Positions 1 to 37,416 of a stretch of DNA of 37,416 nt are shown piece after piece. This DNA is from Rubrobacter sp. (GTDB lineage Bacteria > Chloroflexota > Chloroflexia > Thermobaculales > Thermobaculaceae). Made by a program: the position numbers and the translations under genes. Position 1 is the stretch's first letter; every line of letters begins with the position of its first letter. Under the pieces are notes generated by a model, which did not search any database, had not been told where the DNA came from, and saw only the letters and a list, made by a program, of their open reading frames with translations. The stretch lies in NCBI GenBank assembly GCA_016781845.1, contig JADDPP010000403.1, forward strand, positions 1-37,416, written 5' to 3'.

Positions 1-40
1 TTCCTTCTTCGAATACCTCGCAGAGGCTCCCTAAGCGCAC

Positions 41-226
41 TCAAGATACTCGGGAATAGAGGAACGCACTGACTGTCCAGCCGTGCCGCAGGGCCAGGTT
101 GATGGGCCTGACGCCTTCGATGAAGAACTCCCCGCTCCTCTGTCTCTTCGTCCGGTTCCGTTTGAGCGTCTCGACGTACTGGAAGTCGTTGTTCTCCGAC
201 TGTATCTTGACGAGTTTGGGCTTCAT
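41..226 (-). CDS. N-terminal part of a TrmH/SpoU-family RNA methyltransferase-like protein, interrupted by an in-frame TGA near the window edge
   Basis: Translation MKPKLVKIQSENNDFQYVETLKRNRTKRQRSGEFFIEGVRPINLALRHGWTVSAFLYS resembles the N-terminal substrate-binding domain of TrmH-type methyltransferases (K..R..gEF.iEG.r.i..al..gw....llY). Confidence 0.55.
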   Translation of the reverse strand: MKPKLVKIQSENNDFQYVETLKRNRTKRQRSGEFFIEGVRPINLALRHGWTVSAFLYSRVS

Positions 227-251
227 CAGGGGGCACGTCGCTCAGTCGTGT

Positions 252-339
252 ACCTGTCATCCTGAGCGAGAGCGACGCCTGCTGGAAGGCGCGTCCCCCC
301 AGTGCAGGGGGACGCTTCGCACGCCTCAGAATGACAGGT
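252..339. repeat. Nested palindromic extragenic element (outer arms acctgtcatcctgag/ctcagaatgacaggt; inner arms gcgtccccc/gggggacgc)
   Basis: Outer arms 252-266 and 325-339 match 14/15 as an inverted repeat; inner arms 291-299 and 307-315 match 9/9. Confidence 0.85.
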
Positions 340-355
340 CCACCGCGACCAGTAC

Positions 356-1546
356 TCAAGCTGTCTCCGTGACCTCCGCGCGCCCTGCGGTTACAGTGCG
401 CTGCGCCTGGCGGTGGTGCCAGTTCTCCTCGAAGAGGTTGAAGAAGACGTGCTTGCGCGGGTGCTCCTCGAGCACGGACTCGTCGAGCGTTACGCCGAGT
501 CCGGGGCCCTGGGGCAGCGCGAAGTAGCCATCCACTACCTCGGGGTTGCCGGGCGCGGCGGCCTTCACCCAGTCCTCCGCGAAGTCGTTGAAGTGCTCCT
601 GTATCTTGAAGTTCGGGGTCGAGGCAGCGAAGTGGAGGTTCGCGGCGGTGGAGACGGGGCCGCCAACGTTGTGGGGCGCGACGAGTATGTAGTAAACCTC
701 CGCCTGCGCGGCGAGTTTCTTCGTCTCAAGCAGGCCGCCGAAGTGTGTGATGTCGGGCTGAATGATGTCCGCGGCCTGAAGCTCGAAGAGTTGGCGGTAC
801 TCGTAGCGAGTGTGGATGCGCTCGCCCGTGGCTACCGGGACATTTATTTTTTCGGCTGCCTTCTTGAGCGCGGCGAGGTTCTCGGGGGGCACGGGCTCTT
901 CGACCCACGACGGCTTGAACGGCTCCAGCTCGCGCGCCATCTCTATGGCGGTCGCGGGGTTGAAGCGGCCGTGCATCTCGATGAGGATCTCAGCCTCAGG
1001 GCCGACGGCATCGCGCACAGCCTCCACGAGCGCCACTACCTTTACCTTCTCTGCGCGCTCCATCTCGTACAAGCCCGCGCCGAACGGGTCGAACTTCAGA
1101 GCCCTGTAGCCACGCTCGACCACGCGCTTCGCAGCCGCGTGGAACTCCTCGGGGGTGCGCTCGACGGTGTACCAGCCGTTCGCGTACGCCTTTATCTTGT
1201 CGCGGACCGCGCCGCCGAGCAGCTTGTACACGGGCTGGTTGAGCATCTTGCCGATGATGTCCCAGCACGCGATCTCGATCATGGCGATGCCGGACATGCC
1301 AACCTCGCCCATACGCCCATAGGGATGGCGGTACATGGTCTGGACCAGGCCCTCGATGTCCTGCGGGTCGCGCCCGAGCACGAGGTTGGGGACGGTCTCC
1401 TCCAGATAACCGAGGAGCGCGTCCGTGTGGTTGACCATGCGCGCCTCGGCCACGCCCTCCAGTCCCTCGTCCGTAAGGACGCGCACGAAGGTGAGGTTGC
1501 GCCAGGCGGTGCTCATTACGTGGGTCTTGACATCTACGATCTTCAT
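356..1546 (-). CDS. Mandelate racemase/muconate lactonizing enzyme (enolase superfamily) protein, probable sugar-acid dehydratase
   Basis: MKIVDVKTHVMSTAWRNLTFVRV..., ALKFDPFG, EILIEMHGRFN, WVEEPVPPEN, VATGERIHTRYEYRQL, IIQPDITHFGGLLETKK, APHNVGGPVSTAANLH. The ORF-track start at 1630 (GTG) runs into a palindromic repeat, so ATG at 1546 is preferred. Confidence 0.9.
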   Translation of the reverse strand: MKIVDVKTHVMSTAWRNLTFVRVLTDEGLEGVAEARMVNHTDALLGYLEETVPNLVLGRDPQDIEGLVQTMYRHPYGRMGEVGMSGIAMIEIACWDIIGKMLNQPVYKLLGGAVRDKIKAYANGWYTVERTPEEFHAAAKRVVERGYRALKFDPFGAGLYEMERAEKVKVVALVEAVRDAVGPEAEILIEMHGRFNPATAIEMARELEPFKPSWVEEPVPPENLAALKKAAEKINVPVATGERIHTRYEYRQLFELQAADIIQPDITHFGGLLETKKLAAQAEVYYILVAPHNVGGPVSTAANLHFAASTPNFKIQEHFNDFAEDWVKAAAPGNPEVVDGYFALPQGPGLGVTLDESVLEEHPRKHVFFNLFEENWHHRQAQRTVTAGRAEVTETA

Positions 1547-1566
1547 AATGTTCTTACACCTTCTAT

Positions 1567-1586
1567 CGCAGACAGGAATGTCTGCG
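1567..1586. repeat. Short palindrome cgcagaca-ggaa-tgtctgcg
   Basis: Perfect 8-bp arms around a ggaa tetraloop in the gap between two minus-strand genes. Confidence 0.8.
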
Positions 1587-1620
1587 CCACTACTGCTGTC
1601 TGACAGACTTGCGACGGAGA

Positions 1621-1642
1621 GGGCAGGCACGGGGACCTGCCC
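1621..1642. repeat. Palindromic repeat gggcagg-cacgggga-cctgccc
   Basis: 7-bp perfect arms; the loop cacgggga is shared with the element at 8907-8928. Confidence 0.8.
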
Positions 1643-2593
1643 CTACACGGGTTGGGGCATGCCTTCGAGCGCCGGCAGCGCCAGCCCTTGCGCGCCCGGC
1701 TTGGACCCCACAGCCTCCGGGTAGTAGCGAGCGAGGAGGTCGAGGCCGAGCTTTGCGCGGCGGGCGCGCTCGCGGGAGAGTAGGACGGAGGCGGTTCCAA
1801 GATGCGCGCCCGCGGGGTAGATGTTGGGCGCGTTGCGCAGGCCGAACTTTATGTACACGGGAGCAGCGACGCGCACGAGCTCCGGTATCTCGTACTGCCG
1901 CACGAAGCCGCCGATGTCGTCGGGCGCTTCCACGTACACGTCGAGCGGGATGTCCACGGCCTGGCGGACGGCGGCGATCTGCGCGAGCGTGAGGTCTGTG
2001 GGAACGTTGTACGTGTCCGCACCGAGGTCCTGCATCAGCCGTATGGAGGCGGGGTTGGCGGAGGCCATCATCACGCTCATCTTGAACTGCATGTCGGCGG
2101 GAAGCTCGCCCCTCTTTCTCATCTCACCCGCAACCCAGAGCGCGCCCTCGTCCGCCAGAAGCACGCTGCGGACGCCGAGGGACGCCGCGCGCCTGACATC
2201 CTCCAGGCAGTGGACGAGCTGCTCCTGCCCGCGCAGCCGTGGCCCGACGGTCCTTCCCGCGCTTGATACGGCCATCGCCCCCGTGTCCCACGCGGCGTTG
2301 GGGCGGGCGAAGAGGCTGACCTCCATCCCGCGCGATGCTGCGAGGCGGGTCATCTCGGTTATCTCCTCGTCGGTCATCATCATCACGCCGCTGCCCTGAG
2401 AGACGCGGTGGATGGTGATGTCGTAGCGGTCCATCTCCTCGATAATCGCCGCGAGCGCCTCCGGCCCCTCCGTGCTGGGAAGCTCGACCCGGTACTGCGC
2501 CCCATCCGGGAAGCGCTTCGGGCTTGTCGGCAGGCCGTGAGCATCGCCGGGCGGCAGTCCCAGCCCCTCCAGGAAGCGTCTCGTTGCGTCCAT
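1643..2593 (-). CDS. Peptidase U32-like TIM-barrel protein of unknown function
   Basis: 316-aa ORF with start ATG preceded by AAGGAGAG. TIM-barrel-like pattern (VRSVLLADEGALW, MQFKMSVMMASANPASIRLMQDLGADTYNVPTDLTLAQIAAVRQAVDIPLDVYVEAPDD, VYIKFGLRNAPN). Assignment to the U32-like group is by general resemblance. Confidence 0.55.
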   Translation of the reverse strand: MDATRRFLEGLGLPPGDAHGLPTSPKRFPDGAQYRVELPSTEGPEALAAIIEEMDRYDITIHRVSQGSGVMMMTDEEITEMTRLAASRGMEVSLFARPNAAWDTGAMAVSSAGRTVGPRLRGQEQLVHCLEDVRRAASLGVRSVLLADEGALWVAGEMRKRGELPADMQFKMSVMMASANPASIRLMQDLGADTYNVPTDLTLAQIAAVRQAVDIPLDVYVEAPDDIGGFVRQYEIPELVRVAAPVYIKFGLRNAPNIYPAGAHLGTASVLLSRERARRAKLGLDLLARYYPEAVGSKPGAQGLALPALEGMPQPV

Positions 2594-2935
2594 AAGCTCG
2601 CTCTCCTTCGCATCTCGCTAGGGCATAGCGCCTGACAGCTCAGCGCTTGCCTTCAATGTGTGTTCGTGTTCGGGGTCTGGTCAGGACACGGCGGCTCGCT
2701 GCGTCGTGCCACGGCTCCCTGGCTCTGTAGCCAGCTTATGGGACCGCATTATACCCGGCTTACGAGTCAGACGTGGTCCTTGTACGTGGGTGCCCCTCAT
2801 ACCACCATCGGGAACACCCAAACACAGATCCTCGCCAACCGCCCGTGCTTGTTGCGTCGTGCGATTACCACTACGCGCTGGCGGGCTGTAAGATAATGTA
2901 ACCGATTCGTGATTCCTCGATCTACGGAGTATTGG

Positions 2936-3523
2936 ATGGTCACCAGGGTGGGGCTGCTAAGGCACGGGGAGACGGACTCGAACTCTGCGGGCAGGCTGCA
3001 GGGCCGGGAAGGCATCAAGCTGAACGCGCGGGGGCGGGAACAGGCGAGGCAGAGCGCGATCTTCCTGGCCAGCTACAGGTGGGACCTGATAGTATCGAGC
3101 CCTGTAATACGCGCGCTGGAGACGGCGTACATAATCGCCGAACACCTGGCGATGGAGCACATCCTCCAGATGCAGGAGTTCGAAGCGCGCGGCCCTGGCG
3201 CGGCCATCGGACTGACGCAGCAGGAGATAGCGGCACGCTTTCCCGATGGGAACGTTCCCGGCGCGGAGGCGCGCCCGGATGTGGCAAAGCGTTCCACGAA
3301 GGGGCTGAACGCGCTTCACCAAGACCATCCCGGAAAGAGGATACTGGTTGTTACTCACAGAGAGGTGATCCGAAACACGGTTGCGTCACTGCCAGGAGGG
3401 GAGACGCTCGCGGTGGCGCAGCCTGGGATCGGCTCTGTCAGCTTCATCCGCTACGAAGGGGGCGGATGGCAGATCGAGTCGTACAACACCATGTCGCATC
3501 TGACAGCGGATCAGTTGGGGTAA
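2936..3523 (+). CDS. Histidine phosphatase family (phosphoglycerate mutase-like) protein
   Basis: VGLLRHGETDSNSAGRLQGRE with the RHG motif, and later ILVVTHREVIR. The ORF extends to 2909, but ATG 2936 is closer to the conserved start. Confidence 0.88.
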   Translation: MVTRVGLLRHGETDSNSAGRLQGREGIKLNARGREQARQSAIFLASYRWDLIVSSPVIRALETAYIIAEHLAMEHILQMQEFEARGPGAAIGLTQQEIAARFPDGNVPGAEARPDVAKRSTKGLNALHQDHPGKRILVVTHREVIRNTVASLPGGETLAVAQPGIGSVSFIRYEGGGWQIESYNTMSHLTADQLG

Positions 3524-3639
3524 TGCCAGCCCCGCTCCAGCGCCTGCTAGTGGTCATCCCGTGGCTACGCTCAGAGCCCTTGTGAGCAAGGAGGAGCCAC
3601 TCATACTGTCATGACTGTAGCCTTTACCCGGACTCTGTA

Positions 3640-4218
3640 TTACTCTTCCGGTCGCACGTTGTGCGAAAGGATCTCCCACTTACCGTCCTGATGCTGAATC
3701 GTGCTGATGGACCCGTTACCTAACTGTGTTTTTCCCGTGCCTATCTCACCATTCGACACGAGCCACAGCAACCCGTTGATGCCCTCGCGGTGGGAAACGA
3801 TGATGATTCGCTTGCCCGGATATCGCTCCACAAGGTGGAGGAGCCCCTGCTTCATTCGTTCCCGAACCGATTCGCGGGACTCCGCGCCCGGCACATCGCC
3901 GTCAGGCCAGCGCTCCTCGATCTCTCGCGCTGTCATGTAGTACGCCTCGCCGGGCTCGCGGGCCTCGAACTCGCGCATCGGCAGTATCTCGGACTCAGGC
4001 ATCCCCAGGCGCTCGGCGATTATGCGTGCCGTCTGCACAGCGCGCCACGTGGGGCTAGTCGCCAGCACGTCCCACCTCTCCTGTGCGAGGTGCTCCGCGT
4101 TGAGACGCGCCTGCGCTATGCCCCTCTCGTTCAGGGGGCGATCCTCGCGGCCCTGGAGCCTGTGATCGATGTTCGCATCCGTCTGCCCGTGCCTGACCAG
4201 GCATACCGTGGTGGCCAT
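3640..4218 (-). CDS. Histidine phosphatase family (phosphoglycerate mutase-like) protein
   Basis: VCLVRHGQTDANIDHRLQGRED ... IIIVSHREGINGLLWLV. Clear paralog of 2936-3523 in opposite orientation. Confidence 0.9.
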   Translation of the reverse strand: MATTVCLVRHGQTDANIDHRLQGREDRPLNERGIAQARLNAEHLAQERWDVLATSPTWRAVQTARIIAERLGMPESEILPMREFEAREPGEAYYMTAREIEERWPDGDVPGAESRESVRERMKQGLLHLVERYPGKRIIIVSHREGINGLLWLVSNGEIGTGKTQLGNGSISTIQHQDGKWEILSHNVRPEE

Positions 4219-4307
4219 CTGTCAGCTTGCCCCCTTACGCAGCTTCCGTGGTGCGCAAGTGGCATGCCCTAGCACGCGGGCCGGTGTTCGGAGGAGGCGA
4301 AGGCATC

Positions 4308-5153
4308 CTATCCAGCATATATGAACCGCCTGCCGTGGGCGGGCACGACGCACGTAAGCTCGGGGTGCCTCTCACGGACGTACTCGACGAGCACGCCGGG
4401 GCGCCCGAGGTTTGCGGCGAACATGTCGTAGTGGATGGGGACGAGAACCCTGGCGCCAGCCTCCGCGGCCAGTTGCGCCGCCTCGCGCTCATCCGTGTTG
4501 CCGGCGATATCCGAGTGCTCCCGGAAGTAGCCGCGGCCGTTGATGGGCAGGAGCGCCAGGTCTACACGAAGGGCCTGCAGCCGCTCCACCATGCCGTCGT
4601 AGACGAGCGTGTCGCCCGCGTGGTAGACACGAACGCCGCCAAAGTCTATCACGTAGCCCAGGTACGTGTGATGTCCGTCCTCGTCACGCTCGAAGTCGTA
4701 GATTGCAGGGGGCGTGCGAAAGGCGTGCATCGCGGGCACGGGCACCAGCCCGACCCCGTTGCCGAGGTCCAGCGGCTCGTCCGCCACGGCTCTGACCACT
4801 CGCTCCAGCGGTATGCCGAGCCCGGTCAACCGCGACACCTTCGGGGCGGGCACAACGAAGCGCGCGTCTGGCGAGCTCTGCGCGAGGCCGGGCAGGGTGT
4901 TGTCATCGAGGTGGTCAAGGTGGTCATGTGTGACGAGGACGAGGTCCGCGGGCGGGGCATCCTCAGGCGTGAACGGTGGGGGCACCAGGCGCTCGGGCAT
5001 CTGCGAGAAGAACGGGTCTATGTACACGGCCGCGCCCGCCCCCTTGAGTAGCACGCTCGCCTGGCCCAGCCACCACAGCGCGACGGTTCCCTCGGCTGGC
5101 TGGGTGGCTGCTACCTCGGCCTTTATCTCTTCTGCGGACGGCATGGTCGTCAT
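4308..5153 (-). CDS. MBL-fold metallo-hydrolase, UlaG-like
   Basis: MTTMPSAEEIKAEV...ALWWLGQASVLLKGAGAAVYIDPFFS, LVLVTHDHLDHLDDNTL, GVRVYHAGDTLVYDGM, VLVPIHYDMFA. The ATG at 5153 overlaps the TGA of the upstream ADH gene. Confidence 0.88.
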   Translation of the reverse strand: MTTMPSAEEIKAEVAATQPAEGTVALWWLGQASVLLKGAGAAVYIDPFFSQMPERLVPPPFTPEDAPPADLVLVTHDHLDHLDDNTLPGLAQSSPDARFVVPAPKVSRLTGLGIPLERVVRAVADEPLDLGNGVGLVPVPAMHAFRTPPAIYDFERDEDGHHTYLGYVIDFGGVRVYHAGDTLVYDGMVERLQALRVDLALLPINGRGYFREHSDIAGNTDEREAAQLAAEAGARVLVPIHYDMFAANLGRPGVLVEYVRERHPELTCVVPAHGRRFIYAG

Positions 5154-6208
5154 CGGGCGGCTCCTTGCGGATGGTTGTGGGTAACGAGTATCTTCAGCGT
5201 GCCGGGTTCCTTGGAGACGAGCTTGTCGAGCGCGGTCTGGTACTCCGGCAGGGCATAGCGATGGGTGATGAGCGGGGCAAGCCGCAGGAGGCCTGCGCTG
5301 AACAGCTGTACGGCGTACGTCCACGCGGCGGAGTTCGCGCCGAACGTGCCTATCACGGTAAGGTGCTTGAGGGCAAACATATCGGGGTCTATGGCAAGGC
5401 TCGCGCCCTCACCCGCGATGCCCTGCAGCGCGACTACTCCTGACCGCTTCGCCAGCGCGAACGCCTGCTCGACGGCCTGCGCTTTGCCCGCGCCCTCGAA
5501 CACCCAGTCCGCACCGCGCCCACTTGTGAGGTCGCGCACCATCGCCGCAGGGTCGTCGCGGTGGTAGTTTGCGGTGTGGGTCGCGCCCATCTTCCTTCCG
5601 AGCTCCAGTCGTGCATCACGGGAACCAACCAGCACGATGGCGGCGGGGCTGTGCAGGCGCGCAAGATGCACCGCGAGCTGGCCTATCGCACCGTCGCCTA
5701 TCACGACAATGGTGTCACCCGGCCTGGGCTGGCAGCGAAGGAAGCTGTCCGCGGCGACGCTCGTGGGTTCCAGCAGCGCGGCTTGGGAGAGGTCGGCCTC
5801 AGGGGGCAGCTTATGTACGAGGCGGGCGGGGACGGCCACGAGCTCCGCGAAGCCTCCGGGACGGGTGAACCCAACCTCGTTGTACCCGGCCTCGCAGAGG
5901 TTTGTCAGCCCGTTGTGGCAGTTGTCGCACAGGCCGCAGTACACGAAGCCCTCGGAGACCACCTTATCCCCTGGCTTCAGCCCGCGCACCCGCTCACCCA
6001 CCTCGGCGACGGCCCCACTCCACTCGTGACCGGGCACCACGGGGTAGCGGGTGTAGTCGGCGGGGCGCGTGCCCTGGTACAACTCCACGTCGCTGCCACA
6101 GATCCCGGCTCCGTGCGACCGTATCAGCACTTCCTCCGGCCCGACGCTCGGCGGCTCCATGTCAGTCAGTCCCGCCTCGCCTGGCTGCTTGATGACAACG
6201 GCCCTCAC
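5150..6208 (-). CDS. Zinc-dependent medium-chain alcohol/polyol dehydrogenase
   Basis: HGAGICGSDVELYQG, VVPGHEWSGAVAEVG, GLCDNCHNGLTNLCE, VVIGDGAIGQLAVHLA. Confidence 0.92.
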   Translation of the reverse strand: MRAVVIKQPGEAGLTDMEPPSVGPEEVLIRSHGAGICGSDVELYQGTRPADYTRYPVVPGHEWSGAVAEVGERVRGLKPGDKVVSEGFVYCGLCDNCHNGLTNLCEAGYNEVGFTRPGGFAELVAVPARLVHKLPPEADLSQAALLEPTSVAADSFLRCQPRPGDTIVVIGDGAIGQLAVHLARLHSPAAIVLVGSRDARLELGRKMGATHTANYHRDDPAAMVRDLTSGRGADWVFEGAGKAQAVEQAFALAKRSGVVALQGIAGEGASLAIDPDMFALKHLTVIGTFGANSAAWTYAVQLFSAGLLRLAPLITHRYALPEYQTALDKLVSKEPGTLKILVTHNHPQGAAR

Positions 6209-6415
6209 GACTGAGCCTCGTTGATGTGTCTATATAGCTCGTGCACGAACACTGGCCTCTCCTTCAGTTCAGCGTGATCATACTGTCTGCGTCTGGCGGG
6301 TAGCACATGTCATTCCGAACTTGCGAGTCATCTCACACATATTATGGCTGGTCACAACTGCAGAACTCCTTCGCTGTGTTCAGGGTGGCACAGGCAGGGC
6401 CTGTGCTGCGTCACC

Positions 6416-8887
6416 TTACACCTGCACGTCCCTCAACATCCGTTCCCTGCCGGTGCCGCGTGCGCTCAGAACAGAGGCGTTCCCGTACAGTACCTGAACG
6501 TCTATCTCCCACTCTCCTGTCGCGGGATCTCTGTGCTGGGAGTAAGTGCCCCAGGCACGGCCCGTGCTCCAGAACGTCGTGAAGTCGTCCGCGTTGATGG
6601 CGGGGTCGAACGCTACCTCCCCTCTCGGCAAATTGAAGGAGAAGCCGGTGAGGGCAACGAGCAGGCCCCAGCTCGCCATCGAGCGAACGTAGTGGTTGCC
6701 GCACTCCACCTCGTTCCACGGGTTGCGGCGCACGCCGTCGTGCCGGTCGCGCGCGGCCCGGACGATAGACAGTCCCTCGTCTACCAGCCCCTCATAGATT
6801 AGGTGCGTGGCGACCTGGTACTCCATCCCCGTCCATACCTCGTCCGAGTACGGAAAGGGCACCTTCGGGCGCCCACCGTGGGGCCACGAGCAGACCAGGA
6901 GCCCCGCTTCGTCGTTCAGCACGTACGTCCGCTGGCAGTTGACGTGGTGAGTGAAGTTCGTCCTGTAATTGTGCCGGTATACGGCCTGCAATGCCGCCTT
7001 GACGCGCTCAGGGGGAAGCAGGTACCCGAGACCGTACACGTGCGCGAGCTGCTGGCCGAGCAACTGGTCGGAGAGGCAGCCTACGCCGTGCTGGTACGGG
7101 TAGCGGTCCACGTCCTCCAGCCGCTGCACGTAGTACTCGCCGTTCCAGCATAGCTCGTCCAGGCGCGGGGCGCTGTGCTCGAATGCCTGGGCGTACCGTC
7201 GCGCGCTTTCGTTGTCCCCGAGATAGGCGGCCATCTCCTGCGCGGCGCGGAGAGCGCCGAGGAAGAGCACCCCGGTGAGCGGGTTGGGGCCGTAGAACTC
7301 GATGTCGTACGTGTTGTGCTGCTCGCCGTCGAGCACGAGGTCGCCGTCCGTGTCCCAGTAGCTCACGGCGTAGCGCAGGGCAGCCTGAACGTGGGGCCAT
7401 AGCTGGCGCAGGAACTCGTCATCGCCGGTAAGCTTCCACTCACGGAGGACTCGCATCACGGTGCCAAGCTGCCCATCGGCTGCGGCCTGGTGGTCCCACA
7501 CGGACTCGAACATCCGGCGGGCGCGGAACTTCATCTCGCCGTCAGGGGCGGTCTCCTCCAGGAACTCAGTGCGGCGCATGTTCTGCTCGAGCTGCGGGAA
7601 GAGGAATGCAACGGTCTGCGCGTAGTTCCAGACGTGGGTACAGGTGCCATCACAGCAGCCCGCCTCGTCGAAGCACCCCTCGTAGCCGAGAAAGCGGCCG
7701 TCCTCCAGCCAGAAGCAGGTCGTACTGCGCAGCGCGGTGATGTTGCTCGCTACAGCGTCGAGCACGTACGGCGGGAGCGTGCTGCTGAAGAGCGCGTCAT
7801 GGAACGCGCGGGCGCCGCGCTCAAGGCGCTCCCGGTTCTGAATGAGGTACGCGGCAACATCCCAAGAGCTGCCGAAGCGGGTGGCGTAGTGGTTGCGGAC
7901 CACCTCTTGCCCTTCGCGCCGCACGCGCACCTTGTCGCTCCAGCCGTTCACGCGGTTTGGGAAGTACCACGCGAGGATGAAGGCGAAGGCCCTGACCTCT
8001 CCCGGCGCGAGAGTGGCCGAGACCGCGAGCGAGCCGGTGTCCGTCTGTCCCTCTTCCGATGGGGTGTCGATTCCCAGGTCCTCCAGGCGGCCGTCGGAGG
8101 AGAAGTCCTCCCAGAACTCCTCCAGCCACTCGTGCGCCCAGGAGGAGCGCCGCCAGACGCGCTTGTAAGTGGCGGGGCCGCCCTGCGCCACCAGGCAAGC
8201 GTCGCCGTAGCGCAGGTCACCCGGCTCGAACGCGAGAGAGCGCAGGAAGAGACCGGAGAACCCGTCCCCCTCCCGGTACTCGTTGAGATTGCGGCCGCCG
8301 CCGTCCGGCACGTGTGGGTGGCCGAACTGGCCGTGCTCGACACCGCCCACCGGATTAATGACCGAACCCGCGATGCTGATGTCCGTTGGGCGGCTCGATC
8401 TGTTCCTCACGGTGTACGTCAGGTACGCGCCGGGGATGGCTGAGTCCTCCGCGTTCAGGGGGATGAGCGGCGTGTGCGCCTCCAGGCTCACCTCCACGGG
8501 GAGGTCGGGGTCCTCGAACTGTACCCACGCAAAGGGATACTCCCCGCGCAGGCGGGACTCCGCGAGCCGGGGCAGGCCCGCGGCGGTGCTCTGGTGGTAG
8601 CCGTGCGACTCCGTATGAGGGGGCCGCAGCCTGCTTTCGAGCACTTTCGCGACAGGGGCCTCGCCCTGCTCCTGAGCGCGAATACAGAAGTAGGTGTTGG
8701 GCAGGGTGTGGCCTTTGGCGGGGCGGTTGAATATCTCCCAGTCGCGGAACTCGCCCCGGCTGCCGAGGGAGACATTGCCGGCGCCGATGCCACCCAGTAG
8801 GAACGCAGCCGCCCCGGCCTCGCCGCTGAAGGTGCGCTGCGGGCCGGGGGCATAGAGTTGTTGCTGTTCTGTACTGATCTGCGTCAT
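6416..8887 (-). CDS. GH116-family glycoside hydrolase (glucosylceramidase-like)
   Basis: LLGGIGAGNVSLGSRGEFRDWEIFNRPAKG, CCDGTCTHVWNYAQTVAFLFPQLEQNMR, HNTYDIEFYGPNPLTGVLFLGALRAAQEMA, SDEVWTGMEYQVATHLI. The ORF-track start at 8938 translates a palindromic repeat, so ATG 8887 is preferred. Confidence 0.88.
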   Translation of the reverse strand: MTQISTEQQQLYAPGPQRTFSGEAGAAAFLLGGIGAGNVSLGSRGEFRDWEIFNRPAKGHTLPNTYFCIRAQEQGEAPVAKVLESRLRPPHTESHGYHQSTAAGLPRLAESRLRGEYPFAWVQFEDPDLPVEVSLEAHTPLIPLNAEDSAIPGAYLTYTVRNRSSRPTDISIAGSVINPVGGVEHGQFGHPHVPDGGGRNLNEYREGDGFSGLFLRSLAFEPGDLRYGDACLVAQGGPATYKRVWRRSSWAHEWLEEFWEDFSSDGRLEDLGIDTPSEEGQTDTGSLAVSATLAPGEVRAFAFILAWYFPNRVNGWSDKVRVRREGQEVVRNHYATRFGSSWDVAAYLIQNRERLERGARAFHDALFSSTLPPYVLDAVASNITALRSTTCFWLEDGRFLGYEGCFDEAGCCDGTCTHVWNYAQTVAFLFPQLEQNMRRTEFLEETAPDGEMKFRARRMFESVWDHQAAADGQLGTVMRVLREWKLTGDDEFLRQLWPHVQAALRYAVSYWDTDGDLVLDGEQHNTYDIEFYGPNPLTGVLFLGALRAAQEMAAYLGDNESARRYAQAFEHSAPRLDELCWNGEYYVQRLEDVDRYPYQHGVGCLSDQLLGQQLAHVYGLGYLLPPERVKAALQAVYRHNYRTNFTHHVNCQRTYVLNDEAGLLVCSWPHGGRPKVPFPYSDEVWTGMEYQVATHLIYEGLVDEGLSIVRAARDRHDGVRRNPWNEVECGNHYVRSMASWGLLVALTGFSFNLPRGEVAFDPAINADDFTTFWSTGRAWGTYSQHRDPATGEWEIDVQVLYGNASVLSARGTGRERMLRDVQV

Positions 8888-8906
8888 GTGGTTTCCATAG
8901 TTGGGA

Positions 8907-8928
8907 GGGCGGGCACGGGGACCCGCCC
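8907..8928. repeat. Palindromic repeat gggcggg-cacgggga-cccgccc
   Basis: 7-bp perfect arms with the same 8-nt loop as 1621-1642. Confidence 0.8.
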
Positions 8929-8985
8929 CTGCAGTCATGCGACTTCCGTGTGTCTGGTTCGGTGGGTAGGCGCGGGGAGGCGTCC

Positions 8986-10467
8986 CTACAGCTTCTTGCC
9001 GCCCTGCCCTGCGGTGTTGATCTGGACGGTCTTGATCTCCGTGAAGAACTCCACAGCGGCAGGGCCCTGCTCGCGGGAGTGGGAGCTGGAGCCGCGCATG
9101 CCGCCAAACGGGGCGTGCGGGTCCACGCCCGTCGTGTCGCCATTGACACGGACCATCCCGCAGTCTATCTCGTTGATGTACTCCAGCGCCGTATTTATGT
9201 CGCGCGTGAAGAGGGAGACGCTGAGGCCGTACTTCGTGCCGTTCGCTATCTCGATAGCCTCTCCGATGTCGGAGGCGCGCTCCACGACGAGCAAGGGACC
9301 GAACACCTCTTCCTGTGCGACCGGCGCGTCGGGCGATACGCCGACGATAAGGGTGGGCTCCCAGAAGTACCCCTCCTCAAACTCCGGTCCCGATGGCACG
9401 CCGCCGCCTAGCACGACCTCGCCCTCCGTCGCGCCTCCTTCGGAGTACCGGCGTACGTTGTCGCGCGAGCCGGAGGTAATGAGGGGGCCGACGGCGCTCT
9501 TCGGGTCGGTGGCGGGTAGAAGCGGCAGTGCTTTGATCTCCTGCGTCAGCTTGTCTACGAAAGTGTCTACTACATCGTTCGTGACGATGACGCGGCTGGT
9601 CGCGGTGCATTTCTGCCCCGCGAAGCGGAACGCGCCCCCGGCGACGAGCTGCGCCGCGTGGTCGAGGTCCGCATCGGCAAGCACAAGCGCGGCGTTCTTG
9701 CCGCCCATCTCGAGCTGGTACTTGATATTGCGCTTCACCGCGGACTCGGCTATCCGCGCGCCGACGCCGTCGGAGCCTGTGAACGTCACGCCCCGGATGC
9801 CCTCGTGCCCCACTAGCGCGTCGCCGAGGACGGAGCCCTTGCCGAGCAGGAGGTTCAGCACGCCCTCGGGGAGCCCCCCCTCGTGGAACACCTCGGCTAT
9901 GCGGTGGGCGGTGAGGGACGCCACTTCCGCGGGCTTCCATACGATTGTGTTGCCGTACGCGAGGGCGGGGGCTATCTTCCACAGGGGGATGGCGAGCGGG
10001 AAGTTCCACGGGCTGATTACGGCTACGGGACCGAGCGGCTGGCGAATCGTGAACTGGAGGCTGCCTTCCTGCTGCGCGGGGATGACGGCGCCGTTCGGAT
10101 GCACGGCCTCCTCCGCGAAGTAGCGCAGGATCATCACGCCGCGGTCCGCCTCCAGCCCGGCCTCGACGAGCGGCTTGCCCACCTCCTCGGCCATCACCCG
10201 CGCCAGATCATCTCGCCGCTGGGCAAGCAGGTTCGCTGCGGCGTGCAGCACGTTAGCGCGCGCCTGCCCCGTCGCCCGCTTCCACGGCCTGAAAGCGGTT
10301 GTGGCTGCCTCCACCGCGCGGTCAAGGGTCTCCTTCCCTGCCTGCGGCACATGCGCGAGCACCTGCCTCGCGTCCGAGGGGTTCACGTCCACGGTGTGCT
10401 CTCCCTCAGAAGTCGAGAGCCATTCCCCGGCGACGTAGTGCGATAGTGTTGCGGTCTCTACTGCCAT
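8986..10467 (-). CDS. Aldehyde dehydrogenase (NAD(P)+), resembling the 2,5-dioxovalerate / alpha-ketoglutaric semialdehyde group
   Basis: GPVAVISPWNFPLAIPLWKIAPALAYGNTIVWKPAE, GVTFTGSDGVG, LEMGGKNAALVLADADLD, FAGQKCTATSRVIV, EEVFGPLLVV. Confidence 0.92.
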   Translation of the reverse strand: MAVETATLSHYVAGEWLSTSEGEHTVDVNPSDARQVLAHVPQAGKETLDRAVEAATTAFRPWKRATGQARANVLHAAANLLAQRRDDLARVMAEEVGKPLVEAGLEADRGVMILRYFAEEAVHPNGAVIPAQQEGSLQFTIRQPLGPVAVISPWNFPLAIPLWKIAPALAYGNTIVWKPAEVASLTAHRIAEVFHEGGLPEGVLNLLLGKGSVLGDALVGHEGIRGVTFTGSDGVGARIAESAVKRNIKYQLEMGGKNAALVLADADLDHAAQLVAGGAFRFAGQKCTATSRVIVTNDVVDTFVDKLTQEIKALPLLPATDPKSAVGPLITSGSRDNVRRYSEGGATEGEVVLGGGVPSGPEFEEGYFWEPTLIVGVSPDAPVAQEEVFGPLLVVERASDIGEAIEIANGTKYGLSVSLFTRDINTALEYINEIDCGMVRVNGDTTGVDPHAPFGGMRGSSSHSREQGPAAVEFFTEIKTVQINTAGQGGKKL

Positions 10468-10557
10468 CTTTGTCTCCTGTCAGCTCGGCTTGTGATGCCA
10501 CAGAGGCGCGCACGAAGTATACCCAGGGCGCACTACGCGACTGGTGTGTGGCTCTAG

Positions 10558-10800
10558 CCCGCGAACGCCGCGGAGCGGGACCTGCGGCACCTGGTCACGA
10601 CCCGCAAGATCAACGGGGGCACGCGCTCGCCGGAGGGCACCGAGACGAAGATGGCGCTCTCGACGCTCTTCTCGACGTGGGCGGTGCGAGGCCTCAATGC
10701 CCTCCGCCCCTGCCGCCAACTCCTCACTCCCCCAAGCCTGAACTCGTACATCGGGACGCCCCGAGCTACCGGACTGCCGACCCGTTGCACGGATGCATAG
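10558..10800 (+). pseudogene. C-terminal fragment of an IS66-like transposase (remnant)
   Basis: In-frame reading after TAG at 10555, not in the supplied ORF track: ANAAERDLRHLVTTRKINGGTRSPEGTETKMALSTLFSTWAVRGLNALRPCRQLLTPPS. It resembles the transposase C-terminal pattern (RKisGGTRS..GT.TkM.LasLfgTW...GlnPl..Cr.LL..P) as I remember it. Confidence 0.6.
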
Positions 10801-11182
10801 AGAAGCTGAGCGTCGAATCCTCCGGCTTGTCCGGATCGTAGCACACCTTAGTGGGGCTCTCACCCCTATAGTGCGCGGCCCTCGCGTGCCACGCCCCATC
10901 GTAACGGCGTCCGCCGACTGTGTAGTCGTAGCGTATCTCGTAGAAGGCAGGACTTTCTCGCTCCACCTTGACGAAATCCACCTCGGCGCGGGCGCTCATC
11001 CTCGTGGCGTCCATCTCTTCCCGAATGCAGAGCGGGATAGCCACGACCAAGAACACGGCCGTCAGGAAGAGGCCGACCGAGAGCCTGAAGTTACGCTCGA
11101 GCCTGGCTTCCAATAAATTCAGCCATCTGCCGAGGTCCAATCCGTGGTCCGTTTCGCACCTGGGTTTCGGCCACCCCGGCAC
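10766..11182 (-). CDS. DUF3592-like membrane protein
   Basis: N-terminal TM segment (FRLSVGLFLTAVFLVVAIPLCI) followed by ARAEVDFVKVE...YEIRYDYTVGGRRYDGAW...KVCYDPDKPEDSTL. Confidence 0.5.
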   Translation of the reverse strand: MPGWPKPRCETDHGLDLGRWLNLLEARLERNFRLSVGLFLTAVFLVVAIPLCIREEMDATRMSARAEVDFVKVERESPAFYEIRYDYTVGGRRYDGAWHARAAHYRGESPTKVCYDPDKPEDSTLSFSMHPCNGSAVR

Positions 11183-11297
11183 GTCCCCCTCCCTGTCGAG
11201 CAGTTCCCACCTGCAGTCCCAAATCTCGTTTCTGGTGCAAAAGATGTTTCAGAACCCGGCAGCCGCCGCGACAGCGTCGCGACCTCCATGCGCGGGA

Positions 11298-12308
11298 CTA
11301 CTGCTCCTCCGTGTCTGCTACGACGGACACCATCGCGCCGGTGCGGGCTGACTCGTAGATGGCGTCCATGAGACGCGCCTGGCGCAGACCCAGCAGCGGC
11401 GGCGTGGAAGTGGTCGCGCCGTGGAGAATGCAGTCAATAAAGTTGTTCTGGGGAGTGTCTCCGGCGGGCAAGGATGGGTTCTCCACCTTCTTGCCTTCCT
11501 GCCAGTGCTCGACGGTCCCACCACCGTAGATGCTGGTCTTGATGGCGCCGCGCGTGCCCTGTATGTAGATGCCCTGCTCGAACACGTTCGCGTCACCGCT
11601 TACAGCGGCTGTGCCCAGCGCCCCCTTCGTGAAGCGTATGGCGACGCTCGCGCTCACGTCCACCTGCTCGCCCTTGTTGTTTATGAACGCGAACACCTCC
11701 GTCGCGGCAAGGCCGGTGAGATAGAGCATCGCATTGAACATGTGCGCGCCACTGTCGTACAGGTTGCCGCCGCCCGACAGCTCCGGCTGTGTCCGCCACG
11801 TCCCTCTGGTGGCCGAGATCCACGGCTGGGCGCACACACCCGTCACCAGGCTGATCTCGCCGAGGTCGCCACGGGAGATGACCTCGCGGGCGTACTTGAA
11901 CTCTTTGGTATGCGGGCCCTGAAAGGATATGGAGAGTACGCGGTTGTGCGCGCGAGCGTGCTCGATGAGTGTCTGCGCGTCCGCGGTGTTGACGACCATG
12001 GGCTTCTCGACCAGCACGTGGCAGCCCGCGCTGATAGCGTCCATAGCCTGCTGAAAGTGGTGGGAGTGCGGACTGACGATCACCACACCGTCGAGCGGCA
12101 CCTGTGCCAGCATCTCCCTATAGTCCGCGAACGTGGCCTCCGGTCGAGTTCCATCATTGAAGACTTTCGACAAGAACGAGTCTATGCTCTTTTCCGAGGG
12201 GTCGGCAAGTGCGACGATCTGAGCCTCCGGCACGTCCTGCACAAACCTCCGCCCGTGGTAGCTCGCCATTGACCCGCATCCAATAATCCCTATTCGCGCT
12301 CTTTCCAC
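11298..12308 (-). CDS. Gfo/Idh/MocA family oxidoreductase
   Basis: RIGIIGCGSMASYHGRRF, GVVIVSPHSHHFQQAMDAISAGCHVLVEKPMVV, GGGNLYDSGAHMFNAMLYL. Confidence 0.92.
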   Translation of the reverse strand: MERARIGIIGCGSMASYHGRRFVQDVPEAQIVALADPSEKSIDSFLSKVFNDGTRPEATFADYREMLAQVPLDGVVIVSPHSHHFQQAMDAISAGCHVLVEKPMVVNTADAQTLIEHARAHNRVLSISFQGPHTKEFKYAREVISRGDLGEISLVTGVCAQPWISATRGTWRTQPELSGGGNLYDSGAHMFNAMLYLTGLAATEVFAFINNKGEQVDVSASVAIRFTKGALGTAAVSGDANVFEQGIYIQGTRGAIKTSIYGGGTVEHWQEGKKVENPSLPAGDTPQNNFIDCILHGATTSTPPLLGLRQARLMDAIYESARTGAMVSVVADTEEQ

Positions 12309-12411
12309 GGATGCTTCCCTCCTGATTCAACCTACTTCAAAATGCCGTCTCCAGGGCAGCCGGAGATATAGATTCGCATGAAGCCTGCCCTGCGAGCAGT
12401 GGTACCATGGC

Positions 12412-12774
12412 TCATGTGTTGAGAAACGCGAGCGCGATCCACAACGCTCCGAGCACGACGTTGACCTTGCCGGTGCGCGTGAGCACCGCAGGGTCCCTGT
12501 AACGCCTGCCCAGGAGGGCGAGCCCCGAGGAGCGACCACTTCTCGCGCTGTTGAGTTTGGCGACCTCCGCGGCGAGGAGCCAGTTGCGCAGCCCGGAGAG
12601 CAGCCACAGCAGCCCGCCCACCAGGAACACGGGCGTCAGGGATGGGGCAGCGTTCCTGCCCTCCGCGGCGAACGAGGCGCACTGCTGTACCACCACCGCG
12701 AGTAGTAACACTGTCAGGAGGATCTCGGCCCACCTGCTAAGACGCGCCAGCTGCATACGGTCCACGCGCAACAC
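12412..12774 (-). CDS. Small hypothetical membrane protein
   Basis: 120-aa ORF with about three hydrophobic segments (ILLTVLLLAVVVQQ, PVFLVGGLLWLLSGL, VVLGALWIALAFL), located in a run of same-strand genes. Confidence 0.45.
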   Translation of the reverse strand: MLRVDRMQLARLSRWAEILLTVLLLAVVVQQCASFAAEGRNAAPSLTPVFLVGGLLWLLSGLRNWLLAAEVAKLNSARSGRSSGLALLGRRYRDPAVLTRTGKVNVVLGALWIALAFLNT

Positions 12775-12821
12775 CTCCCGTTGTCTGGTTGTTCACCGCG
12801 TACTCCGTGGCAAGTAACTCC

Positions 12822-14195
12822 CTACCCTCCCGTGCCTGGGCCACCCGCGGGTGCGGCGATCAGTCCGCCTGTGAACTGCGGCAGCCATCTCGCCTGCGCC
12901 TCGAACATCTCGTTCGTCATCGCGTCAATCTGCTCCAGAGTGCATACCGCGCTCGTCAGCGGATCGAGCTTGATCGCCTGGCGGATGAGCTCCCTGTCGC
13001 GGTGAACGTGGCCCAGGACCGCGAGCTCCTGCACGTCCACGTTACGGCGGGTGACGTTCGCGACCGCCGGCGGAAGCATCCCGACGTGGCAGGGGTTGAT
13101 GCCCGTCCTGTCCACGAGGCACGGCACCTCCACGCAGCAGCCGTCCGGCAGGTTCGTGATCAGGCCCGTGTTCATCACGTTGCCGTTGATGTGGCGCGGG
13201 GTATTCGTCTCGATGGAGTGCATGATGCCTGCCCCGTACTCGTCGGAGCGCTTGATGGGGATCTCGACACCATCTGCGAGCTGTCTCTCGATGTCGGGAT
13301 AGTATCTGTCGCGCTCCTCCAGGCAGTGGCGCAGGTAGCCGCCGGTCCTGCCGAAGTCGAACCAGGCGTTCTTCGGGTCGGTGAACTTCTGCACGAGCCC
13401 CTCTATCTCCTGCTGGCTTCTGCGGAAGTACGGGTAGTACTCCGAGGCGTGTCCGCTGGACTCCGTGACGAAGTACCCGAAGTGGCGCATGAGATCGAAG
13501 CGGGTGGGCTCCTCGCCGTAGATGGCGGGGTCTTCCATTCTCTCACGCAGGATGGGGTAGGCGTCCTGCCCGTTCCACTCAAAGCGGAGGAACCACGCGA
13601 CGTGATTGATGCCCGCTACCCAGTACGTCACCTCGTCGTAGGGGGCGCCCACGTAGCGGGCGAGCTGCTTTGAGGTGCCCTGCACGCTGTGGCAGAGGCC
13701 GACGCTTCTGACGCTCGATGTCTTCGCGAGCGCCCAGCAGATAATTGCCATCGGGTTCGTGTACTGAAGGATGAGGGCGTTCGGCGAAACCTCCTCCAGC
13801 TCGCGGGCTACTTCCTCTATGACCGCGAGGTGGCGCAGCCCCCGGAAGACGCCGCCGGGGTTGAGCGTGTCACCCACGCACTGCTCCACGCCGTACTTGC
13901 GGGGTATCTCGATGTCCATCTCGTAAGCGTCCAGTCCGCCGACCTGGATCGTGATGATAACGTAGTCCGCGTCGCGCAGGGCCTCCCGGCGGTCGGTAGT
14001 GCTTTCCACGGTGGCGTGGGACTTCCGCTGGACGACCATCTTGTTGGCGAGCGCGTCCACCACCTTCAGGCGCCCCTCATCAATGTCCATCAGGCAGATG
14101 CGGCTGCCGTCCAGCTCGGGGTACGTGAGGATGTCGCCGAGAAGGTTGCGGGTAAATACGGCGCTTCCCGCACCGATGAAGGTGATCTTCGGCAT
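12822..14195 (-). CDS. GH4-family glycosidase (MelA-type alpha-galactosidase/alpha-glucosidase-like)
   Basis: MPKITFIGAGSAVFTRNLLGDIL (NAD-binding), LQYTNPMAIICWAL, GLCHSVQGTSKQLA, GINHVAWFLRF, HINGNVMNTGLITNLPDGCCVEVPCLVDRTGINP. Confidence 0.92.
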   Translation of the reverse strand: MPKITFIGAGSAVFTRNLLGDILTYPELDGSRICLMDIDEGRLKVVDALANKMVVQRKSHATVESTTDRREALRDADYVIITIQVGGLDAYEMDIEIPRKYGVEQCVGDTLNPGGVFRGLRHLAVIEEVARELEEVSPNALILQYTNPMAIICWALAKTSSVRSVGLCHSVQGTSKQLARYVGAPYDEVTYWVAGINHVAWFLRFEWNGQDAYPILRERMEDPAIYGEEPTRFDLMRHFGYFVTESSGHASEYYPYFRRSQQEIEGLVQKFTDPKNAWFDFGRTGGYLRHCLEERDRYYPDIERQLADGVEIPIKRSDEYGAGIMHSIETNTPRHINGNVMNTGLITNLPDGCCVEVPCLVDRTGINPCHVGMLPPAVANVTRRNVDVQELAVLGHVHRDRELIRQAIKLDPLTSAVCTLEQIDAMTNEMFEAQARWLPQFTGGLIAAPAGGPGTGG

Positions 14196-14358
14196 ATCTC
14201 TCCCCTTTCGGAGGCTTTATATGAGAAGGGCACAGCGCGCCTCTACAGGCAGGTGGCGCTAGGATAGCACAACGCGCGCCCGCGGGAGGACGACGTGTAC
14301 CTGGCACATCATTTGCACCTTCTGCTTGTGCGGTTTTCACGAATAACAGGAGGGATGT

Positions 14359-15129
14359 ATGCCGAAGCTACAGGGTAAGAACGCGCTCGTGACAGGCGCC
14401 GACAGCGGTATCGGCCAGGCGATAGCGATCACGTTCGGTCGCGAGGGTGCGAACGTGGTAGTCCACTACGGCAACGACGAGCAGGGCGCGCAGCAGACGG
14501 CGACCCAGATACAGCAGGCGGGGGGGCAGGCACAGGTGCTCCAGGCGGACCTCGCCGACCCGGCGAACGCGCAGCAGCTGTACGAGCAGGCGAAGCAGGC
14601 GTTCGGCCCGATCAACGTGCTGGTGAACTGCGCGGGCACTGGGGAGGCTGCCGAGGACCCGCTGCAGCTCCCAGTTGACGACTTCCAGCGCGTGCTCAAC
14701 ATTGACCTGGTGAGTCCGTGGGTGCTGGCCCAGGCGGCTATCAGGGACATGACGAACACTGGCGGCGGCTCTATCGTGAACGTAACTTCCGTACACGAGG
14801 AGATCCCCAGCTCGAGCGCGGCCTACTGCGCCGCTAAGGGCGGCCTGCGCATGGTGACGCGCTGCTTCGCGCAGACGTTCGCGAGTCAGGGCGTGCGCAT
14901 CAACAACCTGGCGCCAGGAATGATCGCCACTCCCATGACCCGCGAGTCGCTGGAGGACCCACAGAGCGCGGAGCAGAGCATACAGCGCATCCCGATGGGC
15001 CGCCCCGGCGACCCGCAGGAGATGGCGAACGTGGCGCTCTTCCTCGCCTCGGAGGAGTCGAGCTACGTGACCGGCAGCAGCTACTTCGCGGATGGTGGCC
15101 TTACCCAGATGATGGGCGCAGGCGCATAG
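14359..15129 (+). CDS. SDR-family oxidoreductase (glucose 1-dehydrogenase-like)
   Basis: NALVTGADSGIGQAIA, NVLVNCAGTGE, YCAAKGGLRMVTRC, YVTGSSYFADGGLTQM; ATG preceded by aggaggg. Confidence 0.92.
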   Translation: MPKLQGKNALVTGADSGIGQAIAITFGREGANVVVHYGNDEQGAQQTATQIQQAGGQAQVLQADLADPANAQQLYEQAKQAFGPINVLVNCAGTGEAAEDPLQLPVDDFQRVLNIDLVSPWVLAQAAIRDMTNTGGGSIVNVTSVHEEIPSSSAAYCAAKGGLRMVTRCFAQTFASQGVRINNLAPGMIATPMTRESLEDPQSAEQSIQRIPMGRPGDPQEMANVALFLASEESSYVTGSSYFADGGLTQMMGAGA

Positions 15130-15156
15130 CAGACACTGAACAGTCAAGGCCTGTTG

Positions 15157-15187
15157 AAGGGTGCGCGAGCGTGCCCACCCTTTGTTA
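15157..15187 (+). terminator. Probable intrinsic terminator after the SDR gene
   Basis: Stem aagggtg (15157-15163) / caccctt (15176-15182) followed by tgttatt, 28 bp after the stop codon. Confidence 0.5.
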
Positions 15188-15222
15188 TTGCCACCGTATC
15201 GGCTGGTGGTAGGGCAGAACTT

Positions 15223-15252
15223 TGCAGAGACGTTGTGTGCAACGTCTCTGCA
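15223..15252. repeat. Palindromic extragenic repeat tgcagagacgttg-tgtg-caacgtctctgca
   Basis: Perfect 13-bp arms with a 4-nt centre. Related copies at 19457-19478, about 19548-19597 and 21756-21775. Confidence 0.85.
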
Positions 15253-15282
15253 GCATCCCTTCGATGCCGCGCTCCCCTCTCT

Positions 15283-15747
15283 TTACTCGCTTTCGCCCGT
15301 CCCGCTGTCATCGCCGTCGCCCCTGCATTTCGCGCAGCGACCATAGACGGCGTAATGCGTCATCAGCGCGTCGAAGCCGTACTTCTTTTGCAGGTGAGTG
15401 TGAACGTCGTGGAAGATCTCCTGTGGCACAGTGCTTACCGCCCCGCAGCGCTGACAGATCAGGTGGTGGTGGTCGGCTTTGTCCGCCGGGTGGTACTGCC
15501 ATCGTCCGCCACCGAGGTCGGTCTGCGTTATCAGGCCGGAGTCGCGCAGCAACTCCAAAGTTCTGTAGACGGTAGAGAAACTGATATGGGGATAGCTCTT
15601 GCGCACGTCCTCATAGAGACCTTCCGCGGTGACGTGGTCGGAGGCGCCGAGCAGGGACTCGAGTATCATCGTGCGCTGGGGCGTGATGCGGTAGCCGTGC
15701 TTCTGTAGCGCCCCAACCGCTTTCTCCATCGTAACGGCTTCTGCCAT
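15283..15747 (-). CDS. Fur-family transcriptional regulator (Fur/PerR type)
   Basis: GYRITPQRTMILESLLGASDHVTAEGLY, ISFSTVYRTLELLRDSGLI, DHHHLICQRCGAV, C-terminal CAKC. Confidence 0.92.
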   Translation of the reverse strand: MAEAVTMEKAVGALQKHGYRITPQRTMILESLLGASDHVTAEGLYEDVRKSYPHISFSTVYRTLELLRDSGLITQTDLGGGRWQYHPADKADHHHLICQRCGAVSTVPQEIFHDVHTHLQKKYGFDALMTHYAVYGRCAKCRGDGDDSGTGESE

Positions 15748-15997
15748 CAACTATCCTCCAGTCGCTATAACTATGGCACGAGTGTATCAAAAGTTACTAC
15801 CATATGCTTATACTTGCACTAACTGATGTCATCCGACAGGATGAGGGCTCGCCTTGCTTGCTACCTGTGGTTCGGGGTGGCTACAATGCCACGTTCCAGG
15901 TCCTGCCAGCGCCACACGCGAGGCGGGAATTGCCGGTTGCCATAGCGCCCCCAATCAGGGGTGATGAACCAGATACATAAAAGGGGAAGCTAACTAT

Positions 15998-17530
15998 ATG
16001 ACCTTCGCGCACCGTCTACTCTCGCTCCTTCTTCTCGCCGTCCTCCTGGCGGCGTGCGGTGGCAGCTCGCGCACCACTCCCGCCGCCACCGCCCCCTCGC
16101 AGGCGAACAATCAGCAGGCGTCGAGCGCAACGACGCAGCCCGCCGCGCAGCCGACGGAGGCGGCCACCGCGCCAGCCGTTGCTACCGAGGTGCCTCAAAC
16201 TGACGGCACGGCGCCCGCCCCCGCGGAGTCCACCGCGCTGGCGACTACTGAGCCTGAGCCTGCGCAGGCAACGGTGCAGCCGGTCGCTACGCAAGTTCCC
16301 GAAGCCACCGAGGCCCCTCAGAATGAGACCGGCGGCGCAGCAGCCCCTGCTGAGGGCGCGGCGTACACGGGTACTGTGCTGAGCCATACGGGCAAGCCAC
16401 TCGCGAAGGCGATGGTGTACGCAGGCAACTCGATGGTGCGCACAGATGCGCGGGGGCGCTACCGTGTGCAGGCCTCCCCAGGCGCGCAGGAGTTGACCGT
16501 CATGGCGCCCGGCTACAGGAAGCACACCGCGAAGCTCGGAGAGGGTAACGGTAACGTGCGCCTGGAACCGTTCGTCGCCAAGGGCGTGTACGTCTCGGGC
16601 ATCGGGGACGACGACGTGCGGGAACGTTTCTACGGACTGATGGAGGACACCGAGCTCAACGCGATGGTCATCAACGTGAAGAACGACGATGGCAGGGTGT
16701 TCACGAGCAAAGTGCCGCTCGCGCGGGAGACGGGCGCGAGCTTCGAGGACTTCCACCTGCGTGACGTTGTGGCCGACGCCCACAAGCGCGGTATCTACGT
16801 CATCGGCCGCTTCACTACGTTTCGTGACCCTAACCTCGCCACCGAGCGGCCCGACCTCGCTATCCAGAACCAGGCCGGCAAGGTGTGGGAGGACAACCAG
16901 GGGCACAGGTGGGTGGACCCGTTCCGCCGCGAGGTATGGGACTACTTCGGTGACCTTCTTGAGGAGATAGCGGAATCGGGCATAGACGAGATTCAGTTCG
17001 ACTACGTGCGCTTCCCGGTGGACGGCGACCTGAGCTCGGTCAAGTACAAGACGCCGAGCACACGTGTAAACCGGCCGCAGACTATCAGCTCATTCCTCAA
17101 ATACGCGGAGGGCCGGCTGCGCCCGCATAAGGTATTCATCTCCGCGGACACTTACGGTCTCACGGTTGTTAGCGACAACGAGCAGGGAACGGGCCAGATC
17201 GTGCAGCGGCTCGCGCCGTACCTGGACTACTACTCCCCGATGATATACCCGGACCACTTCGCGGCAGGCTCCTTTGGGTTCCAGATTCCCTCGGCACACC
17301 CGTACGAGGTGATCTACAGGAGCGTAAAGCAGGCGCAGGCGAAGCTGAAGGGGACGCCCGTGCTGGTGCGCCCGTACCTCTCCGCGTTCAGGGACACCCA
17401 GTTCGGGCAGCCATTCGGCCTGCCTCAGTTCCTCGCGCAGAAGAGGGGCGCGGAGGAGGCGGGCGCCCACAGCTGGATCTACTGGGATGCCGCCCTCAAG
17501 TACCCTGACGAGCTCTTCCGAGCCGAATAA
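15998..17530 (+). CDS. Lipoprotein with low-complexity A/T/P linker, carboxypeptidase-regulatory-like domain and putative glycosyl hydrolase domain (DUF4015-type)
   Basis: Signal peptide and lipobox LLLAVLLAACGG; TGTVLSHTGKPLAKAMVYAGNSMVRTDARGRYRVQASPG; VKGVYVSG..., NAMVINVKNDDG, GIYVIGRFTTFRDP, EIQFDYVRFP, SADTYGLTV, YSPMIYPDHF, VRPYLSAFRD. Confidence 0.8.
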   Translation: MTFAHRLLSLLLLAVLLAACGGSSRTTPAATAPSQANNQQASSATTQPAAQPTEAATAPAVATEVPQTDGTAPAPAESTALATTEPEPAQATVQPVATQVPEATEAPQNETGGAAAPAEGAAYTGTVLSHTGKPLAKAMVYAGNSMVRTDARGRYRVQASPGAQELTVMAPGYRKHTAKLGEGNGNVRLEPFVAKGVYVSGIGDDDVRERFYGLMEDTELNAMVINVKNDDGRVFTSKVPLARETGASFEDFHLRDVVADAHKRGIYVIGRFTTFRDPNLATERPDLAIQNQAGKVWEDNQGHRWVDPFRREVWDYFGDLLEEIAESGIDEIQFDYVRFPVDGDLSSVKYKTPSTRVNRPQTISSFLKYAEGRLRPHKVFISADTYGLTVVSDNEQGTGQIVQRLAPYLDYYSPMIYPDHFAAGSFGFQIPSAHPYEVIYRSVKQAQAKLKGTPVLVRPYLSAFRDTQFGQPFGLPQFLAQKRGAEEAGAHSWIYWDAALKYPDELFRAE

Positions 17531-17564
17531 GCACCCGGACGTTACACACGGAGGTGAAGAGAGC

Positions 17565-17951
17565 ATGCACCGCAGCAGGCTAACGGCGCTCGTGATAGAT
17601 TGCCACGACATGGAGGCCGGTATTGCGTTCTGGACGGGTGCGCTCGGCACCGAGGCCATACGCAACGACGACCCCGGTGACCCCTACGTGACGCTGGAGA
17701 AGAAGGCTGGCTCACTCACCCTTCTCCTCCAGAGGGTGCCCGAGACAAAGGCGTGCAAGAGCCGCATCCACCTCGACATCGAGACGGATAATGTAGACGC
17801 GGAGGTCGCGAGGCTGGAGGCGCTGGGCGCGCGGCGGCAGCAGATGATTCAGGGCTGGTGGGTGATGCACGACCCGAACGGCAACGAGTTCTGCGTCGTC
17901 CCCGTTCAGAGCCGCGAGTTCCCCGAGGGCGCAGCTACATGGGGGCAGTAA
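17565..17951 (+). CDS. VOC-superfamily (glyoxalase-like) protein
   Basis: RSRLTALVIDCHDMEAGIAFWTGALGTEA...RIHLDIETDNVDAEVARLEALGARR...VMHDPNGNEFCVVP; ATG preceded by ggaggtgaagagagc. Confidence 0.88.
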   Translation: MHRSRLTALVIDCHDMEAGIAFWTGALGTEAIRNDDPGDPYVTLEKKAGSLTLLLQRVPETKACKSRIHLDIETDNVDAEVARLEALGARRQQMIQGWWVMHDPNGNEFCVVPVQSREFPEGAATWGQ

Positions 17952-18050
17952 GGGCTTGATGTTAGCGTGTCGCGTGTATGCGCGGCACATTCGAGGGGTG
18001 TCGTGAGACTACGCACCTGACGGTACGGCTGGAGCATTGAGCTCGCTGCC

Positions 18051-19313
18051 TCAGGAGCGCAGCGCGTGCCTCCACCCTTCCGGCACCGCGCCACCGTACT
18101 CAATCTCCGCGGCGCCCAGGAAGATGGCGAGCTGTGCTACGGCATCCGCCACTGCCCTGGCTGTGTGTTCGTCAGCGGGAGCATTCGGCTCGGCGTAGAC
18201 CGCGTTGACGGTGAGCACGCTTCGCGCTCGGTCCATAAAGGGGTCAATGCGGCCTATGAGACGGTCGCCGTGGAGGATGGGCAGGACGTAGTACCCGTAC
18301 TCGCGCAAGTGTTTCGGTACGTATATCTCGACGCGGTACCGGAAGCTCCAAAGCTGCTCGGTGCGGGCGCGGTCGCAGATGAGGTTATCGAACGGGGAGA
18401 GCAGCGTGGTGCGCGGCGCCCACCCATCGCCCGTCTCCAACTGCTCCAGCAGCGGCATGTCCTCGGCGTGTACGTACCACGGGCCGGGCCACGCCCGCCC
18501 ACCTTCCTCTCTCATCTCCACGCGCACGACGCGGCCTTCCGCTTCCAGCTCCGCGAGCACAGAAGCGAGCGCGGGGTAGCGGGCGCGCGTGTAGTGGCGT
18601 GTGATGTGAGCCGGCTTCGCGACCCCCAGCGCCCGCAGGGACTTCTGAGCGGCTCGGCGTACCACCTCGCGCCAGGGTAGCTCCTGACGGGGCGTCCACT
18701 CCGGAAGGCAACGCTCCGAGAGGTCCCATAGCTTCTGTCCGCCCGCGCGCCCGGCTACCATTATCTGACCGCTGCTCCACAGGTAGTCGAGCATGCGCCC
18801 AACGTTGCGCCCGCCGGTCCAGCCCCGCGAGGGCCAGCCGCGCACCGCCTCGTCCTCGAAGTAGCGCGAGGGCAGCGGGCCGTGGAGGTCGAGCTCCGAG
18901 AGGATGGTGCGACGCAGCGCATCGTTCTCCCCCACCCACGCCCGCAGCCGGACTTCACTCGCTGAGCTGCCCTTGCCGTACGCGCGCATCTCGGCACTGT
19001 GGATCGGGTAATCCTCCGTCAACACGATAGAGGCACAGTGAGCCCAGTACTCGAAGAGGCTATGCTCTCTCCACAGCAGGGTGTCGAGGTGCGCCGGGTC
19101 GTACGCACCCAGGCGGCTCCACAAGACGAGCAGGTGACTGCGCGCAACGGCGCTGATAGGATCTATCTGCAGGCAGCCCAGATCGCGCACGAGGTCGAGG
19201 ATGCCTGCAGGGTCCGGCTGCGAGGTTGGCCCGGCCAGCCCCTGCCGCGCTATGGCGAGGCGGCGCGCGAGGAGGGGGGTGAGTGTGCGTACCGGGCTGG
19301 CGGTTGCGATCAA
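18051..19313 (-). CDS. Winged-helix DNA-binding protein, YcaQ-like (crosslink-repair glycosylase family)
   Basis: LDLVRDLGCLQIDPISAVARSHLLVLWSRLGAYDPAHLDTLLWREHSLFEYWAHCASIV; LLSPFDNLICDRARTEQLWSFRYRVEIYVPKHLREYGYYVLPILHGDRLIGRIDPFMDR. A TTG at 19313 with upstream AGGAGA is a plausible start; start uncertain. Confidence 0.85.
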   Translation of the reverse strand: MIATASPVRTLTPLLARRLAIARQGLAGPTSQPDPAGILDLVRDLGCLQIDPISAVARSHLLVLWSRLGAYDPAHLDTLLWREHSLFEYWAHCASIVLTEDYPIHSAEMRAYGKGSSASEVRLRAWVGENDALRRTILSELDLHGPLPSRYFEDEAVRGWPSRGWTGGRNVGRMLDYLWSSGQIMVAGRAGGQKLWDLSERCLPEWTPRQELPWREVVRRAAQKSLRALGVAKPAHITRHYTRARYPALASVLAELEAEGRVVRVEMREEGGRAWPGPWYVHAEDMPLLEQLETGDGWAPRTTLLSPFDNLICDRARTEQLWSFRYRVEIYVPKHLREYGYYVLPILHGDRLIGRIDPFMDRARSVLTVNAVYAEPNAPADEHTARAVADAVAQLAIFLGAAEIEYGGAVPEGWRHALRS

Positions 19314-19456
19314 AAGGCTGTCTCCTGGGTCGGGTACTTCATTATGACATCGCCACGGTTCGGTTTCGCTGCCAGGTCTCGAGTGTGGCATCCGCCTGGG
19401 CGATCCGGTGGGGCAGGGCGATTTCAAAGTTGCTCTCAGAGCACCGTACACCCGTA

Positions 19457-19478
19457 GAGACGTAGCGTGCTACGTCTC
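19457..19478. repeat. Palindromic extragenic repeat gagacgtagc-gt-gctacgtctc
   Basis: Perfect 10-bp arms; same family as 15223-15252. Confidence 0.85.
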
Positions 19479-19547
19479 CTCCACCTCTCGGTTACCTTCG
19501 CCGCCTGGGGCCACTCGCTAGTTGCCCTTGATGGAGGTAGAGTTGCC

Positions 19548-19597
19548 GCAGAGACGTTGTGCAGAGCTTGCGCAGACGTAGCGTGCAATGTCTCTAC
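19548..19597. repeat. Diverged or composite copy of the gagacgtwgc palindrome
   Basis: Left arm gcagagacgttg (19548-19559), right arm gcaatgtctctac (19585-19597), with gcagacgtagcgtgc-like sequence between. Confidence 0.65.
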
Positions 19598-19769
19598 GGT
19601 CGTTGTCGCGTTCCCTGTGCGGTTGTTACCGCCATACAGTTGCCAGAAGTGGGAGGCGTAGAGCTACTATGCCAACCTTGACTTCGCCGTGCCAGGTGGG
19701 TTGTAGCTGCACCGGTAGCGGTGTTACTCCCGCACAGATCGGCATCTTGATACGTTGGAGAAGCACGTA

Positions 19770-20435
19770 TCACGCCTTCCCGGCCGACGTGAGTCGGTCA
19801 CGAAGAAACCTCACCGTGCGCTCCCAGGCCAGCTGCGCCGCGTCCGCGTTGTAGTGTCCAGGCCGGTCCTCCTCGAAGAACCAGTGTCCGGTGCCGGGGT
19901 AGGTGTAGACTTCTATCTCCCTGCCCTTTGCCCGTAGCCCCTCCTCCAGCCGCCGTACGTCCTCGGGGGGCGCGTACTCGTCCTGCTCCGCGAAGTGTCC
20001 CTGAAACGAGGCGTCGGCACTGATGTTCTCCGGGTTGCCTGCCTCGTAGAACGTCACGACCGCACTTATGTGGTCCTCCAACAGCAGCGCCCAGGCGCCG
20101 CCCAGGGAAAACCCCACCACTCCGATGTTCTCACCCTGCACCCCATCCGACGACCGCAGCCGGTCTATCGCGGCGGTTATCAGCGCGTACGTTCGGTCGC
20201 CGTCCATGCCGGCAACCAGTCGCTCAGCCTCCTCTATCGTGGCCGCGGTCGCGCGGTTGCCGTAAAGGTAGGGCGCGAGCGCGATGAAGCCCTCCCCCGC
20301 CAGCCGGTCGCACAACCCCTTGAAGAACGGCGTCAGCCCCCACCAGGCATGCAGCACCAGCACTCCCGGTCCACCGTCCCGCGGTGCCGCAAGATACGCT
20401 GTGTTACCCACGTCACCAGCCCTGTACTCAATCAT
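19770..20435 (-). CDS. Dienelactone hydrolase family protein
   Basis: PGVLVLHAWWGLTPFFKGLCDRLAGEGFIALAPYLYG, IGVVGFSLGGAWALLL, GTGHWFFEEDRPGHYNADAAQLAWERTVRFL. Confidence 0.9.
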   Translation of the reverse strand: MIEYRAGDVGNTAYLAAPRDGGPGVLVLHAWWGLTPFFKGLCDRLAGEGFIALAPYLYGNRATAATIEEAERLVAGMDGDRTYALITAAIDRLRSSDGVQGENIGVVGFSLGGAWALLLEDHISAVVTFYEAGNPENISADASFQGHFAEQDEYAPPEDVRRLEEGLRAKGREIEVYTYPGTGHWFFEEDRPGHYNADAAQLAWERTVRFLRDRLTSAGKA

Positions 20436-20692
20436 CGCCCCCACCTTTCATCGCTGTTTGCCACACCTGGGTTGAGCGTATCATCGAAACAGGCCATAAT
20501 CGTTCCTGTTAGCAGCTCTGCGTATGCACCGAGATCCTCCGCTGTGGAGAGAGCCGGGAACCCAGGATGTAAGTGCTGACGTTTAGCCGCGCTCACCGGT
20601 ATGTGGCGGCTGGAGGTCAGTGGACGGTCGCGAGGCATTACCACTGCGCTCTCCGCGCTCCCTGCAGTAAATGACCCAAAAGGAGGATAACT

Positions 20693-21652
20693 CTGTACCA
20701 TCCAACGACGCGCGTGCTGACGGTGCTGGAGCTGTTGCAAGGGCACGCGCAGATGAGCGGACCGCAGATCGCAGCGCGTCTGGAGGTGGACATCCGCACG
20801 GTGCGGCGGTACGTTACGATGCTGCAGGACCTGGGTATACCGGTCGAGGCGGGACGTGGCCGTCACGGGGCGTACAGGCTGCGGCCTGGATTCAAGCTGC
20901 CTCCGCTGATGTTCACCGAGGACGAAGCCCTCGCGCTCACCCTTAGCATGCTCGCCGCGAAGCAACTCGGGCTCGGCGTCGCCGCGCCCTCGGTGGAAGG
21001 CGCGCTCGCCAAAGTGGAGCGTGTGATGTCCGGCTCCCTGCGCGAGCGTGTCCAGGCCGTGCAGGAGACTCTGGTGTGGGACGGTTCCCCACCCGCCTCA
21101 ACGCCTCCGAGCTCCGTGGTCGTCGCGTTCAGCCAGGCCGCGAGAGAGCAATGCTCGCTGCGAGTCCGCTACCTCTCCTGGCGCGGGGAGGAGACGGAGC
21201 GCGCCTTCGATCCGTACGGCCTCGTCTATCGCGGTGGCTTCTGGTACTCCGCTGGGTACTGCCACCTACGCGACGGGCTGCGGGTGTTCCGGCTCGACAG
21301 GGTGCTGGAGGCTGAGCCCGGGGAGCGGAGGTTCGCTCCGCCCGCCAAGTTCGATGTTCTGGAGCACGTGCTCTCTTCGCTCGCAAGCACGCCAGGTGAG
21401 TGGGACGTGGAGCTGCTGCTGGAGACATCGCTCGACGATGCCCGGCAGCATGTACCGAGGGCGCTCGCGGCGCTGGAGGCCACGGCGGATGGGGTGGCGC
21501 TGCGATGCTATGTGCAGGATCTTGGCTGGTTCGCCCACTTCGTTGTCGGACTCGGCTGCCCGCTCGTCGTGCGCCGCCCGCCCGAGCTGCGCGAGGAGCT
21601 ACGCCGGTTAGCGTCGCATGCGGCGCGCCTGGCGGAGCGTACGGAGGGGTGA
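20693..21652 (+). CDS. WYL-domain transcriptional regulator (YafY/DeoR-like HTH plus WYL), apparent CTG start
   Basis: Frame reads (L)YHPTTRVLTVLELLQGHAQMSGPQIAARLEVDIRTVRRYVTMLQDLGIPVEAGRGRHGAYRL; WYL region VRYLSWRGEETERAFDPYGLVYRGGFWYSAGYC. aggagg at 20681-20686 is 6 nt before CTG 20693. Confidence 0.88.
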   Translation: MYHPTTRVLTVLELLQGHAQMSGPQIAARLEVDIRTVRRYVTMLQDLGIPVEAGRGRHGAYRLRPGFKLPPLMFTEDEALALTLSMLAAKQLGLGVAAPSVEGALAKVERVMSGSLRERVQAVQETLVWDGSPPASTPPSSVVVAFSQAAREQCSLRVRYLSWRGEETERAFDPYGLVYRGGFWYSAGYCHLRDGLRVFRLDRVLEAEPGERRFAPPAKFDVLEHVLSSLASTPGEWDVELLLETSLDDARQHVPRALAALEATADGVALRCYVQDLGWFAHFVVGLGCPLVVRRPPELREELRRLASHAARLAERTEG

Positions 21653-21755
21653 GGACGGCACGTATACGTACCTCCTTGCAGGACACTCGTTCACGTAGAG
21701 ACTGCCAGCCAAGGCGATCTCGAGGTGGTGGTTGGCGGAAGTGGGCACGTTACGC

Positions 21756-21775
21756 AGACGTTGCGTGCAACGTCT
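21756..21775. repeat. Palindromic extragenic repeat agacgttgc-gt-gcaacgtct
   Basis: Perfect 9-bp arms; same family as 15223-15252. Confidence 0.85.
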
Positions 21776-21942
21776 CTACAGGTGTTTCACCCTCCGCTCG
21801 CGGGTGGATCTACCACACGCTACCTGAAGGCAGGCATCCAGCCCCAAAGCCAACCAGAATCTATATGTGATAATGTCGTCTCATCCAGAGGAGTTAGCCA
21901 CATGACAACTGAGCACGTACCTTCAACCCAGGACCGCCAACT

Positions 21943-22923
21943 GTGACCCGGCGCGCGCAGCAAGCGAGCGCTCGAAGTGCAGGGGGACTTGCTGGCGCGG
22001 GGAGTCTGGCAGGGCCAGCCGCTCTCTCGTCCGCCGCCGCGCTGTGGGGTGGAATGTACGTGGTGAGCAAGGTAATCCTGGACCGCATCCCGCCATGGGT
22101 CCTGCTCGAGATGCGCTTTGTGCTGGGGCTACTCGCGCTTGGTGCGGTCGCGGGCAGGGCGGGCCGATGGCGGGTCCGACGCGAGGATCTGCCTGTGCTG
22201 GCGGTGCTGGGGCTGGTGGGGTACACGGGCTCGATAGGCACTCAGTTCCTAGGTATTGAGTTGAGCGGCGCAGCTCTCGGCTCGCTGCTCACCACAGCTT
22301 CACCTGCCTTCATCGCGCTGTTCGCATGGCGCATACTCCGCGAACCGCTGGACGCGCGTAAGGTAGCCGCGCTGTTCATCGCCTCGGCGGGCGTCGTCGC
22401 GGTAATCGGGCTGCCGGGTGAGTCCTCAGGTGGGATGCTGCGCGGGAACCTGTTTCTGCTGGGTGCGGCAGTGGCCTGGGCGCTGTACACTGTGATGGGA
22501 CGGCTGCTAACCCGCGAAGGACTCTCCCCGCTCACCGTCACTCTCTGGGCGAACCTCTTCGGCGTGCTGTTCACTGCGCCAATAGCAGCCTGGCAGTGGT
22601 CGCGCACTTCGTTCTCTTTGCCCACGGAGCCCCTAACCTGGGCTGGGGTGCTGTACCTGGGGGTATTGGCTACCGCTGCTGCGTTCTACCTATGGAACAA
22701 AGGCTTCGAGTACGTCCAACCTTCGACCGGGTCACTGTACCTCTTTGTCCAACCTCTTGTAGGCGGCGCGCTCGGAGCCGCACTGCTGGGCGAGAGGCTC
22801 TCGCCGGGCTTCTTCGTGGGCGCGGTGCTTATAGTCAGTGCCATCTACCTCTCCGCGAGCGGACGCGGTTCCGCCGCCCCAGAGAGGGTACCCCAACAGC
22901 GACTCCGGTATGGCCCTGACTGA
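21943..22923 (+). CDS. EamA/DMT-superfamily transporter
   Basis: Multi-TM protein: SSAAALWGGMYVVSKVILDRIPPWVLLEMRF, NLFLLGAAVAWALYTVMGRLL, VLYLGVLATAAAFYLWNKGFEYVQPSTGSLYLFVQPLVGGALGAALLGERLS. Confidence 0.9.
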   Translation: MTRRAQQASARSAGGLAGAGSLAGPAALSSAAALWGGMYVVSKVILDRIPPWVLLEMRFVLGLLALGAVAGRAGRWRVRREDLPVLAVLGLVGYTGSIGTQFLGIELSGAALGSLLTTASPAFIALFAWRILREPLDARKVAALFIASAGVVAVIGLPGESSGGMLRGNLFLLGAAVAWALYTVMGRLLTREGLSPLTVTLWANLFGVLFTAPIAAWQWSRTSFSLPTEPLTWAGVLYLGVLATAAAFYLWNKGFEYVQPSTGSLYLFVQPLVGGALGAALLGERLSPGFFVGAVLIVSAIYLSASGRGSAAPERVPQQRLRYGPD

Positions 22924-22982
22924 TGCTTGCCAGGGATTGCGCCAAACGGCGCGGGCTGGATACTGTACAGGAGATTACTGCT

Positions 22983-24311
22983 ATGCGCTACCCGCCCGGA
23001 CCGAGGTACAGAATACGCACCTCCACCTTGCTCTACTACAGGCGCGACCCGCTGGGGATGTTCACACGGCTGGCGCGCGAGCATGGCGACATCGCAAGCG
23101 TCCGGTTGGCGTCGTACGACCTCGTCCTCCTGAGCCACCCGCAGCACATAAGGGACGCGCTGGTCACAAACAGTCGCATCTTCCAGAAGGGGCCCGCCCT
23201 CAAGAACACGAAGATAGTGCTCGGCGAGGGGCTGCTCACAAGCGAGGGGGAGTACCACCTGCGCCAGCGGCGGCTCGCCCAGCCCGCGTTCCATCGCCAG
23301 CGGGTAGCAGCGTACGGGGAGGTGATGGCCGCGCACGCAGCACGGATGCGGGCAGCCTGGCGGGAAGGGATTACCCTCGATATCTCGCGCGAGATGTCCC
23401 GTCTTACGCTCGGTGTCGTGGCCGAGACGCTGTTCGGTTCGCACATGGAGAGGGAGGCGGACCAGGTCCGCAAGGCACTCACATCCGCCATGGGATGGTT
23501 CGACCTCCTGCTGGTGCCGTACGCGCACATGCTTCTGAGGCTCCCTCTGCCCGCCTCACGTCGCTTCCACAGGGCACACGCGCACCTGGACCGCGTCATC
23601 TACGGCCTGATAGAGGACGCACGTCGTAGGGAGGACCGAGACTGTAGCGACCTGCTCACCATGCTGCTCCACTCGCAGGAGGAAGGAGTGGGCATGACGG
23701 ACGCGCAGCTGCGCGACGAGGCGCTGACCATCTTTCTGGCCGGCCACGAAACGGTCGCGAACGCGCTTACATGGACGTGGTACCTGCTCTCACAGCATCC
23801 GGAGGTGGAGATGGCTCTGCACGACGAGCTGGACACGGTGCTCGGTGGCAGACTTCCCACTTCCAGCGATGTTCCGAGCCTTCCGTATACCCGCATGGTG
23901 CTCTCGGAGTCCATGCGCCTCTACCCGCCCGCGTGGGGCGTCGGCAGGCGCGCGATGGAGGAGTACGAGGTGGGGGGATACCGCCTGCCCGCGGGCACCG
24001 TCGTTGTGATGAGCCAGTGGGTGACGCACCGCGACCCGCGCTGGTATCCTGAGCCGGAGAAGTTCGACCCCGCACGCTGGACGCCAGAGGAAGAGGCGCG
24101 CCGCCCCCGGTACTCGTACTTCCCGTTCGGCGGCGGCCCCAGGCAGTGCATAGGCGAGGGTTTCGCCTGGATGGAAGGCGTGCTGCTGCTCGCCACGCTC
24201 GCTCAACAGTGGAAGCTGCGCCTCGCGCCAGCCCATAAGGTCGAAACCCAACCGCTGATTACGCTGCGCCCGAAGTATGGGATGCGAATGACGCTGGAGC
24301 GGCGCGTGTGA
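22983..24311 (+). CDS. Cytochrome P450
   Basis: FLAGHETVANALTWTWYLLSQHPEVE (I helix), ESMRLYPPAW (ExxR), FPFGGGPRQCIGEGFAWMEG (heme-binding loop). Confidence 0.96.
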   Translation: MRYPPGPRYRIRTSTLLYYRRDPLGMFTRLAREHGDIASVRLASYDLVLLSHPQHIRDALVTNSRIFQKGPALKNTKIVLGEGLLTSEGEYHLRQRRLAQPAFHRQRVAAYGEVMAAHAARMRAAWREGITLDISREMSRLTLGVVAETLFGSHMEREADQVRKALTSAMGWFDLLLVPYAHMLLRLPLPASRRFHRAHAHLDRVIYGLIEDARRREDRDCSDLLTMLLHSQEEGVGMTDAQLRDEALTIFLAGHETVANALTWTWYLLSQHPEVEMALHDELDTVLGGRLPTSSDVPSLPYTRMVLSESMRLYPPAWGVGRRAMEEYEVGGYRLPAGTVVVMSQWVTHRDPRWYPEPEKFDPARWTPEEEARRPRYSYFPFGGGPRQCIGEGFAWMEGVLLLATLAQQWKLRLAPAHKVETQPLITLRPKYGMRMTLERRV

Positions 24312-24393
24312 TACATCCGGCTGTAGCTGGATGATGCTCTCGGCAGGAACGGGTTCCCTTCGTGCCCAGGCCATCAATCACAGCCGCTACCTC

Positions 24394-24422
24394 TTGACAG
24401 AGCGCTGTGACGGCTGTATTAT
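24394..24422 (+). promoter_or_regulatory. Consensus-like sigma70 promoter for the TetR gene
   Basis: TTGACA (24394-24399), 17-nt spacer, TATTAT (24417-24422). Confidence 0.65.
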
Positions 24423-24460
24423 CCGAACAGACGGTAACTTAAGTGAGTGGTTCTGACAGG

Positions 24461-25102
24461 ATGGGTGACAGGAAGCCGAGGCGGCGTCTGGGGCGGCCGC
24501 CGATTGACGAGGTGCCGGAGGGGGAGCGCCGTGCTCATATACTTCGCGCGGCGGACCACCTCTTCGGGCGCCGCGGGTACGCAGCCGTCTCGATAGGAGA
24601 CATCGCGGCGGAGGTAGGGGTCAGCAAGGCTGCCATATATCATCATTTCCCGAGCAAAGACGCGCTCTTCGCTGCTGTAATGTGCGAGACTCTGGGCATG
24701 ATTGGCGGGGCGATTCAGCTGGTCATGGATGGGCCGGGTACCGTGCGCGAGAAGATCCGGCAACTTATAGAGATCGCGGTGCTCCGGGTGCCGCTGGATG
24801 CTGATATGGATTCCATGATGCGAGACGCACACGAGCACTTGCCTCCGGCTCGGCAGCAGGAGATTGAAGAGGCCAACGCCGCCATGAGGGGCTTGATGGT
24901 GGAGCTGATGCGACAGGGGATAGAGTGGGGTGAGCTGAAGCCAGCCGACCCGCGCCTCCTGGGTCACGCCTTCTGGGCGCTGCTCGGCGGCTTCGTGGGG
25001 CGGGAGGCCGCGGAGGCGGGCTTCGCGGGGCGACCGGAGGCCGCCATGGCGGTGGCTGACCTCTTCCTGGAGGGTATCCAGGCCACGGCCGACGCCGCGT
25101 AG
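24461..25102 (+). CDS. TetR-family transcriptional regulator
   Basis: RRAHILRAADHLFGRRGYAAVSIGDIAAEVGVSKAAIYHHFPSKDALFAAVM. A GTG at 24443 is an alternative start. Confidence 0.92.
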   Translation: MGDRKPRRRLGRPPIDEVPEGERRAHILRAADHLFGRRGYAAVSIGDIAAEVGVSKAAIYHHFPSKDALFAAVMCETLGMIGGAIQLVMDGPGTVREKIRQLIEIAVLRVPLDADMDSMMRDAHEHLPPARQQEIEEANAAMRGLMVELMRQGIEWGELKPADPRLLGHAFWALLGGFVGREAAEAGFAGRPEAAMAVADLFLEGIQATADAA

Positions 25103-25284
25103 CAGTTTGCAGTAAACATTACCTTGAATAGTGGGAGGTATGGGTTTGCAGAAATAACTTATATACCAGTTAGATACTTATCGTCCTCAGCAGAAGGGCG
25201 GTTTGGTCGTCGTACGCGATATCGAGACCACCCCCCCGGTACGTGCAACTCCGGTCCCACACATAACATACGAGGAGAGACACC

Positions 25285-27396
25285 ATGAGAGGCTTATCAG
25301 GGATACTCACGCTGCCCGCAGGCAAAAGGGCGAAGTGGGCGGTGCTCGCGCTGTGGCTTGTAGTAATCGCCGCTCTCGCGCCGTACGCGAGCAAGTTCGA
25401 GAGCGTGCAGGAGACCGATGATACGAGCTTCCTGCCCGCGGACGCGCAGAGCACGCGCGCGGTGGAGCTAGGACGCGCCTTCTCGCGGGAGGATCAGGTG
25501 CCCGCGATCATCGTGTACCGGCGCGAGTCAGGCTTGAAAGAGGCCGACCGACGGCAGGCTCAAGCAGACCAGCAGGCGATCCTGGCGAAGAAACTTCCGG
25601 GAGTCGTGCCAGCTCCCATTCCCCCTCAGCCCTCGCAGGACGGCAAGGCGCTCCTGGTCGTCGTACCTATCGCCCCCGGCGGGGATATCGAGAGCCTCAA
25701 CACGGCGGTTGAGGAGATCCGCGAGCGGGTGGGCAGGGGGGACGGAACGCTGCAGGTCGCGGTGACCGGCCCGGCCGGCATCACCGCGGACCTCGTCGAG
25801 GTGTTCGGGAATATCAACGTGCAGTTGTTCGCCGCAACGGCGACAATAGTCGCGCTTCTGCTGTTGCTGACGTACCGCAGCCCGATCCTCTGGGTCATCC
25901 CCCTGGGCGCGGTCGTGTTCGCGGAGTTCGCCACCCGTGGCATTGGCTACTGGCTGGCGCGGGCCGGGGTGACGATTGACGACGCGAACGCAGGCTTGCT
26001 CCTCGTGCTTGTGTTCGGCGCAGGCACGGACTACGCACTCCTGCTTACCTCTCGCTACAGGGAGGAGCTTCGGCGGCACGAAGACAAGCATGAGGCGATG
26101 CGTCTCGCCCTCAAGCAGGCCGGGCACGCGATCCTCGCGTCGGCTGGAACCGTCGTCGTCGCGCTCCTCTGCCTGCTGGCGGCGGAGCTCAACGGTACGC
26201 GCGGGCTGGGGCCGGTCGCCGCGATAGGCATCACGCTGGTCATGGTGGCAATGCTCACCGCGCTCCCGGCGCTCCTGCTCGTCGCAGGTCGCCGCGCCTT
26301 CTGGCCGTACATACCGCGCTACGGCTCCGCGCCTCGCGAGGAGTCACAACTCTTTGGGGCCATCGGCCGCGCCATAGCTACACGCCCACGGCTGGTGTGG
26401 ATAGGCACGACGGTCGCGCTCGGTATCCTCGCCCTTGGCATCTCACGCACCAGCTTTGAGCTGTACTCGGACGACTCGTTCCGTGGCTCCGTTGAGTCAG
26501 TGGAAGGGGCAAAGCTGATCGAGGGGTCCTTCCCTGCGGGTGTGAGTGCCGCGACAACGGTGTACGTCCAGCCGGCATCCGCCGCGCAGGCTGCCGCGCA
26601 AGCCGCACGGAGCACCGAGGGTGTCGCCCAGGTCTTGCCCCCGGAGTCCGCGCCGCAGGGCGACCTTGCGCGCTTCAATGTGGTGCTTCGTGATGACCCG
26701 TACAGTGCTCAGGCCTTTGAGACGGTAGACCGGCTGCGCGAGCGGCTGGGCGAGCGCGGAATCGTGGGCGGACCGAGCGCGGAGGCGCTCGACGGGCGTA
26801 CTGCCTCGGTGCGGGATGCAACCGTCATCGTGCCTCTGATCCTGGTCGCAGTGCTCGCGATCCTCGCGCTGCTGCTGCGCTCCATCGCCGCCCCTCTGCT
26901 GCTGATGGCGACTGTGATCCTATCGTTCGCGGCGGCATTCGGGGTGAGCGTGCTCGTGTTCGAGCACGTCTTCGGCTTCCCTGGCATAGACCCAGGCTTG
27001 CCACTGCTCGCGTTCATCTTTCTGGTCGCGCTTGGCGTCGACTACAACGTCTTCCTCATGGCGCGCGTGCGCGAGGAGGCGGAGGAGATCGGCACGCGCC
27101 AGGGACTGCTCAAAGGGCTCGCGGTGACGGGCGGGGTGATCACTTCGGCTGGACTGGTGCTAGCGGGCACGTTCGCGGTGCTCGGAGTGCTGCCGCTCGT
27201 AGTGCTCACGGAACTCGGTTTTGTCGTCGCGTTCGGAGTTCTCCTCGACACGCTGATCGTGCGCTCCGTGCTCGTGCCCGCGCTCGCGCTCGACTTCGGA
27301 CCGCGCATCTGGTGGCCCAGCAGGCTCGGCGGGCACGAGTGGACGGGGGAGAGCCCTATCGCCCCAAAGTCGGCCACTTTGCCCGTGGAGGGCTAG
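25285..27396 (+). CDS. MMPL-family (RND-like) transporter
   Basis: 703 aa with duplicated TM modules: VFGAGTDYALLLTSRYREELRR, ALGVDYNVFLMARVREEAEEIG, VTGGVITSAGLVLAGTFAVLGVLPLV. Confidence 0.93.
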   Translation: MRGLSGILTLPAGKRAKWAVLALWLVVIAALAPYASKFESVQETDDTSFLPADAQSTRAVELGRAFSREDQVPAIIVYRRESGLKEADRRQAQADQQAILAKKLPGVVPAPIPPQPSQDGKALLVVVPIAPGGDIESLNTAVEEIRERVGRGDGTLQVAVTGPAGITADLVEVFGNINVQLFAATATIVALLLLLTYRSPILWVIPLGAVVFAEFATRGIGYWLARAGVTIDDANAGLLLVLVFGAGTDYALLLTSRYREELRRHEDKHEAMRLALKQAGHAILASAGTVVVALLCLLAAELNGTRGLGPVAAIGITLVMVAMLTALPALLLVAGRRAFWPYIPRYGSAPREESQLFGAIGRAIATRPRLVWIGTTVALGILALGISRTSFELYSDDSFRGSVESVEGAKLIEGSFPAGVSAATTVYVQPASAAQAAAQAARSTEGVAQVLPPESAPQGDLARFNVVLRDDPYSAQAFETVDRLRERLGERGIVGGPSAEALDGRTASVRDATVIVPLILVAVLAILALLLRSIAAPLLLMATVILSFAAAFGVSVLVFEHVFGFPGIDPGLPLLAFIFLVALGVDYNVFLMARVREEAEEIGTRQGLLKGLAVTGGVITSAGLVLAGTFAVLGVLPLVVLTELGFVVAFGVLLDTLIVRSVLVPALALDFGPRIWWPSRLGGHEWTGESPIAPKSATLPVEG

Positions 27397-27422
27397 ACAC
27401 AGGGTATGTCGCGCAGGTAGTC

Positions 27423-27450
27423 GTGGCGGGGCAACGTAGATCCCCGCCAC
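27423..27450. repeat. Palindrome gtggcgggg-caacgtagat-ccccgccac
   Basis: Perfect 9-bp arms, about 27 bp after the MMPL stop. Confidence 0.75.
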
Positions 27451-27779
27451 TGCCTCTATCCGTGATGCCGGTGCTGCTACCACGGTTGATGATCACCGGG
27501 CTGGTGTCGGTGGCGCTGGCATTCGCCGCCCTGCGCGCGCAAGTGAGCCGCGGATGACGACTACCTCTCCTACCGGAACTCAGAGGGGAACGTCTTTCCC
27601 CCTATTCGGCGTCACTGACATTCCACGCCTCACACAGGAAAGACTCTCCAGGTCGTACATCTTCCGGGTGTGCGCTGGCTCATATTCATCGTGAACCCTA
27701 CGCTGCGTTTGAAGGTAAACTACTCGGAACGACAGCCGGCGTTGGCCAGGCGGGAGCAGTATTGATAAGGAGGTAGCGA

Positions 27780-28142
27780 ATGGAAGCGTCCTTCACTCGG
27801 ATGACGGTTCTAGTATCGAACATGGACCGGTCGGTACGCTTTTACAGGGATATCCTTGGACTGCGTCCTCTGACCATGTCGGACGAGTGGAGCGAGTTCT
27901 CGCTGGACGGCGCCTCCCTGGCGCTGCATCCGGGGAGGCAGGCGGGCCTTGCTAACCTCGAGAACGGGACGGACGCTGGCACTCTTCACATCGCCTTTGC
28001 CGTGTCCGACATCGAGCGGGCGTGTGAGGAGTTGTGGACGAAGGGGGTGGTGGTAGACGGCCCCAGGGTGTTGGGAGACCTGCCGCCGATAGCGACGTTC
28101 AGCGACCCGGATGGCCTCTCCCTCGGGCTGGAGAAGAGCTGA
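27780..28142 (+). CDS. VOC-superfamily (glyoxalase-like) protein
   Basis: FTRMTVLVSNMDRSVRFYRDILGLRPL...LHIAFAVSDIERACEELWTKGV...IATFSDPDGLSLGLEKS; preceded by aaggaggtagcga. Confidence 0.9.
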   Translation: MEASFTRMTVLVSNMDRSVRFYRDILGLRPLTMSDEWSEFSLDGASLALHPGRQAGLANLENGTDAGTLHIAFAVSDIERACEELWTKGVVVDGPRVLGDLPPIATFSDPDGLSLGLEKS

Positions 28143-28162
28143 CACGCATCTGTCACGGTTGC

Positions 28163-29314
28163 CTACCGCCTGCCGTACGTGCGGCCCTTCCACTCCTGTC
28201 CCTTGCCGGTGAGGTGTCGCCAGGTGGAGGCCAGATAGTTCGCGCAGATTATCACCGCCGCGAGCGGCTGGAGCGGGCCGTACAGCGGCGACACGCGCAG
28301 GAGCCGGTCGCCGGACAGGCGGGCGGCCAGCATCAGCAGCACGGAGACAGCGGCGGGCCTGACCACAGCGCCTCGGAGCCCGAAGAGCCTGCCCGCAAGC
28401 ACCATCGGCGGCAGGACGGAGGTTATGTTCAGCAGGAGCACTGTGGCCGCGGCGAGCGGAAGACCGCTGCCCGAGGCGGCGTACAGGCTCTTTCGCCACC
28501 CGGCCCATACCTCCCCCAGCCCGTAGTACATACGCACGCGGACCAGTTCGGTCGCGTTCACGAGCAGGAGCTCACAGCCTCCACGTTTGAGCAGCCGGGC
28601 GAGAGCCACGTCGTCCGCGATGTCGCCGCGCACCGCCGCGTAGCCGCCGGACCGCTCATACGCCTGCGAGCGCACGAGGATGAACTGGCCGGTTGCGTAT
28701 GAGACGCGCGAGCGGCGGCTGTTTACAAGGAACGCGGGGCGCACGCAGAGCACGAACGCGGCGAACGCGGGCTGGAGTACCTTCTCCCAGAACGTGCGGC
28801 ACTCCAGATGCTGCACCACGCTCAACATGTCCGCCCTGCGCTTCAGCGCCAGGGCCACCGTCTCCGTGAGCGCTTCGGGGTGGAGCCGCACGTCGGCGTC
28901 CGTGAACAGCAGCCACTCCGACCTCGCCGTGTACGCCGCCTGGTGGCTCGCCCAGCTCTTGCCGACCCACCCCTCGGGCAGCGACTTGCCTCGCATCACC
29001 CCCAGCCGCCCTTCCACCGCGGCGTGCGCCTCGGCGATCTGAAGTGTGCGGTCCCCGGAGTTATCATCGAGCACGAGAACGCGGAAGTTTGGGTATTCCT
29101 GCGCGAGCAGCGAGCGCACGCACGCCTCGACGTTGCGCTCCTCATCGCGCACCGGAAGCACGACCGTTACGGATGGAGCGTTCGTGGGAAGCCTGTTGCG
29201 TCCAGGCGCGGCAAGCGGCACGCGCAGCCGGTAGTGGAGCAGGACCCCGAGCGCCCAGGCCCATAGAAGGTGGGAGGCCCGCAGGCTATGGTAGAGAAGG
29301 CGGTCTGCCCGCAC
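28163..29314 (-). CDS. Family 2 glycosyltransferase, resembling the carotenoid glycosyltransferase (CruC-like) group
   Basis: PSVTVVLPVRDEERNVEACVRSLLAQEYPNFRVLVLDDNSGDRT, GWVGKSWASHQAAYTARSEWLLFTDADVRLHPEAL, C-terminal TM segments and WKGRTY. Confidence 0.82.
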   Translation of the reverse strand: MRADRLLYHSLRASHLLWAWALGVLLHYRLRVPLAAPGRNRLPTNAPSVTVVLPVRDEERNVEACVRSLLAQEYPNFRVLVLDDNSGDRTLQIAEAHAAVEGRLGVMRGKSLPEGWVGKSWASHQAAYTARSEWLLFTDADVRLHPEALTETVALALKRRADMLSVVQHLECRTFWEKVLQPAFAAFVLCVRPAFLVNSRRSRVSYATGQFILVRSQAYERSGGYAAVRGDIADDVALARLLKRGGCELLLVNATELVRVRMYYGLGEVWAGWRKSLYAASGSGLPLAAATVLLLNITSVLPPMVLAGRLFGLRGAVVRPAAVSVLLMLAARLSGDRLLRVSPLYGPLQPLAAVIICANYLASTWRHLTGKGQEWKGRTYGRR

Positions 29315-29414
29315 TCCCGTTTCCCCGGCTAAACGCCTGACTCACTAACAGCAAACCTTCTCACCGGGCATATTTGCACACGTTTTGAACACGGAGGTCA
29401 CATTCTTGCGATGC

Positions 29415-29428
29415 GCCGAACGTTCGGC
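29415..29428. promoter_or_regulatory. Perfect 14-bp palindrome GCCGAACGTTCGGC upstream of the ECF-like sigma gene (possible operator)
   Basis: Self-complementary without a loop, ending 23 bp before the ATG at 29452. Confidence 0.4.
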
Positions 29429-29451
29429 TATAGCGCAAAGAGGTCAGTGGC

Positions 29452-29913
29452 ATGACACCAACACAGTTCGAGCTCTTCTACGATAGAAACGCATCCCGTG
29501 CGTACGGGCTGGCGCGCACTATGCTCGATTCCGAACTTGATGCCGAGCGTACAGTGCAAGAGGCGTTCCTCATAGTATGGAACAATTCCAGGGCGACGAG
29601 CGGCGATTCGTCGGAGGCCACCCAACAGTCCTCACTGATGACTGCTGTTCGGGACCTTTGCTGCGAACGCCTCACCTGCAGCATGCGGGAGGGCACGCTC
29701 TGCGCCCGAAACAATGCGCTGGGAAACCTGCCGGCCGACCTGCGCGATGTCGCGGAGCTCGCGCTGTGTCGAGGGCTCAGCGTGCGGGAGGTTGCCACCT
29801 GCCTGCGCATCCCCGCCGCCGAGGTGCGCGCCAAGATGCTTGCTGGAATGCGCCTGCTGGCGGGACCTTCGTACCCTGCCCAGCTGCAACACGGCCCGGC
29901 CGCCACGGCCTGA
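29452..29913 (+). CDS. ECF sigma-70-like factor (divergent)
   Basis: FELFYDRNASRAYGLARTMLDSELDAERTVQEAFLIVWNN (region 2-like) and LPADLRDVAELALCRGLSVREVATCLRIPAAEVRAKMLAGMRLL (region 4-like HTH). Confidence 0.65.
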   Translation: MTPTQFELFYDRNASRAYGLARTMLDSELDAERTVQEAFLIVWNNSRATSGDSSEATQQSSLMTAVRDLCCERLTCSMREGTLCARNNALGNLPADLRDVAELALCRGLSVREVATCLRIPAAEVRAKMLAGMRLLAGPSYPAQLQHGPAATA

Positions 29914-29996
29914 AGTCTCCTTCAGACCTGCCTCCCCGGCCCGTTGAGTGTCGGCGTGCGAAAAATCGCATCGGTTGTGAAGGCGGCGCGTGCGAG

Positions 29997-30047
29997 GAAT
30001 CCGTACCTCAGGACCACGGATTCTGAGCGAAGCGAAGAATGACATTC
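29997..30047. repeat. Hairpin plus tgagcgaagcgaagaatgaca-type extragenic repeat
   Basis: Arms gaatccgt (29997-30004) / acggattc (30016-30023), followed by tgagcgaagcgaagaatgacatt; end motif related to the element at 252-339. Confidence 0.65.
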
Positions 30048-30126
30048 CCCTGGCCTCTACATGGCCTCCGTATCACTCAACGGCGCGTAGCTTGCATTCT
30101 ACGTGACCGCTCAGGAGGAAAGAGGA

Positions 30127-30906
30127 ATGCAGCTTGAAGGCAGGGTGGCGCTTGTTACCGGGGCGGGGTCGGGGATAGGACGGGCGGCGGCGGTGCTGCT
30201 CGCGAAGGAGGGTGCGAGGATAGCCGCGCTCGACGTTACCGAGGACTCGCTCCAGGACGTGGTCGCGGAGATCAAGCAGGGCGGCGGCGAGGCGATGCCG
30301 CTGGCGGCGGATGTGTCGCAGCCAGACCACATGCAGCAGGCGATACAGCAGGCAGGCGAGCGCTGGGGCCGCATGGATATAGTATTCGCCAACGCGGGCA
30401 TCAACGGCGTGTGGGCGCCGCTGGAAGAGCTTGAGCCGGAGGAGTGGGACCGCACGCTGAGCATCAACCTCAAGGGCACCTTCCTCACCGTGAAGTATGC
30501 CATTCCGTACCTTAAGCGGCAGGGCGGCTCGGTGATCGTCACGTCATCCGTGAACGGCACCCGCATCTTCAGCAACACGGGCGCGACGGCTTACTCGTGC
30601 TCCAAGGGTGGCCAGGTGATCTTCACACAGATGGTAGCTCTGGAGCTGGCCAGGTACGGGATCCGTGTCAACGCCATCTGTCCGGGGGCTATAGAGACGA
30701 ACATCGGACAGCGCACCGAGCAGCGCGACACGGACGAGGTGAAGATCCCGGTGGAGTTCCCCGAGGGTTCTCATCCCCTTGAGGGAAGGGCCGGAACGCC
30801 GGAGCAGGTGGCGCAGGTGGTGTTGTTCCTGGCCTCGGACGCTTCGAGCCACGTTACCGGCACCCCTATCTGGGTAGAGGGCGCGGAGTCGCTGCTGATT
30901 GGGTAG
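30127..30906 (+). CDS. SDR-family oxidoreductase
   Basis: MQLEGRVALVTGAGSGIGRAAAVLLAKEGA, IVFANAGINGVW, AYSCSKGGQVIFTQMVALELARYGIRVNAICPGAIETN; ATG preceded by aggaggaaagagga. Confidence 0.94.
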   Translation: MQLEGRVALVTGAGSGIGRAAAVLLAKEGARIAALDVTEDSLQDVVAEIKQGGGEAMPLAADVSQPDHMQQAIQQAGERWGRMDIVFANAGINGVWAPLEELEPEEWDRTLSINLKGTFLTVKYAIPYLKRQGGSVIVTSSVNGTRIFSNTGATAYSCSKGGQVIFTQMVALELARYGIRVNAICPGAIETNIGQRTEQRDTDEVKIPVEFPEGSHPLEGRAGTPEQVAQVVLFLASDASSHVTGTPIWVEGAESLLIG

Positions 30907-30949
30907 CCCCTGCAGGGTCACCACACAAGAGAGTTGGAGGGGTTGGAGG

Positions 30950-31972
30950 ATGCAGTCGTTGCGTATCGGGTTGATCGGGTGTGGGGGCAAGGGTGCGGGT
31001 CACGCGAGGACCTTGCTCTCACTGCCGGGCGTACAGATCGCCGGCATCGTAGATCCTGTTGAGGCGAGCCACGAGAGGGTGCATCGTGCGCATCCCGTGC
31101 TCGCTGAGGCGCCGGGCTTTGCGACGACGGAGGAGCTCTACGACGCGGTGGAGCTCGACGCGGTGCAGATCATTACCCCACACACCCTGCACTACCCACA
31201 GGTGACGGAGGCGATAGGCCGTGGCCTGCACGTGCTCTGCGAGAAGCCATTAGCAGTGACGTCGGAAGAGGCGCGGGATATTGCCGCAAGGGCGGATGCG
31301 GCGGGAGTGGTGGTGAGCGTGAGCTACCAGCGACGGCTCGACCCGGCGTACATGTACATGCGCAGGGCTATCGAGGCAGGCGAGCTGGGTGAGATACAGA
31401 CGGTGGCCATCCTCAACGGGCAGAGCTGGCGCAGAGCCACGACCGGCAGCTGGCGTCAGGACCCGGCGCTCTCCGGCGGCGGGATGCTGATGGACAGCGG
31501 CAGCCATCACGTCGAGTCGCTTCTCTCGCTCGCCGGACAGCCAGTGGAGTCCGTTACCGCGCTGGTCGAGAACTTCGGCCTACCCGTGGATATCAACAGC
31601 TCTACAACGATTGGCTTTGCCGGTGGAGTGCAGGGCCAGCTAACAATTATCGGCGACCTGCCCGCGACGTGGATCGAGCAGGTGGTGGTGAGTGGCAGCG
31701 AGGGCATCCTGCGCTACGAGACGGAGCCGCATCACCCGTTCAAGACCGGGAGGTTGTGGCAGTACCGCGACGGCGAGATCGTGCAGCCGCTCAGGATGCC
31801 GGGCAACCGCCTCGTGGACCCGGCGTGGCTGGCGGCGATTCGTGGGGAGGGCCCGAATCCTTCGCCGCCGGAGGTCGGCGTGCGGGTCGCGGAGCTGACT
31901 GAGGCCATCTACCAGTCCGCGCGTGAGGGTAGGACAGTGAACCTTGCTCCGGTGGCTGGCGCGGCGAGGTGA
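30950..31972 (+). CDS. Gfo/Idh/MocA family oxidoreductase
   Basis: LRIGLIGCGGKGAGHARTL, AVQIITPHTLHYPQVTEAIGRGLHVLCEKPLAVT, GGGMLMDSGSHHVESLLSL; ATG preceded by tggagg. Confidence 0.93.
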   Translation: MQSLRIGLIGCGGKGAGHARTLLSLPGVQIAGIVDPVEASHERVHRAHPVLAEAPGFATTEELYDAVELDAVQIITPHTLHYPQVTEAIGRGLHVLCEKPLAVTSEEARDIAARADAAGVVVSVSYQRRLDPAYMYMRRAIEAGELGEIQTVAILNGQSWRRATTGSWRQDPALSGGGMLMDSGSHHVESLLSLAGQPVESVTALVENFGLPVDINSSTTIGFAGGVQGQLTIIGDLPATWIEQVVVSGSEGILRYETEPHHPFKTGRLWQYRDGEIVQPLRMPGNRLVDPAWLAAIRGEGPNPSPPEVGVRVAELTEAIYQSAREGRTVNLAPVAGAAR

Positions 31973-32154
31973 GGCAGCGTCGGTAATCAAATCTGCTCAA
32001 TCACTCCAGTATTATCACCGAAGCTCGCCGGGCGGCTCGCTCTGTTGCTGAGTGCCTCGCTGTGCTCCACGTTACGGGTTCCTGCCAGACGGTCAAGGCA
32101 AGCGCTTACCCGGATACCGTGCGATTCACAGACTGATGTATCATTGGCAGTCGG

Positions 32155-33003
32155 CTACAGCTGCTCGCCATCCACCTCCACATACCGTCCCGCGCTCGAA
32201 TGCACCCAGCCGTAGCCGCACTCTCGACCGAGGTGGTACCAGCGCGAGGAGCCGGCCACGGACTGCCCGCCCTCCGTGTAGCCGTCCGTGACGAGCACCG
32301 CCGGGCCGAGCGGCCTCAGAACCCGCCCGGCACGCGACGGCGCGGCGCGAGCGATTACACCGGGTGCGACGACTTCCAGCGTGCCCGGTCGCCACACTAC
32401 GCCGGGCCGCGTTGCCTGCGCATTCTGTCCTGCGTAGTACCGCCGAATACCCAGCACGACCGCGTCCGCGACCACCTGAGGGCTGTCACTCAGCAGGCGA
32501 GCCTGACGTGCGTGTGTGTGGGAACCGCACTCGACGAGCGCGGAGATGAACGGCTGGCTTCCGTAGATCTCTTCTCGCGGACCCTTCCGACTCGCGGAAC
32601 GCGGCCCTACACGCACGTCTCGGGTCCGCATCGCGAGCCCGACCTCCCGCGCCACTGTCGAGGCGAGAGAGTGTGACGCACGGCGTCCAGGACCGTGCGC
32701 AGAGCAGATACCTGTCACGCTCGGCTGCTTGCCCCCGTGCGAGCACAGTTCGAGGACTATCTTCTGCGCGTGCGCCCCAGGGCAGGCACGCAGCCACATC
32801 TCCGCTTGCTGGTACTGCTTTCGCAGCATCGGCAGGTCGCCCCCTTGCTCGAAGCCGGGCCAGAACATCTCCACCTCGTAGCCCCGCAGCTCGAGCAGCG
32901 ACTCGCGCACCAGCCTGGCGATGACTCGCATCCCCTCCCCCTCCACGTACCCGTCGAGCCCCCTGTCCCGCCGAACGCTCGGCAGCAGCACTACGTACCT
33001 CAA
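32155..33003 (-). CDS. N-acetylmuramoyl-L-alanine amidase (Amidase_3-like) with C-terminal SH3-like tail, probable endolysin
   Basis: RYVVLLPSVRRDRGLDGYVEGEGMRVIARLVRESL...KIVLELCSHGG...GLAMRTRDVRV...PFISALVECGSHTHARQARLL. C-terminal VLRPLGPAVLVTDGYTEGGQSVAGSSRWYHLG...GWVHSSAGRYVEV. TTG start after AAAGGAGAACGGG. Confidence 0.72.
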   Translation of the reverse strand: MRYVVLLPSVRRDRGLDGYVEGEGMRVIARLVRESLLELRGYEVEMFWPGFEQGGDLPMLRKQYQQAEMWLRACPGAHAQKIVLELCSHGGKQPSVTGICSAHGPGRRASHSLASTVAREVGLAMRTRDVRVGPRSASRKGPREEIYGSQPFISALVECGSHTHARQARLLSDSPQVVADAVVLGIRRYYAGQNAQATRPGVVWRPGTLEVVAPGVIARAAPSRAGRVLRPLGPAVLVTDGYTEGGQSVAGSSRWYHLGRECGYGWVHSSAGRYVEVDGEQL

Positions 33004-33056
33004 CCCGTTCTCCTTTCAGTTACGAGCAACGAGTGGTGAGGATGGCTCGTCACTCA

Positions 33057-33662
33057 TTACCCCCTTGCCTCCGCCAGCAGCAGCCCCCCGCTGCACTGGA
33101 CGCTGACGCCGCTCGCCACCACTCTTAGTTGCAGGCGTAGACGCCACGTACCGGCGCCCGCGACAGGCACCCGCGCGGTGTGCATACAGACCTGGTGCAG
33201 ATTTGCGAGCGCGCTGCCCCAGCTCACAACCGGCCCCACGCCCGCGCCGTCCACGCTCACCCGCATCTGCCAGACGGCGTCCGCGGACTGCGAGCTGCCG
33301 CGCAACCCCAGCCACCCGCTTGCCCACAGCGCGCAAGGGTCAGCCGTGCGCACGTCCGCGGTGAGCGCGTCCTGCCACGTCACCCCATCCGTGTAGGCAA
33401 AGCTCTGGGGCGGGGAGGAAGTGGAAGCGGAGCCTGGTAGACCTGCGTGGTCCGGGTCGTGCCCGAGCGTCGCCACGACGGTTCGCTCTCCACCCGGCGT
33501 GAGCGCGACCACGCACTCCACGTCAGGCGCGAGCATCTGCCCTTGCACCCCGTCTCCCAGGCGTGCGACCACCGCCGTACCCTCGGAGCCATCAAGCTCC
33601 ACGAGCGCCGTCCGCGCCTCCAGGTCCGCCGAGCGCATCCGCGCCAAGCTCGTCTCGCGCAT
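33057..33662 (-). CDS. Phage-tail-cassette protein, possible N-terminal OB-fold and beta-rich C-terminal region
   Basis: ATG after GCAGGAGAAGTT. ARTALVELDGSEGTAVVARLGDGVQGQMLAPDVECVVALTPGGERTVVATL is OB-like by eye. Same-strand position between the tail protein and the amidase. Confidence 0.45.
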   Translation of the reverse strand: MRETSLARMRSADLEARTALVELDGSEGTAVVARLGDGVQGQMLAPDVECVVALTPGGERTVVATLGHDPDHAGLPGSASTSSPPQSFAYTDGVTWQDALTADVRTADPCALWASGWLGLRGSSQSADAVWQMRVSVDGAGVGPVVSWGSALANLHQVCMHTARVPVAGAGTWRLRLQLRVVASGVSVQCSGGLLLAEARG

Positions 33663-33718
33663 AACTTCTCCTGCTAACAAGTGATTGGTAACACACTCCA
33701 CTCATCGCTTACGACTCG

Positions 33719-35731
33719 CTACTCCTCACCGAATGTGAGATCCTGCAGCCATTCGCCCTTACCGGGGTCATAGCGCTCCTCGAAGCTGGTCACGGTGCGG
33801 GTCTCCGGCAGGGCCGTCTCGTAGGGGTATATATCCACGCGGTCCCAGAGCTCGAGACCGAGGTTGGGCATGCTGCGCAACCTCCCCGTCCGCGCCCTCC
33901 TGCGCGCCGCGGCCAGCATCGCCTCAGCAAGCGCGGTCGCCTCCGCGTTGTCCGCGAGAGAGGGGTCGAGCAGCTTCACGAGGCGCTGCCCGAGCCGTGT
34001 AACCGCCTCCGGGTCCATCGCTTCACCGTAGACAGTCGTTCCCCGCTTGCCGTACGCCTGCACGTGGTTCGGCTCCAGCGGCCCGCTCGCCAACTCCCAG
34101 CTCAGCAGCGGCTGCCCGCCGTACCCATACGAGTACGCGGGGGCCGCCGTGTCACTCGGATCCACAAGTACGAGCCCATCACCACTGGGACGCAGGCGCT
34201 CCGGTACCTGGTCGAGCAGCCTGCGCGCGGCAGCGAGCGTGCTCTCCCCCGGCGCGACCGCGAACGAAGGCTTGTGGGTGGCCTGCGCCGATGGGCTGGC
34301 TGCAAGCGAGAGCTTCAGCCCCGCGAGCGCGGTAAGCTCCGCGAGCATCACGTGTATCGAGTGCGTGCGGTCCCACGCGAACGACCGGTTCGCTCGATAC
34401 GCCGACAGCGCCAGGAGCGCGTCGCGGCACTCCACGAGCAGCATTCTTTCCCCGGCCTCCTCCACGCGCCGGACCTCCGCTACCTCCTGTTCCGGCAACC
34501 CTGCCGAGAGCGGACCGCCAGGGGTGTGGAGCCCTCGGGAGAGGCGGATACCCGCTCCGGGCCTCAGAAGCTCCAGCTCCGCGGACCGGCTAGCACCGTC
34601 CGCGTCGGAGAGCACGAGCCGTAGCGCGCCGGGCACTTGCAGGCAGTACGACCGCAGCCTGCCGGAGAGCTCCAGCGTTCGCGCCGCTGTGTCAACCGCC
34701 CAGCCAGACCTCTCGCCGGCAAGCAGGGCCTCAGTGGCGGAGGGACCCGAAATCAGGAGCGCCGGGACGCTCACCACGCCCACGGGCGCCGGAGCTGTCC
34801 ACTCGCTGATACCGTAGCCCGAGAAGACGCGGTGCGCTATCTCCAGCCGGTCCGGTCCTCCGGGTCGCCCCGCCCAGTACGAACAGTGCTCCGTGCCCGT
34901 GATGGAGGCGAGCGAGGGCTGGTAGAAGCGGTATCCGGTGTCGGAGTCGGCCCACTGCAGCGTACCCAGCCCCAGCCAGTTGCCGGCGGCGGTACTGTAG
35001 CCGTCACCCATCAGCGTGAGGAACACGCCCCAGGGGTACTCCCCCTGCCCCGACTGGCCGGTGATAGCCACGTGCCAGTCGCCGTTGTGTACGCAAGTCA
35101 GCCCCTCGACGTTCCGGAACTTCGGCACGGTCGCGCTCGTAATTGCGCCGTACGTGCCGGAGCTGGTAAGCATCCGGTATCGCAGCTCCACCGTGCTCGC
35201 CCCGCTCTGCACCGCTCCCGCCGCCCACAGAAAGAATCGGTCGTTCGTGCCGGCACGCGCCGCAAGAGCCACCGCCCGCACCGGCGCGGCAGTGTCCGCT
35301 GCCACGAGGTTCTCTCCCGTCCAGGACACGCCGTTGTTCGTGCTCACACGCCGCACCACGGTGACGCCATCTGGCCTGACGTACCCCATGTTCACGGTCG
35401 TCGAGCCGGAAACCATACTCGGAGGAATAGATGAGCTCGCGACGCCCGCGCCGAGCAGCGACCACGCCGCGCCCCACCCGGCTGGACTCACCGGGTCGGT
35501 GATGCGCTGCGCGAGAAGGTCGCCGTTCGCCAGGATACGCATCCGGCACAGGCTTCCATCGGCGGCGATGCACGCGGCGAACTGCGCCGCGTCGCCGGCC
35601 TCGCTGTGGATGGGAGTGGCCGCGAGCGGGTGCGCGCCCCACCTGCGCGACGTCGCGGTGAGCCACTGGATGTACGGCCGCTGCGTCCGCTCCTTCTGCG
35701 CCGCGAGCAATTGCTCCGTAAGCGCCTTCAC
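33719..35731 (-). CDS. 670-aa tail-associated protein: N-terminal beta-propeller-like region plus C-terminal tail-hub-like region
   Basis: GTG start after AGAAAGGAGGCCCG. Asp-box-like STNNGVSW. C-terminal LLVECRDALLALSAYR..., ESTLAAARRLLDQVPERLRPSGDGLVLVDPSD, TALPETRTVTSFEERYDPGKGEWLQDLTFGEE, resembling tail hub/baseplate proteins. Confidence 0.6.
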   Translation of the reverse strand: MKALTEQLLAAQKERTQRPYIQWLTATSRRWGAHPLAATPIHSEAGDAAQFAACIAADGSLCRMRILANGDLLAQRITDPVSPAGWGAAWSLLGAGVASSSIPPSMVSGSTTVNMGYVRPDGVTVVRRVSTNNGVSWTGENLVAADTAAPVRAVALAARAGTNDRFFLWAAGAVQSGASTVELRYRMLTSSGTYGAITSATVPKFRNVEGLTCVHNGDWHVAITGQSGQGEYPWGVFLTLMGDGYSTAAGNWLGLGTLQWADSDTGYRFYQPSLASITGTEHCSYWAGRPGGPDRLEIAHRVFSGYGISEWTAPAPVGVVSVPALLISGPSATEALLAGERSGWAVDTAARTLELSGRLRSYCLQVPGALRLVLSDADGASRSAELELLRPGAGIRLSRGLHTPGGPLSAGLPEQEVAEVRRVEEAGERMLLVECRDALLALSAYRANRSFAWDRTHSIHVMLAELTALAGLKLSLAASPSAQATHKPSFAVAPGESTLAAARRLLDQVPERLRPSGDGLVLVDPSDTAAPAYSYGYGGQPLLSWELASGPLEPNHVQAYGKRGTTVYGEAMDPEAVTRLGQRLVKLLDPSLADNAEATALAEAMLAAARRRARTGRLRSMPNLGLELWDRVDIYPYETALPETRTVTSFEERYDPGKGEWLQDLTFGEE

Positions 35732-35751
35732 CGGGCCTCCTTTCTATGTCG

Positions 35752-36174
35752 TTACAGGGCTTCGATGAGGGTGAGTTCGGCGGTGGTTGTGGGCTCGGGT
35801 GGGTAAGTGTGCTCCTCGAGGGCGAGGAAGCGTACCTGGTAGCTCTCGCCCTCGGGGGTGACGAGCGTGATGAGTGCCCCTTCGAGGGAGTAGAACGAGC
35901 GCAGCTGCGCGACCGTGCCTCCAGCGGCCGCTGCCTGCCGAAGGCTTACGCCGTGCGGCTCGAAGCGCGCCACCAGCTTCCACTCCCGCGGGCCGCCTCC
36001 GAAGTCCGCGTACGCGGTGCCGCCTGTGGCAAGCGTCATAGGGCGCCCTGCCCGCGCCCTTCGCGTGGGGAATGCCTTGCGCCCCCGCTCCAGTGCCAGG
36101 AAGAACCCCACAGCCGCGCCGCCGTTCACAGACGAATGCGCGAGGGTGAAGTCGCAGTCTACGCCGGGCGTCAA
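35752..36174 (-). CDS. Small phage-tail-cassette protein
   Basis: TTG start after GCGAAAGGAGGTAAC. 140 aa, SFYSLEGALITLVTPEGESYQVRFLALEEHTYPPEPTTTAELTLIEAL; position directly before the 670-aa tail protein. Confidence 0.45.
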   Translation of the reverse strand: MTPGVDCDFTLAHSSVNGGAAVGFFLALERGRKAFPTRRARAGRPMTLATGGTAYADFGGGPREWKLVARFEPHGVSLRQAAAAGGTVAQLRSFYSLEGALITLVTPEGESYQVRFLALEEHTYPPEPTTTAELTLIEAL

Positions 36175-36216
36175 GTTACCTCCTTTCGCAATGATGAGTG
36201 CTGAGAGCCCGTAGGG

Positions 36217-36774
36217 TCACCCATTACTCATCACTGTCCGCCTGAGCGGGCGGGGCTTCGTGGCGAGCCAGGTTTCGTATCGCTGCTCGTACGCCTGGGC
36301 GACGGTGCCGGATGTGGCGGCCAGGGCGGAGCCTGTCTTCTCTCGCTGCTTCGAGAGCCACTCCATCGCGTACGATGCGGCGAGCCATATCACAGGAGGG
36401 TCCTCACCCGCGCGCAGCCCCACGTCCCCGGTCGCTGGCGGACGCCCCCGAGCCGCCGCGTAGCGCACCAACAGCTCGGAGGGGGAGGGGGACTGAAGCC
36501 GGAGCTTTCCCGCCCAGACGGTGTACTCGGCTGGATGCAGGGGTGTGTCATCGAGCAGCGCTTCGTGTAGCCGCAGCCGGTCCGCGGGCAGCGCATACGC
36601 GCCATCAGCCGCGGTGGAGAGCTGCGCTTCGCGCTGCAGCGGCGAGTCCGCCCCCAGCCGCTCGACCGCGTCCCCGAGGAACCCATCGAGCAACTCATCG
36701 CTCCACACGTACGCCCCGACGGTCTGGTCCCCAAGCTCAGCGCGCAGCCGCGCGCGCAGTTCGGCAAGCGTCAT
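36217..36774 (-). CDS. Phage neck/adaptor-like protein
   Basis: MTLAELRARLRAELGDQTVGAYVWSDELLDGFLGDAVERLGADSPLQREAQLSTAADGAYALPADRLRLHEALLDD resembles head-tail connector/adaptor proteins. ATG 36774 preceded by GAAGGAGAACCG. Confidence 0.5.
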   Translation of the reverse strand: MTLAELRARLRAELGDQTVGAYVWSDELLDGFLGDAVERLGADSPLQREAQLSTAADGAYALPADRLRLHEALLDDTPLHPAEYTVWAGKLRLQSPSPSELLVRYAAARGRPPATGDVGLRAGEDPPVIWLAASYAMEWLSKQREKTGSALAATSGTVAQAYEQRYETWLATKPRPLRRTVMSNG

Positions 36775-36821
36775 CGGTTCTCCTTCAGTTATGCGTGTCG
36801 GGTCAGTCGCGCATAAAGTTA

Positions 36822-36843
36822 GAGGTCCGCCGAAGCGGACCTC
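36822..36843 (-). terminator. Hairpin terminator candidate: GAGGTCCGC-TTCG-GCGGACCTC (minus strand)
   Basis: Perfect 9-bp stem closing a cUUCGg tetraloop when transcribed from the minus strand, 33 bp after the GYD-gene stop; only a weak T-rich tail (TAACTTTA). Confidence 0.7.
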
Positions 36844-36875
36844 CACCAGTACCAGGACTTACGCCGGAGAGCGTT

Positions 36876-37193
36876 CTATTCCGCTGTGGACTCCCCCGTC
36901 GGCGGCGTTTGCTGAAGGCTGGCGGTGAACTGATCAACAGGAATCGCGGGCATCGTGAGGAACTGCACGGTGCCGCGTGCGCCGAGAGCCACGGATACCC
37001 GCGCGATGGTCTCATTGTCTGGTGCCTCGACCACGTTCACGAAGTCGTACGGTCCCAGTACCGCGTACTGCTGGACCACGCGCGCACCGAGTTGCTCCAC
37101 CTCCTTGTTCACCTGCGCGATGCGCTCCGGCCGCTCAGAGATCGTCTCGCGCCCGTCGTCGGTCAGCGTACTGAGCATGATGTACGTCGCCAT
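36876..37193 (-). CDS. GYD-domain protein
   Basis: MATYIMLSTLTDDGRETISERPERIAQVNKEVEQLGARVVQQYAVLGPYDFVNVVEAPDNETIARVSVALGARGTVQFLTMPAIPVDQF; ATG preceded by CAGGAGGGAGAGACA. Confidence 0.88.
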   Translation of the reverse strand: MATYIMLSTLTDDGRETISERPERIAQVNKEVEQLGARVVQQYAVLGPYDFVNVVEAPDNETIARVSVALGARGTVQFLTMPAIPVDQFTASLQQTPPTGESTAE

Positions 37194-37291
37194 TGTCTCT
37201 CCCTCCTGCTGTCTACGTGTCCTCTGTCGGGACCACCAACAGCCCGCAACCGCTGTGCCGGGAACGAGGGACAGAAACCAAGGAGAGAATC

Positions 37292-37375
37292 ATGGCGTAC
37301 TGGGACGAGCACTCGATAAGCCCGTCCGCCACCCTTACGCATCTATGCGCGCTCTGCGGTAAATCCTTAGGGTAG
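37292..37375 (+). CDS. Possible 27-aa zinc-ribbon-like microprotein (single CxxC)
   Basis: ATG preceded by aaggagagaatc; MAYWDEHSISPSATLTHLCALCGKSLG*. Confidence 0.3.
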   Translation: MAYWDEHSISPSATLTHLCALCGKSLG

Positions 37376-37416
37376 GATGCCCGTGAGCTTCGCCGCGGCG
37401 CCCTGGCGGAAGAGGA

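Follow-up and report, generated by a model that had tools for sequence, protein, structure and literature searches.

A phage-derived tail-tip and lysis cassette from Chloroflexota as part of a candidate gene-transfer-agent-like gene set

The window, by which we mean the whole stretch of 37,416 nucleotides analysed here, is one entire contig that carries five co-directional, full-length open reading frames (ORFs) running leftward at 32155-36774, the adaptor gene lying 0.6 kb from the contig end. The genes and signals of this cassette and its flanks are:

30899 to 31972, plus strand: Gfo/Idh oxidoreductase gene, left flank, outside the set (PF01408, 1.8e-22)
32155 to 33003, minus strand: probable amidase-type lysin (weak Amidase_3 match, E 0.16)
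33057 to 33662, minus strand: p214, 201 aa from its likely start (the ORF reaches to 33701)
33719 to 35731, minus strand: p670, predicted tail hub with N-terminal beta-propeller (AlphaFold model and fold matches)
35752 to 36174, minus strand: p140, small tail protein encoded between the adaptor and hub genes (position kept in the related genome G007)
36217 to 36774, minus strand: head-tail adaptor, 185 aa (Pfam SU10_adaptor 3.7e-8, phrog_399 2.3e-6)
36822 to 36843, minus strand: terminator-like hairpin after the GYD gene (9-bp perfect inverted repeat, from sequence)
36876 to 37193, minus strand: GYD-domain gene, right flank, outside the set (PF08734, 1.2e-31)

On the minus strand, Shine-Dalgarno sequences precede the ATG of the adaptor at 36774 (AAGGAG), the TTG of p140 at 36174 (AAGGAGGT), the GTG of p670 at 35731 (AAAGGAGG), an internal ATG of p214 at 33662 (AGGAG) and the TTG of the lysin at 33003 (AAAGGAG). 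Given the AGGAG upstream of position 33662, p214 likely starts there, in agreement with the start of its relative in G003, a genome of the same family. The hairpin, GAGGTCCGC-CGAA-GCGGACCTC, has a perfect 9-bp stem and lies between the GYD and adaptor genes, and the Gfo/Idh gene is convergent with the cassette. The original prediction had described five intact leftward ORFs with ribosome-binding sites between these two flanking genes, with the GYD gene behind a hairpin and no phage head genes in the window; the Pfam matches and the inverted repeat bear out the flanks, all five ORFs are indeed full length, and no head gene was recognised in the 37,416 nucleotides.

The adaptor-like reading of the 185-aa protein holds, as both this protein and its relative in G007 match the SU10-type adaptor family (PF24175). 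Relatives of the adaptor adjoin the capsid gene in G003 and G007; a PDB sequence search with the adaptor gave no match. The 670-aa protein, p670, which has no Pfam family, had been read as a propeller or tail hub, and its predicted structure supports this reading: an alignment of 26 relatives yielded a model of good quality (pLDDT 87, pTM 0.81), in which an N-terminal beta-propeller is joined to a hub of the gp27/Mu-gp44 type. In structure comparison the C-terminal half matches Mu gp44 (1wru, 6.2e-14, TM 0.69 by target) as well as T4 gp27 and VgrG, while the N-terminal half has weaker matches to sialidases and PLL-type lectins. Thus, p670 shares the fold of these baseplate hubs in its C-terminal half and differs from them in the propeller placed ahead of the hub, and no contractile sheath gene was recognised with it. 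An SU10-like podovirus nozzle system was set aside as a candidate because the tail protein of this set, p670, is a predicted gp27-type hub.

The remaining three proteins are less well defined. p140, which lies between adaptor and hub in G007 as well and has relatives in four members of the phylum with large genomes, gave a poor AlphaFold model (pLDDT 49.5) and at best a chance-level match in a PDB sequence search; our guess is that it is a distal-tail-like protein. p214 has no match in Pfam, PHROG or PDB, and among 61 genomes its one relative is in G003, directly after the adaptor (35% identity); that it begins with an OB-type spike domain is a guess from a sequence alignment. The amidase reading of the last gene stands in part, in that an Amidase_3 match was obtained that misses the curated cut-off, and no PHROG match fell below 0.1.

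We consider the phage origin of the cassette confirmed, since it encodes an SU10-type adaptor and a protein with the predicted structure of a gp27-type hub, and since relatives of its genes lie beside capsid, portal and terminase genes; the phage-tail-like reading of the original prediction agrees with all three. The conservation of the five-gene order elsewhere, also raised there, is seen in part: four of the five genes have homologues in like order or in a cluster in other genomes, which argues that the cassette is more than a chance assembly of ORFs.

A recurrent gene set surrounds the relatives of p670 and those of the G007 capsid. It encodes an HTH protein (a candidate small terminase), a large terminase (phrog_38), an SPP1-type portal (PF05133), a scaffold-like protein, an HK97 capsid (PF05065), small proteins, the adaptor and the hub; the G301 cluster also encodes an Amidase_2 protein, which has a partial relative in G078. 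The set is often scattered over separate loci. In G003, presumably the genome of Thermobaculum terrenum, its parts are spread over both chromosomes (2,026,947 and 1,074,634 bases); in G225 the terminase gene is 4.5 kb from the rest, with other genes between; and in G044 the portal gene is 7.7 kb from the capsid gene. A set spread over several loci in this way could not enter a particle as a single piece of DNA. Furthermore, ordinary chromosomal genes are found beside and inside the clusters of relatives. In G408, for example, a phosphotriesterase-family gene (PF02126, 1e-101; L055, 7134-8102) lies between portal and scaffold.

Relatives of p670 were detected in 71 of 399 genomes of the phylum and the capsid in 46, with a single match in 43 of the 46; G274 has one capsid gene in pieces, and G120 and G147 have two each, some of them divergent. 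Among 61 closer relatives the capsid was found in 25, the terminase in 27 and the portal in 28, although a few weak matches to the latter two may belong to other phages. Some families have capsid, portal and terminase with no p670 match, and in some of them a long insert, which we read as a propeller, divides a p140-like sequence. Four loci from larger genomes (L062, L063, L064 and L068) have the hub and p140, the adaptor in three of the four and the terminase in two; no capsid of this family was found in them, and a different capsid may be in use.

In the genome of the window itself (3.58 Mb in 502 contigs, 96.7% complete), profiles for capsid, portal and terminase had no match. The original prediction offered three options, the first being the distal end of a prophage whose head genes lie past the right edge. 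This is unlikely, because the gene upstream is the GYD gene with its own hairpin and because head-gene profiles match nowhere in the assembly; nor does the window resemble an ordinary prophage, in which genes for the head, for packaging and for integration form a single block, as its phage-type genes are only those of tail and lysis. In the window's family (f1) the set seems to be breaking up: it is scattered in G003, the capsid gene is interrupted in G002, G001 retains a piece of the terminase, and a profile search of G004, G005 and G006 gave no capsid, portal or terminase match. From the lack of head genes and this break-up we infer two possible states of the cassette: either it is the tail half of a split set, with the head half unassembled, or it is a recent remainder. 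The head genes of this genome would then sit in gaps of the assembly or have been lost already, and its set may be incomplete or decaying.

If they are lost, the cassette could be a relic, that is, the family once had the whole set, the head half was lost recently, and the tail half is now functionless and intact only because the loss is young. The missing head genes in a nearly complete assembly and the different stages of loss within the family speak for this reading. However, none of the five ORFs is truncated and each has a good ribosome-binding site, p670 retains the conserved residues of the hub family, and an assembly in so many contigs, one of them ending so close to the adaptor, leaves room for unassembled head genes. 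On balance, we regard a relic as unlikely, though well within the range of serious alternatives. A further option of the original prediction, a tail-tip and lysin device kept on its own, for example as a headless particle or a lysin used against competitors, appears quite improbable to us. This genome does yield tail-tip and lysis genes alone, with hub and lysin intact, but the tube, sheath or tape measure that would make a tailocin is missing, the copies in relatives adjoin capsid and portal genes, and the tail half was not seen by itself in any other genome.

To follow the inheritance of the set, trees of its proteins were compared with a host tree built from rpoB alone, leaving out G019, the rpoB sequence of which is wrong or frame-broken. 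The capsid tree shares 19 of 40 splits with the rpoB tree (shuffled maximum 3; Mantel 0.56), the portal tree 16 of 24 (Mantel 0.77), the terminase tree 10 of 16 (Mantel 0.63) and the hub tree 10 of 18 (Mantel 0.74), all four being far above shuffled controls in their congruence. The capsid and portal trees agree strongly with each other (Mantel 0.89). The capsid tree clusters genomes by family and larger group, and in the hub tree the window's p670 is sister to that of G003, followed by G007. Only about half of the splits are common, and with one host marker; this counts against the explanation that we favour below, as does the absence of the capsid from most of the 399 genomes. The lack of head genes in the window's genome and the interrupted capsid gene of G002 also speak against it. 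A further point against it is a likely horizontal transfer of the whole locus: in G341 (L178, family f32) capsid and hub both group with family f84.

The set is under purifying selection in relatives. Since the window's species has no close relative in the sample, all dN/dS values are for genes of relatives: mostly 0.04-0.17 for the capsid, with one pair at 0.34; 0.05-0.19 for the portal; and 0.22-0.62 for the hub. Values for the hub above those for capsid and portal are as expected for a protein that meets a variable surface.

Among the matches listed, inspected by eye for 40 genomes, the tyrosine integrase closest to a capsid gene is about 24 kb away, in G403, and none falls inside 20 kb. 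The capsid is at most 40% identical to its closest match in 50,697 phage records, as compared with 44–64% within the phylum. The HK97 capsids of Paenibacillus phage Unity, Gordonia phage Ewald and Streptomyces phage Rowa are 39–40% identical over the full length; unlike the set, all three are complete phages, and their annotations place tape-measure or tail-tube genes close to the capsid gene. Portal and terminase match other phages at 24–32%, the closest terminase being that of Bacillus phage BboS-125 (32%), whereas p670 and the adaptor have no match in the same records. One genome scan with p670 gave no match, nor did a PDB sequence search with the capsid.

These results bear on two further readings. 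Every part of the set is of phage type, so that it might belong to a family of temperate phages, widespread in this phylum and diversifying along with its hosts, that carries integration genes of an unrecognised kind and was never domesticated; the likely whole-locus transfer involving G341 and the double capsids of G147 and G120 would fit. Yet most genomes have one copy, the trees follow the hosts, parts are split between chromosomes and, among the matches listed, tyrosine integrases are missing from the capsid neighbourhood, and we judge this reading improbable. An ordinary remnant of a recently acquired prophage would account for a partial set of phage-type genes, and the capsid family of the relatives is common to known phages, with up to 40% identity. 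Against it stand the host-like trees of capsid, portal, terminase and hub, the lack of p670 and adaptor matches in the phage records, and a base composition that does not change sharply at the cassette; such a remnant seems to us very improbable.

Gene transfer agents are virus-like particles used by bacteria to exchange DNA. Only in a handful of lineages have they been proven, and each of the three groups defined genetically is regarded as a separate domestication (PMC9662315). Six features define them: proteins derived from tailed phages; full endogenisation, often at several loci; mostly vertical inheritance with trees congruent to those of the hosts; packaging of mostly random host DNA; a head too small for their own genes to be fully packaged; and delivery of the packaged DNA to other cells (PMC9662315). 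Three of the six were tested and found at the level of the set: tailed-phage proteins (capsid, portal, terminase, adaptor and hub), endogenisation at often scattered loci, and mostly vertical inheritance of capsid, portal, terminase and hub, as judged against rpoB only. We therefore call the set a candidate and not a proven agent. Of the three options in the original prediction, a gene-transfer-agent-like locus is the best supported, through the evidence of other genomes alone.

In our view, it is reasonably probable that the five genes supply tail tip and lysis within a phage-derived, vertically inherited set that became a fixed chromosomal property early in the Chloroflexota and most likely encodes a gene-transfer-agent-like particle. 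This set-wide reading is carried by gene content, recurrent clustering, mostly single copies, tree congruence, purifying selection in relatives, the hub-plus-propeller structure and capsid neighbourhoods in which no tyrosine integrase is listed. By analogy with known agents, a full set (terminase, portal, scaffold-like protein, HK97 capsid, adaptor, one or two small proteins, propeller-hub and lysin) would work as follows. Terminase and portal would load the capsid with host DNA; the adaptor would close the head and link it to a very short tail, formed by the hub, the propeller of which may bind a sugar or glycan on the cell surface; and the lysin would free particles from the producer or open the wall of the recipient. 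Delivery would then proceed through a tail with neither tube nor tape measure, although such genes could sit at other loci. That much of the phylum has an ancient, independently domesticated agent of this kind, with a minimal tail of portal, adaptor, small tip protein and propeller-hub, and still moving host DNA, is a possibility to which we give somewhat less than an even chance.

Like RcGTA, BaGTA and the Brachyspira agent (PMC9662315), the set comprises phage-derived head and tail genes that are fixed in the chromosome, often at several loci, pass down with the host and evolve under purifying selection. It differs from them in belonging to another phylum, in having a terminase and capsid that point to other phage relatives and in lacking a recognised tube or tape-measure gene. 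The titles and opening parts of abstracts surveyed in the open-access literature contain no earlier report of such a set in Chloroflexota, and the set is probably a new gene-transfer-agent-like lineage. If this is true, it would represent another independent domestication, phylum-wide and possibly very old, and would give these bacteria, which are hard to culture, a way to exchange genes. Particles with a tail built from nothing but hub and adaptor would also be unusual in design. As the capsid is conserved across families, the set can be tested in any cultured carrier.

Several members of the set show local variations. In G002 (C80; L051, 5503-12948) an insert of about 7.4 kb splits the capsid gene. 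It carries a gene for a large serine recombinase (phrog_95, 3e-84) together with an HK97 capsid gene unrelated to the first (phrog_10, 9e-60); apparently, the domesticated capsid gene serves a small phage-like element as its landing site. The p140-like sequence of family f7 contains an insertion of about 460 residues (L181, 5240-6988; L054, 4431-6179); the insert is perhaps a beta-propeller, as if receptor binding had shifted from the hub to the p140-like protein. The hub gene of G003 has as a neighbour, in a region adjoining L006, a gene of opposite orientation without a PHROG match (L007, 19084-19930, minus strand) that may encode a C39-type peptidase with an SH3-like end, possibly the lysin of this genome. 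Finally, one group has between adaptor and hub a conserved protein of 82–92 aa with a hydrophobic stretch (L059, 9491-9739; L060, 9724-10002), which we guess to be holin-like.
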